DNA of 64,000 bases from Natronorubrum sediminis (lineage in GTDB: Archaea > Halobacteriota > Halobacteria > Halobacteriales > Natrialbaceae), in the NCBI RefSeq assembly GCF_900108095.1, contig NZ_FNWL01000001.1, positions 620,001-684,000 of the forward strand. The letters are read 5' to 3'. This document shows positions 1 to 64,000 of the stretch, piece by piece. Each line of letters begins with the position of its first letter. The stretch's first letter is position 1. The notes under the pieces were generated by a model, which saw only the letters and a list, made by a program, of their open reading frames with translations, was not told the origin of the DNA and did no database searches. Both the position numbers and the translations under genes were made by a program.

Positions 1-64
1 CTCTCTCCTGCGAATCCGACACGTGACATAAAACGTTTTCTTCCCGTGGTGTGGAAACGGTAGT

Positions 65-1471
65 ATGAGTACTCAGGAGCGCTCGGCAAGCGCCGCTACG
101 TCCCATTCCCACGCACCGGACGTGGTCGTCGTCGGTGCCGGGACTGCCGGATGTTACGCCGCAGCGACCGTCGCACGTGAGGGCTACGACGTCGTCGTTC
201 TCGAGCGCAAAACCGAGGAAGAGGCAGGTCACATCGCCTGTGGCGACGCACTGAAAGGGGCGGACGAGTTTCCCGATTCGATTCCGAAATCGAAACTCGA
301 GCCGGCGTTCACCAACACGGGCGTCGACCACGGTCGCTTCGAGATTCCACAAGAAGACACCGTCCTCGAGATTCCAATCCCTGGCGAGTTGGCCGTCATC
401 GACCGCTGGGAGTACGGCCGCCGCATCATCGAGGGGGCCGCAGACGCCGGCGTCGACTTCCACTACGATACCGTCGTCCAGAACGTAACCCAGGCCGACG
501 ACGGGCGCGTAACGGGAGTCGAAGCGATCCGAACGGGTGAGCCACTCACCTACGACGCAGAGGTCGTCATCGACGCCGCGGGATCGCTGTCCGTCCTCCA
601 GGACACCGTCGACTTCTCGACGTCCACGTTCGATACGAACGTCAACTACTCGCACTTCTGTTCGGCCTACCGGGAGGTCGTCCACGTGAAAGAACCGGTC
701 GAGTGGGACGACGCACTGGTCTTCAAGCCGACCGACCGCGCCGCGGGCTACCTCTGGTACTTCCCGCGCACGGAGACCGAGATCAACGCCGGTCTCGGCT
801 TCCAGATGACCGAAGAGCCGATGAAACTCGTCGAGGACCTCAAACACGACCTCGAGAACCGCGCGGAGTTCGAGGGCGCGACGGTCGACGACAAACTCGG
901 CGCTGCCCTCCCGACCCGTCGGCCCTACGACTCGGCCGTCCACCCCGGCTACATGGCCGTCGGCGACGCTGCCGGACACGTCAACCCCACCACCGGCGGC
1001 GGCATCGCCGGGGCCGCCTACGCTGGCACGTACGCCGCCGAACGAGCCATCGAAGGCCTCGAGACGGGCGATGTCAGCGAGGAGACCTTCTGGGAGTACA
1101 ACGAACTCGTCATGGACCACTTCGGCGCGCGCTACGCCGCCCTCGACGTCTACAACATCCTCGCGACGGCCATCGATGTCGACGACCTCATGGGCTTACT
1201 CGCCGCCATGCCCGGCGACAAACTCGCCGAGGCACTCTACTCGGGAAGTACGAACATCAGCACGAAGCTCAAACTCGAGTCCCTGATCAAGAGCCGCGGC
1301 CACTGGGGCACCATCTGGAACCTCTACCAGACCAAACGCTGTGCCGACGACCTGCTGGCACACTACGAGAACTACCCGACCAGCCCCGAGGGGCTCGCGG
1401 GCTGGCAGGAGCGTCGCGACGAACTCATGGAAGCGGTCTACGAGGCGACCGGGGCGGAGCCGAAGTACTAA
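65..1471 (+). CDS. Geranylgeranyl reductase family flavoprotein (archaeal lipid saturation)
   Basis: FAD-dependent reductase expected to saturate geranylgeranyl chains, either of ether lipids or of a prenyl precursor, at the membrane. An N-terminal Rossmann motif VVVVGAGTAGC (about residues 20-30) binds FAD, CGDALKG near residue 60 is the family's second conserved block, and AVGDAAGHVNP near residue 300 is the flavin-binding GD motif. At 468 residues it is slightly longer than typical members because of a polar 18-residue N-terminus. The start is the only ATG before the nucleotide-binding fold. It converges with the M48 peptidase gene across a large inverted repeat. Several paralogues exist in haloarchaea, so the exact substrate is open. 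Confidence 0.85.
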   Translation: MSTQERSASAATSHSHAPDVVVVGAGTAGCYAAATVAREGYDVVVLERKTEEEAGHIACGDALKGADEFPDSIPKSKLEPAFTNTGVDHGRFEIPQEDTVLEIPIPGELAVIDRWEYGRRIIEGAADAGVDFHYDTVVQNVTQADDGRVTGVEAIRTGEPLTYDAEVVIDAAGSLSVLQDTVDFSTSTFDTNVNYSHFCSAYREVVHVKEPVEWDDALVFKPTDRAAGYLWYFPRTETEINAGLGFQMTEEPMKLVEDLKHDLENRAEFEGATVDDKLGAALPTRRPYDSAVHPGYMAVGDAAGHVNPTTGGGIAGAAYAGTYAAERAIEGLETGDVSEETFWEYNELVMDHFGARYAALDVYNILATAIDVDDLMGLLAAMPGDKLAEALYSGSTNISTKLKLESLIKSRGHWGTIWNLYQTKRCADDLLAHYENYPTSPEGLAGWQERRDELMEAVYEATGAEPKY

Positions 1472-1794
1472 CACCGAAATTTTACTCTGCGATCTGTTGC
1501 GAGCGAGACGATTTCGTCTCGCTCGCAACGTCTCTCGGTAAAATTTCGATAAAAAGCACTCCTCCATCCCCTCCACTCGGCTCGCGGCTTCACCGCTCGC
1601 TTCTTCGCGGCGCGACGCGCCGCGTTCTCGTTCCGGGTCAGTCGTCGGCCCGCTCGCTCACACTTCGGTTCGCTCGCGGTCGTTTTCGGGTGACGGCCTG
1701 CCCTCCCCCGGGTCGCGCGACTCTCGCGGTGCTCGAGGCGCGCTCCCGGCCACTGGTACCTGTCTCGAGCAATCTGTTACTCGTCTGAATAACT
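1472..1794. other. Non-coding gap between convergent genes
   Basis: The left third is the nested inverted repeat described separately. The remainder is GC-rich sequence with repeated 'cgctcgc'/'gcgagcg' words and no acidic reading frame, so I see no gene in it. Confidence 0.6.
1475..1548. repeat. Nested perfect inverted repeat, probable bidirectional terminator
   Basis: Inner arms of 16 bp (1496-1511 and 1514-1529) are perfectly complementary around a 2-base loop. Outer 11-bp arms CGAAATTTTAC (1475-1485) and GTAAAATTTCG (1538-1548) are also perfect. The element begins a few bases after a stop codon and is followed by an A-run on this strand, so transcripts from either side end in or near it. 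It could instead be a small mobile palindromic element. Confidence 0.55.
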
Positions 1795-3039
1795 CTATGA
1801 CTGGGCAGAGCCAGTCTCCGACTCGGCTGAGTAAGCGCGGAGTCGTTCGATCCGCTCGTCGGTCGGCGGGTGGGTTCCGAACAGTCGTCGGTCGACGAAC
1901 CGATAGACCCGATCGAAGAAGCGGCGTTCTTCCCACGGCGAGGGGACGATAGAGAACGCAGCCGCGGTACGGTGGTTTCTGAGGTCGGCCACGGGTCGCC
2001 GGGCAACCGATCGATCGAGTTCCTCGAGTGAACTGGCTAAGGCGGCCGGATTGCCGGTGATCGCGACGGCACCGTCGTCGGCCGCGTACTCTCGGTATCG
2101 GGTGACGATCCGGAGCCACCAGCGGGAGAATCCGCGCAGGACGAGAGCGATCGCGCCGGCGTGGCCACCCTGAGCCTGCTCGATTCGCTCAGCGGTCGCG
2201 ACCGGAATCGCCATTACCGACGCGACGGCGGCGTCGCGATTCGCGATATGCGCGATTTCGTGGGCCAGCACGGCCTCGAGTTCCTGCTCATTGAGCGTCT
2301 CTACGAGGCCCTTCGAGACGACGACGGTGGAGGACTCGGGCCGGTAACCGACGGTGAGGGCAATGGGTGTTCGCCGAACGGCAACCTCGAGCGACGGAAC
2401 CGGCACGTCGGCTTGCCGGGCCAGTCGCTCGACGCGTCGACGGAGGTCGTGGAGTTCGGGGTGGCGCTGCTCGTCGTCCGACCGACGTATCGAGTCCTCG
2501 AGCGACCGGAGGACGGCCGCCTCGTTGCGTCGTTCCGTACGAAGGGTCGTGGAAAATTGGTGCCAGACGACCGTGAGGGCCACGAACAGTGGTACGAACG
2601 CGTAGTACGCAGTTTCACCGAATCGTTCACCGAGCAACAGACTCGTCCCGAAACTGGCACCCAGGACGCCGACGACGAAGGCGTATCCCACGAGTCCGTA
2701 GCGCTCGCGAATCGTTCGTATGTTCGCGCGCATCGCGTCGACGACCGCCGCTCGGTTGGCGTCTCGGTCCGGCTCTCGAACCAACCGGTATTCGTAGTAA
2801 GCGAACCAGAGCGCACCGACAAACGCGACGTAGCCGACGGCGAATGCCGCCAGCGGAACCGGCGAGAGCACGACGTAGCTCACGTAGACGGCCCCGAAGT
2901 GGACCATCCCCACTACCAACCAGATCGTCAACAATTCGACTGCGAGCAAGACGAGCACCGAAGCGAGTAGCGCGGCGAACGCGAGCGTCATTCGAATCCA
3001 GAGACCGACTCGTATTCGACGACGGCTGGTGAGTGACAT
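1795..3039 (-). CDS. M48 family (HtpX-like) membrane zinc metalloprotease
   Basis: Zinc endopeptidase of the membrane, likely taking part in membrane-protein quality control. The zinc motif HEIAH lies at residues 260-264 and the third ligand is probably the Glu of REYAADD downstream. Hydrophobic segments near residues 10-40 and 45-75 and a pair near 115-155 anchor it, followed by a charged linker and then the catalytic domain. Its 414 residues are somewhat longer than bacterial HtpX (about 290) because of the N-terminal membrane part and a C-terminal tail. The gene is monocistronic as far as can be seen. HtpX or Ste24-like assignments are both possible within M48. Confidence 0.85.
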   Translation of the reverse strand: MSLTSRRRIRVGLWIRMTLAFAALLASVLVLLAVELLTIWLVVGMVHFGAVYVSYVVLSPVPLAAFAVGYVAFVGALWFAYYEYRLVREPDRDANRAAVVDAMRANIRTIRERYGLVGYAFVVGVLGASFGTSLLLGERFGETAYYAFVPLFVALTVVWHQFSTTLRTERRNEAAVLRSLEDSIRRSDDEQRHPELHDLRRRVERLARQADVPVPSLEVAVRRTPIALTVGYRPESSTVVVSKGLVETLNEQELEAVLAHEIAHIANRDAAVASVMAIPVATAERIEQAQGGHAGAIALVLRGFSRWWLRIVTRYREYAADDGAVAITGNPAALASSLEELDRSVARRPVADLRNHRTAAAFSIVPSPWEERRFFDRVYRFVDRRLFGTHPPTDERIERLRAYSAESETGSAQS

Positions 3040-3175
3040 GACTGACTCGACTCAGGGCTATCGACTCGAGTCGATCACGGACTCGAGGTGGATTCTCTGC
3101 CGTCCCCCCTCACGAGGCTTGTGGAGGGAGTGGATGGGTCGATTCGGTCGTCTCGTCACTGCGGCGACTCGTGGC

Positions 3176-4498
3176 TCAGGTTTGAGTCCGACTGATCCGC
3201 TCGATTGCACCGGAGAGAACGTCGACGCCGTGGTCGATACTCGCCTCGTCGACGTCGAACGTCGCGGTGTGGTGGCCGCCGGGGTGGTCAGTGCCGACGC
3301 CGACGTAACAGGCCGTCCCGCCGTTTTCCTGGACGGCTCGCATCAGGAACGTCGCGTCCTCGCTGCCGCCGAGTTCGTCGCGCTCGAGGACGTTCTCGAC
3401 GCCCGCCGTTCGTCCCGCGACGTCGGCGACGATATCGACGAGTTCCTGATCGCTCGTCGCACTCGGGGCTTCGGCACCCGTCGTGAACGCGACCTCACAC
3501 TCGTGCATCGCCGCGGCGTTGCGGATCGTGTGACGCGCCTTGCGATCCATGTACTCCATGAGTTCGGTCGTCTCGCCCCGAACTTCGGCGAGGATCCGCG
3601 CCTCTTCTGGGATGACGTTGGCCGCGCTGCCGCCTTCGACGACGCCCGCGTTGACCCGGGTTCGGCCGTCGTTGTGCCGCGGAATACCGTAGAGGTTCTG
3701 GACGGCCGCCGCCATCGCCTGAACGGCGTTTCGGCCTTGCTCGGGGTGACCACCGGCGTGTGCGGACTCGCCAGTGAACTCGGCCTCGAGGTGGCGAACG
3801 GCGAGGAAGCCGTCGATTCCGGCGACGATCTCACCGGTGGGGTGGTCGAGTCCGACGTGAACCGCGAGCAACGCGTCGACGTCCCGAATGTGCTCGCTTT
3901 TCGCCATCGACTTTCCGCCGCCGACGACCTCCTCGGCGGGTTGGAAGAACACCTTCAGCGTTCCCGAGAAATCTACGTCGGAACCTTGTTCCGACGAGGA
4001 TCGCGACTCGTCGAGTCCCTCACCGCTCTCTGCGATCGCTTCAAGCACGCCGACACCGATCGCCGCGTGGGCGTCGTGGCCACAGGCGTGCATCGCGCCC
4101 TCGTGTTCTGAGCGAAAGCCCTCTGCGGCGGGAACGTGGGCAGGGTCGTCGCTCTCCGGTCGCGGGAGGCCGTCGATGTCGACCCGCAGGCCGACGGTCG
4201 GCCCCTCGCCGCGCTCGAGGACGGCGACGAGGCCCGTCTGGCCGCCCTCGAGTGACTCGAGGGTCGTCTCGTCGACACCGGTGGCTCGAGCTTGTTCGTA
4301 CCACTCGGCGAGTTCAAGGTCATCGGGCACGGCCAGTCGGTGTTCGCTCGCGATCGCATCGGAACCGACGTAGAGTTCGTCGAGATCGACACGCGACTCG
4401 AGTTCCGCGGCGATTCGAGCGGTCGTGTAGAACTCCCGCCAGGCGGGTTCGGGTCGTCGGTGGAGGTCTCGGCGCAGCGAGATGAGATCGCTTGACAT
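3176..4498 (-). CDS. M20 family amidohydrolase (N-acyl-amino-acid type)
   Basis: Metal-dependent amidohydrolase of the M20D group, removing acyl groups from N-acylated amino acids or a related amide. Metal-binding blocks are visible: MHACGHDAHAA in the middle, FFQPAEEV further on, and a late GGSEDATF block with TDHPGGHH near the C-terminus. A non-standard insert of about 20 polar residues (ESGEGLDESRSSSEQGSDV) follows the first metal block. Length 440 fits the family with that insert. It lies 81 bp downstream of the uS10-like gene on the same strand, so co-transcription is possible. Substrate cannot be read from sequence. Confidence 0.85.
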   Translation of the reverse strand: MSSDLISLRRDLHRRPEPAWREFYTTARIAAELESRVDLDELYVGSDAIASEHRLAVPDDLELAEWYEQARATGVDETTLESLEGGQTGLVAVLERGEGPTVGLRVDIDGLPRPESDDPAHVPAAEGFRSEHEGAMHACGHDAHAAIGVGVLEAIAESGEGLDESRSSSEQGSDVDFSGTLKVFFQPAEEVVGGGKSMAKSEHIRDVDALLAVHVGLDHPTGEIVAGIDGFLAVRHLEAEFTGESAHAGGHPEQGRNAVQAMAAAVQNLYGIPRHNDGRTRVNAGVVEGGSAANVIPEEARILAEVRGETTELMEYMDRKARHTIRNAAAMHECEVAFTTGAEAPSATSDQELVDIVADVAGRTAGVENVLERDELGGSEDATFLMRAVQENGGTACYVGVGTDHPGGHHTATFDVDEASIDHGVDVLSGAIERISRTQT

Positions 4499-4579
4499 AC
4501 CGGATACTCACCACGAGCGATCAAAATGGTACCGAACGCAGAAAACACCGACTCGCTCGGGACTGTCTCGCTCCGACAG

Positions 4580-4915
4580 TTAGTTGCCCCGTCCCGCACC
4601 GTGGATCTGCTCGACTTCGGCTTCGATGTGGACGGAATCCGGGAAATTCTGTGAGGCGATGTTGCGCGCGAGATTGTCGTGACCGTGAATCTCGAGTTCG
4701 CGGGTGAAGACGGTGTACTCCCACGACGAAAAGTGTCGGTCGTCGTCGGCGTGAAGGCGAGAGCGCTGTGGAACGGAGATGGTTTCGGGAGGATGAGAGT
4801 GTGGGCCTTTCAACGCGGCCCCTTTGCGTTCCGCGGTTGATTTGATGTCGTCGACGATACCGTCGAGTGCGGCTCGATCGCCGCTTTGGAGCGTGAGACG
4901 GGTGACAAAGGTCAT
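4580..4915 (-). CDS. uS10-like (S10/mL48 family) protein, paralogue of ribosomal S10
   Basis: A 111-residue protein with the uS10 fold signature: an N-terminal strand FVTRLTLQSGD, a helix with IVDDIKSTAERKGAALKGP, the S10 loop HPPETISVPQ, and SWEYTVFTRELEIHG matching the second half of S10. Canonical haloarchaeal S10 sits in the EF-Tu operon and differs in sequence, so this is a divergent paralogue. Whether it enters the ribosome, replaces S10 under some condition, or has another RNA-binding role is unknown. It diverges from the Nudix gene over a 110-bp shared promoter region containing AT-rich tracts. Confidence 0.7.
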   Translation of the reverse strand: MTFVTRLTLQSGDRAALDGIVDDIKSTAERKGAALKGPHSHPPETISVPQRSRLHADDDRHFSSWEYTVFTRELEIHGHDNLARNIASQNFPDSVHIEAEVEQIHGAGRGN

Positions 4916-5025
4916 TGCTACGTTGTGCGTAGTTGTACGCCCGGTGCGTAAAAACCTGCTGAGATACGCCTACGCAAGACGAACAGTCCGATATTCTCTT
5001 AACGTCGCGCCTGTTAGCAGGGATA

Positions 5026-5454
5026 ATGGCAGTCGAAGCTACGAGCGCAGGCGCAATCCTCTTCCGCGATACGCGGGGCCGGCGCGAGTATCTTCTACTC
5101 AAGAGCCGCCCAGGCGACTGGGAGTTTCCCAAGGGCGGTGTCGAAGGAGATGAAGAACTACAGCAGACGGCGATCCGCGAAATAAAGGAAGAGGCAGGTA
5201 TCGAGCAGTTCCGGCTCCTCGATGGCTTTCGCGAAGACTACGACTACGTCTTCGAGGCGAACGGCACGACGATCCACAAGACCGTTCACCTCTTTATCGC
5301 GAAGTCATTCGAGGCCAGCGCGGAACTGTCGAACGAACACCGCGACCTACAGTGGCGCGATTACGAACAGGCAGTCAACACCGTCACCCAAGACGGTCCA
5401 CGAGAGATCTTAGAGGAGGCCCACGAGTTTCTGGACGACGAACTCGAAGAGTAG
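5026..5454 (+). CDS. Nudix hydrolase, probable bis(5'-nucleosyl)-tetraphosphatase
   Basis: Hydrolase of nucleoside-diphosphate-linked compounds. The Nudix box is complete: GGVEGDEEL followed by REIKEEAGI (about residues 39-61), with Glu residues for Mg2+. The neighbouring SRPGDWEFPKGG is characteristic of the Ap4A-hydrolase subgroup, so asymmetric Ap4A cleavage is the best guess. Length 142 is normal. The gene is transcribed away from the uS10-like gene. The ATG follows a GGGATA stretch, close to an AT-rich promoter. Confidence 0.85.
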   Translation: MAVEATSAGAILFRDTRGRREYLLLKSRPGDWEFPKGGVEGDEELQQTAIREIKEEAGIEQFRLLDGFREDYDYVFEANGTTIHKTVHLFIAKSFEASAELSNEHRDLQWRDYEQAVNTVTQDGPREILEEAHEFLDDELEE

Positions 5455-5664
5455 CTCTCGAGTGACGACCACGAGCGTCGCCACTGAACGCAGACGCTCA
5501 CTCGCTGGCCTCGAGCCGTCGGTGACTCGCACAGCGTTTGCGACGGCTGCACGTCGTGTCTCACCTGACTGGTCACTCGAGATGCGTCACCCTGTCGGCG
5601 AACCCGAAGCGCCGGGCGGAAACAGTGAGAAGAGCTTTTTCACTACCCGCCTACAACGAAGACC

Positions 5665-6729
5665 GTGAACGCCGCGAACGAGGAGACGAGTGAGTTCGCG
5701 TTCGAACTCGGTGTCTGTCACTGGGCCGAGCGCAACTGGCCACCAGCACACCCAGCCAGTGACGACACGGCCGTTCTCGTCGCCCGTCAACTCGGCACCA
5801 GAGGAAGACGCTGGGACACGATCGTCCTCGAGTGCGACGGTGACGCGCTCCGACGGCGGGCGAACTTCGGCCCGAAGCGACTCGATAGTAACCTCTTGCA
5901 CGTCGTTCGACACGCCCCCGAATCGTGGGCGTACTATCGAGACTGTCTCCCCCATCCCGGCTATCCGTGGCGCTACGTCCGCGAGGCGATCCACGAGGCC
6001 GACGATAGAGGTATCCTCGAGACCCGACGGAACGGCAATCGAATCGAGATTCGCCGCAAGTGGGCCTATCCCGACTGGGTCGAGCGAATCGTCGCGATCG
6101 AGAACAAGCCGGACCTCGACGCCAGCGCGGCCCGAGTGCTCGGCTCACAACTCGAGTACGACGTGGCGATGGCCCTGGCCGACGAGGTCTGGGTCGGAAC
6201 CCACAAAACCGGTGAACGCGTCGAGCCGGCATTGCTGGAGGGGCTGCCCGTCGAAGCGGGCATCCTCACGCTCGAGGAAGCAAGTTCGGACGCCGAGGTG
6301 GCGTGGCATCCCAGGACGCTCGCCGTCGACGAACCCGGAACGCGAATCCTCGAGCGACCCAACGGTGGCCGCCGAGACGGCTCCGCGGCTCGATTCGAGT
6401 ACGTGAGTCCCGAAGAGAAGGCTGCAAAACGACTCGAGATCGCCGAACGAGCGTACGAACGCGGCTGGCGATCGTTCGCCGACACGATGCGACCCGACTG
6501 CCGGTACTTCGAGTTGCGAACGCACGACAGTATCGGGCTCCGCCCGCACTGCACGGCGAAAGGGGGCTGTCAGACGGCAACCGAGTGCTCGGGTCGGTGC
6601 CCCGAGTTCGAGCCGGAGCCCCCGACCTGGCGAACCAACGGGTGGCCGATCGACGGCGGCCCAGGAACGCGTTGTCGGCAGGTGCTCGAAGATCGCCGCC
6701 GCCGACGACGGCCCGGGTTAGAGCCGTGA
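5665..6729 (+). CDS. DUF5787-like haloarchaeal protein of unknown function
   Basis: Cytosolic 354-residue protein I place in a haloarchaeal conserved family (DUF5787, from memory). The middle part, with RIVAIENKPDLDAS and LGSQLEYDVAMALADEVW, resembles a nuclease-like core with an acidic-Lys motif (ENKPDLD), but I cannot show activity. A C-terminal cysteine cluster (CRYFE, HCTAKGGCQTATEC, GRCPEF) may bind zinc or an Fe-S cluster. It starts at GTG; no ATG fits the frame before the conserved region. The basic tail RRRRRRPG is unusual for this acidic proteome. Confidence 0.7.
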   Translation: MNAANEETSEFAFELGVCHWAERNWPPAHPASDDTAVLVARQLGTRGRRWDTIVLECDGDALRRRANFGPKRLDSNLLHVVRHAPESWAYYRDCLPHPGYPWRYVREAIHEADDRGILETRRNGNRIEIRRKWAYPDWVERIVAIENKPDLDASAARVLGSQLEYDVAMALADEVWVGTHKTGERVEPALLEGLPVEAGILTLEEASSDAEVAWHPRTLAVDEPGTRILERPNGGRRDGSAARFEYVSPEEKAAKRLEIAERAYERGWRSFADTMRPDCRYFELRTHDSIGLRPHCTAKGGCQTATECSGRCPEFEPEPPTWRTNGWPIDGGPGTRCRQVLEDRRRRRRPGLEP

Positions 6730-6779
6730 CTCGGTTGTCGTGGTCGTGGTCCTTATCGGGCGCGTCGAACAGACGCGAT

Positions 6780-7283
6780 TCACTCGGAGACGCTAACCTC
6801 GAGGTCGTCGCGCTCGACCGTCAGCCGGAACGTAGGGACGGTGCGATACTCGACGTCGACGACGCCTTTTCGACGGAGGCTCTGGAGGCTCGAGCGAACG
6901 TCTTCGGCCTCGGGGTCGACGTCGTACTCGTCTCGAAGCGCGTGTAGAACCGAGACGACGCTTTCGGATTCCTCGTCAGGGCCGGCGAGCACCGAGACGA
7001 TCTGGGCGTGGAGTTCCGGCACGCGGATCCGCGAGGGCGCACCGTCGCTCTCCGGGTCGCTCTCGATGCCGGGTTCGACGTCGACGAGATCGTTCGCCTC
7101 GGCGGTGGCGCGTATCAGGCTGTTGTCGTCGCGAAAGTAGTAGTCCCCGAGTTCGTTCTCGAGGAACTGGTGCACCTCGCTGCCACTTTCCATGTCCCAG
7201 CGGTCCTGGAGTTCGGAATTTTTCGTCGGCTGGAGCTCCACCACGTCTGCTAACCGTTCCGTCGCCTCCTCCGAGAGCGTCAT
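6780..7283 (-). CDS. DUF5797-like protein with winged-helix-type regions
   Basis: A 167-residue acidic protein starting MTLSEEATERLADVV. The N-terminal half (ELQPTKNSELQDRWDM) and the C-terminal segment (DVRSSLQSLRRKGVVDVEY) both look like helix-turn-helix or winged-helix units, which suggests DNA binding or a regulator. I match it to a haloarchaeal family (DUF5797) from memory. The reading frame stays open well upstream, but that extension is Arg/Ser-rich and lies inside the MFS gene, so the internal ATG is chosen. It sits 67 bp downstream of the MFS gene on the same strand. Confidence 0.7.
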   Translation of the reverse strand: MTLSEEATERLADVVELQPTKNSELQDRWDMESGSEVHQFLENELGDYYFRDDNSLIRATAEANDLVDVEPGIESDPESDGAPSRIRVPELHAQIVSVLAGPDEESESVVSVLHALRDEYDVDPEAEDVRSSLQSLRRKGVVDVEYRTVPTFRLTVERDDLEVSVSE

Positions 7284-7350
7284 TGTCGGTTCGTATGCGT
7301 ATCCACTACTTTTGCGTTGCGTCCCGTCGACCGCGTGTGCGCCACGGTGG

Positions 7351-8640
7351 CTAATCGTCGCTGCCGATAGGCACCGAGTGCGCCGTCTCGAGGGTCTCTT
7401 CGACCTGTGTGTAGACGAGAATCGTCCCAAGCACGGCGAGAGCGGTGCCGAAGATGAACGGCGCTTCGAAGCTGTAGTCGACGAGTGCACCCGAGGAGAG
7501 GGGGCCGATGGCAATCCCGAAGCCGAACGCCATCGTGAGAATCGAGAGCTTCGAGCCGGATTCGCCTTCGCCGGCGAGGTCCCCCGCGAGTGCGAGCGAC
7601 GGTGCGAACACCATCGCCCCCGCGACACCCTGTACGAGGCGCGCGACGAACATGAGTTCAGAGGAGAGGATGAACCCCTGGACGAGCGTCGAGGGAACGA
7701 GGAGGAGCATGCCGCCGAGGATGAACGGTCGACGTCCCCACCGGTCGGAGGCGCGTCCGATCGGCGTCTGTAACACGACCTGCGCGAGGACGAACGCCGC
7801 GAACTGGAGGCCGAACCAGGTCTCGCCCTGTCCGAGGCGCTCGTTGACCTGGGGTTGAATCGTCGCGAACAACGCGATTGCCGTCGCCATGAACAGCGAC
7901 GCGACGCCGAGCGTGAAGATCGGATCGAGCAGGTTCTTGCCCGAGGGGTCGCGAATCGCAATCGAGAGGTCCGCGCCGGCGTTGGCCCTCGTCGCGTCGG
8001 GATCCGAAATGAGGACCGTCACGAGGAGCAAACTGACCATGGCCGTTATCGCGGCGATGTAGAAGGCCGCGTCGAAGCCGCTGATCGCGAGTCCACCCGG
8101 CAGCGTGTAGGGTCCGAGGTTGACGACCGCACCGGCGGCTACCGGTCCGGCACCGAAGCCGATCAGCCGAAACGTGTTGTAGACGCCCATGTTGCCGCCG
8201 CGGTCTTGTGTCGTCGCGAGTTCGTTGACGAGTGCGACCGACGCGGGGACGATGAACGCGACGCTGATCCCCTGGACGCCACGGATCGCGAGCAATGTGA
8301 GATACGACTCCGCGAACACGTACGCGACGTTCATCGCGGCCAACCCGGCGAGTCCGACCATGAGGAACGGCTTGCGCCGCCCCACGAAGTCGGAGAGTCG
8401 ACCGGTGAACGGCTGAAAGCTACTGTTCAAAAATCCAAAGATCGAGAGGATGATGCCGATGACCATCGACTCCCCGAGGCCGAACGTCGTTCCGGTGATG
8501 AGTTCGCTGCCGACGTAGATTGGAATGACGATGATCAGAAACGAGTTCCCGATTCCGTCGGCCATCCGAGCGAACGCGAGCGTGAGGACCCGTCGGTCGA
8601 CGACAAATTGAGCGAGAATCCGACGGAAGAGATTCCTCAT
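7351..8640 (-). CDS. MFS transporter, drug or metabolite efflux type
   Basis: Membrane transporter with about 12 hydrophobic segments over 429 residues. The loop motif GRLSDFVGRRKPFL between helices 2 and 3 and its half-repeat GRASDRWGRRPFIL in the second half are the classic MFS signature. The start at MRNLFRRIL is preferred; an ATG nine codons upstream is possible but adds residues not seen at MFS N-termini. Direction and substrate cannot be deduced. The DUF5797-like gene follows on the same strand. Confidence 0.88.
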   Translation of the reverse strand: MRNLFRRILAQFVVDRRVLTLAFARMADGIGNSFLIIVIPIYVGSELITGTTFGLGESMVIGIILSIFGFLNSSFQPFTGRLSDFVGRRKPFLMVGLAGLAAMNVAYVFAESYLTLLAIRGVQGISVAFIVPASVALVNELATTQDRGGNMGVYNTFRLIGFGAGPVAAGAVVNLGPYTLPGGLAISGFDAAFYIAAITAMVSLLLVTVLISDPDATRANAGADLSIAIRDPSGKNLLDPIFTLGVASLFMATAIALFATIQPQVNERLGQGETWFGLQFAAFVLAQVVLQTPIGRASDRWGRRPFILGGMLLLVPSTLVQGFILSSELMFVARLVQGVAGAMVFAPSLALAGDLAGEGESGSKLSILTMAFGFGIAIGPLSSGALVDYSFEAPFIFGTALAVLGTILVYTQVEETLETAHSVPIGSDD

Positions 8641-8746
8641 CGAACGAATGTGTGACGTCCCTGCCAATTATCGTTTCGAATCGAAACACCCACGGCCGAT
8701 CGACTCCGCCTCGAGAGATACCTTCTCGAGAACGATCTGAGCGATC

Positions 8747-9778
8747 TCAGTTGATCGTCGTGTGCTCGGACTCTTCGTTGAGCGCGAGGTTGGCGGCAAT
8801 TTCGGCGTTTCGCATGGCGTACTGGGCCGTTTGCTGAAGGCTGACGAGTACCTCGCGGACGCGGAGCAAGTCGTCGTTCGACATCTCCGAGAGTTCGTCG
8901 AGAATTTCCTTCTCCTGGTCGGAAATCTCATGAAATAGCGCTCGGACCTGATTCGACTTGTCGTAGTCGCGTTCGACGGCGGCTTCGACGGCGATCGACG
9001 TGATCTCGTCGACCAGTTCGTTTAGCTCCCGGATGTCGCGCATGACCGAACTATCGACGTTCAGCGTGTGGCCCTCGGTTTCGATGACGATATCGGCGAT
9101 GTCCTCGGCGTTGTCGGCCGTCAACTCGAGGTTCTTCGCGATCGATCGGTAGCCGATCAGCGGGAAGCCGGTGTTGAGCCCGACTGCGCGCGCGAGATTT
9201 GGATTCTGGTAGGCCGTGAAGATCAATCGAAGCAAGAGCACGAAGATCTTGTTCGCCTGGCGCTCGCGATTGAGCGCGCGCTGGGCGAGATCGGGATTGC
9301 CGTGGGCGAGTGCCTTGATCGCCTCGCCACGCATCGTCTGACCGGTTCGCTCGAGGCGCTCTAAGAGGTTGTCGAGCGTGAAGTCCTCCGGGTCGACCGA
9401 GCAGCGAATCGAGATGCTCTCGGGGGTTTCCTCGATGACGCCGAGGCCCATCAACTGGGTTTCGGCCTGGTAGACCGCGTTGATGTGTTCGGACTCGAGT
9501 GCGCCGTCTTCGGTGTCGATTCGAATGACGCGCCGGCCGAGGACGTACTGTGCGACGATGGCTCGTTCGACGGCGTCGGCGTCGAGGTCGTCAGCGTGGA
9601 TGATCGCCTCGGTCTCTTCCGAACTCGCCGATTCGGGCATGACGGTGAGCGTTCCCTTTCCACTCGTGCGAAGGGAGACCTCGTCTCCTTTCTCGACGTC
9701 GTGTTCGGAGGCCCACTCGGCGGGGAGGGTCATGGCGAGCGTCGATGGTCCCAGACGCTGGACTTTCCGCGTTTCCAT
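8747..9778 (-). CDS. AbrB-PhoU domain regulator (phosphate uptake regulator type)
   Basis: A 343-residue fusion of an N-terminal SpoVT/AbrB swapped-hairpin domain (residues 1-45, with RKVQRLGPSTLAMTLP and EKGDEVSLR) and a C-terminal PhoU-like helical region with two three-helix repeats, including RGEAIKALAHGNPD and KNLELTADNAEDIAD. Proteins of this layout are common in haloarchaea and are thought to link phosphate status to transcription. No pst transporter genes are adjacent, so the target is unknown. The upstream region has an AT-rich promoter with a repeated ACTATATGG-like word. Confidence 0.82.
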   Translation of the reverse strand: METRKVQRLGPSTLAMTLPAEWASEHDVEKGDEVSLRTSGKGTLTVMPESASSEETEAIIHADDLDADAVERAIVAQYVLGRRVIRIDTEDGALESEHINAVYQAETQLMGLGVIEETPESISIRCSVDPEDFTLDNLLERLERTGQTMRGEAIKALAHGNPDLAQRALNRERQANKIFVLLLRLIFTAYQNPNLARAVGLNTGFPLIGYRSIAKNLELTADNAEDIADIVIETEGHTLNVDSSVMRDIRELNELVDEITSIAVEAAVERDYDKSNQVRALFHEISDQEKEILDELSEMSNDDLLRVREVLVSLQQTAQYAMRNAEIAANLALNEESEHTTIN

Positions 9779-9810
9779 ACGAGACCCCTAGCCGGGACCG
9801 ACCTTAATCT

Positions 9811-9853
9811 TGACTATATGGCCATTATATCTGACTCAGATAGTTATATGGTT
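9811..9853 (-). promoter_or_regulatory. AT-rich promoter with repeated element before the PhoU-like gene
   Basis: Two copies of a word of the form TGACTATATGG / TAGTTATATGG lie 30 bp apart in one orientation. The first is embedded in ATATGGCCATTATAT, a near-perfect palindrome. Reading leftward, a TATA-like CCATATAG lies about 40 bp from the start codon. This is consistent with a TATA box plus an operator, possibly for autoregulation. Confidence 0.4.
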
Positions 9854-9881
9854 TATTGCAAACGCGATTTTCACGCGTCCC

Positions 9882-10991
9882 TTAAACAACGTTCACGAGA
9901 CGCGTCGTAAATCGCCCCGTTCGAACGCGTTGCCACCCACGAAGTTCCTCGTCGAGGTCCCGGTCGTCCGTATCGACGTGCAACGCGTCGATTCCGTCGA
10001 GTTTCGCGCCCGAGGCGACGACTTCGATCTCCTCGGCACGCCGGATCACGGCCGGCGAGAGCTGTTGATTCCCCCGACCGAAGAGAAACCCCTGCCCGCC
10101 GATTGGCGAGACGACGATGGTGACCGGGCCGTCCACGGACTCGAGGCACTCGAGAATATCGTCCTCTGTGGCGTCACGAGAGAGCACCTCGTCGTCGTGC
10201 CAGATATCGATGCCGAGCGGAGAGGGATCGATCCCGAGTTCCGATTCGATCGCGCCGACGGTGCCACCGGGGCCGAAGACGTACGTTCTCGCGGGGTCGA
10301 CCTCCTGTGCGAACCCCGCTGCCAGCGAGTCGACGTTCCCACTCGAGAGTTGCTTGCTCGATTGGACGTCGGGCGCGACGGGGACGGGAACGACGGCCCG
10401 GAGTTCCGACTTGACTTCGCCCTCCCGATAGGCTGCTTCGTCGATGTCGTTGACTTCCCGGGTTTCGACGCGGTCGAACTCGGCCGCGATTCGGCCGGCG
10501 TCGGCGGGTGTGACCGCGAACACCGACGAGTAGATTTTGACGCCGGCGGGCACGCCCAGTATGGGTGTCGAACGATCCGCCTCCTCGAGTACCGTCGCAA
10601 CGTCGACGGCCGTCCCGTCACCGCCGACGAACAGAACGAGGTCGACGCCGCGCTCGAGGAGAGCCTCGACGGTCGCTCTCGTATCGGCCGCTGACGTGCC
10701 GGGATCGTCGGGATCGGATGCGTCGTTCACGTCCGTCGTCGCTCCGGAGACGACGTGCGGATCGATCCCGACGTCTCGAGCGACCGTTTCGCCCAGCACT
10801 CCTGCCCCCGTGTAGACCTCGACCTCGGGCTTCCGGCGGGCGAACGCCTCGAGGGCCTCCCTCGCTCGATCTGGTGCCCTCGGTTTGGCACCGCGCCGGC
10901 GCGCTTCCTCGAGTTTGCCGTCGGTTCCCTTCAGTCCGACTCGACCGCCCATTCCGGCGATCGGATTCACAACGACGCCGAGCGACTCCAT
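9882..10991 (-). CDS. ATP-NAD kinase family protein (AcoX-like)
   Basis: Cytosolic protein of the NAD-kinase/diacylglycerol-kinase fold. NPIAGMGGRVGLKG at the N-terminus and LVLFVGGDGTAVDVA in the middle are the two nucleotide-binding motifs, followed by GVPAGVKIYSSVF. A block PIGGQGFLFGRGNQQLS near the end is typical of the AcoX-like branch rather than canonical NadK. At 369 residues it is longer than NadK (about 280). The ATG before ESLGVVVNP is used; the upstream open frame is basic and not conserved-looking. The actual phosphoryl acceptor is not certain. Confidence 0.8.
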   Translation of the reverse strand: MESLGVVVNPIAGMGGRVGLKGTDGKLEEARRRGAKPRAPDRAREALEAFARRKPEVEVYTGAGVLGETVARDVGIDPHVVSGATTDVNDASDPDDPGTSAADTRATVEALLERGVDLVLFVGGDGTAVDVATVLEEADRSTPILGVPAGVKIYSSVFAVTPADAGRIAAEFDRVETREVNDIDEAAYREGEVKSELRAVVPVPVAPDVQSSKQLSSGNVDSLAAGFAQEVDPARTYVFGPGGTVGAIESELGIDPSPLGIDIWHDDEVLSRDATEDDILECLESVDGPVTIVVSPIGGQGFLFGRGNQQLSPAVIRRAEEIEVVASGAKLDGIDALHVDTDDRDLDEELRGWQRVRTGRFTTRLVNVV

Positions 10992-11153
10992 ATCAGATGG
11001 TAGGTGTAGGCGTCGCAAAAGCCGTGTGGTGTTCTCACGCTGCTTTGCTGTGCACACTCTCTGTCTCTGCGTGGGCCCAGTGGCTGCTATCGGGTGACGA
11101 CGACGCCAACGTCTTTCTGAAAGATTAAGAGGGATGGGAACCCACCGCGGAAC

Positions 11154-11279
11154 ATGAACCAACTCGCGTTCGTCGTGCTCGAGGCAGAGACGGAACTACC
11201 GATGGAGATCGCCGGCTGGGGCGTTTTAGCACTGAGTCTACTCCTGACGATCGGTTGGCTCGTCTACTTCTACCGATAA
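11154..11279 (+). CDS. Small single-span membrane protein (41 aa)
   Basis: A short reading frame, MNQLAFVVLEAETELPME then a hydrophobic helix GVLALSLLLTIGWLVYFY ending in Arg. It fills the gap between divergent and convergent neighbours. The one-helix layout with a conserved-looking W and a charged end is what real small haloarchaeal membrane proteins look like. A purine-rich AAGAGGGATGGGAA precedes the ATG. Function unknown; no neighbour gives a clue. Confidence 0.55.
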   Translation: MNQLAFVVLEAETELPMEIAGWGVLALSLLLTIGWLVYFYR

Positions 11280-11312
11280 TCACGACGCGAACTGAACTCG
11301 CCTCAACCCACC

Positions 11313-11999
11313 TTACTCGGCTTCGTCGACGCGCTCGCGAAGCCACGCCGTCGCCTCCTCGAGCGTCACCTCGTCGGGGCACTCCAGTACCAGCCGAACC
11401 GATCCGCCCGGATAACTGCCGACGGTCACGTCGAACCGTTCTCTTACGGCCGCAATTCGGTCGAGAAGCGCACTCTCTGGCTCGTCGACGACGATTTCCT
11501 CGCGGTACGTGGTCGTCCCCGTAAACTCACTCGCGACGGACTCGAACATGGCTTTCATCTCCGAGGGTACTCCGGGCAGGACGTAGACGTTCTCGAGGAC
11601 GGCTCCGGGTGCGACGCCGACCTCGTTGTGGATCGCTCGCGCACCCCTCGGCAGGTCGGCCGTGCCGTCGGTCAGGTCCGCTCGAGAGTAGCCGTCGTCC
11701 GCGAGCCAGGCGAGCGCGTCCGCGTGTTCCTCGAGGTCTCGCCCGAAGGCTGTCGCGACGGCGGCCATCGTCACGTCGTCGTGTGTCGGGCCGAGTCCGC
11801 CGGTGACGACGACGGCGTCGTACGCCTGACGGTACTCCTCGACGGTACCGACGATGTCCTCGATTCGGTCGGGAACGGTGGTGACCCGTTCGACCGAGAC
11901 GCCTCGAGCGCTCAATCGCGTACAGAGCCAGGTGGCGTTGGTGTTCGTCGTCCGCCCGGCGAGGAGTTCGTCACCGACTGTTAGGACCGCTGCGTTCAT
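11313..11999 (-). CDS. Molybdopterin-binding (CinA-like N-terminal) domain protein
   Basis: A 228-residue MoCF-biosynthesis fold protein. VGDELLAGRTTNTNA at the N-terminus and VVVTGGLGPTHDDVT near residue 65 are the ligand-binding blocks shared with CinA and MoaB/MogA, and YVLPGVPSEMKAMF follows in the second half. It corresponds to the CinA N-terminal domain without the C-terminal nicotinamide-nucleotide deamidase. Such stand-alone versions are usual in archaea. They are thought to act as nucleotide pyrophosphatases, but this is not proven here. Confidence 0.82.
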   Translation of the reverse strand: MNAAVLTVGDELLAGRTTNTNATWLCTRLSARGVSVERVTTVPDRIEDIVGTVEEYRQAYDAVVVTGGLGPTHDDVTMAAVATAFGRDLEEHADALAWLADDGYSRADLTDGTADLPRGARAIHNEVGVAPGAVLENVYVLPGVPSEMKAMFESVASEFTGTTTYREEIVVDEPESALLDRIAAVRERFDVTVGSYPGGSVRLVLECPDEVTLEEATAWLRERVDEAE

Positions 12000-12191
12000 A
12001 CCGGTTGGTTTGGGCTACAACATCAAACGAGTATCGAGGAGTCGCTCACCCCGCTACTGAACGCTGTTCGGAGCGCGATACCGTGTTATCACTATCCAGC
12101 GTCCATGTGCAGCCGATTCCATGTCATCAGATAACAAATATTACAATACTTGATAGTCACAATATAACCACAAGATTAAATTCTGATAATT

Positions 12192-12201
12192 CTCTATAGA
12201 G
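12192..12201. promoter_or_regulatory. Perfect 10-bp palindrome just before a regulator gene
   Basis: CTCTATAGAG lies 6 bp upstream of the start codon of the winged-helix gene, inside an unusually AT-rich 80-bp stretch. Its place overlaps the expected transcription start, so it could be an autoregulatory operator. A 10-bp palindrome can also arise by chance. Confidence 0.3.
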
Positions 12202-12207
12202 TGAACA

Positions 12208-12564
12208 ATGTCTCATAGTCGGAGGGAACGAACCGAGTCGGACTCGAATACAGTCCTCTCAGCACTCGGCAACAAATACAGCGCAGAGATCCTCTGTGCT
12301 GCAGGTTCACCGAAATCAGCACAGGCTCTCAGCGAAGATATCAAAATCCCGATTGCAACGTGTTATCGTCGGATCGAAGAACTCGTGGACGCCGGGCTCT
12401 TGACATGTGAGGGACGACAGCTCTCGGAGGAGGGTCGGCGAACGAATATTTACCGACGAACGCTCGACGAGATCGAGGTCGACTTCTCTGACACCGAGCC
12501 CCAGTACTCACAGAAGCGACGAACGGAAGCCAAAAACCGACTTCACGATCAGCTTCACGAATAA
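12208..12564 (+). CDS. Winged helix-turn-helix regulator (ArsR-like)
   Basis: A 118-residue DNA-binding protein. VLSALGNKYSAEILCAAG opens the domain, SAQALSEDIKIPIATCYRRI is the helix-turn-helix with its recognition helix, and LVDAGLLTCEGRQLSEEG with RRTNIYRRTL forms the wing. The C-terminal tail is basic and coiled (QKRRTEAKNRLHDQL). Haloarchaea have many such small regulators of unknown ligand. Its base composition is lower in GC than the neighbours, a hint of later acquisition. The gene stands alone. Confidence 0.75.
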   Translation: MSHSRRERTESDSNTVLSALGNKYSAEILCAAGSPKSAQALSEDIKIPIATCYRRIEELVDAGLLTCEGRQLSEEGRRTNIYRRTLDEIEVDFSDTEPQYSQKRRTEAKNRLHDQLHE

Positions 12565-12879
12565 GGAGGTCGTCGAAGACACGATTGTCAACGAGTTGGG
12601 GTCGCGGTGATCGAATTCGCTCGAGATGTGGTAGCGACACGCAAACGATGGGACGCGGGAGACGGGGAGGGCCGTGTGCGGCGAGGTGCACTCGGTTCGA
12701 GGGAGCGATTGACTATTCTAGACGTTTCTAGTCCAGACTTCGATTTGAGTCGAGACGTCGCGTGTACAACGGAATGGGGCCCCTATCTCGCAGACACCGA
12801 CGCGACTCGAGAAATCCGACTGCCAGTACTCACAGCATCGGTTGATCATCCTTAAGTAATCTCGTGAGAATACCACGGT
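12565..12879. other. Non-coding gap before the queD operon
   Basis: No convincing gene. The right end carries the likely promoter of the que operon, with TTAAGTAATC about 30 bp before the queD start. The rest is mixed sequence with stop codons in all frames that matter. Confidence 0.5.
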
Positions 12880-13368
12880 ATGAACGAGAGCGGAGAGTCG
12901 GGAGGTCGCCGTGGCGGGACCGACGCCGGTCGGGGCGCGTACTCTGTCACCGGCACGGAGCGAGTGCTTTACATTGGACGCGAGCGACCGATCAGAATCA
13001 GCGCCGGGCACCGGATTCTTCATCACGACGGAAAGTGTTCACGCCCCCACGGCCACAACTACGAGCTCACCGTCGAACTCGTCGGCGAACTCACCGAAGA
13101 AGGATGGGTCGCCGATAAAGGTGATATTACCGACGTCATCGACGAGTGGGATCACATGTTCTTGCTCGAGGCGGGCGACCCACTCGTGGACGCCTTTGAG
13201 TCGGCCGGTGACGACGACGCCCTAATCGTCCTGGATCACCCGCCTACGGCGGAGGTTATGAGCGTCGTTCTCGAGGAAAAACTCGAGGCCGCCCTCCCCG
13301 AGACCGTCTCCGAAATCGCGGTACAGGTGAACGAAACCAGCGAACTCTGCGGAGGGAGCGCGTTCTGA
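12880..13368 (+). CDS. queD: 6-carboxytetrahydropterin synthase QueD
   Basis: Converts 7,8-dihydroneopterin triphosphate to 6-carboxy-5,6,7,8-tetrahydropterin, an early step to the 7-deazaguanine base of archaeosine in tRNA. Zinc-binding and active-site residues are visible: ISAGHRILHHDGKC (His and catalytic Cys) and RPHGHNYELTVEL (HxH), with a catalytic Asp/His in DEWDHMFLLE and a final Glu in QVNETSELC. Length 162 with an extra 25-residue polar N-terminus. It is the first gene of a three-gene operon, with 1 bp to queE. Confidence 0.93.
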   Translation: MNESGESGGRRGGTDAGRGAYSVTGTERVLYIGRERPIRISAGHRILHHDGKCSRPHGHNYELTVELVGELTEEGWVADKGDITDVIDEWDHMFLLEAGDPLVDAFESAGDDDALIVLDHPPTAEVMSVVLEEKLEAALPETVSEIAVQVNETSELCGGSAF

Positions 13369-13369
13369 G

Positions 13370-14155
13370 ATGCCGGTCTCAGATTCGGTGGATCGAGACG
13401 ACTCAGCCGGGGAAGTCGGGTCGGGCGACGGGCTTCCGATCAACGAGTTGTTCTGCTCGCTCCAGGGCGAGGGACGACTCGCGGGTGTGCCCTCCGTATT
13501 CGTTCGAACGAGCGGCTGTAACCTCCGGTGTTGGTTCTGTGACTCCTATCACACGTCCTGGGAGCCGACACACGCCTGGATGGACCTCGAGACGATCCTC
13601 GCGGAGATCGAGTCCTACGAAAATGCAGAGCACGTCGTCCTGACGGGGGGCGAGCCACTGATACACGAGACGGCCGTCGACCTCCTCGAGGAACTCTCTG
13701 CGCGCGGGTACCACACGACCGTCGAGACCAACGGCACCGTCGTCCCCGACGCGCCGATCGATCTCGCGTCGATCAGCCCGAAACTCGAGAGCAGTACGCC
13801 GACCCCCGAACGCGCGCCAGCGGGCGTCGACGCGGGTCAGTGGGAACAGCGCCACGAAGCCGACCGAATCGACCTCGAGGCGCTAACCAGTCTCGTCGAA
13901 ACGTTCGACTTCCAGTTGAAGTTCGTCGTCACCGACGACGGCGACATGCCGGAGATCCTCGACCTCCTCGCGGAGCTCCGCGAGGCGAGTGACGAGCCGA
14001 TCCGCGACGACGACGTGCTCTTGATGCCCGAAGGGGCGACGCGCGAGCAACTCGCGGCAACCCGTACTCGAGTCGCTCAACTCGCGATCGATCACGGCTT
14101 TCGGTACACGCCCCGATTGCACGTCGATCTCTGGAACGACGCACCCGAGACCTGA
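13370..14155 (+). CDS. queE: 7-carboxy-7-deazaguanine synthase QueE (radical SAM)
   Basis: Radical SAM enzyme that contracts the pterin ring to 7-carboxy-7-deazaguanine. GCNLRCWFCDS gives the CX3CX2C cluster-binding triad, EIFCSLQGEG-like NELFCSLQGEGRLAGVPS precedes it, and VVLTGGEPLIH is the SAM-binding GGEP motif. Length 261 is normal. The start follows queD by a single base and the stop is directly followed by the queC start, so the three genes are translationally linked. Confidence 0.93.
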   Translation: MPVSDSVDRDDSAGEVGSGDGLPINELFCSLQGEGRLAGVPSVFVRTSGCNLRCWFCDSYHTSWEPTHAWMDLETILAEIESYENAEHVVLTGGEPLIHETAVDLLEELSARGYHTTVETNGTVVPDAPIDLASISPKLESSTPTPERAPAGVDAGQWEQRHEADRIDLEALTSLVETFDFQLKFVVTDDGDMPEILDLLAELREASDEPIRDDDVLLMPEGATREQLAATRTRVAQLAIDHGFRYTPRLHVDLWNDAPET

Positions 14156-14911
14156 GTGAGCATACCGATGACCAACCAACCAATCAACCGATCAACCGAC
14201 CAACCGACCGACGAATCGACCGCAAAACGCGCCGTCGTCCTCCTTTCGGGAGGCATGGACAGCGCCACCGCCGCCGCCGTCGCTCGCGCCCGTGGCTACG
14301 ACCTCTACGGGCTCCACACCTCCTACGGCCAGCAAACCGAAACGCGCGAACTCGAGTGCGCCCGTCGGCTCGCCGACGCGTTCGACCTCACGGATCTCTT
14401 GCGAATCGAAACGGGCCACCTCTCTGCGATCGGGAACTCGAGTCTCACCGACGACGAACTGGCCGTCGAAGACGCAGACCTAGAGAGCGACGAGATTCCA
14501 TCGTCGTACGTTCCATTCCGGAACGCCAACCTGCTTGCGATGGCCGTCTCCTACGCGGAAGCCAACGACTGCGAGGCCGTCTTCATCGGCGCACACAGCG
14601 AGGACTTCGCCGGCTATCCCGACTGTCGCCCGGCGTTCTTCGAGGCGTTCGAGCAAGTAGTCGACGTCGGGACGAAACCGGAGACCGAGATTTCGATCGA
14701 AGCGCCGTTCGTCGAGTGGTCGAAAACCGACATCGCCGAGCGGGGTGACGACCTCGAGGTACCCTACGAGCATACCTGGAGTTGTTACCGCGAAGACGAG
14801 CCCGCCTGTGGCACCTGTGATTCCTGTGCGATTCGACTACAGGCGTTCCAGAACATCGGCGTTCGAGATCCGATCGAGTACGCCGAACGGCCGTCGTACG
14901 CAGAGAACTAG
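14156..14911 (+). CDS. queC: 7-cyano-7-deazaguanine synthase QueC
   Basis: ATP-dependent enzyme that makes 7-cyano-7-deazaguanine (preQ0), the base inserted into archaeal tRNA by the transglycosylase. The PP-loop VVLLSGGMDSATAA binds ATP, and a C-terminal CYREDEPACGTCDSC binds zinc with four Cys. The GTG directly abutting the queE stop is used; an ATG four codons in is equally possible. The N-terminus NQPINRSTDQPTDES is a short low-complexity addition. No tgt or arcS gene lies in the window. Confidence 0.92.
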   Translation: MSIPMTNQPINRSTDQPTDESTAKRAVVLLSGGMDSATAAAVARARGYDLYGLHTSYGQQTETRELECARRLADAFDLTDLLRIETGHLSAIGNSSLTDDELAVEDADLESDEIPSSYVPFRNANLLAMAVSYAEANDCEAVFIGAHSEDFAGYPDCRPAFFEAFEQVVDVGTKPETEISIEAPFVEWSKTDIAERGDDLEVPYEHTWSCYREDEPACGTCDSCAIRLQAFQNIGVRDPIEYAERPSYAEN

Positions 14912-14980
14912 CAACGACTGGAACGTTTACTTAACGCCGTTCCCGAACGACTAATAGTTACTCTTTCTTCTACCTCGACG

Positions 14981-16111
14981 ATGGATCACTGGAAACGAGT
15001 GCTCTCTGCAATCGGTCCGAGGACCGTTGTTATCGGTCTCGGCACGCTCTACATCGTTTCCAGTCTCGCCTGGGGCTCCGTTCGGATCCAGGGCGGAACG
15101 CCAGCCGGAAACGTGGTAGTCGTCTCCTCACTGATCTGTCTGCTCGGCATCACCCTCGTCTACGGTGGGTCGGCGTTGTCGAGAAGCGACATTCGACCCG
15201 AGTTCTATCCCGACGTCGCGGGCTGGACGCTCGTCGGATTCGGTGTAATGTTCGGCATGCTCGTCGTGTACAATAGCCAGCCAGCCGATAGCATTTCGAA
15301 TCCGGCCCAAACGATCCTCTTTCTCACGTCGTTCAGTAGTCTCGCCGGATTCGGAGTCGGGATCTACGACGCACGAGCAAAGACGCGAGCAACCGAACTC
15401 GAGGAGACAGTCGCAAAGCTCGAAGCCTAGAACGAGCGACTCGAACAGTTCGCCTACGCCGCCTCCCACGACTTACAGGAGCCACTGCGAATGGTCTCGA
15501 GTTACCTACAGTTGATCGAGCGTCGATCCGACGACGAGCTTTCGGCGGAGAGTGAAGAATTTCTCACCTTCGCGGTCGACGGTGCCGAGCGAATGCGACG
15601 GATGATCGAGTCACTCCTCGAGTACTCCCGGGTCGAAACTCGAGACGAACCACTGTCGCGCGTGGAGTTAGACCAAGTCCTCGAGAGCGTCCTCGACGAT
15701 TTGCACGGACCGCTCTCGGAGAGCAATGTCGAGGTCACCATGGACTCGCTACCGGCAGCCACCGGCAACGAACGGCAGTTGCGGCAGGTGTTCGAAAACC
15801 TGTTGACGAATGCGATCGAGTATGGCGGCTCCGGCCCGACGAGGGTACACGTCTCCGCCACACAAGACGGCCCCTGGTGGAACGTTACCGTCGAGGACGA
15901 CGGAATCGGTATTGCGCCTGACGATCACGAACGTATCTTCGACGTGTTTCAGCGGCTTCATAGCCGTGAGGATCATCCAGGGGACGGAATTGGTCTAGCA
16001 CTCTGTGAACGAATCGTCGAACGCCACGAGGGCCAGATCAGCGTCGAGTCCGAACTCGGCGAGGGGGCGACGTTCTCGATCACGCTGCCTGTAATCGATG
16101 CTGAGCGCTGA
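14981..16111 (+). pseudogene. Membrane histidine kinase interrupted by an in-frame TAG
   Basis: The frame encodes four hydrophobic segments (about residues 12-130), a coiled linker, then HisKA and HATPase_c domains. A TAG at 15428-15430 (codon 150) cuts the linker 13 codons before the phospho-accepting His of FAYAASHDLQEPL. Beyond the stop the frame continues intact for 226 codons with N-box RQVFENLLTNAIEY, G1 DDGIGIAPDD and G2 GDGIGLALC. One C-to-A change in a Ser codon (TCG) would create the stop, and related kinases commonly read SNERLEQFAYAASHD. The next ATG lies after the His, so reinitiation would not restore a kinase. No response regulator is adjacent. Confidence 0.75.
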
Positions 16112-16223
16112 AACCCATCCACCATCCCTAATCCGTGTATCCCGAAATCGGCCCACAGCGACGCCCTTTCGAGCCGCCACCAACGATCGGATCCGAATCG
16201 TCGAGACTGTGTCCGTCGACTGC

Positions 16224-17453
16224 TCACCACGCTCGCTCGAGGATTCCTTCGATGTCGTCGACCGTCGCCTCGAGCCCCGGCGGCGTGTTCGCCATCAATC
16301 GGTCGGTTAGAATGTGGGTCGCAACGGCTTCGAACTCGTCGGGTTCGGGACCGTCAACGTTCTGCAGGCGTGCAGGGAGTCCGAGTGCGTCCCGAATTTC
16401 GGTGACTGCCTCGACGACTGCACTACCGTGATCCACCGCATTTTCGACGCCGAGTGCGGCTGCGAGCAGTTCCGTTCGAGCGTCGACGCCGTCCTGTTCA
16501 AAGAGATACTCGAGGACATGAGGCACGATGACGGCGTGCGCGGCACCTTGCTGAACGCTGTACGTGCGAGTGAGTCCGTGTCCGAATGCGTGGACGATCG
16601 AGAGCGTCGACCCATCGGCGCGAGAGATTCCGTACTGGACGAGGACGATTCCCTCGAGAAGGGTCTGATACGTATCGAGATCCTGGGCACCGTCACCGAA
16701 TGCGCGTAGCCCGTCCTCGAGTTTCTCGAGACCGTGGCTGGCCGGGGCGTCGGTCACCGGCGTCGCGGCGGCCGAGTAGAGCGTCTCGATACCCTTGTCG
16801 AAGCCGTTCATCGCCGACCCGGCGAGGATAGACTCCGGCGTCGTCTCGAGCATCGTCGGGTCGTACACTGCGGCTGCAGGCATGAGTCCCGGATGTGAGA
16901 TCCCGCCTTCGACCACGGTGTCGACCAATCCCGACTCGGGACCGGCAGTGACCCCCGCGCTCATCGAGAGGTCGGCCCCGGCGAGCGTCGTCGGGATGGC
17001 AACGATCGGCACCAGCCCCTCGTCCGGAACGGAGATCGTCTCCGTCCTGGCCAACTCGTCGGCAATTTCACCCGTCGGACGGTCGCTCGCCGCGAGGACG
17101 CTCGTCGCCTTCGCCACGTCGAGGCTACTCCCGCCACCGAGGCTCACGAGCACGTCCGCTCGCTCCGCCTCGAGGCGCTCGAGGGCGTCCGCGGCCGTTG
17201 CGAGGCGTTTTTTCGGTGTCGTTTCGTCGAAAACGCCCACCAATCGGTTACCGATTCCGTCGGTAACCGGGCCGATCACGTCCGGTGTCCTACCGACGGT
17301 CGAGCCACAGACGACGAGTGCGCGTTCGAAGCCGTTGGCCGCGAGTTCGTCCTCGAGGTCGTCGACACAGTTCGGGCCGAGTCGGATCGTCGATGGCTCG
17401 TACTCGAAGCGCGTCGTCGGCTCCCGCCCGCCGGCAGCGTCCACTGGAGTCAT
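16224..17453 (-). CDS. Iron-containing alcohol dehydrogenase family protein, atypical metal site
   Basis: NAD(P)-binding type III dehydrogenase fold: LVSLGGGSSLDVAKA for the dinucleotide, VAIPTTLAGADLS next, and HAFGHGL and QGAAHAVIVPHVLEY in the C-terminal helical domain. The usual DxxxH iron ligands are not present: the aligned block reads MNGFDKGIE with Asn216 and Lys220 in their place. Asn at the first position also occurs in maleylacetate reductases, which work without metal. Length 409 is normal. Substrate unknown; a reductase of a dicarboxylic semialdehyde or maleylacetate-like compound is conceivable. Confidence 0.75.
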   Translation of the reverse strand: MTPVDAAGGREPTTRFEYEPSTIRLGPNCVDDLEDELAANGFERALVVCGSTVGRTPDVIGPVTDGIGNRLVGVFDETTPKKRLATAADALERLEAERADVLVSLGGGSSLDVAKATSVLAASDRPTGEIADELARTETISVPDEGLVPIVAIPTTLAGADLSMSAGVTAGPESGLVDTVVEGGISHPGLMPAAAVYDPTMLETTPESILAGSAMNGFDKGIETLYSAAATPVTDAPASHGLEKLEDGLRAFGDGAQDLDTYQTLLEGIVLVQYGISRADGSTLSIVHAFGHGLTRTYSVQQGAAHAVIVPHVLEYLFEQDGVDARTELLAAALGVENAVDHGSAVVEAVTEIRDALGLPARLQNVDGPEPDEFEAVATHILTDRLMANTPPGLEATVDDIEGILERAW

Positions 17454-17585
17454 AGACGCTCGTTCGTGGGGAGCCGTGTTAAATGCGAACGAGTAGGAGG
17501 GGTGGAGATCTCACTCGAGGGGAGCGACAGCTCTCCGTCGCGTGATGTCTCCCACTAGAAAAAACGCCTCGCGTTCGGTCGTCCG

Positions 17586-18227
17586 TTAGTCGTCCGTGGC
17601 GACGTCTTCTTCGTCGACGTCGACCGCGGTCGCTTCCTCTTCGGCGACTTCCTCGGGTCGGGCCTCGAGGGTCGCCTTCTGAATTTCGACGCGGCGAAGC
17701 GGGTAGATCGTCTTAGCCTCGCCGTAGATGCCCGAGGAGAGTCGTCCCTCGACGACGCTGTCGATGAGTTCCTCGAACGTCCGCTCGGCGGCGGCCTCTT
17801 CGATCATGGCGACCATCTGTTCGCGGATGGCCTTCTCCTGGCTCGCGTCGGCCTTTTTCGTCGTGAAGGCGACGGGCTGGATCTGGACGCGGTAGTCGTC
17901 CGTCGTGAGGACGGTGACGTAGGCCTCGATCTTCGAGGCACCGCGACGGACCAGCGAACGCAGGTAGTCTCGGGTCAGCGAGTGCTCGATGAACTCCGTG
18001 TACGCCGAGTCGCTGCCGACGTCGGTGACCTTGAAGGTCAGCTTCGTGTTGTTCTCGCTGGCGTTGTTCGTCAACTCGCCGAGCGTCGTTTCGATGGTTC
18101 GGTCGTAGACTTGATCCGGTTCGTCAGCGGGTGTCTCACCGAGTTCCTGCCGGTCGAATTGCTCCGGTGCCAGGATGGTGTACCACCGCTTTTCCTGTTT
18201 TGCGCGTGAAACTGATCGTTCACTCAT
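17586..18227 (-). CDS. rps3ae: Ribosomal protein eS1 (S3Ae)
   Basis: Small-subunit ribosomal protein of archaea and eukaryotes. KEKRWYTI-like KQEKRWYTILAPEQFD at the N-terminus, SLTRDYLRSLVRRGASKIE in the centre and IYPLRRVEIQKATLEARP near the end are the family blocks. Its last 20 residues are acidic, a halophilic addition. The start overlaps the end of pcc1 by 8 bp. It is the last gene of the uS15/RecJ-like/pcc1/eS1 unit. Confidence 0.93.
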   Translation of the reverse strand: MSERSVSRAKQEKRWYTILAPEQFDRQELGETPADEPDQVYDRTIETTLGELTNNASENNTKLTFKVTDVGSDSAYTEFIEHSLTRDYLRSLVRRGASKIEAYVTVLTTDDYRVQIQPVAFTTKKADASQEKAIREQMVAMIEEAAAERTFEELIDSVVEGRLSSGIYGEAKTIYPLRRVEIQKATLEARPEEVAEEEATAVDVDEEDVATDD

Positions 18228-18555
18228 TGTTGGTAGTATCGTGTTCGTGTTCGGACGCGCACCCCGCGTCCATCGGTTGGTCGAACTGTTCCTCTCGAGT
18301 GGCGTTTGCGACGGTCATCGCGACCTCGAGATTGACCACGTAGTCGTCGACGTTCGAGTGGAGCCCACTGGTCGTCTCGCGTTCGATACGCGTGAGGACG
18401 GTGTCGTGGGTGTCGTCGGTGGCTGGCTCCTCGCTCGAGGACTCAGCGTCCGCCTCGACGACGGTCTCCATCTCGTCCGTGTTGCCCGGGCGGAGTGTCC
18501 GAGCGACGACGTCGGCGTCTTCGTGCGTCGTTCGAATAGTCGCGCGTCGACTCAT
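18220..18555 (-). CDS. pcc1: KEOPS complex subunit Pcc1
   Basis: Small dimerising subunit of the KEOPS complex, which makes N6-threonylcarbamoyladenosine at position 37 of ANN-decoding tRNAs. ARTLRPGNTDEM near residue 18 and SNVDDYVVNLEVAMTVA in the C-terminal half are the recognisable parts. At 111 residues it is longer than typical (about 80) because of an acidic insert (EADAESSSEEPATDDTHD) and an acidic tail. It overlaps the RecJ-like gene by 4 bp (ATGA) and eS1 by 8 bp, so translation is coupled. Confidence 0.82.
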   Translation of the reverse strand: MSRRATIRTTHEDADVVARTLRPGNTDEMETVVEADAESSSEEPATDDTHDTVLTRIERETTSGLHSNVDDYVVNLEVAMTVANATREEQFDQPMDAGCASEHEHDTTNNE

Positions 18556-19742
18556 CGTAACGCCCTCACGATTTCGATAATCGTCGACTGGTCCACGTCC
18601 GGGTCGTATCTGAGATAGCCACGGCGATTGGCGCTGTCGTAGGTGACGCCCGTCGCGTCCGCCTCCTCGAGGTCTCGCGTGATCGCCTCGAGCGTCGCGC
18701 CGAGCGGGTCGTCGCCGCGGGTGGCGATCGCCGCTTCGTCCTCGGCGACGACGAGTACGGTCGGCTCCGGCGAGCGAAACGAGACGGCGAGTCGAGCGAC
18801 CGCTTCGACCGGCCCGTCGTCGATACCGAGGACGAACAGGCCGTCGTAGCGACCGGTCGACGCACCCTCGAGCGCCGTATGCGCACGTCGGCCGTATTCC
18901 CGCCAGGCGGCGAGTGCCGGCTCGTGTGCGTCGTGACCCATCGCGAGCGCAGCGCCCGTCCCCGGTTCGCTCCGGGCCGTCGCCTCGAGCACGTCGGCGT
19001 AGCCGCCGATGGTTTCAAAGGCGTGATCGGGCATCGCGTAGGGGCGAAGCGCTCGTTGAATCGTCTCCGCCGCAGCTTCGACCGCGCGGTCGTCGCCGAC
19101 GACGTCGAGAGCGACGGCGGACCCGATCGCTCGGTAGTCGTCGGCGGCGAGCGATTCGGGGTCATCGAGGGGCACGTCGAGACTGTCGAGCGCGTCTCGC
19201 GTCGCGTCCGGGTCGCCCGACCACGGCGCGGCGACGTGCGTCGAGTAGGCGCACCCATCAACTGGGTCCATACTCGGCACCGCGAGTCCGGGTCGCCGTT
19301 CGACCAACTCGCGTTCGCGTGCCGCCTCGAGAATCCACTCGCTCTCGCCGGCTCCCGGCTCGACGCCCGCGGCCACGAGGCCGGCGAGTGCGAGGACGGG
19401 ATCGGGCGACGTCTCGAGGTCGCGAACGACCTCCAGTGCGGCGAGCGTGGCTGGTCGATCGTCCGTCTCGAGTCGCGTCACGTCCGCATCGACGGCACCG
19501 ACGGCGAGCGTGGTGTCGTCGGCTGTCGGGTCGCGGTCGCCGACGCGGTCGGTTCGATCCGCGACGGTTCGCCCGATGCTCACCTGATACGGCGTCTCGC
19601 GTGCGGCGAGTGCTCTCGCGAGGAGGCCACTCGCAGCGAGTGCGTCACCGTCGGCTCGCGCCACGAGGTGGACGAAGTTCGCACTCTCGAGTGCGCTCGC
19701 GGGGGCGGACGACGCGGTTTCGGATCGACCCTCTGTGGACAT
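18552..19742 (-). CDS. RecJ/DHH-family protein, possibly Cdc45-like
   Basis: A 396-residue acidic protein encoded between uS15 and pcc1, the place where haloarchaea carry a RecJ-like gene. The N-terminal HLVARADGDALAASGLL matches the first DHH-family block in which only some acidic residues remain. I do not find the DHH triplet itself; the corresponding region reads TLAVGAVDADVTR. GRYDGLFVLGIDDGP and RGYLRYDPD belong to the C-terminal DHHA1-like part. Loss of metal ligands suggests a non-catalytic, Cdc45-type partner of the replicative helicase, but an active nuclease is not excluded. Confidence 0.72.
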   Translation of the reverse strand: MSTEGRSETASSAPASALESANFVHLVARADGDALAASGLLARALAARETPYQVSIGRTVADRTDRVGDRDPTADDTTLAVGAVDADVTRLETDDRPATLAALEVVRDLETSPDPVLALAGLVAAGVEPGAGESEWILEAARERELVERRPGLAVPSMDPVDGCAYSTHVAAPWSGDPDATRDALDSLDVPLDDPESLAADDYRAIGSAVALDVVGDDRAVEAAAETIQRALRPYAMPDHAFETIGGYADVLEATARSEPGTGAALAMGHDAHEPALAAWREYGRRAHTALEGASTGRYDGLFVLGIDDGPVEAVARLAVSFRSPEPTVLVVAEDEAAIATRGDDPLGATLEAITRDLEEADATGVTYDSANRRGYLRYDPDVDQSTIIEIVRALR

Positions 19743-19751
19743 GTCGCTGTG

Positions 19752-20219
19752 TTACTCGTCGACGATCTCTTTCGCGAGGTCGAAGGTGTACTCGAAGTCG
19801 GCCTCGAGTTCGTCACCGCGGTAGTACTGAACGAGACGGCGAACCTTCGACTCGGTGTTCTGCAGAGCGCGTTTGTTCTGGTAGTCCTGCTGGTTCTCCT
19901 GGATGTGCTCGCGCAGGCGAACTGCGCGCTCCATCAGGTTGTAGAGATCCTCGGGAATCTCAGGCGTCGCGTCGTTCTCCTCGAGAATCGTCGTGAGCTT
20001 CTTCCCGGTTGCCAGTTTGACGTCGGGAATCGGCGTGCCCGTGACACCTTCGTCACGCAGCTTCATTCCGATCTGGCTCGGTTCGTAGCCCTGCTCTGCC
20101 AGTTCGACGACGCGAGATTCGATCTCCTCGGCGTCGACGTCGCTCCACTCCGGCGGTTCGTCTGCCGCTGGCTTGTCCGATCCGGACGAGCCTCGGCGGC
20201 GGGTATGCATTCGTGCCAT
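19752..20219 (-). CDS. rps15: Ribosomal protein uS15 (S15)
   Basis: Archaeal small-subunit protein S15 with the N-terminal extension typical of archaea and eukaryotes: MARMHTRRRGSSGSDKP, then EPSQIGMKLRDEGVTGTPI, and the S15 core with LREHIQENQQDYQNKRAL and SKVRRLVQYYRG. The ATG of MARMHTRRRG is the conserved start; the frame is open 22 codons further but that part is not ribosomal. First gene of the operon, with 9 bp to the RecJ-like gene. Confidence 0.95.
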   Translation of the reverse strand: MARMHTRRRGSSGSDKPAADEPPEWSDVDAEEIESRVVELAEQGYEPSQIGMKLRDEGVTGTPIPDVKLATGKKLTTILEENDATPEIPEDLYNLMERAVRLREHIQENQQDYQNKRALQNTESKVRRLVQYYRGDELEADFEYTFDLAKEIVDE

Positions 20220-20697
20220 TGGTGAGGATAGGAACCGCACTGACCGCTCGTGTATGAAACAGTCGACTCTCGACTGTCGGTGCACTTCCGCAATCTCGAG
20301 CCGTCCGAAAGAGTGGACGACACCGTCAGATTTGCGGCCGTGCGCTTCCCGTTGTGTCGTCTCTCTCGAACGGACTAAAGGGTTTCTAGACTGGAATCCT
20401 CGAATTCACGAACCTCCCGGATGGTCCTCGAGAGCAGACGATCCTCGAGCGTCGAGTACTGTCCCGCAAACACCACGAAGCCCCTTTCAGTCCCACCCGC
20501 GGTGACACGACCGGCCAGCCGGCACGGGTGGGACTGAAAGGGGCTGTCGGCCTCCGGGAAGACGGGCGACGCAAGCACCGCAGGACGGAGTCCGAGGAGC
20601 ACAGCGAGCCCTTCGACTGGAGGCCGACAGGGGCTTTCGTAGTGTTCTCGAGTTCGGTGGTGACGAAATAGTGTGAGACGACCCGGCTGTCAATCGA
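20220..20697. other. 478-bp gap upstream of uS15
   Basis: It contains the promoter region of the uS15 operon on the left and the large compound inverted repeat on the right. I see no protein gene. Part of the right side may be transcribed as the 3' end of the acyl-CoA synthetase mRNA. Confidence 0.5.
20479..20640. repeat. Compound inverted repeat with three mutually pairing segments
   Basis: Segment A (20479-20499) and segment B (20525-20545) are perfect 21-bp complements around a 25-base loop. Immediately after, CTGTCGGCCTCC (20544-20555) pairs perfectly with GGAGGCCGACAG (20619-20630), which is followed by GGGCTTTCG. That tail can also pair with the CGAAGCCCC start of segment A with one bulge. 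The A/B and B/C hairpins overlap by two bases. The word GTGGGACTGAAAGGGGC recurs, as I recall, in many haloarchaeal intergenic regions, so this may be a dispersed element or a structured RNA or terminator. Confidence 0.6.
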
Positions 20698-22320
20698 TCA
20701 CTGTTGTCCTACGCGCGTCTCCTCCTCGTCCCAGTACTCCTCGCGGAGTTCGTACTTCTGGACCTTTCCCGTCGCAGTTTCGGGCAGGTCGTCGACGAAG
20801 TCGACGCTGGTTGGTTTCTTGTAACTCGCTAAGCGCTCGCCGACGAACTCGAGGAGGTCGTCCCTGAGGCGGTCCGCTTCGGCGTCGGCGTCGCTTCGCG
20901 GAACGACTACCGCTTTCGGAGTTTCTCCCCACTGCTCGCTGGGAACGGGGACGACGGCGGCCTTTCCGACATCCGGGTGGTCGTAGAGGACATCCTCGAG
21001 TTCGATGCTCGAGATGTTCTCGCCGCCGGAGATGATGATGTCCTTCTTGCGGTCCTGGATCGCGACCATGCCGTCGTCGTCGATGGTAGCGAGGTCGCCG
21101 GTGTGGAAGTAGCCCTCGAGGCGGTCGCTGAACGCTTCGTCGGTGATCGCTGGCTTGTTGAGATAGCGATCCATCACCTGATTTCCCCGGACGACGATTT
21201 CGCCGATGGTCTCGCCGTCGCGAGGGACGTCTTCGCCGTCCTCGTCGACGACACGGACGTCGGTACAGAGGGTCTGACTGCCTTGCTTGACTTTGAGCTC
21301 GCGGCCTCGCTCGGCGAGCCGACGCGGCGAGTTACTGGTCGCGATGATCGGCGCGGTCTCGGTCAACCCGTAGATGTGGATGATCCGCCAGCCGAACTCG
21401 TCCTCGACGGTCTCGATAGTGGCCGTCGCGGGCGCTGAACCGGCGGTCGCGATGCGCACGTCTCGGTCACCCGTCGTCTCGAGGTCGGGACGGTCGTCGG
21501 CGTGTTGGATCAGATTGTTGAGCACCGTCGGCGCGCCGCACATGAACGAGACATCGTACTCGCGCACTCGCTCGAAGACACCCGCGGCGTCGAACGTGCG
21601 CTGGCAGACGTGCGTGCCGCCCGTGCCCGTGATCGCGTAGGTGTGTCCCCAGCCGTTGCAGTGGAACATCGGCAGTGTCCAGAGGTAGGTGTCGTCGTCC
21701 CGAATCTCCATGTGCTGGTTGAGCACAAGTGCGTGCCAGTGTTCCGTCCGATGGGTTCGGACGACTCCCTTCGGATCGCCCGTCGTCCCCGAGGTGTAGT
21801 TGATGCTCGCGTCCTCGTCTTCGCTGATATCGGGACGCTCGGGCTCCGTCGCGGGCTGGCCCGCGAGGACGCCCTCGTAGTCCTCCCACTCACCGTCGGA
21901 CGAGCCTTCGATCTGGTCAGCCTCGTAGCCGACGAACGTCGTCGCCGGAATCTCCTCGCGAATCGCCTCGATCTTCCCGGCGTAGTCGTAGTCCGCGATC
22001 ACCGTCCCCGCCGCACAGTCCTCGAGAATGTAGGCGTACTCCTCTGGTTCGAGGCGGTAGTTCAACGGGACGAACACCGCGCCCAGCTTGTTCGTCGCGT
22101 ACAGCGTCTCGATGAAGTAGTGCGTGTTCGGCGCGAGCAAGGCGACGCGGTCGCCCCGTTCGACGCCGCGCTCTTCGAGGGCGTGTGCGAGCTGATTCAC
22201 TCGGTCGTCGACCTCTTCGTACGTGTACTCGGTGCCGTCGTGTGCGACGACGCCGGTGACGTCGCCGTAGTCGTCGACCGCGCGCTCGAGGAAGTCCATG
22301 GTGAGCATCTCCCGTTTCAT
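20698..22320 (-). CDS. Acyl-CoA synthetase (AMP-forming)
   Basis: Activates a carboxylic acid (fatty or short/medium-chain) to its CoA thioester through an acyl-adenylate. The P-loop INYTSGTTGDPKGVV, the adenylate motif HIYGLTETAP, YFHTGDLATIDDDG and the C-terminal GKVQKYELRE with the catalytic Lys are all present in order. Length 540 is normal. The start MKREMLTMDFLERAV is used; upstream and downstream ATGs are near. The family's medium-chain/4-coumarate-like branch fits, but chain length cannot be read. The compound inverted repeat follows its stop codon. Confidence 0.87.
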   Translation of the reverse strand: MKREMLTMDFLERAVDDYGDVTGVVAHDGTEYTYEEVDDRVNQLAHALEERGVERGDRVALLAPNTHYFIETLYATNKLGAVFVPLNYRLEPEEYAYILEDCAAGTVIADYDYAGKIEAIREEIPATTFVGYEADQIEGSSDGEWEDYEGVLAGQPATEPERPDISEDEDASINYTSGTTGDPKGVVRTHRTEHWHALVLNQHMEIRDDDTYLWTLPMFHCNGWGHTYAITGTGGTHVCQRTFDAAGVFERVREYDVSFMCGAPTVLNNLIQHADDRPDLETTGDRDVRIATAGSAPATATIETVEDEFGWRIIHIYGLTETAPIIATSNSPRRLAERGRELKVKQGSQTLCTDVRVVDEDGEDVPRDGETIGEIVVRGNQVMDRYLNKPAITDEAFSDRLEGYFHTGDLATIDDDGMVAIQDRKKDIIISGGENISSIELEDVLYDHPDVGKAAVVPVPSEQWGETPKAVVVPRSDADAEADRLRDDLLEFVGERLASYKKPTSVDFVDDLPETATGKVQKYELREEYWDEEETRVGQQ

Positions 22321-22578
22321 CGTGTGTTCTGATAGCACCGTCCACGCTCTGCGTAAAATGGTTACCCCCCGACCGATAGTCGACTCGAGGAGTAGTGGTA
22401 CCGAATGGTCAACAGCAAATCCGTGGCTAGCGGAACGGCCGACCCAGTCCCGGTATCAGGCGATACTCACACAGCCGCCTGGGATGGGTGTTGACTCACA
22501 AGCGCTGGAAGTGAGCAGGTCCTCGAGCGAACAGCGTCTGTGTGATGACTCGAGTACTGCCTCGAGTATTTCGAGGGG

Positions 22579-22586
22579 TTTATCTA
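22579..22586 (+). promoter_or_regulatory. Probable TATA box of tRNA-Ala
   Basis: TTTATCTA lies 31-38 bp before the mature tRNA 5' end, in an otherwise GC-rich stretch, which is a plausible place for an archaeal TATA element. Confidence 0.45.
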
Positions 22587-22616
22587 TTCCCCACGGAAAT
22601 ACTGCAATGCGAACGA

Positions 22617-22688
22617 GGGCTCGTAGATCAGAGGTAGATCACTCCCTTGGCATGGGAGAGGCCCCGGGTTCAAATCCCGGCGAGTCCA
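22617..22688 (+). tRNA. tRNA-Ala, anticodon GGC
   Basis: A 72-nt cloverleaf: acceptor GGGCTCG with CGAGTCC, D stem GATC/GATC, anticodon stem CTCCC/GGGAG with loop TTGGCAT (anticodon GGC, reading GCC), and T stem CCGGG/CCCGG with loop TTCAAAT. The G3-T70 wobble pair, the alanine identity element, is present, and the discriminator is A. No CCA is encoded. No intron. A chain of tiny genes begins 165 bp downstream, which is typical of an integration site. Confidence 0.95.
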
Positions 22689-22852
22689 CTTGTAATTAAA
22701 AGCCACGGAGAGGGTTCTCTACCGCAAGGTAGAACCTTCGAAACGGCTGGATTCGCCACTTTTGGGCTGAGAACTACTCCCTCACAGGATAGACTTCATC
22801 AGAAATCCAGACGCTGGTCAGCGCCTGCTGGCGGTTTTCTGAGGGAATCGAG

Positions 22853-22981
22853 GTGGGTAGCGTAATTCGACGCTCGAACGGCGTCGAACGCGCGCCACTG
22901 ATCTGTGAGTTCTGCGGCTGCGAGATCGACTATCCCGAGAAGCGCTGCGCGGCGCTCGAGGATGGGAGGTGTCGGCCGTGA
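22853..22981 (+). CDS. Tiny cysteine-rich (zinc-finger-like) protein, 42 aa
   Basis: Reading frame from GTG with a GAGG ribosome-binding-like site 9 bp ahead. It holds ICEFCGCEIDYPEKRC with Cys at about 18, 21, 23, 32 and 40, so zinc binding is likely. The stop overlaps the next gene's start as GTGA. No ATG is available in the frame. I cannot name it; small Cys-rich proteins of this kind are frequent in haloarchaeal proviruses and plasmids. Confidence 0.45.
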   Translation: MGSVIRRSNGVERAPLICEFCGCEIDYPEKRCAALEDGRCRP

Positions 22982-23115
22982 CTCGAAAAGCAACCACGAG
23001 GGCCGTTCACTGTTCCAAGGCTACCTTGGCCCTTTGCGGCGCACTGCTTCGGTTTACGAATCCGATCACCAGCGACGCAAGAGTAGCGGTAGCGGGGGTA
23101 ATCGGGCGTGCGTGA
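22978..23115 (+). CDS. Tiny protein with paired cysteines, 45 aa
   Basis: Starts at a GTG sharing its last two bases with the previous stop and ends overlapping the next frame. It contains AVHCSKATLALCGALLRF (Cys12 and Cys20) followed by NPITSDARVA. Composition is less acidic than chromosomal genes. Function unknown. The tight overlaps argue that the set is translated as a unit. Confidence 0.4.
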   Translation: MTRKATTRAVHCSKATLALCGALLRFTNPITSDARVAVAGVIGRA

Positions 23116-23221
23116 CGACCACCTCGAGTGTGTTGAACCTGCTGTTGAGACGAGTCTCAGTGCGCCGCTCGAGACAGCCGCCGATCCCACGCGCCGGGGA
23201 TGTACGGAGGAGGTGGTCTAA
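23108..23221 (+). CDS. Tiny acidic protein, 37 aa
   Basis: Starts with GTG inside the end of the previous frame: RDDHLECVEPAVE at the N-terminus and CTEEVV at the C-terminus. It is acid-rich (about nine Asp/Glu), as expected for a real halophilic protein. Its TAA stop is immediately followed by the next GTG start. The competing frame over this stretch is Arg/Ser-rich and was not chosen. Confidence 0.35.
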   Translation: MRDDHLECVEPAVETSLSAPLETAADPTRRGCTEEVV

Positions 23222-23515
23222 GTGGCCTCCCAGCAGTTCCTCGAGACCCAATACCACGAGTTCGACGCCTACCTCAATTTCGACGAGTACGGGCTGAAGC
23301 CGTACTACGGACTTACCACCTTTCGGAAAGCGCACGACTGGGTCAATAACGGAAAGCCGTCGACGACAGCCCAGATCCGAGAGGTAGACCTCGAGGACAT
23401 CGGTGATCCCTTCGGGGCCGACGTCGATCAGGATGAGGCCACGTTCCGTCTCGGCGGATGTGGACGTGATTGGCAGCTCGAGGTTGCCGTACTCGACAGC
23501 GACGTCAGGGCGTGA
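23222..23515 (+). CDS. Hypothetical acidic protein, 97 aa
   Basis: Last gene of the small cassette. The GTG start abuts the preceding stop and is preceded by GGAGGAGG, a strong Shine-Dalgarno-like run. It begins ASQQFLETQYHEFDAYL and contains a mixed alpha/beta-looking region rich in aromatic residues (YGLKPYYGLTTF, HDWVNN) and an acidic end. I do not recognise the family. Context suggests a remnant or cargo of an element inserted next to the tRNA. Confidence 0.6.
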   Translation: MASQQFLETQYHEFDAYLNFDEYGLKPYYGLTTFRKAHDWVNNGKPSTTAQIREVDLEDIGDPFGADVDQDEATFRLGGCGRDWQLEVAVLDSDVRA

Positions 23516-23646
23516 ACGTGTCCAGATTCTCTCATATCGGGTGGTTCGCTCGGAAAGCCCAACGCGTTCGATATCGAGGCTCGGAACTGCATCGGCCTAT
23601 GCCTGCAAGTGGTTGCACTATTACCGATATCGCCGTCGATGACAGT

Positions 23647-24543
23647 ATGACTGAAAATGGCGTGAGCCGACGGCAAATTATACAGACCGGCGGCGGCCTC
23701 GTGGTGGTTAGTGGCGTCGGAGGTACTACGGCCGCCTCGAGTGACGACGAACCGACCGACCAGCCAACCGATGCCGACTTCCAGACTCGAGTTGCACACC
23801 TCTCGCCCGACGCACCCAACGTCGACATCTATGTCGACGGAGAGCAGGTCCGCGAGGGGATCCCGTACGGGACGGTCACCGACTATCGCGACCTCCCGCC
23901 TGGCACGTACACGATTCAGGTCGTTCCCGCCGGTGAAGCCCCGGCCGAAGCAGTGCTCGAGGAGACCGTCGAGGTCGACGACGAGGACCCTACCGTCGAC
24001 GGTCTCCTCGCAGTAATCGGCGAAGTGGCCGCCGAAAACCAGCCCCTCGAGGCGCTGTTTCTCGACGACGATAACAGCCCAGTCGATCCGGGTACCGCTC
24101 GCGTTCGCGTCCTCCACGCCTCACCCGATGCGCCCCCGGTGGACGTCGTTGCCGGTGAAAACGGGGACGCGCTGTTCGAGAACGTCGCGTTCGGTGAATC
24201 CGGCTACGTCGAAGTCCCGGACGGCGAGTATACGCTCGAGATCTATCCGGCGGGCGACCGAGAGGCCAGCGTCTTCGAAGTCGACGTTTCTCTCGCCGGC
24301 GGAACCGTCTACTCCGCGTTCGCGATTGGCTACCTCGAGCCAGAGAGGGCACCCGCGGATGAGCCGTTCGAGATCCTCCTCACGGAGGATTCCCTTCCGG
24401 ACGAAGCGGACGTTGAGCCGGACGAAGCGGAAGCAAACGAAGACGAACCGGAGAAAGAGCCTGAAGAGGAGCCGAAAGAAGACGAACCAGAGAAAGACGA
24501 GAAAGACTGCAAGAAGGACGAGAAAGAGAAGAAGGCTAAGTAG
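23647..24543 (+). CDS. DUF4397 domain secreted protein with charged tail
   Basis: Exported protein: MTENGVSRRQIIQTGG is a Tat-like twin-arginine leader followed by a hydrophobic run. Two DUF4397-type repeats follow, each opening with a block of the form VAHLSPDAPNVDIYVDG (about residue 58) and VRVLHASPDAPPVDVV (about residue 160). The last 50 residues are almost only Glu, Lys and Asp, a likely cell-surface or salt-shielding tail. The frame is open upstream but the ATG before TENGVSRRQ is the one that gives a proper signal. Ligand unknown; probably a cell-wall or adhesion role. Confidence 0.8.
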   Translation: MTENGVSRRQIIQTGGGLVVVSGVGGTTAASSDDEPTDQPTDADFQTRVAHLSPDAPNVDIYVDGEQVREGIPYGTVTDYRDLPPGTYTIQVVPAGEAPAEAVLEETVEVDDEDPTVDGLLAVIGEVAAENQPLEALFLDDDNSPVDPGTARVRVLHASPDAPPVDVVAGENGDALFENVAFGESGYVEVPDGEYTLEIYPAGDREASVFEVDVSLAGGTVYSAFAIGYLEPERAPADEPFEILLTEDSLPDEADVEPDEAEANEDEPEKEPEEEPKEDEPEKDEKDCKKDEKEKKAK

Positions 24544-24602
24544 ATGAGCGAGGGTCGAGTCACGCCGATTCAGACGCTAGAACATCGATGGCTGCGTTCG
24601 CG

Positions 24603-25739
24603 TCACTCGACCGGCTGGGCTTCGGGGAACTGATAGCTCCCGTCGAGAATCTCCTCGCGGGGCTCGTAGAGCCGGACCGTGTAGTTCCACCCCTCCGGCG
24701 TGTAGATGAAGTTCGGCTGGTCGGGGTCACCACCGAAATGGATCGTGACGCTACCGTCGTCCGCGCGCTCTGCAGTCGCGTTGCTGACTGTGTAGGCGTC
24801 GAACTCGTTCTCCTCTAAATAAAAGTCGCTGTTGTAGACGGTGACCGACCAGAACCCGTCGACGGGGACGTCCTCGACGGTGAGTGTATGCGGCGTCGTG
24901 CCATCGTTCTGGGCAGGAATCCGTTGGAGGATGAACGCTGCTTCTGGCTCCGGAACGCCGGTCCACCCCGCCGTACTGGCGATGAAGAACTTCACGGGGT
25001 CGACCTCGTCGACGTCGCCAAACGCGCCCGAGTAATCGTCCAGTGTGAATCCGACTGGTATGAGCGCGGCTGTGAGTCGTTGGTACGATTGCTGATCCCA
25101 GTTAGGGATCTCGAACGAGCCAGCCGACGATTGGTTCACCTCGATCTCGTCCTGGAGTTGCCGGGCCTGTTCCAGATCGGCCGGGTCAGTCGGGTCGACG
25201 AACGTCCGGACCAGGACGCCAGCATACTGAGTGTCTACGAGCTCTCGTGTTATCGTGTACCCGCCGGGGTCAGTGGCGAAGTTCTTCACGTACTGGTCCT
25301 CGTCTTGAACGTTCATCGACATGTATCGGTCACCGCTGTCCGGCAGCGTGATGGTGACCGGCTCGGTCAGATCGAACACCCCGAGTGAGGCGATCACGTC
25401 ACGGTTCTCCCCGACGACCAACTGATCTTCGATGGGGGTGACATTTCTGCGATGGTAGAACTGCCCGAACCCGCCCAAGTCGACGGTTGACTGGAACGCA
25501 ACGTGACAGTTGGCACGAGGGTAGTTCTCCCACGTTACCGGGATCGATTCGTCAGCTGCTGACGACTGCTGGTCCGTCTGCTGGGTGTTCGCCTCCGAGG
25601 ACTGTTGGCTGGCAGTGGCACTGCCACTGGCTAGCGCGAGTATTCCGGCGAGACCTGCCCCGCGAAGCGCGGTGCGGCGCGTCGCCCGCAGCGGTTCGAA
25701 GTCCGATTCTGCCGTCGTGTCTGGTGGTTCGTCGCTCAT
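24603..25739 (-). CDS. Secreted DUF1254-type protein with Tat leader (leader copy A)
   Basis: A 378-residue exported protein. The leader reads LRATRRTALRGAGLAGILAL, with twin Arg and a hydrophobic core, then a Gln/Ser-rich linker. The mature part has DUF1254-like VFDLTEPVTITLPDSGDRY and a DUF1214-like C-terminus, GFWSVTVYNSDFYLEENEFD then FIYTPEGWNYTVRLYEP. Family function is not established. Leader and promoter are near-copies of those before the photolyase and the larger DUF1254 gene. It converges with the DUF4397 gene. Confidence 0.8.
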   Translation of the reverse strand: MSDEPPDTTAESDFEPLRATRRTALRGAGLAGILALASGSATASQQSSEANTQQTDQQSSAADESIPVTWENYPRANCHVAFQSTVDLGGFGQFYHRRNVTPIEDQLVVGENRDVIASLGVFDLTEPVTITLPDSGDRYMSMNVQDEDQYVKNFATDPGGYTITRELVDTQYAGVLVRTFVDPTDPADLEQARQLQDEIEVNQSSAGSFEIPNWDQQSYQRLTAALIPVGFTLDDYSGAFGDVDEVDPVKFFIASTAGWTGVPEPEAAFILQRIPAQNDGTTPHTLTVEDVPVDGFWSVTVYNSDFYLEENEFDAYTVSNATAERADDGSVTIHFGGDPDQPNFIYTPEGWNYTVRLYEPREEILDGSYQFPEAQPVE

Positions 25740-25910
25740 GGCTCGTGTCTTTCTGAGTGACCCACTGCAACGGTTGGGACCGACTCAGACAACCGCACAC
25801 CAGCAATTCACATAAAGCAGTGACGATACGTGAGAATAATTTCAGGACATGATGGTGGTATTAGATTGACAACTAGCCCTGACTTCGCGATCGCCCCTCT
25901 GTACTTGTAG
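25614..25910 (-). repeat. Leader module copy A (promoter plus Tat signal codons)
   Basis: About 170 bp upstream of the start codon plus about 42 codons of signal peptide, homologous to modules B and C. Shared landmarks reading away from the gene: a GGTTGGGACCGACTCA block, the TATA-like element about 70 bp out, a GAGAATA block, and GTACTTGTAG at the far end. It is the most diverged at the TATA position. Confidence 0.75.
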
Positions 25911-26052
25911 CGAGCGATCACAACAATCAGTTTGTGCTGCGGTCGAGCCGTCTATTCAGCAGATTCTGACCGAACTCCCGAGCCGCTGTCAAACCCGCAT
26001 GCTGGATACAGAAAATGCACGGCAACGGTCTAGTCGAGGATGAAGGGAGAAG
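25740..26052. other. Gap holding the upstream half of leader module A
   Basis: The left 170 bp belong to module A. The remaining 140 bp, up to the next gene's stop codon, show no gene and no clear terminator hairpin. Confidence 0.5.
25811..25817 (-). promoter_or_regulatory. TATA-like element of leader module A
   Basis: Reading leftward, CTTTATG lies about 72 bp before the start codon, the same place as the TATTATATGG of modules B and C. This implies a 5' leader of about 45 nt. Confidence 0.4.
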
Positions 26053-27738
26053 CTACCACTCCTCCGCAGGGACGACCTCGGGCATGTCGTAGGACCCGTC
26101 AACCACCGACCAACGGGGGCCGTAGAACCGCGCCGCGAAGCGCATGCCCCCTTCGGGGGCTGGCAGCCAGTTCGTCGCCTGCTCGGGATCGGCCGGTTCC
26201 TCCTGCTGTACGTAGATAACGAGTTCGTCACCGTCGGTGTCCAACAGCCCTTCTTCGAGCATGTAGCTATTGATACTGTACCGATCGAGTTCGTTCTCGA
26301 CGAAGTAGCCCTGCGCGTCGTAGATCGGAATCTCCCAGAACTCGGTGACTGGCGGCATGTCCTCGAGGTCGAACGTGATGGTGTACTGGTTCGATCCGTC
26401 CAGTGGTTCGCCGTTCGCGTCGGTGAATTTGAACCCAGCGGCGTGAGACGCGGGCGAGTCGGGGCCTGCGAAACCAAAGTCGGCCATGGCGGCCCGGGTC
26501 AACCAGTCGGTTCTGAAGTCCCCCGTGTTCTGAAGAACGTTCCAGCCGTTCATATCGACCATGACGTCGCCGTTGGCCTCCACCGCGGCGGCTCTGACGC
26601 GCTCGAACCCGCTCTCGAACCCACTGGTCAGCGCCTCCTGGACGTCGGTTTCGAGACTGGACCAGTCGAACGCCAGTCCCGGGCCGATTCCGACCTGCTC
26701 CAGTCGCTCGAGCATCGCAGCCTCCTTGCGGGAGTCGTCGATGAGCGGCATGCTCGGGTCGTTCAGGACGAGATTGAGGAGGGTGAAGAAGTCCGCTGCG
26801 GTCTGATTTTCGACTTGCTGCTCTGTCAGCTCTGCCATTCGCGGGATCGTCTCGTAGTCACCGGGGATGACTGACTGGTCCGCCCACGGCACGCCCGAGC
26901 AGTCGTTTTCGAGCCACTCGCTGAGCGGGGTGATGGTCGTTTGCTCCTGCAGGTCGTTGATGTACGCGATTTCGGATTCATCCGTGGGATCGCGCAGCGC
27001 GTACCGGAGTTCGGTTAACAGAGTCTTCGTCCCTGTTTGGACGACGTCTGTTGCGGCGAAGTCGCCTGGAATCTCGCCCTCGTAGTCGTCCGGCAAGATA
27101 AGGTACGACCGCGCGTCAGTGCCGGTGAACTGATTTCCGGCGTAGAGGGGGTAGATCCCGTACTGGTTCATCAACTCCAGCGAGAAGTAGCGGTCGGTGA
27201 CTTCGGGCATCTCGATGACGACGGGGTCGTCCTGTAGGTCGAGGACGCCCTGCCCGTACAGGGTGGTGGCGTTCGGACTGACCACAGCCGTGAAGTCGGC
27301 CGTTATCGGTCGGCCCTCGTTGGGATAGTACAACCGATTGATTCCCACGAAGACGTCGCTGTCCTCGTTCTGCGTGTAGTTGAAGCGCGTCACGTAGAAG
27401 ATGACCTGCTGGAGTCCGTAGAGGTACGCGTCTTCTGCGATCGCTGCGACACTGGCATCCGTGTCGTTGCCATGGCTCGCTTCGGACTCTCGATCGGCAG
27501 CGACTGTCCGCGTCACCGTCGGTCCACCGAGTGTGAGTCCGCCTGCGATGATTCCCCCTCTCTGGAGGGCCTCGCGGCGTGTCAGCGTTCGGGTGCTGAA
27601 CTGGTGCACTCCATCAACTGTCTCGTCTGAATCCGGGATTCCTTGGTGAGTATTCGTCCCGCGAAGCGCGGTTCGACGCGGTGACCGCAGCAGTTTGACG
27701 TCTAATTCTGGCGTCGTGTGATCTGTTTTTTTGCTCAT
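26053..27738 (-). CDS. DUF1254/DUF1214 secreted protein with doubled Tat leader (leader copy B)
   Basis: A 561-residue exported protein. DUF1254 is represented by AEDAYLYGLQQVIFYVTRF and VVSPNATTLYGQGVLDL, and DUF1214 by TEFWEIPIYDAQGYFVENEL and NWLPAPEGGMRFAARFYGP near the C-terminus. The N-terminus holds two twin-arginine motifs: a shortened copy of the shared leader (LLRSPRRTALRG, Arg at 21-22) and, 32 residues on, a complete native-looking Tat signal (TLTRREALQRGGIIAGG, Arg at 54-55). An ATG between the two would restore the native start only if one existed; I see none, so the fusion is presumably translated whole. Confidence 0.82.
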   Translation of the reverse strand: MSKKTDHTTPELDVKLLRSPRRTALRGTNTHQGIPDSDETVDGVHQFSTRTLTRREALQRGGIIAGGLTLGGPTVTRTVAADRESEASHGNDTDASVAAIAEDAYLYGLQQVIFYVTRFNYTQNEDSDVFVGINRLYYPNEGRPITADFTAVVSPNATTLYGQGVLDLQDDPVVIEMPEVTDRYFSLELMNQYGIYPLYAGNQFTGTDARSYLILPDDYEGEIPGDFAATDVVQTGTKTLLTELRYALRDPTDESEIAYINDLQEQTTITPLSEWLENDCSGVPWADQSVIPGDYETIPRMAELTEQQVENQTAADFFTLLNLVLNDPSMPLIDDSRKEAAMLERLEQVGIGPGLAFDWSSLETDVQEALTSGFESGFERVRAAAVEANGDVMVDMNGWNVLQNTGDFRTDWLTRAAMADFGFAGPDSPASHAAGFKFTDANGEPLDGSNQYTITFDLEDMPPVTEFWEIPIYDAQGYFVENELDRYSINSYMLEEGLLDTDGDELVIYVQQEEPADPEQATNWLPAPEGGMRFAARFYGPRWSVVDGSYDMPEVVPAEEW

Positions 27739-27905
27739 GACTCGTGCCTCTCCGAGTGGCCTATAGTGGTTGGGACCGGCTCACATATTCGCACTCCAGT
27801 ATCCCATATAATACAGCGGCGATACTCGAGAAGAAATTCATGATGTGGTGAAAGTGTTAGATTAATCATATATCTACATCCTCGATCGACTATCTGTACC
27901 TGTTC
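27657..27905 (-). repeat. Leader module copy B
   Basis: Homologous to copies A and C over about 170 bp upstream and about 27 codons. Protein homology ends right after RRTALRG, where the gene's own signal region begins, which marks the module boundary. It shares the GGTTGGGACCGGCTCA block, CATATAATAC and CTATCTGTACCTG. Confidence 0.72.
27804..27813 (-). promoter_or_regulatory. TATA box of leader module B
   Basis: TATTATATGG on the coding strand, about 66 bp before the start codon and identical in position and sequence to that of module C. Confidence 0.5.
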
Positions 27906-28011
27906 TGTTCGGCCTGACGTTGGAGTTTCGTCGGTTCGGTATCTCTGCCCCATGAAAACCAGCCACACCGTGTCCTCGTACTCTTGACGGGGCACGCGAG
28001 AAGCGGCGCCG

Positions 28012-29589
28012 TCAGCCGTCGCCGCGCGCGGCCTCGAACGCCTCGACTGCGCGGTCGTGATGCTCGCCGTACTCGACAATGGGGGCGGGATAGTCGGGCG
28101 CAACGACGGCGCGTTTCTCGTCATCTAGCATAGGCCACTCGTGGATGGCGTCGGTCGGCGCGTCCCGGAGTTCGGGGACGTGTTCCCTGACGTACTCGCC
28201 GTCCGGGTCGTACTTCTCCGACTGGGTCACGGGGTCGAAGAAGTGGAAGTACGGCTGGGCGTGTATTCCCGTCGAGGCAGCCCACTGCCAGCCGCCAGCG
28301 GCGTGAGCGGTGTCGTGGTCCACAAGCTTTCGACGGTACCAGTCGTACCCCTTGCGCCAGTCTATCAGCAGGTCCTTCGTGAGGAACGAGCCGGCCACCA
28401 TCCGGACGCGATTGTGAACCCACGCCTCGTCGCGCAACTGTCGCATCCCGGCGTCGACGAACGGATATCCCGTCTCGCCGTCCTTCCACGCCTGAAGCCC
28501 CTCCGGATCGTCACGCCACTGGATTTCGTTCGGGTACTCGCGGTAGTTCTCGGTAACGACGTCGGGACGCGCGTCGAGGATGTGCGCGTGGAACTCCCGC
28601 CAGGCAAGCCGTCGCCGGAACGTCTCGACCGACTCCCGGGCGTCTCCGTCGCTGGCAGTGGCCGCCGCGTCCTCAGTGGCTTTCCAAACCGTCCGGACGC
28701 CGACTGTCCCGAACTTCAGGTGCGGCGAGAGGCGCGAGGTCGACTCCCGGGCGGGGAACTCGCGGTCGTCCCCGTAGCGGTAGATAGTGTCCTCGCGGAA
28801 GTCGGCGAGGAGGTCGTGGGCGATGTCGGTGCCCGCAGGCTGCACGTCGGCTTCAGGTTCGTTGAAACCCAGGTCGGCGAGTGACGGTAGCGGGCCGGCG
28901 GCACCGGAGGCCTCGTCGAGCCACTCCTCGCCGAGGCGATCGCGGGGGTCGACGACGGCACCGCGAACCGGCGCGGCGACGGGGGCGGCCTTCTCCTGGT
29001 TGCGCCACTCTCGCCAGAAGTCTGAAAAGACGGAGTAGTGGCTCCCGTCATTCGTCGTGATGTGCTCTGGTTCGTGGAGGAGAGTGCCGCCGAACCGCTC
29101 AACGCCGACGCTGACGCCAGTGTCAGCGAGTGCCGCCGCGACCGCACGGTCGCGTTCGCTCGCCAGTCCGGAGTAGTCTCGGTTCCAAGTGACGGCATCG
29201 GCGTCGCAAGCCGCGGCGAGGGCGGGAAGCGCCGCCCTTGGATTGCCGCGGGCGAGGAGCAGTTCGCCGCCCTGATCGCGGTACTGCTCGCGCAATGAGT
29301 CGAGCGCATCGAGCAGGAACGACACCACGGGCGGCGCGCCGTGGGTGAGTATCGCGGGATCGTGAACGAACACCGGGAGTAGGCGGTCGTCACCCGCCAG
29401 TCCCGGGTTGTCGGTCACACGAAGGTCGCGGCGGTGCCAGTGGAGTCGCATACCGACGTCTTGGCGGGCGCTGGCGCGGCCCATCGCGAGCAATCCGGCG
29501 AGGCCCGCCCCGCGAAGTGCGGCGCGGCGGGTTGCTCGTAGCGGTTCGAAGTCCGATCCTCCCGGTGTGTCTGGTGGTTCGTTGCTCAT
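28012..29589 (-). CDS. phr: DNA photolyase with in-frame Tat-like leader (leader copy C)
   Basis: Light-driven repair of cyclobutane pyrimidine dimers using FADH-. From residue 47 the sequence is a complete class I photolyase of 479 residues: MRLHWHRRDLRVTDN at its natural start, the antenna-binding N-domain, and the FAD domain with WREFHAHILDARPDV, VDAGMRQLRDEAWVHNR and GWQWAASTGIHAQPY. The 46 residues before it (LRATRRAALRGAGLAGLLAM) are a copy of the secreted DUF1254 protein's Tat leader. A cytosolic enzyme needs no such signal, so translation may really begin at the internal ATG (29449-29451). Confidence 0.88.
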   Translation of the reverse strand: MSNEPPDTPGGSDFEPLRATRRAALRGAGLAGLLAMGRASARQDVGMRLHWHRRDLRVTDNPGLAGDDRLLPVFVHDPAILTHGAPPVVSFLLDALDSLREQYRDQGGELLLARGNPRAALPALAAACDADAVTWNRDYSGLASERDRAVAAALADTGVSVGVERFGGTLLHEPEHITTNDGSHYSVFSDFWREWRNQEKAAPVAAPVRGAVVDPRDRLGEEWLDEASGAAGPLPSLADLGFNEPEADVQPAGTDIAHDLLADFREDTIYRYGDDREFPARESTSRLSPHLKFGTVGVRTVWKATEDAAATASDGDARESVETFRRRLAWREFHAHILDARPDVVTENYREYPNEIQWRDDPEGLQAWKDGETGYPFVDAGMRQLRDEAWVHNRVRMVAGSFLTKDLLIDWRKGYDWYRRKLVDHDTAHAAGGWQWAASTGIHAQPYFHFFDPVTQSEKYDPDGEYVREHVPELRDAPTDAIHEWPMLDDEKRAVVAPDYPAPIVEYGEHHDRAVEAFEAARGDG

Positions 29590-29760
29590 AGCTCATACCT
29601 CTCTGAGTGGCTCACAGCAGTGATTAGGACCGACTCACACGTTCGTACTCCAGCGTTCCATATAATACAGTGATAAGATTCGAGAATAGTTTCACGACAC
29701 GATGATAGTGGTAGATGGGTGACCATCTCTGAGTTCTCGATTGTCTATCTGTACTTGTAG
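29458..29760 (-). repeat. Leader module copy C
   Basis: Covers about 170 bp upstream of the photolyase frame and its first 44 codons. At protein level EPPDT and SDFEPLRATRR and ALRGAGLAG are shared with copy A. Upstream, CATATAATACAG and the terminal CTATCTGTACTTGTAG are shared with B and A. Homology stops just before the photolyase's own ATG. Confidence 0.75.
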
Positions 29761-29949
29761 CAACACCCTCTTTCTCAAGAGCGGGGTATAATGTCGGTGG
29801 AAAGTGTATTCGATCGAAGGTTGCATGGGTACAGTTGACAACTACCGATACTCGAACCGTGGTGTTCCAATCGATGTCAGCCATAGCCGTGAGCCGAAAC
29901 TCTCGAGTGTCGACGGACAGGCCGCGATCATGCGTGTACTCCTCGAACG
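29590..29949. other. 360-bp gap: module C promoter and GAP-family gene promoter
   Basis: The left half is module C. The right half should hold the promoter of the GAP-family gene, with AT-rich sequence near 29785-29830 but no box I can place with confidence. Confidence 0.5.
29659..29667 (-). promoter_or_regulatory. TATA box of leader module C
   Basis: TATTATATG on the coding strand, about 70 bp before the first ATG of the photolyase frame. Confidence 0.5.
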
Positions 29950-30564
29950 ATGAACTTCCTGGTGATTCTCCCGCTGGTATTCGTCATGATCGGTGGGCCG
30001 CAAATCCTCAGCGCCATCTTTCTGGCCACGAGCGAGGACTGGCGGCGGAATTCGGCTGCGTTCGTCTTCGGTGCCTCCCTTTCGATCAGTCTCGTCGTCA
30101 CGCTCGCGTATTATTTCGGCAGTGGCGTTCGTCAGGGCGGGTCGAACCGCATGCTGCAACTGCTCGTGCTCGTTGTTCTCCTCGCCGCGATGGTGCACGT
30201 CTACCTGAAGCGCGAGCAATCGGAGCCGCCGACGTGGATGGGCAAACTCGAGAGCGCGAATCCGAAGTTCTCGTTTCAACTCGGATTTCTATTGATGGGA
30301 TTCTTTCCGACCGACGTGCTTACGTCGATCACCGTCGGAACCTATCTCGCGAGTCACGGTGATCCGCTGTGGTACGCTACCGGATTCGTCTTACTGACCC
30401 TGCTGTTCCTGGCCCTTCCATCGCTTTCCCTGGTTATGATCGGCGATCGTGCGGAGACGCTCCTTCCGAAGGTTCGCACATGGATGAACACACATTCGTG
30501 GATCGTAAGCGAAATTGTGATTCTCATCTTCGTCGCGATCACGATCAATAACATCGTCGGGTGA
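29950..30564 (+). CDS. GAP family (Sap/LysE-like) membrane protein
   Basis: A 204-residue protein with six predicted membrane helices. The N-terminal VMIGGPQILSAIFLATSEDW, QLGFLLMGFFPTDVLTSITVG in the middle and LPSLSLVMIGDRAE are typical of the GAP/Sap family related to LysE-type exporters. It presumably moves a small molecule or lipid precursor out of the cell. The previous gene is on the other strand and the next one starts 200 bp downstream. Confidence 0.72.
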   Translation: MNFLVILPLVFVMIGGPQILSAIFLATSEDWRRNSAAFVFGASLSISLVVTLAYYFGSGVRQGGSNRMLQLLVLVVLLAAMVHVYLKREQSEPPTWMGKLESANPKFSFQLGFLLMGFFPTDVLTSITVGTYLASHGDPLWYATGFVLLTLLFLALPSLSLVMIGDRAETLLPKVRTWMNTHSWIVSEIVILIFVAITINNIVG

Positions 30565-30764
30565 CTCTCTATCGAAGAGGATAGTGGCGTTGGAGACGCC
30601 ACGAGCAGGCGGTGCTTCCGGGTACCGTGTACACGATAGCGACCGTCGCGGTCAGCACTGAGACGGTACTGTCGACGTTCCTTGAGTACAGGTTCAGGTC
30701 GATGAAACTCGCGCTAACCGCCGGAAAGCTACTTTGCGAACTTTGTTGGGAGTTTGAGTGGAAG

Positions 30765-32093
30765 ATGTCGCGAAGATCAAACGCCAGTGGACAGGAGCGG
30801 CGGAGCACGAATCGTCGACGGTTTTTGAAAGCGACCGGGGGAGCAAGCGTTGCCGGCCTTGCAGGCTGTCTGAGTGGCAAGTCGACGGTAACCGCCACCA
30901 CCCCCGAGGCTGACGATAGCAGCGACGAAGACAACGGGGGTGACGAGATGCCGACGGACACGATCACGCTTGGCGGCTCGATGAGCCTCTCCGGCAACCT
31001 CTCCGACCTCGGACGGCTGTATGCGGACGCGTACGAATTGACCATAGAACGCATCAACAACGCTGGCGGCGTCGACGCGGGCGACGAGACCACCTACGAG
31101 CTCGAGCTGGTCCTGCGAGACGACGAGAGCGACCCCTCGAGGAGCGAAGCCATCTACCAGGACCTCGTCGACCAGGAGGGGATCGACTACCTGGTGGGGC
31201 CGTACTCGAGTGGAATTACACTGCCAGCCAGTGACGTCGCGGCGAATGCCGAGCGGCCGATGGTTGCGGGTGGTGGCGCTAGCACACAGATAATCGAGCG
31301 CGACAACGAGTGGATTTTCAGCCTGTTACCGACCGCCGACACGTACGCCACCACGAGTATCGAGATGGCGATGGCGCAGCCGGATCCACCGTCCTCGGCA
31401 GCGATCCTGGCCAAAGCGGATCCGTTCAACCAGGATGTTGCGGAGGGCGCACGCGGAAACCTGCAGTCGGCGGGAGTCGACGTCGTCGTCGACGAGATGA
31501 TCCCGGATGAGACGACCGACATCTCGACGTATCTCGCGCTCGTCGAGGATACCGACGCGGACCTTCTCCTCCTGTGCGGCTATCAGGACGACGTGGTGAT
31601 CGCGGCCGACCAACTGGCGACCGAGAACGTGGACGTCGACATGGCGTGGGCGCCGGGTGGCAACCTCACTGACTCGTTCAGGGAACAGACCGGAGCGAAC
31701 GCTGACTACTGGTACGGGCCGTCGCCGTGGGTACCTACCGTCGACTCCGCGGACGACGTCTTTGGATCCACGAGCGAGTTTCTCTCGGCCATCGAGAGCG
31801 GATATGAATACGAACCCACATACCACAGCGCAGCCGCCAGCGCCGTCGTCCAGACGTTCCAGCGTGCGTTCATGGCCGTCGACGAGCTGACGCCAAGGAC
31901 CGTGCGTGACGCCATCCGCGAGACTCAGTTTGAGAGCCTCTACGGGGCCGTTCAGTTCGACGAAGACGGCACCATCCCGAGAGAGATGGTCGTCAATCAG
32001 TGGCAGCCGGACACAGGCAGGCAACTCGTGTGGCCAGAGGAGATCAGCGAAGCCGATCCTATCTACCCGGCACCGACCTGGGATGAGCGATAG
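30765..32093 (+). CDS. ABC transporter substrate-binding lipoprotein (LivK-like)
   Basis: Extracellular solute receptor of the branched-chain amino acid/amide type. A Tat motif STNRRRFLKATGG and the lipobox VAGLAGC give export and lipid anchoring. GGSMSLSGNLSDLGRLYADA and LVGPYSSGITLPASDVA are the type-1 periplasmic-binding fold. Length 442 is complete. The start before SRRSNASGQ is chosen because it places the signal correctly; the frame is open 51 codons upstream. No permease or ATPase gene follows, only a broken frame, so it is an orphan receptor here. Confidence 0.85.
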   Translation: MSRRSNASGQERRSTNRRRFLKATGGASVAGLAGCLSGKSTVTATTPEADDSSDEDNGGDEMPTDTITLGGSMSLSGNLSDLGRLYADAYELTIERINNAGGVDAGDETTYELELVLRDDESDPSRSEAIYQDLVDQEGIDYLVGPYSSGITLPASDVAANAERPMVAGGGASTQIIERDNEWIFSLLPTADTYATTSIEMAMAQPDPPSSAAILAKADPFNQDVAEGARGNLQSAGVDVVVDEMIPDETTDISTYLALVEDTDADLLLLCGYQDDVVIAADQLATENVDVDMAWAPGGNLTDSFREQTGANADYWYGPSPWVPTVDSADDVFGSTSEFLSAIESGYEYEPTYHSAAASAVVQTFQRAFMAVDELTPRTVRDAIRETQFESLYGAVQFDEDGTIPREMVVNQWQPDTGRQLVWPEEISEADPIYPAPTWDER

Positions 32094-32102
32094 GACGTAC
32101 CA

Positions 32103-32330
32103 GTGACTGATGTCCAGGTAGTTTTTGCAGTCGGGATCGCACTCGTCGCAGCCCTCCTCCTCGGAGAACTGGTCGAGCGTGCCGGCGAGTCCACTATTCT
32201 GCGGCGCAATTCACAAGCTTGTGAGCCTCGCCAATTATCGTCGTGGCACTACCACGACATTCGTAAATGGGAACGTATCACTCATCTCCCTCGTTTTTTC
32301 GACCTCGAGAATAGATCCAGACGGCGATAA
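32103..32330 (+). pseudogene. Truncated membrane-protein gene (5' remnant)
   Basis: It starts 9 bp after the receptor gene. The first 32 residues form a membrane helix, VVFAVGIALVAALLLGELVERAG, which resembles the N-terminus of cation:proton antiporters of the CPA2 type. From about residue 33 the frame becomes low-quality sequence and runs into the end of the opposing zinc-ribbon gene. This looks like the surviving 5' end of a deleted transporter gene. The family guess is weak. Confidence 0.4.
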
Positions 32331-32721
32331 TGGCACAGGTTGCGACCACTCTCGAGACGTCGTTGGTCGGCGTCGCTGGATCGACGAGTGTGGCACTGAT
32401 GGCGGCGAGACCGATTAGAACGACGAGCGGAAACAATACTTTCTCGCCGGTCGTCAGACCGTGCCAGAACGATGGTGTCTCCGTCAGTGCTCGAGTTGGC
32501 TCAATTTCGGGCTGTGGGTCACAGTCCGTGCACACCACAGGATCACCATTCAGTTCCTCATATCGAGAGGGCTGTAGACGCAACCCTCGGTTGCACTGAT
32601 CGCAGACGGTGTGAATCAGACAATCAGCGCAGAACGGATCGGCCCCATATCGCCGAAAAAACTCCGTGTCGACCTCGAGTGAGCGCTCACAACAGGTGCA
32701 CTCGACCTGTGCGATACTCAT
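32278..32721 (-). CDS. Zinc-ribbon membrane protein (147 aa)
   Basis: Three CxxC pairs fill the N-terminal 75 residues: CTCCERS, FCADCLIHTVCDQCNRG and VVCTDCDP, so one or two zinc sites. Two hydrophobic helices follow (LFPLVVLIGLAAIS and VVATCAIIAVWIY), and the tail is short and charged. Probably a membrane-anchored zinc-finger protein. No enzyme motif is visible and the family is not recognised. Confidence 0.65.
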   Translation of the reverse strand: MSIAQVECTCCERSLEVDTEFFRRYGADPFCADCLIHTVCDQCNRGLRLQPSRYEELNGDPVVCTDCDPQPEIEPTRALTETPSFWHGLTTGEKVLFPLVVLIGLAAISATLVDPATPTNDVSRVVATCAIIAVWIYSRGRKNEGDE

Positions 32722-32908
32722 AGCCTGCCATTGAAGTGACGGTATGCGGAAATTACCTGTTTACTTGTACGTCTGTTCTCGTGGCACTTCGCTAAATCTA
32801 ACCGCAGACAAAATGCACAGTATACCTCAAATCACAACAGCTCCGTAACTGTCTCGAGGACTTTCCAGAGGAGAACACATAACTCGACACGACACGCTAG
32901 CGGTTCGT

Positions 32909-33943
32909 ATGAAACGGTTGCTCCGCTACGTCTTTTATCGCGAGTTCTACCGGCAACTTCGAGATTTGACTCGAGGAACGAACTCGAGTGACGAGTCGAA
33001 ACAGACCGACGGTACCACCCAACCCGTCGGTCAATCCTCGCCAGCCACTCCGTCCTCTGACACCGAGGTCCCCTTCGAGGACGGTCCAGTCGAGAGTCCC
33101 GAACAGCTCCAGGCCGTGCTTCAGCAGATGGATCCCTACGACTTCGAGCATTTCGTGGCCGACCTCTGGGCGAAGATGGGGTGGCAGACTGAAGTCTCGT
33201 CGGAAGCTGCCGACCAGGGGGTCGACGTCGTCGCCACCAAAACGACGCCCTACGACCAGACGACGCTCATTCAGGCGAAACGCTACGGCCCGAACACGAC
33301 CGTCGGCTCGCCGGAAATTCAGCAGTACGCGAGCCTCAAAAATCAGTACGACGGCGTCGACAAGGTCGTCGTCGTTACGACCAACGAATTCACCGCCCAG
33401 GGGCGAGAGTTGGCCCAGCGGCTCAACGTCAAACTCGTCGACGGCAGTGATCTCGTCGACTTGCTCGGCGAGAACGAGGCTGCCGAGTTGGTCGCAGAGT
33501 ACCTTGAGTTCGTCTCATTGAACGACGACAAGTCGGCGACTCGAGAAGCGTCAAAAGCGCACACAGATCGATCCGAGCCACGGGCCAATCCTGGACACGA
33601 GCACCCCACCGCTCGCGCTTCGCCTTCCCCGTCGTTCGTCCCCGAAACTCGCTGGCGAACGGTCATCGGGGCGGCGACGCTCGGGTGGATCGTTTCGGTC
33701 GTCTTTCTCAACGTCCTCCCTGCCGGTATCGGCGGGTTACTCGTGCTCGGTTCGTGGGTTGCACTACCGATAGCGCTCTACCAGGACAGCAAGGCGCTCA
33801 GTCCACACACCGACTGGCCGACGTACACGTGGCTCTACGTGCTCGTCTCGCTCTTTTGGATCGTCGCCATCGTCCCCGGCGTCGTCTACCTCTGGCGACG
33901 ACGAAAACTCGAGCAACGAGAGGACGCGATTTCGACAGACTAG
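32909..33943 (+). CDS. Membrane-anchored Mrr-type restriction endonuclease-like protein
   Basis: A 344-residue protein. After a 70-residue polar N-terminus comes an Mrr_cat domain (about residues 70-190): DFEHFVADLWAKMGW, then the PD-(D/E)xK core as DQGVDVVAT and LIQAKRY. The C-terminal 100 residues carry three hydrophobic segments (AATLGWIVSVVFL, GIGGLLVLGSWVALPI, LYVLVSLFWIVAIVPG) and a basic end. The nuclease would face the cytosol. Likely defence against methylated or foreign DNA; membrane attachment may place it at DNA entry sites. No methylase is adjacent. Confidence 0.78.
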   Translation: MKRLLRYVFYREFYRQLRDLTRGTNSSDESKQTDGTTQPVGQSSPATPSSDTEVPFEDGPVESPEQLQAVLQQMDPYDFEHFVADLWAKMGWQTEVSSEAADQGVDVVATKTTPYDQTTLIQAKRYGPNTTVGSPEIQQYASLKNQYDGVDKVVVVTTNEFTAQGRELAQRLNVKLVDGSDLVDLLGENEAAELVAEYLEFVSLNDDKSATREASKAHTDRSEPRANPGHEHPTARASPSPSFVPETRWRTVIGAATLGWIVSVVFLNVLPAGIGGLLVLGSWVALPIALYQDSKALSPHTDWPTYTWLYVLVSLFWIVAIVPGVVYLWRRRKLEQREDAISTD

Positions 33944-34127
33944 ACCTCCTGAGTCGCCCAACGACAGGACGCTCGGAACGGGGCGTAACTCGGCTCGCAG
34001 GTTCGTCACGAGCAGTGTGTGAACCGTTTCAGCTGTTACTATAACCATCGTTTACCGTCGGTGAGTAGTTCGTCTTGTCGCCGAGTAGCTTCGAGTAATA
34101 GAGTAGAGTGACTGTTCCGAATCATAC

Positions 34128-34472
34128 TCACTTCTTTTTGTTTCGCTGATGCTCTCGCAACTGTTCCTCGAGTGAGCCGCCATCCCACCCTCTCCGAGGT
34201 TCGTTTTGGGTCACAGACCGACGAGTTCCTCCGGACGGACCCGAATAGAACCCGATGCCACCGATTACCGTTGCAAACGTCCCCAGTCCCAGCAAGACGA
34301 ACTTGCTCGAGTTCACCGATTCGTACTCGGTTTCGACACAGTCCTGTCCGGGACCGAAGGGGTCGTCGTAACAACTGGTAGATGTTTCAGTACTCGTCGT
34401 CGGGATGACGAGTCCGAGCAGAAGCATGAGCAGCCCAAGTGCCAGGAGAATTCGGCCAGTCCGCCGGTTCAT
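34128..34472 (-). CDS. Small two-helix membrane protein (114 aa)
   Basis: It begins MNRRTGRILLALGLLMLLLG, a signal-anchor helix, followed by an external loop with two Cys (SCYDDPFGPGQDC) that may form a disulphide, a second helix FVLLGLGTFATVIGG, and a basic coiled tail ending NKKK. Its start overlaps the upstream gene's stop as ATGA, so the two are co-translated. Family unknown. Confidence 0.6.
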   Translation of the reverse strand: MNRRTGRILLALGLLMLLLGLVIPTTSTETSTSCYDDPFGPGQDCVETEYESVNSSKFVLLGLGTFATVIGGIGFYSGPSGGTRRSVTQNEPRRGWDGGSLEEQLREHQRNKKK

Positions 34473-34996
34473 GTTGCTACCACGAAATAATATCCCAACA
34501 CGGCGAGTGGGACTACTGCGAACAAGAAGAACAAGGGAAACGCCGCAAGCGCAACGAGACTCCCAAAGACCACCAATGCGATCATCACCCACCCAGCCAA
34601 CGTCGTACCGGACGCCTGCTGCTCGAGCGAGTACACCTCCTTCGTTTGCACGCCAATTTCGTCGAGCAGTACCTCGAGGACGTGTTCGATTTCGTGACCT
34701 CGAAACGTCTCCAGACTTTGGATGAACTGGGATTTGTATGCTTCAGGTCTCGAAGTGATGTTCATCGCGACCTCCCGTTCGGCAATAACTGAAATCATCG
34801 TTCGGTCGTCGTCCGATTGCTGTTCTGGGATTTCGACGCGGATTACCTCACCGTAGCTAACGAAACTTCCACCTGTCCGACCGGTAACCCGAATTCCATC
34901 GTCGAAGTACGTTTCGATGCTCCCCACCATTTCAAACGCGGCTTTCACGAGCGTTCTAGCCTCGTCTCGTGAGTAGTCTAGCACCAACGTCGTCAT
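34469..34996 (-). CDS. Membrane protein with soluble N-terminal domain (175 aa)
   Basis: The first ~125 residues look like a soluble alpha/beta domain (DYSRDEARTLVKAAFEMVG, VTGRTGGSFVSYGEVIRVEI), followed by two adjacent helices (AGWVMIALVVFGSLVALAAF and LFFLFAVVPLAVLGYYFV) that end the protein. It is the first gene of a two-gene unit with the small membrane protein. I do not recognise the domain. Confidence 0.6.
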   Translation of the reverse strand: MTTLVLDYSRDEARTLVKAAFEMVGSIETYFDDGIRVTGRTGGSFVSYGEVIRVEIPEQQSDDDRTMISVIAEREVAMNITSRPEAYKSQFIQSLETFRGHEIEHVLEVLLDEIGVQTKEVYSLEQQASGTTLAGWVMIALVVFGSLVALAAFPLFFLFAVVPLAVLGYYFVVAT

Positions 34997-35115
34997 CTAC
35001 TTTTCAGAATGCAAGACAGGCTATATAGACCTGTTGGCTTTCCTGACATAATTGGAAAACTATCCAACAAGACACTCCGTGATAGTAAACGCATTCTCTA
35101 GCGAGATTACTTCGT

Positions 35116-35511
35116 TCACTCTCGAGCGCGTTCCGCTCGCTCCTCGGCTACCTCGATCTTCTCGTCTAGCTTCTTCAGAACGACGTACTTGAAGTCGTCC
35201 GGCATCTGGCCGTAGTCGATATCGACGGTAAGCATCGCGTCGCAGTCGTCGACGATTTCGGGGGCCCACTTGCCCTGGGCGAGTTTCGATTCGTCGGTGA
35301 CGACGGCTTCGCCGTCTTCGACGTCGATAAACGCCGTCACGGTGTTCCAGATATTCGGGTTGCTGGTCGTCGCCTCGTCGAACAGTCCGTCGAGTCGTCC
35401 GACTTTGATCGGTTCGTTCGCCGCCTCCTCTCGGAGGTCCTCGAGTCCCTCGATCAGTTCCTCGTACTCCTCGGCGGGGCGGTCGGTATCGTCGAGGATC
35501 ATCGACACCAC
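35116..35511 (-). CDS. Hypothetical acidic cytosolic protein (131 aa)
   Basis: An acid-rich protein with an N-terminal helical region (EEYEELIEGLEDLREEA), a middle region with WNTVTAFIDVEDGEAVV, and a C-terminal coiled helix (VVLKKLDEKIEVAEERAERA). No membrane segment and no cysteine motif. An internal ATG three codons in is an alternative start. Monocistronic. Function unknown. Confidence 0.6.
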   Translation of the reverse strand: MVSMILDDTDRPAEEYEELIEGLEDLREEAANEPIKVGRLDGLFDEATTSNPNIWNTVTAFIDVEDGEAVVTDESKLAQGKWAPEIVDDCDAMLTVDIDYGQMPDDFKYVVLKKLDEKIEVAEERAERARE

Positions 35512-35716
35512 CTCGAGTCGGTGCGTAGACGCATTACTAGAGGACCGCAGGGCTGGCGTACTAAGGCTTCCGTCCTTCGTTGTCGTCGAGATTCGAGGAG
35601 AAACGAGACGACAGAAGTAACACGGAAGTGACGGGCACGGGGCTATCCAGTAACCAATCGTCCCGAGTGTGAATCGTGATCGACTGAGAACGAACGTGAG
35701 TGGAATTGGATACTCG

Positions 35717-36007
35717 TCACTTCATCTCGGTGTCTGTCGGCGACTCAGTGTCTGTCGGCGACTCGGTGTCTGCGGGTGAGTCGATGTCCGTCGGGGACGC
35801 GGTATTCGTCGGTGAGTCGGCGTCGGATGGAGATTCGGTATCGAGTGATGATTCGTCGTCGACGAGTTCGAAGGACTCTTCGCCACAAGAACATCCTTGT
35901 TGGCCGATGATTCGGATATCACCGTTTGGCCACTGTCGGGCTGCATACACTGAGTTACACGCACTACATGCGGCAAGCACACGTGATACGTCGTCGTTGT
36001 GCGCCAT
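35717..36007 (-). CDS. Cysteine-motif protein with TDxESP repeat tail (96 aa)
   Basis: The N-terminal half has VLAACSACNSVYAARQW and GQQGCSCGEESFEL, a CxxC/CxC pair likely to hold zinc. The C-terminal 40 residues are six or seven copies of a hexapeptide of the form S-P-T-D-T-E, encoded by 18-bp tandem repeats. The ATG before AHNDDVSR is used because upstream sequence is basic. The repeat length is probably variable between strains. The opposite-strand frame was rejected as non-acidic. Confidence 0.55.
   Translation of the reverse strand: MAHNDDVSRVLAACSACNSVYAARQWPNGDIRIIGQQGCSCGEESFELVDDESSLDTESPSDADSPTNTASPTDIDSPADTESPTDTESPTDTEMK
35730..35837. repeat. 18-bp tandem repeats, about six units
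   Basis: Consecutive units of the type GTGTCTGTCGGCGACTCG with diverging third bases. They encode the Thr/Asp/Glu/Ser/Pro tail of the cysteine-motif protein. The first two units differ by one base, while the later ones are more diverged, so expansion at the 3' end of the gene is the most recent. Confidence 0.75.
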
Positions 36008-36326
36008 TGCTACGCTGTTGGATAGAAGAGGACCAGAATGAATGTTTCTATTTGGAAAACTATTGCCATAAGAGTAGAAGACGAAACGCCGTCTGCGAAT
36101 TCCCAATGAATCGAATGATTATGTATCGAGGTTCCTCAGCACGTTTATCTGCCGAGGAGGGTATGGGTCTGTGATCGTAACGAAAACCGATACAATTCTG
36201 CCCCCCATATAAGTCTACCCCCGGTAAATTGTGTCAGGGACGACGTACTCGTTTACAAGCGAGGAATCGACTCCCTGTAGTGACTACTTAGTTAATATTG
36301 GTCCGATAGTCGACGTTTCTGTAACG
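36008..36326. other. 319-bp AT-richer gap with a possible promoter
   Basis: Lower GC than the surroundings. A TATA-like CCATATAAGTC lies near 36208-36218 and could serve the HalOD1 unit to the right. I see no convincing gene. Confidence 0.35.
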
Positions 36327-36584
36327 ATGACCAGTCAGTTTCTGGGCTGTGGGCGTGGAGTCGGGTACGCGGGGGTGGACGTGCCACGACGGCCCGTCTC
36401 ACGACAGCAACCGACAGTATGCCCTCCAGAGCGTTTACAGCCCTACGAGTGGTTGATGATGGTCACTCGAGTCCGATCGACGGAACGCGACGTCGCCGCA
36501 ATCGAGTGGGGAGGTTGGGGACTCGACGGCCTGGCGAATCGAGAGGACGAACGGCGAGTATCGATTGGAGGTGTCTGCCGATGA
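36327..36584 (+). CDS. Possible small gene upstream of HalOD1 (85 aa)
   Basis: The frame ends in an ATGA overlap with the HalOD1 start. A central block, TVCPPERLQPYEWLMMV, loosely resembles short haloarchaeal proteins often found beside HalOD1 genes. Against it, the protein is basic and Gly-rich, unlike the local proteome. It may be spurious. Confidence 0.28.
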   Translation: MTSQFLGCGRGVGYAGVDVPRRPVSRQQPTVCPPERLQPYEWLMMVTRVRSTERDVAAIEWGGWGLDGLANREDERRVSIGGVCR

Positions 36585-36892
36585 CGTCGCATGCGCGTCG
36601 ACATGGTGGCTCACTGGACCACGAGGAACAGATTATCATCGACATCGTCGAGGCACTCGCCGAGGCCGACCGACTCGAATTAGAGGAGGTCGAATACACC
36701 CTCTACGAGTACATCAACCCGACGATATTGAGCGAACTGGCGGCCTGTGACACCGGAACGTGGACGTTTCGATTCGACGTTGCCGATCACGAAGTGACGG
36801 TCACGAGTGATGGCCGACTGTTCGTCGATGGCGTCCTCTGTCGAACCGATCTCTCGCTCGAGCGCCAGTCGTCGACCTGTGCGTACAGCTAG
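36581..36892 (+). CDS. HalOD1 output-domain protein (103 aa)
   Basis: Stand-alone HalOD1 domain, a haloarchaea-specific output module of signalling proteins. The core is ADRLELEEVEYTLYEYINP in the first half and FRFDVADHEVTVTSDGRLFV in the second. Many copies exist per genome, and they are presumed to take signals from sensor or regulator partners. No sensor gene is adjacent. The ATG before TSHARRHGG is used; the frame is open further upstream in sequence that does not fit. Confidence 0.78.
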   Translation: MTSHARRHGGSLDHEEQIIIDIVEALAEADRLELEEVEYTLYEYINPTILSELAACDTGTWTFRFDVADHEVTVTSDGRLFVDGVLCRTDLSLERQSSTCAYS

Positions 36893-37083
36893 CTCGAGTC
36901 CCGACGTCGATCTACCGTGTTGGAGGCCGTCAGCTAGCTATCGGTTTAGCTGAGAGGGGACTCACTGACCGCCGAACAGTGCACGCTACTCCGACCGCTG
37001 TGACCGACCGACCGGCTACGTCGACCCTGATTGCCGTGTCCAGAGTGCAGCGTCGATCGTTCGCTCCCTCGCCCACTCGAGTG

Positions 37084-37230
37084 CTACAGCAGCAGCGAGA
37101 TGATGGCGAGGACGAGGAAGATCAGGACGAGCCACTTTGCGATGGACATACTCAACCCAGCGACGCCACCGGCACCGAGTGCACCGGCGATGAGCGCGAT
37201 TACGAAGAACAACAGTGCGAGTTCTAACAT
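37084..37230 (-). CDS. DUF1328 small membrane protein (48 aa)
   Basis: Two short hydrophobic helices, [17 protein letters not shown] and [16 protein letters not shown], joined by a small loop [14 protein letters not shown]. This pattern is that of the DUF1328/YtjA family of tiny integral membrane proteins of unknown role. Complete at 48 residues. Confidence 0.75.
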
Positions 37231-37554
37231 ACCGTTATCGTGGTTTGTTCGATAGAAATGAATTGGGCCTTAATACGCCGGAGTGGGGGTGCATCGATTG
37301 CCCACATCGATTCAACCCCGTCCTTGGACCGTGGAACCTGTCGATATGCATACCTCTTCGTTCGGCAAATCGACCGAGACTCCCGACTGGGATTTGTCTC
37401 CGCGACCTGAGATACGCGAGTTGTCTCCGAGACGAGAACACTGCTCGCGCTCGCTCGAGACACTTCACCAAGGGAGCCAGTCAGCGCAATCGCTACTCGA
37501 GTCGGAGAAACGAATCGTACTCTCGACGGTCTCGCGTACGTATTGACGGCCGAC
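37231..37554. other. 324-bp gap
   Basis: No gene supported. Frames across it are basic and lack any family motif. It should contain the promoter of the DUF1328 gene at its left end. Confidence 0.4.
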
Positions 37555-37941
37555 TCACTCGTTGAGGTGTGAGCGATAGCCTTTCGGTTCGAAACCACGC
37601 CGACAGACGACTCGCTTGCGGCCGACGGTGATCGCACTGACCTGGCCGTCGTCTTCCATGGTGTCGATGACCTCCTCGAGGTAGGTGTCGTCCCACCCGG
37701 TCTCCTGAAGGACGGTCGATCGGTCGACGCGACCGCCGCGTTTGACGAGCAACCTGAGGACTTTATCCTCGTCTGGAAGGTCGTGTTCGTCGACGCCGTA
37801 TTCGATCTCCTCCGCGTAACTCAGTGTTTCGTCGCTCGAATCGTCCGATTCGTCTGCTGTGGAGTTATCGTCTCCCGATTGCCCGGCCGAGGTGCCCGAC
37901 CAGACCGACGAAAGACGTGTCCAGAGTGTTTTGAATACCAT
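37555..37941 (-). CDS. Winged-helix regulator with acidic linker (128 aa)
   Basis: The N-terminal 45 residues carry a weakly hydrophobic start (VFKTLWTRLSSVWSG) and an acidic linker. The C-terminal 70 residues form a winged helix: EDKVLRLLVKRGGRVDRSTV, then TGWDDTYLEEVIDTMEDDGQ, and a wing with VGRKRVVCRRG. This arrangement occurs in haloarchaeal MarR-like regulators. Target unknown. Confidence 0.65.
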   Translation of the reverse strand: MVFKTLWTRLSSVWSGTSAGQSGDDNSTADESDDSSDETLSYAEEIEYGVDEHDLPDEDKVLRLLVKRGGRVDRSTVLQETGWDDTYLEEVIDTMEDDGQVSAITVGRKRVVCRRGFEPKGYRSHLNE

Positions 37942-38143
37942 TGTCGATCACCAGCGGTGAAATTTCTCGCAGTGTGTGCGCGCATTTGCCTCGTGTTCCT
38001 GTCCCATTTCTTACTACTCCCGATCGCGGCTCAGTATGGTATGACTATCGTAATGCTACCGTCGTCGAATAGCGACGACCTTGCGACCCGCAAGTCAGTT
38101 ATCACATTCCCGAAGCGATTCCGATGGCCCTCTCGGACTCGAG

Positions 38144-38374
38144 TCATAGTCGATCACGCACCCGACGAACGATTTCGTCGACATCGTATGCGCTCTCGCT
38201 CTTTTCGTAGACGAGTTCGTCGTCGACGCGGACTGCCAAGATCCCGTTCGCACCGGTCCGCAGCGTCACCGACTCGAGTTGCTCGCCGAACGTCGATAAC
38301 AGCGCGTGTTGGAGCGCTTCGGCACGCTCGAGGAAGCCACAGGAGACGCAGTATTCGATCTCGACGCTCGTCAT
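38144..38374 (-). CDS. Rdx family (SelW-like) thioredoxin-fold protein
   Basis: A 76-residue protein with VEIEYCVSCGF, a CxxC redox motif in the first loop, then ALLSTFGEQLESVTLRTG and a C-terminal helix: the SelW/SelT/Rdx fold. Selenocysteine is replaced by Cys as usual. The ATG before TSVEIEYC is the family start; nine codons upstream are not conserved-looking. Role likely in thiol redox, partner unknown. Confidence 0.78.
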   Translation of the reverse strand: MTSVEIEYCVSCGFLERAEALQHALLSTFGEQLESVTLRTGANGILAVRVDDELVYEKSESAYDVDEIVRRVRDRL

Positions 38375-38439
38375 ACGTGTCGCTTCACCATCCCGATACA
38401 TATCAGTTCGGTAGTGGGTGCCTTCTGCACATCGAACCG

Positions 38440-39252
38440 TTACTGTCGGCGCGCCGGTGACCCAACGGATTCGTGATACGTTTCCGCGAGTGCGCTGAGC
38501 ACGTCGTGGTGGTTCGTCGAGTGTGGGGCGGTCAACGGCGAGATACTGATACGGCCCTCGGCGACGGCTCGACGGTCTGTCCCCTCTGGATCCGGAATCG
38601 TCTCGGGGTCCATGGACTCCCAGATACGGTCTTTCATGTGAATCCGACCGCCGTCGCGGTCGGCGTCCATCTCGTAGCGTTTCGACGGATCGGTGATCTC
38701 GACCGCGGCAGGGTCGCCGTCGGCAACGGGCACGTTGACGTTGAGATAGGCCGCGTGGTCGAAGACGCCGGCCTCGAGTGCGTGCTCGGCCAGATACGTC
38801 GTGATTCGGGTGGCTTCCGCGTACGCGTCTGGCTCGAGGTCGACCTCGCCGAGGGGCGTGTCGTCGATGGGGACGTACATCGAGGTCGCGATAGCGGGGA
38901 CGTCGAAGAAGGCAGCTTCGACGGCGGCGCTGATCGTTCCCGACCGACCCAGGACGTACTCGCCGAGGTTCGCTCCTTTGTTACAGCCCGCGACGACCAG
39001 ATCGGGATCGGGGCAGAGGTCGGCCATTCCCGCGACGACGCAGTCGGCGGGCGTTCCGTGGACCGCGTACCCGAGTTCGCGCTCGTCGACGTCGACCTCG
39101 TGAGAGATCGATCGTCCGCAGGCACTCTGGTCCGTCGCCGGGGCGACGACCGTCACGTCTGCGATAGCCCCCAGGGCGTCGTGGAGCGCCTGGATCCCCG
39201 TGCTGTCGATCCCGTCGTCGTTCGTCAACAGGATCTCGAGGGAGTCGCTCAT
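38440..39252 (-). CDS. surE: 5'/3'-nucleotidase SurE
   Basis: Metal-dependent nucleoside monophosphatase of the survival protein SurE family. ILLTNDDGIDSTGIQAL at the N-terminus carries the DD metal ligands, APATDQSACGRSIS follows, and VAGCNKGANLGEYVLGRSGT supplies the Asn and Ser active-site block. Length 270 is normal. A 28-residue C-terminal extension closes it. Single gene. Confidence 0.92.
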   Translation of the reverse strand: MSDSLEILLTNDDGIDSTGIQALHDALGAIADVTVVAPATDQSACGRSISHEVDVDERELGYAVHGTPADCVVAGMADLCPDPDLVVAGCNKGANLGEYVLGRSGTISAAVEAAFFDVPAIATSMYVPIDDTPLGEVDLEPDAYAEATRITTYLAEHALEAGVFDHAAYLNVNVPVADGDPAAVEITDPSKRYEMDADRDGGRIHMKDRIWESMDPETIPDPEGTDRRAVAEGRISISPLTAPHSTNHHDVLSALAETYHESVGSPARRQ

Positions 39253-39318
39253 ACCACTCGAGTTGGCGGCTGGGACGAAAAGCCCACCGTTTCGTCGTAC
39301 CGACCGTATCAGCTTCCC

Positions 39319-40947
39319 TCAGCCGATTCGGTCGACGATCGTCTGCTCGTCGACGACCAGGTTGTACGCCCCCTCGTCGTCGTTCCAGAGCGCGAGTATC
39401 TGTTCGAACGTGCAGACCTCGCCGTACTCAGCCTCGAGCAGCGGCCGGTTGAGCGACGTTTCTGACGTGAGGACGGCGTAATGGTCAGTCGACTCGCTAC
39501 CGTCGCTGATCTTGAACAGCGGATTCGTGCTCGAGGCGTCGTATCCGCTATTTTCGTCCTCGCTCAGCGAGCGGCTGAGTTTTGCAGCGGCGATGTCGAT
39601 TCGGTTGGTGACGTGGCGCTCCATCTCGGCCATCTTCGCCCAGTCGCTGGTCTCGAGGGCGACGTCGATTCGTCGCGTTCCGTCGAGACGCAACAGGGAG
39701 GACGAAAACTGCACGTCGACGTTGCGGAACTCGCCAGGTGCGTGTTCCTCGTCGTCGCCCGGCGTCGCCTCATCGAGTTTCCGCTGGAACGACGGCACCT
39801 CGAGGTCCGGTCGCGCGTCGAACGACCAGCCCCGGTCGGTGGGCCGCTCGCCCGGCCAGAGTCTGACCGTGGGGCCGTAGACGGTGACCAGTCCGCGGCG
39901 GTCGGCGTCACCGTCGCGGCGGCCGTCCGTTCCACCAGCCCCGGACCGATCGCCCTCGTCGCTTTCGCCACGCTCTCCCGACCCGTCCTCAGCGATTCCC
40001 ATTTCGGCCGGCGACCAGACGCGGTCGTCCTCGAGTTCGCGTTCGACGGCTCGCAACTGCGTGCTCGTGTTCTTGTCGGCGGGAGCCATCGCGAGCAGCG
40101 TGCCCTCGGGCGCGAGCCACTCGAGCGCGTCGCGCGCGACGGCGGTCGGGTCCTCGAGTTCGCTCAGCACGTTCGCCGCGAGGATGAGGTCGAAGCCGTC
40201 GTCCGGGGCGGAGGGGTCGAAGCCGTCCGAACCTCCCCCGCCGTGCTCGCCCGCGACTTCGACCGGGTCGAACGACTCGATGGTGGACCGGTGGATCGTC
40301 GTGTGGACGTTTCGGCCGGTCTCCTCGAGCAACGAGTCGAGGACGTCCGCGGCCGCGCTCGGCTCGACGGCGTGGTACTCGAGGAGGGCGTCGTCGGGGA
40401 GGTACGAACAGAGGCCGAGGGCGGGCCCGCCGACGCCCGCACCGATGTCGAGCACGCGGAGCTGGCGCCCGAGGAGCCCGCGTTCGGCCAGATCGTCGAG
40501 TGCGTACTGGACGGCGGCGTAGTACCCCGGCAGGTGATAGATCGCGTAGCCCGCCGCGACGTCCTCGTCGTACTCGACGGGGTCGCGCTCGAGGTAGCTC
40601 GCTTTGAACCGGCGGATCGTCGAGCGGAGCAAGTCGCCGGTCGCGTCCTCGTGCCAGTCGACGCCGTAGCGCTCGACGAGTAAGTCTTCGAGTCGGCGTT
40701 CGTAGGTTTCGGGGAACCTCTCGACGGGCCCGCGATTCGGTTCTACCGGGTCGTCGTCGACGGGAACGAACGTCCCGTCGTCTCGCTCGAGCAACTCGAG
40801 GCTCGGCGCTTCCTCGCGGAGGAGTTGGCGAACGACGGCCGGGTGCGGGTTGCCCTCGATGTACTCACAGATCTCCTCGGGATCGACCGGCCGAACGTTG
40901 CGCAGGTACTTCGCGTTCGATCGAACGGCCTCACGCTGGTCGCTCAT
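39319..40947 (-). CDS. Rsm22-family small-subunit methyltransferase-like protein
   Basis: A 542-residue SAM-dependent methyltransferase homologue of mitochondrial Rsm22, acting on or with the small ribosomal subunit. The SAM motif LRVLDIGAGVGGPALGL is at about residue 165, and FDLILAANVLSELEDP is the post-motif II block. Residues of about 330-370 are a poorly conserved acidic/Gly insert (GEHGGGGSDG and SDEGDRSGAGGTDG regions). The first four bases overlap the tyrA end, so it is translated together with tyrA. Confidence 0.82.
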   Translation of the reverse strand: MSDQREAVRSNAKYLRNVRPVDPEEICEYIEGNPHPAVVRQLLREEAPSLELLERDDGTFVPVDDDPVEPNRGPVERFPETYERRLEDLLVERYGVDWHEDATGDLLRSTIRRFKASYLERDPVEYDEDVAAGYAIYHLPGYYAAVQYALDDLAERGLLGRQLRVLDIGAGVGGPALGLCSYLPDDALLEYHAVEPSAAADVLDSLLEETGRNVHTTIHRSTIESFDPVEVAGEHGGGGSDGFDPSAPDDGFDLILAANVLSELEDPTAVARDALEWLAPEGTLLAMAPADKNTSTQLRAVERELEDDRVWSPAEMGIAEDGSGERGESDEGDRSGAGGTDGRRDGDADRRGLVTVYGPTVRLWPGERPTDRGWSFDARPDLEVPSFQRKLDEATPGDDEEHAPGEFRNVDVQFSSSLLRLDGTRRIDVALETSDWAKMAEMERHVTNRIDIAAAKLSRSLSEDENSGYDASSTNPLFKISDGSESTDHYAVLTSETSLNRPLLEAEYGEVCTFEQILALWNDDEGAYNLVVDEQTIVDRIG

Positions 40948-41741
40948 ACGCGATCACCGTCGTCCGCCGTGGCCGTCGAATCCGTCTCTTCCAACTCCGA
41001 CGAGTGCCACCGTCGAGACGCCTCGTCGTAGAGCGACTCGAGTTCCGCGGGCTCGGCCTCGGCAATTGCCTCGGCGGCGTCTGCGACACCGTCCGCGCCG
41101 TCGAACGTGTCCTGAATATCGGCGTATACTCGCGGCGTGCCGTCGGTAACCTGCTCGGCTAAGGTTCGAAGACCGTCGTAAATCGGCGTCTCGAATCCTT
41201 CGGGAACCGGATCGGCGGCCAGCGCGAACGAGAGCACGGCGGCGTGCGTCGCGGCCTGGACCGATTCCATCGCGTCGTCGTGTTCGCCCGCCGTCGTCTC
41301 GAGGAGGTCGTTTCCGCGGCCCTCGAGGTCGGCGAGTAGCGCGTCGATCGTCGGCCCAGCGTCGTCGGCAACCACCGCAATCGAGCCCGGTGCGCGCTCG
41401 GGTGCGAACAGCGGGTGGAGACTCGCGCGTTCGAGGCCGGGGGCCTGCGTCGCCATCGCCTCGAGTGGCGGTCCCATCACGCCGGAGACGTCGACGATCG
41501 CGTCGTCCGCTCGCCCGGCGTGGGTTGCGATCGCGTCAGTTGCGTGAGTCATCGGCACGGCGAGACAGACGACGTCGTAGCTGTCCGTCTCCTCGAGAGA
41601 GGTCGTCTCGGCGTCGGTTCTGACTGCATCGGCTGCGGCGGTTGCGGCGTCGGCGTCCACGTCGGTGAACGTGACCGAGGCGTCTATCGCCCGGCCGAAC
41701 CACGTCCCCATCGCCCCCGCACCGACGATCAGTACGTCCAT
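40944..41741 (-). CDS. tyrA: Prephenate dehydrogenase TyrA
   Basis: NAD(P)-dependent oxidative decarboxylation of prephenate to 4-hydroxyphenylpyruvate, the last committed step to tyrosine. The Rossmann motif VLIVGAGAMGTWFG opens the protein, DVVCLAVPMTHATDAI and SLHPLFAPERAPG (with catalytic His) follow, and the C-terminal helical dimerisation domain includes TTAGEHDDAMESVQAATH. Length 265 is the short archaeal form without a regulatory ACT domain. Operon with the Rsm22-like gene; aroA and aroC are within 8 kb. Confidence 0.87.
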   Translation of the reverse strand: MDVLIVGAGAMGTWFGRAIDASVTFTDVDADAATAAADAVRTDAETTSLEETDSYDVVCLAVPMTHATDAIATHAGRADDAIVDVSGVMGPPLEAMATQAPGLERASLHPLFAPERAPGSIAVVADDAGPTIDALLADLEGRGNDLLETTAGEHDDAMESVQAATHAAVLSFALAADPVPEGFETPIYDGLRTLAEQVTDGTPRVYADIQDTFDGADGVADAAEAIAEAEPAELESLYDEASRRWHSSELEETDSTATADDGDRV

Positions 41742-41915
41742 CGGTCGCTCTTACCGGCCGGCGTCGCAAAAGGCGTTCGATCGATTGCCTCGCGTGAGTG
41801 TCCGTGCAATTGGCTCGGTTACAGGAGAGCGTTCAGTCACCGCATCCGTCGCTCGGCTGTCAGTGGTATGGTAGCAACGCCCAAGTTCTAAACCAGTGGT
41901 CGTCGTACTGGTGCT

Positions 41916-42647
41916 ATGGGAGCGATCGAGCGACCGACCTTTTCGTCGGACGCGAGCAGACAACTCTACGAGTACGTCGAACGGAACGGAACCGTCAAGC
42001 GACACAAGTTACTGGACGTCGTGTCGCTCCCGACTGACGAGTTCCGAGATCACCTGGAAGGACTCAAATCCGACGGTTATCTGGAAGAAGACGGCGGAAC
42101 CCTCCAAATTTCCCTCGAGTTCGGGGCGATCACGGAGTACGAGATCGACGACCTCTCCTTCCTCGTTCGGCCCGGGCGACAGGACGACTTCGACGGCCTC
42201 ATCGAGACGATTCGGGACGTGACGGCGGCGGAAACGTACGTCGTCGCGGAGACCATCGCCGAGGAGTTGCTCTACGAAGACTCCGTAAGCAGACACAACG
42301 CCGTCAAATCGCGGATGTTCTTCGTCGCGACCGTCGACGGCGAGGTCGTCGGCTGGACGCACCTCGACTTGCCACAGGTCGAGCCGATGCAGGGAACTGC
42401 CCAGCAGACGGTGGGCGTTCGCGAGGCCTACCGTGGCAACGGCATCGGCACGAAGCTACTCGCACGTGGGATCGAGTGGGCCGAAGCCAACGGCTACCGG
42501 AAAGTGTACAACAGCGTCCCGATCACCAACGACCACGCCCTCGAGTTCCTGACCGTCCACGGCTGGGATACCGAGGCCATCCGCCGCGACCACTACGAAA
42601 TCGACGGCGAGTGCGTCGACGAGGTGATGATGGCCTACGAGCTGTGA
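41916..42647 (+). CDS. GNAT acetyltransferase with N-terminal helix-turn-helix
   Basis: The first 75 residues form a small winged-helix-like domain (SRQLYEYVERNGTVKRHKLL, LEGLKSDGYLEEDGG), followed by a GNAT domain from about residue 85: FFVATVDGEVVGWTHLDL and the acetyl-CoA loop VREAYRGNGIGTKLLARG. Such fusions are common in haloarchaea and the HTH may sense or bind DNA or RNA. Substrate unknown. Diverges from tyrA. Confidence 0.83.
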   Translation: MGAIERPTFSSDASRQLYEYVERNGTVKRHKLLDVVSLPTDEFRDHLEGLKSDGYLEEDGGTLQISLEFGAITEYEIDDLSFLVRPGRQDDFDGLIETIRDVTAAETYVVAETIAEELLYEDSVSRHNAVKSRMFFVATVDGEVVGWTHLDLPQVEPMQGTAQQTVGVREAYRGNGIGTKLLARGIEWAEANGYRKVYNSVPITNDHALEFLTVHGWDTEAIRRDHYEIDGECVDEVMMAYEL

Positions 42648-42725
42648 GCACTGTGGCGTCACTCCTGGGCTGATCAGTCCACCGGCCGACAGTACTTGGG
42701 CGTCCGCCTCGAAGGCTGATCCACT

Positions 42726-43784
42726 ATGACCAGAATCGGCATCGTCGGCGCTGGCGCGGCCGCTGCCGGCACAGCGCACGCGATCGACGCCGGACTCGAG
42801 GACGCGACGATCACCGTTCTCGAGAAGTCCCGGGGTCTGGGCGGTCGTGCAGCGACGCGACGCCGTGGCGACGTTCGCTACGACTACGGCGCGAACTACG
42901 TCAAATCGGGCGACGACCGGGTCGACGAACTGCTCACGGAAACACTCGAAACCGACGGACTGGTCGACGTGAGCGAGCCGATCTGGACCTTCGACGGCGC
43001 AGGGGAGGTGTCGGAAGGCCGAGACGCAGACGAACACAAGTGGACGTACGAGACGGGGGTGACACAACTCGCGAAACGACTCTTTGGACGGACTGACGCG
43101 ACGATTTATCGCGAGACTCGGGTCGAAACGCTGAGTCGGAACGCGAGCGACGGGACGTGGCGACTCGAGGACGGATCCGGCAACCGATGGGGTCCGTTCG
43201 ACGCCATCGTGGTGACCCCGCCGGCACCGCAGACGGCCGAGCTCGTGCGCACGGCCGAGTGGGACCACGCCAGTCGAGAATCGCTCGCCGAAGCGATCGA
43301 CGGTGTTCCGTATCGAACGATCTGGACGGGCGTCTTTCACTATCCGTTCGCGCTCGAGCGACCCTACTACGCGCTGGTGAATACGGACAAAGACCACGAA
43401 ATCGGGTGGCTCGCCCGAGAGGCGTGCAAACCCGGCCACGTCCCCGACGGCGAGTCGCTGTTGATCGTGCAGGCGAATCACGAGTGGTCGGTCAAACGCG
43501 CCGACGCGGACCCCGAGGCGACTCTCGATGAACTCGCTGAACTGACAGCGGCGCTGCTCGAGGACGATCGGTTGCTCGAGCCCGACTGGACGGATCACCA
43601 GTGCTGGCGGTACGCACAGCCCGAAGACGAGGTTACGCGGGAGCCGCTGGGACGGGCCGAGGAAGCCGGGCTGTACTGTCTGGGTGATTGGGTCGTCGGC
43701 GAGGGACGAGTCCACGCCGCGTTGCGATGCGGGCTCGAGGGCGGCGAGCGCATCGTCGAGCGCTTCGTCGAGCGAAACACGTAG
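42726..43784 (+). CDS. FAD-dependent oxidoreductase, renalase-like
   Basis: A 352-residue flavoprotein. RIGIVGAGAAAAGTAHAI is the FAD Rossmann motif, then a block LEKSRGLGGRAATRRRGDV typical of the renalase/amine-oxidase group. The C-terminal YCLGDWVVGEGRVHAALRCG closes the FAD site, with LEGGERIVERF after it. Likely oxidises isomeric dihydronicotinamides, but substrate is not proven. Follows the GNAT gene by 78 bp on the same strand. Confidence 0.82.
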   Translation: MTRIGIVGAGAAAAGTAHAIDAGLEDATITVLEKSRGLGGRAATRRRGDVRYDYGANYVKSGDDRVDELLTETLETDGLVDVSEPIWTFDGAGEVSEGRDADEHKWTYETGVTQLAKRLFGRTDATIYRETRVETLSRNASDGTWRLEDGSGNRWGPFDAIVVTPPAPQTAELVRTAEWDHASRESLAEAIDGVPYRTIWTGVFHYPFALERPYYALVNTDKDHEIGWLAREACKPGHVPDGESLLIVQANHEWSVKRADADPEATLDELAELTAALLEDDRLLEPDWTDHQCWRYAQPEDEVTREPLGRAEEAGLYCLGDWVVGEGRVHAALRCGLEGGERIVERFVERNT

Positions 43785-43885
43785 CCGTTCTGTTCGGCAG
43801 TCGAAAATTGTCCCGACGGTGCGGGTAACCACGCTCGCGCGCACTCACAGCGATTGCGACGGTCGCTAGTTGGTTGCGCTGATCG

Positions 43886-45076
43886 CTAGTCACCCGAAGG
43901 CTCGAGCCCAACTCGATAGTCGGTCAGGTTCTCGTAGCCGTCTTCGGTCACCGCGACGAGGTCCTCGATTCGCACGCCTCCGACGGCGGGGTCGTAGATT
44001 CCCGGTTCGATCGAGATCACGTGACCTGGCTCGAGTTCGCCGCCTGAGGGGGCGACACTCGGCTGTTCGTGGATGTCGAGGCCGACGCCGTGACCGGTGC
44101 TGTGAATGAAGCCGGTTTCGGTGCTCGGATCGCTTCGGAGGGTCTCGTAGCCGGCGTCTTCGATCACGTCGCAGGCGACGTCGTGGACGGCTTCGCCGGT
44201 GACGCCGGCCTCGACGGCCTCGAGTGCGGCCTCGTACGCGTCTTCCGTGACCTCGTAGCGCCGGCGCGCTTCTTCACCGGGGTCGCCGCGGGCGAACGTG
44301 CGCGTCATGTCCCCGAAGTAGCCCGTTTCCTTGTCGCGCGGGAAAATATCGATCACGATGAGTTCGTCGGCCTCGAGCGGGCCGCTGCCGCGGTCGTGTG
44401 GATCCGCGCCGTCTGCCCCGCAGGCGACGATGGTATCGTCGAGCCCACAGCCGTGTCGCAGGAGAGTCACTTCGATTTCCTCCTTGACGCGCTCGCTGGT
44501 CAGCACCTCGCCGTCGTGGACCAAATTGCCGTTGTCGGCCACGTCGGCCGTCGCGATCAGTTCTTCCGCAGTCGTCATCGCGGCCTCGTTGGCTCGCTGG
44601 GTTGCACGGATCTGCTCGAGTTCCCACTCGTCTTTCGTCGATCGAATGTCTTCGACGATGCCCTCGGGTTCGACCGTCACCGAGAGCCCCTGCTCGCGAA
44701 GCCCGTCTGCCGTCCCGGTCGGGAAGCTCCGGGGGACGGCGAGCGAGTCGATGCCTCTGTCCTCGAGGAACGCGGTGATCAGTCGGCTCTTCGCCTCGTA
44801 GGGGCCGTGTTCGGCGACCAGTCCTCGGTAGTCGTACTCGGAGCGACGCGTCACCGAGTCGGCTGCCGCTTCGGTCTTCGCCCGCCCGTACTCGAGTCCC
44901 GAAACGAGCAGGTGAACGCCGTCGCGAGTGACGACGGTCTGATAGGGATCGGGTGCGGTAAAGCCCGAAACGTAGCGCTGGTCGGAGTCCGACGCGTCCG
45001 CGTCGATACAGTAGCCATCCAGGTTGGTCGCCTCGAGATAGTCTCGCAACGAGGAGAGGTCGATAGTTGCCTTCAT
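43886..45076 (-). CDS. Xaa-Pro aminopeptidase family (M24) peptidase
   Basis: Metallopeptidase of the pita-bread fold. Metal ligands are visible in order: [21 protein letters not shown] in part (two Asp), [14 protein letters not shown] (His), [10 protein letters not shown] (Glu) and [10 protein letters not shown] (Glu). The N-terminal creatinase-like domain fills residues 1-150. Length 396. The ATG before KATIDLSSL is chosen; nine codons upstream are not typical. Likely cleaves X-Pro dipeptides or is a creatinase relative. Confidence 0.87.
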
Positions 45077-45103
45077 ACGCGAGTGTGTGTCGAGCACCCA
45101 CAT

Positions 45104-45217
45104 AATCCCGGCGAGTCACTTCCTCTGTCGCTTCGCTCCATCGATCGTGAAGTCGCCGAACATCGCAAACCGTTGTGGTTTGCTCAATCCCGGCGAGTCA
45201 CTTCTTCTGTCGCTTCG
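45104..45217. repeat. Two copies of a 32-bp repeat resembling a tRNA 3' end, with a hairpin between
   Basis: 45104-45135 and 45186-45217 are identical but for one base and begin AATCCCGGCGAGTC, the T-stem/acceptor end of the tRNA-Ala in this window; ACTT follows where the tRNA has CACTT. Between them GCAAACC (45165-45171) and GGTTTGC (45177-45183) form a perfect 7-bp hairpin with loop GTTGT. The pair lies between divergent promoters of the M24 and aroA genes. Possible integration scars or an operator pair. Confidence 0.6.
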
Positions 45218-45308
45218 GGTCGATTCGCTCGATGAGTCGGCCAGTCCGTTACGTCGAAACACTCCGAGGATCGGTATCGGTATAGGGCGGCCACTCCACA
45301 GAGCGACC

Positions 45309-46604
45309 ATGAACGTCACTATCACACCCTCGACTCTCGAGGGAGAGGCGCGCGCGCCACCCTCGAAGAGCTACACGCACCGGGCGATTCTCGCGGCGGG
45401 ATACGCGAGCGAGACGACCGTCCACGACGCGCTCTGGAGTGCGGACACGCAGGCAACCGCCCGCGCCGTTGAACTGTTCGGCGGGGCCGTCGAGCGACGT
45501 GCGGACGCCAACCTCGAGGTCGAGGGCTTCGACGGGCGGCCCTCGGTCCCCGCGGATGTCATCGACTGCGACAACAGTGGAACCACGATGCGCCTCGTCA
45601 CCGCTGCGGCCGCGCTCGCGGAGGGCACGTCGGTGCTCACCGGTGACGAATCGCTTCGCTCGAGGCCCCAAGGGCCCCTACTCGAGGCTGTGGCTGATCT
45701 CGACGGCGAGGCGTACAGCACTCGAGACAACGGGCAAGCTCCGCTGGTCGTGACGGGTCCGATTTCGGGGGGCGAAGTCGCGATTCCGGGCGACGTCTCC
45801 TCCCAATACATCACCGCGTTGCTCATGGCCGGTGCCGTCACCGAGGAGGGAATCGACGTCGTCCTCGAGACCGAACTCAAGTCCGCGCCGTACGTCGATA
45901 TCACGCTCGAGGTCCTCGCGGATTTCGGCGTCGAGGCACGCAAGACAACGGACGGATTCACGGTCGAGGGCAGCCAATCCTACGCGGCTACCAGCGGTGA
46001 GTACGCCGTTCCCGGCGACTTCTCCTCGATCTCCTACCCGCTTGCGGCCGGTGCGATCGCCGCGGCCGACGGCAGTAGCGTGCAGATCACGGGAGCTAAT
46101 CCGAGCGCACAGGGGGACACCGCCATCGTCGACATCGTCGACCGGATGGGTGCAGACGTGACGTGGGACCGAGATGCGGGAACGATCGAGGTCTCGAGTG
46201 CCCCGCTCTCGGGCATCGAGGTCTCCGTCGAGGATACGCCCGATTTACTGCCGACGATCGCAACGCTGGGGGCCGTGGCCGACGGCGACACGCGGATCAC
46301 GAACGCCGAGCACGTTCGGTACAAGGAAACCGACCGCGTGAGCGCGATGGCCGAAGAACTGGGTAAAATGGGCGTCGAGACGACCGAGGAACGCGACTCC
46401 CTGACCGTCCACGGGAGCGATTCCACGCTCTCCGGCGCGACCGTTCGCGGGCGACACGATCACCGGATCATCATGTCGCTCGCGCTCGCCGGCTTGGTCG
46501 CCGAGGGCGAGACGACAGTCGAGGGTGGCGACCACGTCGACGTTTCCTTCCCCGGCTTTTTCGACATGCTCGAGGACCTGGGTGTCGCACTCGAGCGAAC
46601 ATAA
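45309..46604 (+). CDS. aroA: 3-phosphoshikimate 1-carboxyvinyltransferase (EPSP synthase)
   Basis: Sixth step of the shikimate pathway, joining phosphoenolpyruvate to shikimate 3-phosphate. [15 protein letters not shown] binds shikimate-phosphate, [18 protein letters not shown] is the N-terminal catalytic block, and [16 protein letters not shown] is the PEP-binding block. Length 431 is normal. The ATG of [10 protein letters not shown] is the family start; the frame is open upstream through the 32-bp repeats, which is not coding. Upstream of the thiolase and aroC on the same strand. Confidence 0.94.
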
Positions 46605-46631
46605 TTCGCCGTCTGCTCTCTTTCACTCTCG

Positions 46632-46716
46632 CCGTTTGTCCCTTCCACTCTCACCGTTTGTCCCTTCCACTCTCGTTGCTCGTCCCTTCTCCCCCGTCGT
46701 CTGTCCCTTCCACTCG
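46632..46716. repeat. 22-bp tandem repeat downstream of aroA
   Basis: CCGTTTGTCCCTTCCACTCTC occurs twice exactly at 22-bp spacing (46632-46652 and 46654-46674), with two degraded copies behind and a half copy in front. Pyrimidine-rich and non-coding. Too few units and no spacers, so not a CRISPR. It may act as a terminator-like U/C-rich tract. Confidence 0.6.
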
Positions 46717-46752
46717 TAACTGTTCCCGGCAACCTGGTTACCGATTCGCACA

Positions 46753-46760
46753 TTTATTTA
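46753..46760 (+). promoter_or_regulatory. TATA box of the thiolase gene
   Basis: TTTATTTA lies 25-32 bp before the ATG, which predicts a leaderless transcript, common in haloarchaea. Confidence 0.5.
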
Positions 46761-46784
46761 CGCGTGGACAACAAGTGGTAGCCA

Positions 46785-47927
46785 ATGGCAGACACGACAC
46801 CGGTGATCGTTAGTGCAGTTCGGACGGCTCAGGGGAAAGAAGACGGCGCGCTCTCGGAGTTTCGAAGCGAAGACCTCTCGATTCCGCTGGTCAACGAGAT
46901 GCTCGCCGAGACCGGCCTCTCCGGCGACGATATCGACGATCTGATGTGGGGCTGTGCACAGCAACGCGGGGAGCAGCGAACGAACATCGCGCGCCAAATC
47001 GCGCTCTTTTCGGATCTCGGTGAGGGCGTTCCGGCGACGACGGTCGACCGTCAGTGTGCGTCCTCAGCGCAGGCGATCATCGGTGCAGCGGACTCGATCG
47101 CTGCAGGCCGCCAGCAGGCCGTCTTCGCGGGCGGCGTCGAGAGCATGAGTCGCGTAAAGATGGGAGCCTCCGAGAGCGGCGAGATGCACCCGAAACTCGA
47201 CGAGGAGTACGGCATGGAGAACCTCGCGATGGGTGTCACGGCCGAAAAGGTCGCCGAGAAGTACGGCATCTCGCGCGAAGAACAAGACGAGTACGGTGCT
47301 CGCAGCCAACAGCGCGCCGTCGAAGCGACCGAGGAAGGCCGATTCGATGACGAAATCGTTCCCCTCGAGACCGAGGACGGAACGCACGAAACGGACGAAG
47401 GACTGCGTCCGGGAACGACGGCCGAGAAACTCGCAGAGTTGCCGACCGTCTTCAAAGAAGACGGCACCGTCACACCGGGCAACGCCTCCCAGATCGCCGA
47501 CGGGGCAGCGGGCGTGTTGGTGACCAGCCAGGCATTCGCCGACGAGCACGACCTCGAGGTCCTCGCGGAAGTCGGCACGAGCTACGTCGCCGGCGTCGAT
47601 CCGACGGTCATGGGTGTCGGACCGGTTCCGGCAACGGAGGGCTTGCTCGAGCGTGCGGGTCGAGAGATCGACGACTACGGCCTGGTCGAGATCAACGAGG
47701 CGTTCGCGAGCCAGACGCTGTACTCCCAGCAGGAACTCGGTATTCCGGAGGATCAACTGAACGTCAACGGCGGCGCAATCGCGATCGGTCATCCACTCGG
47801 GTGTTCCGGCGCTCGCCTGCCCGTGACGCTCGTCCACGAGATGAACCGCCGCGGCGTCGAGCGAGGGATTGCGACCGAGTGCGTCGGCTTCGGTCAGGGA
47901 GCGGCGATCGAGTTCGAGCTACCGTAA
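46785..47927 (+). CDS. Thiolase family protein (acetyl-CoA C-acyltransferase)
   Basis: Condenses or cleaves acyl-CoA. The acylated Cys is in VDRQCASSAQAI near residue 90, VEINEAFASQ is the Asn/Glu block, and GGAIAIGHPLGCSGAR contains the catalytic His and second Cys. Length 380 is typical of degradative thiolases. It may act in fatty-acid beta-oxidation or ketone-body type reactions; the acyl-CoA synthetase lies far away. It is inserted between aroA and aroC. Confidence 0.88.
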   Translation: MADTTPVIVSAVRTAQGKEDGALSEFRSEDLSIPLVNEMLAETGLSGDDIDDLMWGCAQQRGEQRTNIARQIALFSDLGEGVPATTVDRQCASSAQAIIGAADSIAAGRQQAVFAGGVESMSRVKMGASESGEMHPKLDEEYGMENLAMGVTAEKVAEKYGISREEQDEYGARSQQRAVEATEEGRFDDEIVPLETEDGTHETDEGLRPGTTAEKLAELPTVFKEDGTVTPGNASQIADGAAGVLVTSQAFADEHDLEVLAEVGTSYVAGVDPTVMGVGPVPATEGLLERAGREIDDYGLVEINEAFASQTLYSQQELGIPEDQLNVNGGAIAIGHPLGCSGARLPVTLVHEMNRRGVERGIATECVGFGQGAAIEFELP

Positions 47928-48026
47928 GCGGCCGCGTCGGAGTAGCAGACGCGTAGACACCTTGGTTACCGTTTTTGGCGCACTGGATAATCTGGAGACG
48001 AGCGTGTCGTGCCCAGAGCGACGTTT

Positions 48027-48491
48027 TCAGCAGTGATCGGCGTCAGACTCTTCTGTCACCTCGAGGTCGTCGGGGCCGAGGACGACCAACTCCGTCGCGG
48101 GGCAGGGGTCGTCGAACGACGAGGCGTCGATATCGGGCGCCTCGAGGTCGGTGTCGTCGACGGCAACGGAGACCTCGTACTCGGCTTCGTCGCCGAGAAA
48201 GACGGCGACGTGGGCTTCGGACTCGAGCGTGTACGTTCCGGTCACGGCGCTTCCGTCGTCGGATTCGATACGGAGTTCGACCGTGTGACGGTCGTCGTCG
48301 AGGTTCCAGACCCGAACGCGGTGTGGTGACTCCGCGGTCGACCCGATTACGGACCTCGCGACAGGGTCGTCGGGATCCGAGGGGAGGTCGACGGTCGACT
48401 CGTCACTCGAGGGCGATCCACTGACGGAGAGACACCCAGATACTGCGAGTGTCGAACAGCTGAGACACGCGAGGAGCGATCGCCGATCCAT
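48027..48491 (-). CDS. Secreted lipoprotein, beta-rich (154 aa)
   Basis: A leader with a lipobox: DRRSLLACLSCSTLAVSGC, lipidated at the last Cys. The mature part is beta-rich, HRVRVWNLDDDRHTVELRI and TYTLESEAHVAVFLGDEAEY, like small haloarchaeal surface lipoproteins of Ig-like fold. A C-terminal Cys might pair with Cys in DDPCPATE. Function unknown. Confidence 0.65.
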   Translation of the reverse strand: MDRRSLLACLSCSTLAVSGCLSVSGSPSSDESTVDLPSDPDDPVARSVIGSTAESPHRVRVWNLDDDRHTVELRIESDDGSAVTGTYTLESEAHVAVFLGDEAEYEVSVAVDDTDLEAPDIDASSFDDPCPATELVVLGPDDLEVTEESDADHC

Positions 48492-48648
48492 ATCGTTCGT
48501 TACCGTACTCGCTGGAAAGATCGTTGGCCCGGCACGTGCCGTCGTTAATTACGCCCGGGATGAGACCGAAACCGTCGGCAGCCAGTTGCCACCGCACGGA
48601 CGACCGAACCCTGCACCGCTAAGTGTCCCCACCACCGAGGAGGAGGTA

Positions 48649-49800
48649 ATGAACGGCAATCGCTTCGGTCGCCTCTTTCAGGTGACCACGTTCGGTGAGA
48701 GCCACGGCGAGGCGATGGGGTGTACCGTCTCGGGTTGCCCCGCCGGTCTCGAGCTCTCGGAGGAGGACATTCAGGCAGATCTGGACCGCCGGAAGCCGGG
48801 CCAGTCGATGATCACGACCAGTCGCGGCGAACCCGACGACGTCTCGATCAAATCGGGTGTACAAGACGGCTACACGACCGGGACGCCGATCGGGATGGTC
48901 ATCCAGAACAAGGACGCGAGATCGGGCAAGTACGAGCCCTTCATTACGGCTCCTCGACCCTCCCACGGCGACTTCACCTACTCCGCGAAGTTCGGCACGC
49001 GAAACTGGGGCGGCGGCGGTCGCTCGTCGGCCAGAGAGACGGTCAACTGGGTCGCTGCGGGCGCCATCGCGAAGAAGCTCCTCGCGACGCAGGGAATCGA
49101 ACTCAAGGCCCACGTCAACCAGATCGGCGACGTTGAGGCCCCCGAAGTGAGCTTCGAGGAGATACTCGAGCACAGCGAGGAAAACGACGTGCGCTGTGCC
49201 CACCCCGAGACGGCCGACGAGATGCAGGAGTTGATCGCGGACTACCAGGAAGAAGGCGACTCCATCGGCGGGAGCATCTACTTCGAAGCACAGGGTGTCC
49301 CCGTCGGACTCGGTGCGCCGCGATTCGACTCGCTCTCGGCCCGGCTGGGGCAGGCAATGATGGCCGTTCCGGCGACGACGGCCTTCGAGTTCGGGCTGGG
49401 AGCCGAAGCCGCAGAGTGGACCGGCAAGGACCGCAACGACGACTGGGAGTTCGACGAGGAAGGGAACCCAACTCCCGTCGAGAACGACCACGGCGGCATT
49501 CAAGGCGGCATCTCGAGTGGCGAACCCATCTACGGCGAGGTCACGCTTCACGCGCCGACGTCGATTCCAAAGAGCCAGCAGACGGCCGACTGGGAGACGG
49601 GCGAGTTGAAAGAAGAGAAAGTCATCGGCCGTCACGACCCCGTGCTCCCGCCGCGGGGCGTTCCCGTCGTCGAGGCGATGCTCGCACTGACGCTGGTCGA
49701 CTTCATGTTCCTCTCCGGACGACTCAACCCCGACCGCGTCGACGACCAGCCGGGCGAGTACGACACGGACTACCACCCGAGCAATCCGGCGAACGAATAG
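48649..49800 (+). CDS. aroC: Chorismate synthase
   Basis: Last step of the shikimate pathway, eliminating phosphate from EPSP with reduced FMN. VTTFGESHGEAMGCTVSG at the start, RRKPGQSMITTSR next, and the FMN block GRSSARETVNWVAAGAIAKK are present. Length 383 is normal. The ATG of MNGNRFGRLF follows GAGGAGGAGG, a strong ribosome-binding-like tract, although the frame is open 21 codons upstream. It has its own position behind the lipoprotein gene on the opposite strand. Confidence 0.94.
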   Translation: MNGNRFGRLFQVTTFGESHGEAMGCTVSGCPAGLELSEEDIQADLDRRKPGQSMITTSRGEPDDVSIKSGVQDGYTTGTPIGMVIQNKDARSGKYEPFITAPRPSHGDFTYSAKFGTRNWGGGGRSSARETVNWVAAGAIAKKLLATQGIELKAHVNQIGDVEAPEVSFEEILEHSEENDVRCAHPETADEMQELIADYQEEGDSIGGSIYFEAQGVPVGLGAPRFDSLSARLGQAMMAVPATTAFEFGLGAEAAEWTGKDRNDDWEFDEEGNPTPVENDHGGIQGGISSGEPIYGEVTLHAPTSIPKSQQTADWETGELKEEKVIGRHDPVLPPRGVPVVEAMLALTLVDFMFLSGRLNPDRVDDQPGEYDTDYHPSNPANE

Positions 49801-50083
49801 GGAGACTCTCGAGCGAGCAAGAGGCAGCGACTCGAGTCGCCAATCAATTATATAGCTATTTCCGATATTGCAAAATTAGCGACGACGATGTCTCGAGTCG
49901 CTGTTCGATCATTCACAAACACACACAACTTTAGCTAATTCCGCCAATGTTAATGGTCGATAATCCCCTATAGTGTGTGGTTGTGCATTCTTCACGATTG
50001 ATGCATGACAATCTATAGCAAAGGCTTTAGGTTTTGTAGGGCAAATTTCTGCGTACGGTTGGCCCACCGGCCACTGATTTACT

Positions 50084-51988
50084 ATGAGCGACGATGAACT
50101 CATCTGGCGAATCGCAGGCGGTTCCGGTGACGGGATCGACTCGACGAGTCAGAACTTTGCGAAGGCGCTGATGCGCTCGGGGCTCAACGTATTCACCCAT
50201 CGGCACTATCCGTCGCGAATTCGCGGCGGCCACACGTACGTCGAGATCCGAGCTGCAGCACGCGAGGTACAGTCACGTGGCGACGGCTACAACTTCCTGC
50301 TCGCGCTGGGCGACTCGTTCGCCCGAAACCCACAGGAAGAAGCCTACTACGGGAACGAGGAGATCAAACCGCTCTCGGAAAACTTAGACGAACTCCGAGA
50401 GGGTGGCATCATCGTCTACGACGAAGGGCTCGTCGACGACGAAGACATCGAGGAGATCGACCTCGAGGAACGTGCTGAAGAAAACGACTGGCACGTCTTC
50501 CCGATGGATCTGCGCGGCCTCGCCAAGGAACACGGCCGCGAAGTCATGCGAAACACCGCCGGCGTCGGCGTCACCGCGGCGTTGCTCGACATGGACCTTG
50601 AGCACATCGAGGACTTGATGGAAGACGCCATGGGTGGGGACATCTTAGAGGCGAACCTCGAGATTCTCCACGAGGCCTACGACACCGTCAACGATGAGTA
50701 CGACTTCGAGCACGAGCTTCGTGCGCCGACGGGCGAACACGACGCCGAACAGGCGCTGCTCTCAGGCTCGAACGCGATCGCCTACGGTGCGATCGACGCC
50801 GGCTGCCGATTCATCGCTGGGTATCCGATGACGCCGTGGACGGACGTGTTCACCATCCTCAGCCAGAACTTCCCAGACATGGGCGGCGTCTCCGAGCAGG
50901 TCGAAGACGAGATCGCCGCGGCCGCGCTCGCGGTGGGTGCGAGCCACGCCGGCGTGAAGGCCATGTCCGGTTCCTCGGGCGGTGGCTTCGCGTTGATGTC
51001 CGAACCGCTCGGCCTCGCCGAGATGACCGAGACGCCGGTCGTCCTCATCGAATCGATGCGAGCCGGCCCCTCGACGGGGATGCCGACGAAGCCGGAACAG
51101 GCTGACCTCGAGCACGTCCTCTACACGAGCCAGGGCGACTCCCAGCGCGTCGTTTTCGCGCCGGGGAACATCGAGGAGGCCTACGAGCAGACGCGACTGG
51201 CCTTCGACATCGCCTGGGACTACCAGATCCCGGCAATCGTCATCTACGACCAGAAGCTCTCCGGCGAGAACCAGAACGTCGACGTCGAGTTCTTCGACCG
51301 AGACGTCTCGCCGGACCTCGGCTCGACGCTGACCGAAGAAGAACTGAAGGAGGCCGCACACGACGCCTCCGGGAAGTTCAAGCGCTTCGACTACAACGAG
51401 GCGACCGACGGCGTCGTCTCGCGATCGATTCCCGGTCAGAAAGGCGGACGCTACCTCGCGACCGGGAACGAGCACTCGCCGGTCGGCCACATCAGCGAAG
51501 ATCCGGACAACCGCGTCTTCCAGATGGAACGACGCCTCGAGAAACTCGAGAAGATCCGCGAGGAACTCGACGAGGAGCGCGACTCCACGCAGACGTACTT
51601 CGGTGACGAAGACGCGGAGTACGGTATCATCACGTGGGGCTCCTCGCAGGGTGCCGTCGAAGAAGCCATCGGTCGCTTGAACGAACAAGGCCACTCCGTA
51701 AAGGGAATCAGCGTCTCCGACATGATGCCCTTCGCGGAAACGGAAGTGACCGAGTTCTTAGAGAGCGTCGACGAGGCGATGGTCGTCGAGATGAACGCGA
51801 CGGCCCAGTTCCGCGGGCTGATCCAGAAGGAACTCGGTCGCTTCGGCGACAAGATGACCAGCCTGCTCAAGTTCAACGGGAACCCCTTCGAGCCCGCCGA
51901 AATCGTCGAGGGCTACGAAGTCAATCTCGCAGACGAGGACCGCGAACCGACAGCACAGGTACGAATCGAACCCGTCGCAGGTGACTAA
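50084..51988 (+). CDS. porA: 2-oxoacid:ferredoxin oxidoreductase alpha subunit, probable pyruvate synthase
   Basis: Fused gamma-alpha subunit of the haloarchaeal ferredoxin-dependent 2-oxoacid oxidoreductase. The gamma domain (about residues 8-190) has GGSGDGIDSTSQNFAKAL and SRIRGGHTYVEIR; the alpha domain, from about 225, has AIDAGCRFIAGYPMTPW and the long KAMSGSSGGGFALMSEPLGL. Length 634 fits PorA better than the shorter KorA, so pyruvate is the likely substrate: pyruvate plus CoA to acetyl-CoA plus CO2. The beta gene begins 2 bp after the stop. Confidence 0.83.
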   Translation: MSDDELIWRIAGGSGDGIDSTSQNFAKALMRSGLNVFTHRHYPSRIRGGHTYVEIRAAAREVQSRGDGYNFLLALGDSFARNPQEEAYYGNEEIKPLSENLDELREGGIIVYDEGLVDDEDIEEIDLEERAEENDWHVFPMDLRGLAKEHGREVMRNTAGVGVTAALLDMDLEHIEDLMEDAMGGDILEANLEILHEAYDTVNDEYDFEHELRAPTGEHDAEQALLSGSNAIAYGAIDAGCRFIAGYPMTPWTDVFTILSQNFPDMGGVSEQVEDEIAAAALAVGASHAGVKAMSGSSGGGFALMSEPLGLAEMTETPVVLIESMRAGPSTGMPTKPEQADLEHVLYTSQGDSQRVVFAPGNIEEAYEQTRLAFDIAWDYQIPAIVIYDQKLSGENQNVDVEFFDRDVSPDLGSTLTEEELKEAAHDASGKFKRFDYNEATDGVVSRSIPGQKGGRYLATGNEHSPVGHISEDPDNRVFQMERRLEKLEKIREELDEERDSTQTYFGDEDAEYGIITWGSSQGAVEEAIGRLNEQGHSVKGISVSDMMPFAETEVTEFLESVDEAMVVEMNATAQFRGLIQKELGRFGDKMTSLLKFNGNPFEPAEIVEGYEVNLADEDREPTAQVRIEPVAGD

Positions 51989-51990
51989 TC

Positions 51991-52926
51991 ATGAGTGCAT
52001 TCAACGCAATCGGCGAAGAACGAGAGATCGACCGGGATGAGTTCACCCCTGGTGTCGAACCCCAGCCGACCTGGTGTCCGGGCTGTGGCGACTTCGGCGT
52101 TCTGAAGTCGCTCAAACAGGCCCTCCCCGAAGTCGGGAAGACCCCCGAGGAGGTCCTGACCGTCACCGGAATCGGCTGTTCGGGCAAGCTGAACAGCTAC
52201 CTCGACACGTACGGCTTCCACACGATTCACGGCCGCTCGCTGCCCGTGGCCCGTGCCGCCAAACTCGCGAACCCCGAACTCGAGGTCATCGCCGCTGGCG
52301 GTGACGGCGACGGCTACGGGATCGGTGGCAACCACTGGATCCACACGGCTCGAGAGAACCACGACATGACGTACATCGTCTTCAACAACGAGATCTTCGG
52401 CCTGACGAAGGGCCAGACCTCGCCGACGAGCCCTAAGGGCCACAAGTCGAAGACCCAGCCCTCGGGGAGCGCGAAGACCCCACTGCGGCCGCTCTCGACG
52501 TCCCTTGACGCCGGTGCGAGCTACATCGCCCGCACGGCGGCCGTCAACCCGAATCAGGCGAAGGAGATCATCAAAGAGGCCATCGAACACGACGGCTTCG
52601 CCCACGTCGACTTCCTGACGCAGTGTCCGACGTGGAACAAGGACGCCCGTCAGTACGTCCCCTACATCGACGTCCAGGAGTCCGACGACTACGACTTCGA
52701 CGTCACCGACCGACGCGAAGCCGCCGAGATGATGCACGAAACTGAGGACGTGCTCAACGAGGGCACCGTCCTCACCGGTCGCTACTACGTCGACGAGGAC
52801 CGGCCATCCTACACGCAAGAGAAAGAAGCCGTCGGCGAGATGCCCGACGAGCCACTCGCAGAACGCTACTTCGACGACGACGCCGAGTGGGAGCGAAGCT
52901 ACGACCTCCTCGAGCGACACACGTAA
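51991..52926 (+). CDS. porB: 2-oxoacid:ferredoxin oxidoreductase beta subunit, probable pyruvate synthase
   Basis: Thiamine-pyrophosphate and Fe-S binding beta subunit. TWCPGCGDFGVLKSL supplies two cluster Cys, GIGCSGK and TQCPTWN the others. AAGGDGDGYGIGGNHWIHTA with YIVFNNEIFGLTKGQ is the TPP/Mg site. Length 311 matches PorB of halobacteria. Two bases separate it from porA, a clear operon. Ferredoxin is the electron acceptor in this group. Confidence 0.85.
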   Translation: MSAFNAIGEEREIDRDEFTPGVEPQPTWCPGCGDFGVLKSLKQALPEVGKTPEEVLTVTGIGCSGKLNSYLDTYGFHTIHGRSLPVARAAKLANPELEVIAAGGDGDGYGIGGNHWIHTARENHDMTYIVFNNEIFGLTKGQTSPTSPKGHKSKTQPSGSAKTPLRPLSTSLDAGASYIARTAAVNPNQAKEIIKEAIEHDGFAHVDFLTQCPTWNKDARQYVPYIDVQESDDYDFDVTDRREAAEMMHETEDVLNEGTVLTGRYYVDEDRPSYTQEKEAVGEMPDEPLAERYFDDDAEWERSYDLLERHT

Positions 52927-53039
52927 CGACCCCCCTCGAGTCGACGACGACTCGAGTTTTCGTAACGTCCCGGGTTTCCATAGCGACCCGGGTTTCCGTC
53001 ACGTCCCGATCACCCGACAGTTCCGCGATTCTATTCGTT

Positions 53040-53786
53040 CTACACGGCTGTCGCGTTACTTGGCTCGAACGTGAACCGGTCGTCCGCGAGTTCCTCGTCG
53101 AACGTCACGTCCGTGTAGGTGATCGACACCTCGAGCGATCGATCGTCGTCTTGGACGTGATACTCGAGTGGGAAGTGGTACTCGTCGTCAGTGACGAGTT
53201 CGACGCTGTCCGCGTGCGTGCCGTCGACGTCGCTGGTCTCGAATGGGAGGATGTACTCCGTGTTTCCGACGGAGACGCCGATCGAGCGATCGATCGTCTC
53301 GTTCGACGGCGGATCGAAATCGGCGCGGAACGCGTCGTCTCCGTCGCTCGTCGTCTCCTCGACGTCAGTCAACTCGTACTCCTCGGCGTAGCGATCCTGT
53401 TCGTCGTAGACGAACGAGAAATACGTGTGCGCAGTTGCGTTCGAATCACGGGACGTCGCCGTCTCAGTTTCCCCGTCGTAGTACCAGACCGAATCGCCGT
53501 CGTCGACTCTGAGGAAGTCACTTCCGTCGTCGAGATCACCGATTCGACTCGTTCCGTCGTCGGCTATCCAGACGGGTTCGCTGATCGTCTCTCGCTCGCC
53601 CTCGAGTTCGATTTCGACCTCGAGCGTAGCCGACATCGTCTCGGGTGGCTCAGCCGACTCGACGTCGTCCGTAAATTCGGATTCCAGCGGATCGGAGCCA
53701 GAAAAGGAGACGCAACCGGCACCGACGACCGTCACCGCGAGGACGACCACGACCACTACCGTCGATGCGCGATCGGTTCGTGGCAT
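53040..53786 (-). CDS. LolA-like secreted lipoprotein (248 aa)
   Basis: A leader with a hydrophobic run (STVVVVVVLAVTVVG) and lipobox VVGAGC. The mature part has the pattern of LolA/DUF2092-like lipoproteins: EPPETMSATLEVEIELEGE, a middle region SVWYYDGETETATS, and the C-terminal SLEVSITYTDVTFDEELADD. In haloarchaea such proteins sit on the outer face of the membrane and may bind lipid-like ligands. Role unknown. Confidence 0.68.
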   Translation of the reverse strand: MPRTDRASTVVVVVVLAVTVVGAGCVSFSGSDPLESEFTDDVESAEPPETMSATLEVEIELEGERETISEPVWIADDGTSRIGDLDDGSDFLRVDDGDSVWYYDGETETATSRDSNATAHTYFSFVYDEQDRYAEEYELTDVEETTSDGDDAFRADFDPPSNETIDRSIGVSVGNTEYILPFETSDVDGTHADSVELVTDDEYHFPLEYHVQDDDRSLEVSITYTDVTFDEELADDRFTFEPSNATAV

Positions 53787-53856
53787 TTTCGTGCGTGTCT
53801 CTTGGCTGTCGTATTGAGTGTACCGGCTGGCGAATCAAACGCACCTTCGACGGCCC

Positions 53857-54171
53857 TCACCCGCGATAGCCCCAGCCGCGCGCGAAGCGCTTCGTCGCGT
53901 AGCTCAAAATGAAGAGCGTAACGATGAGTGCCCCGAAGGCGGCCGGATTGTAGCCGTAGAGCATCTGGTGGATCGCATACGTGACGACGAGCAGCCCCAT
54001 GAGCAAGGCGGTCCCGCCGGCCCATTGCGAGACGTACGCCGGGTCGACCGACTCGTCGTAGTCGACGTGGAGATCGGCTCGTCCCCGAAAGGCGATGATG
54101 TATCCCAAGACGAGAATCACGATTCCACAGACCAGCCAGATCGTCCCGCTGATGAGGTTGAAGTCGACCAT
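53857..54171 (-). CDS. Three-helix membrane protein (104 aa)
   Basis: Three hydrophobic segments: ISGTIWLVCGIVILVLGYII, AGGTALLMGLLVVTYAI and FGALIVTLFILSYATKRF, with an acidic loop (HVDYDESVDP) between the first two. Resembles small membrane proteins of the DUF3784 kind, but I am not sure. Diverges from lrpA1. Confidence 0.6.
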   Translation of the reverse strand: MVDFNLISGTIWLVCGIVILVLGYIIAFRGRADLHVDYDESVDPAYVSQWAGGTALLMGLLVVTYAIHQMLYGYNPAAFGALIVTLFILSYATKRFARGWGYRG

Positions 54172-54341
54172 ACGCCGTGGTCACGTCTGGGGACAACGAG
54201 CGAATAAGTGCCCCGGTCCCGACTCGCCGGCGATCGGGCACAGTATCTGTTTCTGGTGAGACCATTAGCCCGCATACCGTCAGGATAGTCGACGTTTTCG
54301 TATACAAAAGATATTTTCCCGTCCGAGCAAAACGATACCCT

Positions 54342-54770
54342 ATGAGCACACAGGCGACGGAAGATCGCATCCTCGAGGTCCTCGAAGAGGATGCTCAGGC
54401 ATCGTACGCCGAAATCGCCACCCGGGCGGACGTTTCGAAGCCGACGGTCCGAAAGTACATCAACCAACTCGAGGAAGAGGGCGTGATCGTCGGCTACTCC
54501 GCGGACGTCGACCCGAAAAAACTCTCGAGTAAGACGATCGCGATGGTAGGGATCGACGTCGCGAGCGAACGCTACGTCGAGGCGACGAAGGCGCTCAAAG
54601 CCCTCGAGCAGGTCGAAGCCCTCTACAGTTCCAGTGGCGATCACATGCTGATGGCGGAGGTGCGCGCTGCCGACGGCGACGCCCTCGGCGAGATCATCTC
54701 CGACGATATCCTCGAGATCGACGGCGTCACTGCGGCACACCCGTCGTTCCTCCAAGAGCGACTCAAATAA
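54342..54770 (+). CDS. lrpA1: Lrp/AsnC family regulator LrpA1
   Basis: Global amino-acid-responsive DNA-binding protein. The N-terminal HTH is RILEVLEEDAQASYAEIATR with recognition helix ADVSKPTVRKYINQLEEEG; the C-terminal RAM domain includes TIAMVGIDVASERYVEATKA and YSSSGDHMLMAEVRA. The 142-residue sequence matches halobacterial LrpA1 nearly throughout, where it is known to regulate an aspartate transaminase and respond to nutrition. The ATG before STQATEDRI is used. TATACAAAAG lies 32-41 bp upstream. Confidence 0.9.
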   Translation: MSTQATEDRILEVLEEDAQASYAEIATRADVSKPTVRKYINQLEEEGVIVGYSADVDPKKLSSKTIAMVGIDVASERYVEATKALKALEQVEALYSSSGDHMLMAEVRAADGDALGEIISDDILEIDGVTAAHPSFLQERLK

Positions 54771-54865
54771 TCCTTCACGGACCGTCTCGACTATCGGCCC
54801 GCTCGCTCGAGCGCGACGTGTTGGGTCGAAACTGGTGAGAGCACGCTATTTTCACCTCGGCGCTC

Positions 54866-55375
54866 GTGAGTTCCCTCGTGGCAACGTACGAACGCCAAAC
54901 GACCGTCGACGCACCGCTCGAGGACGTCTGGCAGTTTCACTCGCGAATCGGGGGACTCGAGGCGCTTACCCCCGACTGGACGGGCCTTCGCGTCGAGGGA
55001 ATGATCGGCCCCGACGGGAACTCGGATATCGATGTCCTCGAGGCCGGGACCGAAATCTCGCTGTCGATGCGTCCCTTCGGTATCGGGCCGCGACAGTACC
55101 TGACGTCGGTGATTGTAGACCGCGAGCGCGACGGCGGCGTCGCCCGCTTTCGCGACGGAATGGCCCACGGACCGTTCGAGCACTGGTTGCATACCCACAC
55201 GTTCGTCGCCGAGGGCAACGGGACCGTCGTTCGAGACCACGTCGAGTACGAGTTGCCCTACAGAACGACACCCGGAATCGGTCGACTCGTGGCCGCAGCG
55301 ACACCGTTCTCGTGGGTGGGATTCGAAGCCACGTTTCGGTACCGTCATCGGCTGACGAAAGATCTTCTCGAGTGA
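54866..55375 (+). CDS. SRPBCC/polyketide-cyclase-like ligand-binding protein
   Basis: A 169-residue START-like fold: ATYERQTTVDAPLEDVWQFH at the N-terminus, DRERDGGVARFRDGMAHGPF in the middle and FEATFRYRHRLTKDLLE at the end. It lacks an enzyme motif and probably binds a hydrophobic ligand. GTG start; the next in-frame GTG is four codons on. Upstream of the NosL-like gene on the same strand, 96 bp apart. Confidence 0.8.
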   Translation: MSSLVATYERQTTVDAPLEDVWQFHSRIGGLEALTPDWTGLRVEGMIGPDGNSDIDVLEAGTEISLSMRPFGIGPRQYLTSVIVDRERDGGVARFRDGMAHGPFEHWLHTHTFVAEGNGTVVRDHVEYELPYRTTPGIGRLVAAATPFSWVGFEATFRYRHRLTKDLLE

Positions 55376-55471
55376 AACGGGCGTTTTCGATGGAACCCGA
55401 CTGCAGCGGTCTACCGATCGTTCGACGAGGGAACCACGTCCGTTTTGGTGGTCGGCCCGATACCCTCGGGT

Positions 55472-56065
55472 ATGGTAGACCACGGCGACCGATCGCTCGA
55501 CCGACGACACCTCCTCGGCGTGCTCGGCTCGAGTGCACTCGTCGGACTCGCGGGCTGTAGCGGTGGCGACGACGACGAAGACGACGAGGACGAGGAAGAC
55601 GACGAATTCGAACCGAATATGGAACATCCGGGCGGCGAGCCGGTCGACTTTAGCGACGACCAGAGCTGTCCGGTCTGTTCGATGACGCCGACGGACTACC
55701 CCGATTTGCAGAGCCAGATCGCACACGACGACGGTCAGGGCGCGGCCTTCGATTCGCCGGGGTGCATGCTGGCGTACCACGTCAATAACTCCGCAGACGC
55801 CGAGGTCGAAGGTGCGTGGACGATCGACCACGAGACGGGCGACCTCATCGACGCCACCGAGGCGTATTTCGTCGTAATTACCGATGAAGACGAAGCAAAC
55901 GATCCGATGGGAATCGATCCGCGCGTGTTCGAAGCCGAAGACGACGCACAGGAGTTTATGGAAGAGTGGGATGCAGAGGACCTCTCGGAGGACGACATCA
56001 TCGGTTTCGAGGATATCGATTACGACGTTGCACTCATCTACCGTCCGAGCCACCTCGACGCGTAA
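55472..56065 (+). CDS. nosL: NosL-like copper lipoprotein
   Basis: Exported lipoprotein homologous to NosL, the copper carrier for nitrous oxide reductase. Lipobox GLAGC follows a Tat-like start DRRHLLGVLGS. The copper motif SCPVCSMTPTDYPD is intact, DSPGCMLAYH holds Cys and Met, and a long acidic linker follows the lipobox. The ATG before VDHGDRSLD is used. No nos operon is here, so it may serve another cuproprotein (for example, a cytochrome oxidase). Confidence 0.78.
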   Translation: MVDHGDRSLDRRHLLGVLGSSALVGLAGCSGGDDDEDDEDEEDDEFEPNMEHPGGEPVDFSDDQSCPVCSMTPTDYPDLQSQIAHDDGQGAAFDSPGCMLAYHVNNSADAEVEGAWTIDHETGDLIDATEAYFVVITDEDEANDPMGIDPRVFEAEDDAQEFMEEWDAEDLSEDDIIGFEDIDYDVALIYRPSHLDA

Positions 56066-56089
56066 ATAGCCAGCTGACGACGGTGTCGA

Positions 56090-56308
56090 TCAGTGCTCGG
56101 AAAGCGTCGCGAGGTGTTTCTCTCCGGTGTCCGTAATCGAATACACGCCGCCCGAAACCTGCCGAACGTGGCCGGCCGCCTGCAGTTCGTGACACTTCGT
56201 GGCCACCGTCATCGGGTGGGCATCGACGGCGGACGCTAACGCCGTCGTTTCGACCGCCCCGCGCTCGTCGAGTATCCCTAACAACACTCGACTCGAGCAA
56301 TTGGTCAT
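56090..56308 (-). CDS. Small winged-helix regulator (72 aa)
   Basis: Single winged-helix domain: SRVLLGILDERGAVETTALA, recognition helix AHPMTVATKCHELQAAGH and wing GGVYSITDTGEKHL. An upstream ATG 11 codons further is possible but adds Trp-rich sequence. Target unknown. Convergent with nosL. Confidence 0.6.
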   Translation of the reverse strand: MTNCSSRVLLGILDERGAVETTALASAVDAHPMTVATKCHELQAAGHVRQVSGGVYSITDTGEKHLATLSEH

Positions 56309-56424
56309 CGTCTGCCACCATGCTACGGCAAAATATGACATAGTCGTTTCGATACAGTCTCCAATTATGATTAGTCCGACTCGGAAAGATAGAATTCGGG
56401 AAGCGGCTTCGACAAGCGCCTCGC

Positions 56425-58914
56425 TTACGCCTTCGCTTGCCAGGATCGGACGCGATCAGCACTGACGCCGTCGACGTCTTCGGCGACCGTATCGGGATCG
56501 GCCTCGGTCAGATCCGCGAGGCTCTCGATCCCGGCGGTCTCGAGTTTTTCGACCGTCTTCGCACCGACGCCCTCGATGGACTCGAGTTCGGAACCGCTGT
56601 CGCTCTCTCGGGCCTGGAACTCCTGATAGTTACAGATCGGACAGCCAAGCTCCCAGGGGTCGTCGCCGCTGTGGACGAGCAGTTCGGGGAGGTCGTGTTC
56701 TTCACAGCGTTCCTCGGTGACTTCGATCTCGCCTCGGCGTGGCAACGGTAGCGAGTACTCACAATCCGGATAGCGCGTACAGCCCACGAGTCTCGAGCCA
56801 CTCTGGAGCGTTTTGACGGCGAGTTCGCCGCCTTCGTCGCTGCCACACTCCGGACACTCGCCGAGTACCGGCCCTTCGCCGGCGTCTTCGGCCTTGCAGA
56901 GCGGACAGCCGTGGACGAACGTTTGGCGGCCGGCGAGCATCTTCACCTCGTTCAGACCGTGATCCTCGCACTCGCTTTCGAGGATGAGCGGCTTACCCGT
57001 CGAGGGCAGGGGCAGCGTGTTCTCACAGTCGGGATAGCCGTCACAGCCGACGAAGTACGAGCCGTGGCGACTGCGTCGAACGAGCAGATCCTCGCCGCAC
57101 TCGGGACACGGCCCGAGTCGTTTGTCGTCTTTGAGCGATTTTCGCAACTGGTCGCCGATCTCGTCGCGCGAGTCCGCGAGGTTCGCGAAGATTTCCTCCA
57201 ACATCTCGCGGGACTCGTCGGTGACGTCGTCCAGGGTAGCGTCGCCGTTCGCGATGGCGTCCATGTCCGCCTCGAGTTGGGCCGTCATGTCCTCGCTGAC
57301 GACGCGGTCTGCGTAGTCCTCGGCGGCCGTGACGACGGCCATCGCGAGCCGAGTCGGACGTGGAGGATCGCTCTCGACGTAGCCTCGGTCGTAGAGTTTC
57401 TCGAGGATGTCGTGGCGAGTCGACTTCGTCCCGATCCCCAGCGATTCCATCGTCTCGATGAGCCGCGACTGGCCGTATCGACGCGGTGGCTGGGTCTCTT
57501 TTTCCTCGAGGTCAACGTCGGCTAGCGCGAGTTCTTCGCCCTCGTCGACGTCCGGGACGAAGTTCTCGCTGGTGTTGAAGTACGGGTAGACGTCGTGGTA
57601 GCCCGCTTCGACGAGACGTTTCCCGTTGGACTTCATGCGGTAGTCGTCGACTTCGGTGACGACCTTGAGGTGTTCCCAGATGGCTGCCTCGGCGACCGTC
57701 GCGTAGAATCGGCGAACGACGAGTTCGAAGATTTCCCACTCGTCGTCGCTCACGTCGCCGCCACGCGAAGGGATCTCACCCGTCGGATGGATTGGCGGGT
57801 GGTCGGTCGTCTCCTCGTCACCCTCGGTCGGGACGATATCGTCGTCCGACTCGAGGAGGCTCTCCGCGGAGTCACCGAGCGTCGGATGGCCGACGAAGTC
57901 GTCGAGCAACTCCTCGGGGTCGAGGTCGTCGGGGTAGACGGTGTTGTCCGTCCGTGGATAGGTGATGTAACCCGCGGTGTAGAGGTCCTCGGCGATCGAC
58001 ATCGCTCGCTTGGCCGAGTAACCGATCGCACTCGCCGCGCGGATGAACTGCGTGGTGTTGAACGGCGTTGGGGGCGTGTCCGTGCGCGTTCGCCGGTTGA
58101 CGTCGACGACCGTGGCGCTGTCGCGCTCGCTGAGGGTTTCGAAGACTTCGCTCGCGACGGCTTCCTCCCAGACGCGTTCGGCTTCGTTGTCGTCTTCGTC
58201 GCGGTAGAAGTACTGGGCGTCGAACGTGGCTTCACCGTCCTTCTCGAGGTCGGCGAACAGCTCCCAGTAGGTCTCTGGATCGAAGGCTTCGATCTCACGC
58301 TCTCGGTCGACGATCAACTTGAGCGTCGGCGACTGAACGCGTCCGACGGAGATGAAGTCGTTCCCGAGTTGGCCCGAAGACAGTGAGAGAAACCGGGTCA
58401 ACGCGGCGCCCCAGATGAGGTCGATGATCTGTCGGGCTTCGCCGGCGGCCGCGAGGTCGAAGTCGAGTTCGTCCGGTTCGTCGAACGCGCTCGTGACCTC
58501 GTTTTCGGTAATCGAGGAGAACCGTACGCGCTGAATCGGGACGTCGTCGTCTACGTTGCGGACGATATCGTAGGCTTCCTTTCCGATGAGTTCACCCTCG
58601 CGGTCGTAGTCCGTCGCGATCGTTACTCGTTCGGCCTTCCGGGAGAGGATGCGAAGCGTCGCGACGATGTTTTCCTTCGTCGCCGTCTTCTCGACGTCCG
58701 CGTCGATCAGTTCGACGGGTTCGACGTCTCGCCAGTCTGAGTACTCTGAAGGGAAGTCGACGCCGACGACGTGCCCCGAGAGGCCGACGCAGCGTTTGCC
58801 ACCCCACTCGTAGACGTTGACGCCGTTCGTCCGACTCGAGTCGTACGTGCCACCGCTCAGAATATCAGCGATCCGTCTCGCGGCATTGTTCTTCTCGGTG
58901 ATGATTAACTCCAC
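56425..58914 (-). CDS. topA: DNA topoisomerase I (type IA)
   Basis: Relaxes negatively supercoiled DNA. Toprim domain at the N-terminus with IITEKNNAARRIADILSGG and ATDYDREGELIGKEAY; the active-site Tyr is in GYITYPRTDNTVY, about residue 315-320. The C-terminal third has four zinc motifs, CPECGEDL...CDGYPDC, CEDHG...CPLC, CPECGSDEGG...CTRYPDC and CEEHD...CPIC, then a helix-hairpin-helix end (SIEGVGAKTVEKL). Length 829 is normal for haloarchaea. Initiates just right of an unrelated small regulator on the same strand. Confidence 0.93.
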   Translation of the reverse strand: MELIITEKNNAARRIADILSGGTYDSSRTNGVNVYEWGGKRCVGLSGHVVGVDFPSEYSDWRDVEPVELIDADVEKTATKENIVATLRILSRKAERVTIATDYDREGELIGKEAYDIVRNVDDDVPIQRVRFSSITENEVTSAFDEPDELDFDLAAAGEARQIIDLIWGAALTRFLSLSSGQLGNDFISVGRVQSPTLKLIVDREREIEAFDPETYWELFADLEKDGEATFDAQYFYRDEDDNEAERVWEEAVASEVFETLSERDSATVVDVNRRTRTDTPPTPFNTTQFIRAASAIGYSAKRAMSIAEDLYTAGYITYPRTDNTVYPDDLDPEELLDDFVGHPTLGDSAESLLESDDDIVPTEGDEETTDHPPIHPTGEIPSRGGDVSDDEWEIFELVVRRFYATVAEAAIWEHLKVVTEVDDYRMKSNGKRLVEAGYHDVYPYFNTSENFVPDVDEGEELALADVDLEEKETQPPRRYGQSRLIETMESLGIGTKSTRHDILEKLYDRGYVESDPPRPTRLAMAVVTAAEDYADRVVSEDMTAQLEADMDAIANGDATLDDVTDESREMLEEIFANLADSRDEIGDQLRKSLKDDKRLGPCPECGEDLLVRRSRHGSYFVGCDGYPDCENTLPLPSTGKPLILESECEDHGLNEVKMLAGRQTFVHGCPLCKAEDAGEGPVLGECPECGSDEGGELAVKTLQSGSRLVGCTRYPDCEYSLPLPRRGEIEVTEERCEEHDLPELLVHSGDDPWELGCPICNYQEFQARESDSGSELESIEGVGAKTVEKLETAGIESLADLTEADPDTVAEDVDGVSADRVRSWQAKA

Positions 58915-59197
58915 GAGAGATCACCTCCGTGATCGCTCACTCCCAGAACGTGATGACGAGTGCGCTCCATTGGCGAGCGCTACGACTGAGAATTTGATAA
59001 CCCTTTCGCCGAAAACCGAGCGATAGCGCGGGTGTGCGTGCGTTGGCGCACGCTCGAGTGCGCCGCGCGTGCGTGAGGTGGGTGTGTCGATACCACGTTC
59101 GTGGCGGGTCGACCCACGGTCGTCCACACACGGCCGACGAGTGCGATACGGAGCCGGACTGGGACTCTGACTCGAGGGCGAGTCGGGGCCGGATCCT

Positions 59198-60499
59198 TCA
59201 CCAGAGTTCGTGTCGCACGGTATCGGCCATCGTCGAGGCGCGTTCGCCGTGTTCGTAGCCGTCGCGGATCCCGTTGGTCACGTAGGCGAACGCGAGGTCG
59301 TGCACCGGGTCGGCCCAGCTTATGATGCTGCCGAGGCCGCCATGGCCGTAGGTCGTCTGCGGCGCTGTGACGCCGTAGCTATCCATCGGCGCGCCGCCGA
59401 AGGAGACGCCCAGCCCCCATCGCGAGTAGCCGCCGTCCTCGTCCGCTTCCTCGACCTGCACGCTCGTCCACTCGTCGACGATGTCGGCGCTGAAGACGTC
59501 TTCGCCGTCTGCGAGCAGACACTGGTAGAACCGGGCGAGATCACGCGCGGTGCCGATCCCGTTCGCGCCGCCGACGACGCCGGACTGAACCTGCTCGCTG
59601 TTGAACGACGCCGCGACCTCGGCGTTGTACGCCGCGTCCTCCTCGCTCGGGTCCTCGATCTGATCGTAGGGGTCGAACCCGACGAGTGTCGCGACAGCCG
59701 TGTCCTCGTCCTTCCCGAGACCGATACTCGTGTCGTCCATGCCAAGGGGGGCGAACAGCTCCGCCTTTGCGAACTGATCGAGGCGCTTCCCGGTCACCTG
59801 TCGGACGAGTCCGCCGAGAATCCAGCCGTAGCTGAGCAGGTGATACTGAACGGCCGCTCCCGGTGGGTGGATGAGCTCCGCCTGCTCGACCCGTCGCTCC
59901 TTCTCGTCGGGCTCGTTCCAGACCGAGTAGTCGTCGTCGATCGAGGGGATCGCGGGCAGTCCCGACTGGTGGGTCAAGACCTGCCGGATCGTGATCTCCT
60001 CCTTGCCCGAATCGCCGTCGGCGAACGCGGGCCAGTGATCGACGACCGCGTCGTCGTACGCGACGTCGCTCCGGTCGACGAGTCGGTGCACGCAACCCGC
60101 AGTGTACGGTTTCGTCGTCGAGAAGAGGATGTGGCGCGTGTCACGCTCCGTTTCACCGCCCTCGGGGCCGGTGACGCCGCCCGCGAGATCGACCACCAGT
60201 TCGCCCTCCTTGTAGACCGCAAGCTGTGCCCCGTGGTGGATTTCATGCTCGAGCTGTCGGTAGAACGTTTCTTCGATTCGCTCGATGCCCTCCGGGACGA
60301 CGCTCGAGTCGCCGTGCTTCTCGCCGTCGTTATCGGTGTCGGTGCGGTTCTCGGCATCACCGTCGTCCTCGCTCTGGGAGGCCGAACAGCCCGCCAGGAC
60401 GCTGCCGAGCGTCACGGCACCCAGACCGGTGAGATATCGTCGCCTGTTCACACACCTCAGTGGTGGTGCATGATAGATATCTGTTTGTTTCTGACTCAA
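59198..60499 (-). CDS. Secreted class C beta-lactamase-like serine hydrolase
   Basis: A Tat/lipobox leader (NRRRYLTGLGAVTL, VLAGC) and an acidic linker open it, then a beta-lactamase/esterase domain. Catalytic Ser and Lys are in HILFSTTKPYTAG (SxxK), and a Tyr of QYHLLSYGWILGG (YxxG-like) may be the general base. Length 433 fits EstB-type esterases and class C relatives. Acts on the cell surface; an ester or peptide substrate is more likely than an antibiotic. Confidence 0.83.
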   Translation of the reverse strand: MSQKQTDIYHAPPLRCVNRRRYLTGLGAVTLGSVLAGCSASQSEDDGDAENRTDTDNDGEKHGDSSVVPEGIERIEETFYRQLEHEIHHGAQLAVYKEGELVVDLAGGVTGPEGGETERDTRHILFSTTKPYTAGCVHRLVDRSDVAYDDAVVDHWPAFADGDSGKEEITIRQVLTHQSGLPAIPSIDDDYSVWNEPDEKERRVEQAELIHPPGAAVQYHLLSYGWILGGLVRQVTGKRLDQFAKAELFAPLGMDDTSIGLGKDEDTAVATLVGFDPYDQIEDPSEEDAAYNAEVAASFNSEQVQSGVVGGANGIGTARDLARFYQCLLADGEDVFSADIVDEWTSVQVEEADEDGGYSRWGLGVSFGGAPMDSYGVTAPQTTYGHGGLGSIISWADPVHDLAFAYVTNGIRDGYEHGERASTMADTVRHELW

Positions 60500-61164
60500 C
60501 CGTCGAGAATATATTACGGCAGATAAAAGTCACGACGATGAGAGCGTCACATCACGCTTGCAAGGTACCCGGTTCGTCTTCCCGGACCCAACCGGCCGTG
60601 TCCCCGTCGGGAATCGGTCCGCACTCGAGTCGCGATGAGGTGACTCGCCCGCTCGGGTCACCGATACCGCCACCGTCGTTCGATTGTCCTCGGACTCACA
60701 CCGATACCGCGGCGCGATCGTTCCCGCGGTATCGATTCCAGCGTGAATCGCGCGCCGTCGTCCCATCGGTAACGGCAACGCGGTCCCGGAGGCGAGTGCG
60801 TTTGCCGTCGCCGGACGAGGCGCAGACGAGAGTCGACGCTGGCCGAGACCGAGTCCGAACCCGAGCGTAAACGCGTCGACGTGACGACGGGGGCGATTCC
60901 CCCGAAGCTGTTGCACCTCGCGTGGCTGCTGGTCCTCGATACTCTGCTTCAGACGCACTACCACCTCGCGATATGTGCTGTGTCGGCCGCGTCAGCAGCG
61001 AGACCGTCGACGCCGCCTCCCTGCAGTTCCCGCTGTCGTGGATGCTCATCTCGACGGCGATGGAAATCCTCGCGGCGACCATCGCGCTGGTCTCCCAGTA
61101 CGCGTCGGGACCGACGACGATCGAATGCGTCTCTGGGGCGTGTTTCGTCGGCACCGATTACGGC
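60500..61164. other. 665-bp region with no secure gene
   Basis: No frame is acidic or complete. Near 60990-61160 on the + strand, a hydrophobic stretch (LQFPLSWMLISTAMEILAAT) with two downstream Cys looks protein-like but has no start, no upstream support and runs against the flippase end. It may be a decayed membrane gene. Confidence 0.4.
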
Positions 61165-62856
61165 CTACTTCGTCGGCAGCCACTTCCGGAGGGTGGGACT
61201 GAACTCCGCGGCCATCTGGGCGTCCGCGTCGGTGAAGGCGTCCATCGCGACGAGCGCGGCCAGATACGTTCCGATGACGACGATCGGTAACGCGACGATG
61301 ATAACGAGGTCGGACTCGAGGAAGTAGACGACCGGAGCACCGGCGATGGCTGCGGGGAAACCGGCACCGACGATCTTCGCGAAATCACGGGTGAAGGGGT
61401 GAATGCCGTCTAAGTAGTAGATTTCACCGAGGGTGAGACAGCCCACAAGGATGAGTGCCGTCGCCGACCCGATCGCCGCGCCTTCCATCCCGAAGAAGGG
61501 GACGAGCGTGAACGAGACGATGAGGTTCGCCCCGAAGAGGACGAGCGTGTTGGCGAAGACGATCCGCGCGTATCCAAGCCCCTGAAGCAACGAGCCGTCC
61601 GGGCCGCCGAACGTGACGTTGAACAAGAACGCACCGGCCAGCAAGGCGACGACGACGGTTGCCTCCGCGTACTGTGGCGTGTAGAGCACCGCGAGGTAGG
61701 AACTCGCGCCGAGGGAGAGGACGATGGTGACGGGGAGCGTGATGCCGGCGATCCAGCGAACCATGATCCGGAACCGTTGCTCGACTAAGTCGATGTCGTC
61801 TCGAGTCTCCGCGATCAGGGGCTTGAACACGGGCGACAGCGAGTTGAAGATAATCATGAGCCCCGATCCGAGCATGTAACCGACGCGGTAGATACCGACG
61901 TCCTCCGAGTCGAGGAAGAATCCCAGGACGAAGTAATCGACGTGGCCCATCAACACGAAGACGACGCTCGTCATCGCCAGCGGCACGGAGTACTTGACGA
62001 GTGGTGCCGGGGCGACGAGCTCGAGTTCGGCGGTGAGCAGGCCCCAGGCTTTGTACGTGAAGACGGCGGCGCCGACCGTGATCGCGATGAACAGGCCGAC
62101 GACGTAGCCGGCGATCAGGCCGAGCAGTCCGTACCCGACGAGCAAGAGCGCGGCAGTGGCGACGAAGCGAACGATCGGGCGGACGAGATCCCGCATAATG
62201 ACCCGGTACTGCAGTTTTTTGATGCTGTAGTAGGAGGTCAAGAGGACGTTGTAGATCGCGAGCATCGGAATCGTCACGGACAGCAAGAGCAACGCGACGT
62301 TCATCGCCGGTTCCTGAAAGAGTTCGGCGACGTAGGAGGCGCTGATCGCCAGGGCGAAGGCGACCAGCGAGGAGGTCACCAACACGGTCGCCGTCACCTG
62401 CACGATCACGCCTTTGGCTTTGCCGTACTCCTCGTTGTCCAGGTATTGCGGGACGAAGTAGTCGATCGCCAGGGGTAATCCGAGATTCGCGAACACCTGC
62501 ATGAAGAGGATCACGGACGTCGCCAGCACGAACAGTCCGTACACCGATGGGCTGACGAAACGAGTCATCAGCATGACGATGGCGAACCCGAGAATGCCGT
62601 TGATGACGTTCCCCACGAACGTGATGCTGCCTTGTTTTGCGAGCGTCGAAACGCCCTCGTCGTGGTCGTCTCCCGTTGTACTGGACGTCCGTTCTTGCGA
62701 ATCTGAGCCGCCGTACTCGAGATCGTCCGGCGTCGTTGTGTCAGCCTCCGAACCCGATCCCGTGTCGGAGTGGATGCCCTGTTCGGCGCCAGCCTCGCCA
62801 TCGCCGCTGGACTCGCGCCCGGTGTCGCCATCCCCGTCAGGATCGGTATCTGTCAT
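61165..62856 (-). CDS. Oligosaccharide/polysaccharide flippase (MATE/MVF type)
   Basis: Membrane protein of the Wzx-like polysaccharide transporter group, flipping lipid-linked sugars. An acidic N-terminal tail of about 75 residues (DTDPDGDGD, SGSEADTTTPDD) precedes 12-14 hydrophobic segments, beginning GSITFVGNVINGILGFAIVM. Length 563. The ATG of MTDTDPDGDGD is used; a 20-codon extension with a CGRCKRR motif is possible. Sugar genes are not adjacent. It could act in S-layer glycosylation or exopolysaccharide export. Confidence 0.85.
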   Translation of the reverse strand: MTDTDPDGDGDTGRESSGDGEAGAEQGIHSDTGSGSEADTTTPDDLEYGGSDSQERTSSTTGDDHDEGVSTLAKQGSITFVGNVINGILGFAIVMLMTRFVSPSVYGLFVLATSVILFMQVFANLGLPLAIDYFVPQYLDNEEYGKAKGVIVQVTATVLVTSSLVAFALAISASYVAELFQEPAMNVALLLLSVTIPMLAIYNVLLTSYYSIKKLQYRVIMRDLVRPIVRFVATAALLLVGYGLLGLIAGYVVGLFIAITVGAAVFTYKAWGLLTAELELVAPAPLVKYSVPLAMTSVVFVLMGHVDYFVLGFFLDSEDVGIYRVGYMLGSGLMIIFNSLSPVFKPLIAETRDDIDLVEQRFRIMVRWIAGITLPVTIVLSLGASSYLAVLYTPQYAEATVVVALLAGAFLFNVTFGGPDGSLLQGLGYARIVFANTLVLFGANLIVSFTLVPFFGMEGAAIGSATALILVGCLTLGEIYYLDGIHPFTRDFAKIVGAGFPAAIAGAPVVYFLESDLVIIVALPIVVIGTYLAALVAMDAFTDADAQMAAEFSPTLRKWLPTK

Positions 62857-62954
62857 ATCAGGTCCTTCCTCGAGTTCGAGCAGTCGTCGTTTGCAACGCC
62901 CACACCGGCGATTCACGGCCGGAAACGGTCACTGCACGTACCGGAGACGGGCGA

Positions 62955-63344
62955 TTAGACGCCCATCGCCGGCTCGAGTTCGTATGTCGTCACATCTCTG
63001 GCGTCCTCTCCAAACCGCGGGAATTCGATCTCGAAGGGCCACTCGTCGCCCGAGGAGACGTCCTCGTCGACGTGTTCGATGACGGCCTCGAGTTCCTCGC
63101 CGTCCTCGTCGTAGAACGTGGCGCGAATCTCGAGGTACGAAAACGCTCGGTCGCCGACGTTTCTGGCGGCCCCCCAGACCACCACGCGTTCGTCGTCGGT
63201 GCCGGGATCGTCTCGCACGAGGTCGTGCCAGACGATTTCGACGTCTCCGGGCTCCGTGATCTCCTCTCCGTTGTCCTCGAAGTACTCGAGGCACCCCGAG
63301 AGGGGGATAAGGCCGGCACACGCGAGAAACGCGCGACGATGCAT
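62955..63344 (-). CDS. FxLYD-type lipoprotein (129 aa)
   Basis: Leader HRRAFLACAGLIPLSGC with lipobox. The mature part has an FxLYD-like beta-sandwich: VWGAARNVGDRAFSYLEIRA, TFYDEDGEELEAVIE and PFEIEFPRFGEDARDVTTYE. Surface protein of unknown role. Diverges from thi4. Confidence 0.72.
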   Translation of the reverse strand: MHRRAFLACAGLIPLSGCLEYFEDNGEEITEPGDVEIVWHDLVRDDPGTDDERVVVWGAARNVGDRAFSYLEIRATFYDEDGEELEAVIEHVDEDVSSGDEWPFEIEFPRFGEDARDVTTYELEPAMGV

Positions 63345-63487
63345 CTGTCGAGTATTGTGGTGGACGAGCCTTCAGCGTTCGGGTCGCCAACTGATTACCG
63401 AGGTGTCAACTCCAGCGTCCCGATTTCGGACCTGAATTTCTCGCACGTGTTGACAACGGCCTGAACACTCCGTCGAGGGCGCGATAG

Positions 63488-64000
<513 letters not shown>

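What the first reader, a model, noticed from the sequence alone, without database searches (positions are those of the whole stretch)
28012..29589. Photolyase gene with an in-frame Tat export-like leader
A complete class I photolyase begins at its natural Met at residue 47; the 46 codons before it are a copy of the Tat leader of the neighbouring secreted protein. A DNA-repair flavoenzyme should stay in the cytosol, though Tat can export folded, cofactor-loaded proteins. Either the internal ATG is used and the leader is a 5' untranslated relic, or the protein carries an N-terminal tag that targets it to the membrane.
Basis: partly seen in the sequence, partly recalled or inferred. Interest (0 to 1): 0.72.

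Follow-up and report, generated by a model that had tools for sequence, protein, structure and literature searches.

The report
Photolyase-like protein with conserved export leader
A salt-loving archaeon and at least 14 relatives carry a light-driven DNA-repair-type flavoprotein fused to a conserved Tat-type export signal and with altered active-site residues, which suggests that a DNA-repair enzyme was turned into a protein that works outside the cell membrane.

Summary
The ORF is real: 28012-29589 (-), 525 codons, a class I photolyase from codon 47 behind a 46-codon Tat-type leader. The leader is not a relic. The whole leader-photolyase fusion occurs in 14 of 125 Natrialbaceae genomes, plus one further plasmid, always with exactly 46 leader codons and RR invariant. 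The "natural Met" (codon 47) is ATG in only 2 of 15; 7 of 15 have ATA, GTA, CTG or GCG. Codons 17-35 evolve under in-frame purifying selection (16 amino-acid changes against 29 expected, P = 4e-5). The leader with its promoter is a cassette shared with Tat-type DUF1254/DUF1214 and HAD genes; similarity ends at the AxA cleavage site. The 14 proteins form one clade on a long branch. They keep the FAD and Trp-triad residues but share changes absent from all 40 ordinary haloarchaeal photolyases compared: E. coli N378 position D to A, 8-HDF-binding Arg to Val, D391 to N/H; E274 position mostly Q to R. Twelve of 14 genomes also hold an ordinary photolyase. Best reading: a horizontally spread photolyase derivative exported by Tat, with altered photochemistry. 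Export and activity are untested. Caveat: this window's copy has Arg38 (11-residue uncharged run), ATG47, and is its genome's only photolyase found.

The parts
29658..29667 (-). TATA-like promoter element TATTATATGG, about 69-79 bp upstream of the start, part of the shared 5' cassette
   Evidence: Conserved across 44 aligned 5' regions of photolyase, DUF1254 and HAD genes; coordinates. Promoter role inferred.
29590..29657 (-). Stretch between TATA-like box and start codon, including an inferred ~50-nt 5'UTR, conserved with the DUF1254 genes
   Evidence: 76-80% mean identity between photolyase and non-photolyase copies in this stretch
29452..29589 (-). 46-codon Tat-type leader; RR at codons 21-22 (29524-29529), short Gly/Ala/Leu core, A-S-A at codons 39-41 (29467-29475)
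29482..29484 (-). In-frame ATG codon 36, invariant in the 14 aligned relatives; only alternative start common to them
29449..29451 (-).
28012..29451 (-). Photolyase module (DNA_photolyase and FAD_binding_7); altered residues V88, R327, A430, H443, D452; retained W330, W358, N393, R394, M397, W411, W434, W436
26053..27738 (-). Long DUF1254/DUF1214 gene starting with a partial copy of the same cassette followed by a second Tat-type motif (LTRREALQRGGIIAGG)
24603..25739 (-). DUF1254/DUF1214 gene with the closest full copy of the cassette in this genome

Best explanation
It is one translated protein: a class I photolyase derivative with an N-terminal Tat signal that was acquired once, together with its promoter, from the DUF1254/DUF1214 family of Tat-type proteins, and then spread between Natrialbaceae by horizontal transfer. 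Most likely it folds and binds FAD in the cytosol, is carried across the membrane by Tat, and is cleaved after Ala41, leaving five extra residues before the photolyase fold. Outside, it would act as a light-driven flavin protein. The electron-transfer tryptophans and the core of the lesion pocket remain, but the residue facing flavin N5, a lesion-contact position and the 8-HDF antenna Arg have changed, so ordinary chromosomal repair is unlikely to be its main job. Acting on extracellular DNA or as a light or redox protein at the cell surface are the two likeliest uses. Shown: the fusion, its conservation, selection on the leader core, a single clade, the residue changes. Inferred: export, cleavage, FAD binding and function.
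For: Fusion in 14 of 125 family genomes with a clean gap to leaderless photolyases (at most 62% identity, most matching only from about residue 40-47), plus Natribaculum longum. No leader indels; RR21-22, A24-L-R-G-A-G29, S40-A41 and Q43 invariant in 14. Codons 17-35: 16 non-synonymous against 29.1 expected, P 3.9e-5, not seen in the other frames. Codon 47 not ATG/GTG/TTG in 7 of 15. Cassette likeness ends right after codon 41, the predicted cleavage site. One clade, 100/100, stem 0.38. Between-species pS 0.18 against 0.49 for ordinary photolyases of the same genomes, pointing to horizontal spread, with similar dN/dS (0.23 and 0.21). Residue changes against 40 ordinary enzymes; Arg51 of SePhrA is described as crucial for 8-HDF binding (PMC9178010); N378 corresponds to D396 of plant CRY1 (PMC7782693). 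TatC present. An ordinary photolyase in 12 of 14.
Against: No experiment. The leader's hydrophobic core is weak and Gly/Ala rich; in this window and its sister G011, Arg38 cuts the uncharged run to 11 residues instead of 15-17. Gene conversion with leaders of DUF1254 genes could mimic selection on the leader: its synonymous divergence (0.24-0.26) exceeds that of the body (0.18). The window's own genome has no other photolyase found by PF03441 or PF04244, so a cytosolic role there cannot be dismissed. The cassette also sits in front of genes that already have a Tat signal, so it may be captured for its promoter. The G099 member keeps Q at 274 and N at 400, so not all changes are fixed.
Confidence: 0.62

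Rival explanations
1. Leader is an untranslated or neutral relic; the protein starts at Met 47 and is an ordinary cytosolic photolyase.
For: ATG at codon 47 in the window and G103. PGAP annotates the Natribaculum luteum protein from codon 47, a CTG there. This is the only photolyase found in the window's genome.
Against: Codon 47 is ATA, GTA, CTG or GCG in 7 of 15. Leader core under in-frame purifying selection. No indel or stop in the leader of 15 species. Active-site residues diverged.
Confidence: 0.07
2. Two products: full-length protein exported, and a shorter cytosolic protein from ATG 36 (or ATG 47 in the window species), giving dual localisation.
For: ATG 36 is invariant in 14 of 14. 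The window species has ATG 47, lacks another photolyase and has Arg38 in its leader.
Against: Neighbouring residues are about as conserved, and Met also occurs at this spot in some DUF1254 leaders, so invariance is weak evidence. Ordinary photolyases in 12 of 14 genomes make a cytosolic form unnecessary.
Confidence: 0.16
3. The cassette was captured for its promoter. The leader is translated and tolerated as an N-terminal extension, the protein stays cytosolic or membrane-tethered, and light repair continues.
For: The cassette also precedes HAD genes and long DUF1254 genes with a Tat motif of their own. Weak hydrophobic core, with a shortened uncharged run in the window species.
Against: Twin Arg, core and S-A41 are conserved while the n-region drifts, the pattern expected of a working signal. 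Changes in the flavin pocket and antenna site speak against plain repair.
Confidence: 0.15

Closest known systems
Class I CPD photolyase, 8-HDF type (Synechococcus elongatus/Anacystis nidulans PhrA, PDB 1owl/1tez; ordinary haloarchaeal photolyases)
   Same: Fold and both domains; Trp triad, W277, W384, N341, R342 and FAD-site Asp residues kept; best match by sequence and by fold (1owm/1owl, TM 0.78/0.85)
   Different: 46-residue Tat leader; Ala at the N378/N386 position, Arg at E274, Val at the 8-HDF Arg51, N/H at D391; found only in some Natrialbaceae
Plant cryptochrome / CRY family
   Same: Same superfamily; the residue facing flavin N5 also departs from the photolyase Asn
   Different: Plant CRY has Asp there, as do the ordinary haloarchaeal photolyases compared; here it is Ala. 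No cryptochrome C-terminal extension; sequence closer to class I photolyases
Haloarchaeal DUF1254/DUF1214 proteins with a Tat-type leader
   Same: Promoter, 5'UTR and Tat leader up to codon 41 are homologous
   Different: Unrelated mature domain

Membership tests
Class I CPD photolyase | PF00875 and PF03441 domains | tested here: met
   E 3.9e-38 and 9.4e-74
Class I CPD photolyase | Trp triad (E. coli W306, W359, W382) | tested here: met
   14 of 14
Class I CPD photolyase | Lesion-pocket W277, W384, N341, R342, M345 | tested here: met
   14 of 14; M345 13 of 14
Class I CPD photolyase | Glu (or Gln in haloarchaea) at E274 | tested here: not met
   Arg in 13 of 14; Q in 39 of 40 ordinary
Class I CPD photolyase | Asn (or Asp in haloarchaea) facing flavin N5 (N378) | tested here: not met
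   Ala in 14 of 14; Asp in 40 of 40 ordinary
8-HDF-type photolyase | Arg51 (SePhrA) for 8-HDF binding | tested here: not met
   Val in 14 of 14; Arg in 40 of 40 ordinary
8-HDF-type photolyase | NCBIfam TIGR03556 score over cut-off 884.6 | tested here: not met
   415.3 bits; ordinary haloarchaeal enzymes were not scored for comparison
Class I CPD photolyase | Light-driven CPD repair activity | not testable with these tools
   Needs purified protein
Tat substrate | Twin Arg near the N-terminus followed by a hydrophobic residue three positions after the second Arg | tested here: met
   T-R21-R22-x-A-L25; all but the x (residue 23) invariant in 14
Tat substrate | Uncharged stretch after RR (about 13 or more residues, TatFind rule recalled from memory; TatFind itself was not run) | tested here: inconclusive
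   15-17 residues in 12 of 14, but 11 in the window and G011
Tat substrate | Signal peptidase I site AxA | tested here: met
   A39-S40-A41 in 13 of 14, T-S-A in one; cleavage itself untested
Tat substrate | Tat translocase in the genome | tested here: met
   TatC matches in the own genome and three relatives
Tat substrate | RR-dependent export | not testable with these tools
   Needs RR to KK test in a haloarchaeon

The most novel reading that the evidence does not exclude
A photolyase that was turned, in a single event, into an exported light-driven flavoprotein of the cell surface or surroundings, without an 8-HDF antenna and with a re-tuned flavin site, spread as a promoter-plus-signal cassette fusion among haloarchaea: an extracytoplasmic member of the photolyase/cryptochrome superfamily.
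Probability: 0.45. Interest if true: 0.85.

Novelty: new variant of a known kind. Interest (0 to 1): 0.7.

Why it matters
Photolyases and cryptochromes are known as proteins of the cytosol, nucleus or organelles (general knowledge; my full-text searches on photolyase with Tat or secretion terms listed no paper that, by title and abstract, concerns an exported photolyase). A conserved exported member would open questions about light-driven chemistry or DNA repair outside the cell in sunlit brines, and offers a natural set of active-site changes in the flavin pocket. It also shows how a promoter-plus-signal-peptide cassette can be joined to a new gene and change where its product works. In the annotated record that was read, the leader is missed because the start was placed at codon 47.

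Tried and rejected
Sequencing artefact or chance in-frame ORF: rejected by 15 species with the same fusion. Recent local copying from the neighbour in this window: rejected, the fusion is older than the species set and carries its own leader signature. Pseudogene or decay: body dN/dS 0.23 is close to that of ordinary photolyases at 0.21. The small ORF 27735-28124, which overlaps the photolyase 3' end and the next promoter, was judged spurious. ATG 36 as sole start: not favoured, because codons 17-35 are selected in frame. L110, first counted as an ordinary photolyase, was a duplicate of the G099 member and was removed. Literature on DUF1254 with DUF1214: none found.

Full report
Observation. 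The minus-strand ORF 28012-29589 is open for 525 codons. Pfam places DNA_photolyase at residues 49-205 and FAD_binding_7 at 324-519. The first 46 codons resemble the Tat-type leader of the DUF1254/DUF1214 gene 24603-25739, 74% over 42 residues. The likeness begins about 180 bp upstream of the start codon: 295 bp at 76%, E 3e-57; the long DUF1254 gene 26053-27738 carries a third, partial copy (70%). No further strong copy exists in the own genome.

Conservation. A search of 125 genomes of the family with the first 120 residues (a consensus query) found the full leader-photolyase fusion in 14 (86-93% identity), after which scores fall abruptly to leaderless photolyases of at most 62% identity. 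A sample of 392 genomes of the order showed the fusion only in this family. Named members are Natronococcus jeotgali, Natrinema ejinorense, N. hispanicum, N. gelatinilyticum (plasmid), Natronorubrum thiooxidans, Natribaculum luteum (plasmid) and, as a fifteenth, Natribaculum longum (plasmid).

Start codon. At codon 47 the 14 genomes have ATG 2, GTG 6, CTG 2, ATA 2, GTA 1, GCG 1; N. longum has ATA. Codon 1 and codon 36 are ATG in all 14. NCBI's annotation of Natribaculum luteum starts at codon 47, a CTG there, and so omits the leader (with the codon).

Selection. No indel, stop or frameshift occurs in the leader. The n-region (2-16) drifts, while R21 R22, A24-G29, S40, A41 and Q43 are invariant. 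With changes mapped on the gene tree, codons 17-35 show 16 amino-acid-changing against 27 silent substitutions, where 29.1 of 43 were expected to change the amino acid without selection (P 3.9e-5); codons 2-35 give P 3e-4; the two other frames show nothing. So the leader is read as protein. Codons 37-46 alone are not distinguishable from neutral (P 0.54). Caveat: conversion with DUF1254 leaders could contribute, as leader silent divergence is higher than that of the body.

Anatomy. The leader has T-R-R-x-A-L, a Gly/Ala/Leu/Met core, and A-S-A at 39-41. In 12 of 14 the uncharged stretch is 15-17 residues; in the window and its sister G011 Arg38 limits it to 11. A basic residue close to the cleavage site is common in Tat signals (own knowledge), so this need not abolish export, but it weakens the case for this particular species. 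Aligned 5' regions of 14 photolyase, 25 DUF1254, 3 long DUF1254 and 2 HAD genes stay 71-86% alike from about -80 to +120 and fall to 44% in the next 20 bases. The joint thus lies at the signal-peptide/mature-protein border. TatC genes are present.

The enzyme. All 14 form one clade (100/100) on a long stem of 0.38 changes per site (one row called ordinary there was a duplicate of a member). Their silent divergence between species is well under half that of ordinary photolyases from the same genomes, and relationships cross genera, which indicates horizontal transfer; some copies lie on large plasmids. Body dN/dS is similar to ordinary photolyases. Compared with 40 ordinary haloarchaeal photolyases: E. 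coli N378 position Asp in 40 of 40, Ala in 14 of 14; Arg49 (Arg51 of S. elongatus PhrA) Arg in 40 of 40, Val in 14 of 14; D391 to Asn/His in 14 of 14; E274 position Gln in 39 of 40, Arg in 13 of 14; N400 to Asp in 12 of 14. Trp triad, W277, W384, N341, R342 and the FAD-site residues checked are kept. Arg51 is reported as crucial for binding 8-HDF through a salt bridge (PMC9178010), and the N378 position is the residue by the flavin that varies between photolyases and plant cryptochromes (PMC7782693; PMC10940379). The nearest solved structures are S. elongatus photolyases by sequence and by fold.

Interpretation. Twelve of the 14 genomes have an ordinary photolyase as well; only the window's genome and N. 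jeotgali (G011) do not. With leader conservation and active-site change this points to an exported, functionally altered protein. Shown here: fusion, age, selection on the leader core, single origin, residue changes. Not shown: export, cleavage, cofactor, substrate. The window lineage may be special: it has the shortened uncharged run, ATG 47 and no other photolyase found, so a dual or cytosolic role there stays possible.

Novelty. No paper on an exported photolyase was apparent in the titles and abstracts returned by my full-text searches; the library is incomplete. It is a new variant of a known superfamily.

Noticed in passing
window 26053-27738 (-); L154: Long DUF1254/DUF1214 proteins carry two Tat-type motifs in a row: the (in the window truncated) cassette leader, then a second one (LTRREALQRGG), as if the cassette had been added in front of a gene that already had a signal.
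   Followed up: partly
L130:511-1632 (-), L135:511-1632 (-): The same promoter and Tat leader cassette precedes a HAD-type hydrolase in two other Natrialbaceae genomes, so the cassette is joined to at least three unrelated protein families.
   Followed up: partly
L157:6139-7578 (NZ_CP095398.1): Public annotation of the Natribaculum luteum member (WP_246976662.1) begins at codon 47, a CTG, and misses the leader.
   Followed up: yes
L104 (G002) photolyase residue 42: Arg42 is Cys in this relative (GGASAC), giving a weakly lipobox-like end of the leader.
   Followed up: no
window genome G000 and G011: Neither genome has any other FAD_binding_7 protein; they are sister species in the gene tree and share Arg38 in the leader.
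   Followed up: partly
L104 (G002), 1.9-5.3 kb downstream of the photolyase start: By N-terminal sequence alone, a formylglycine-generating-enzyme-like and an arylsulfatase-like gene stand next to the photolyase; SulP-like transporter genes (cluster c3) are near it in several relatives.
   Followed up: no
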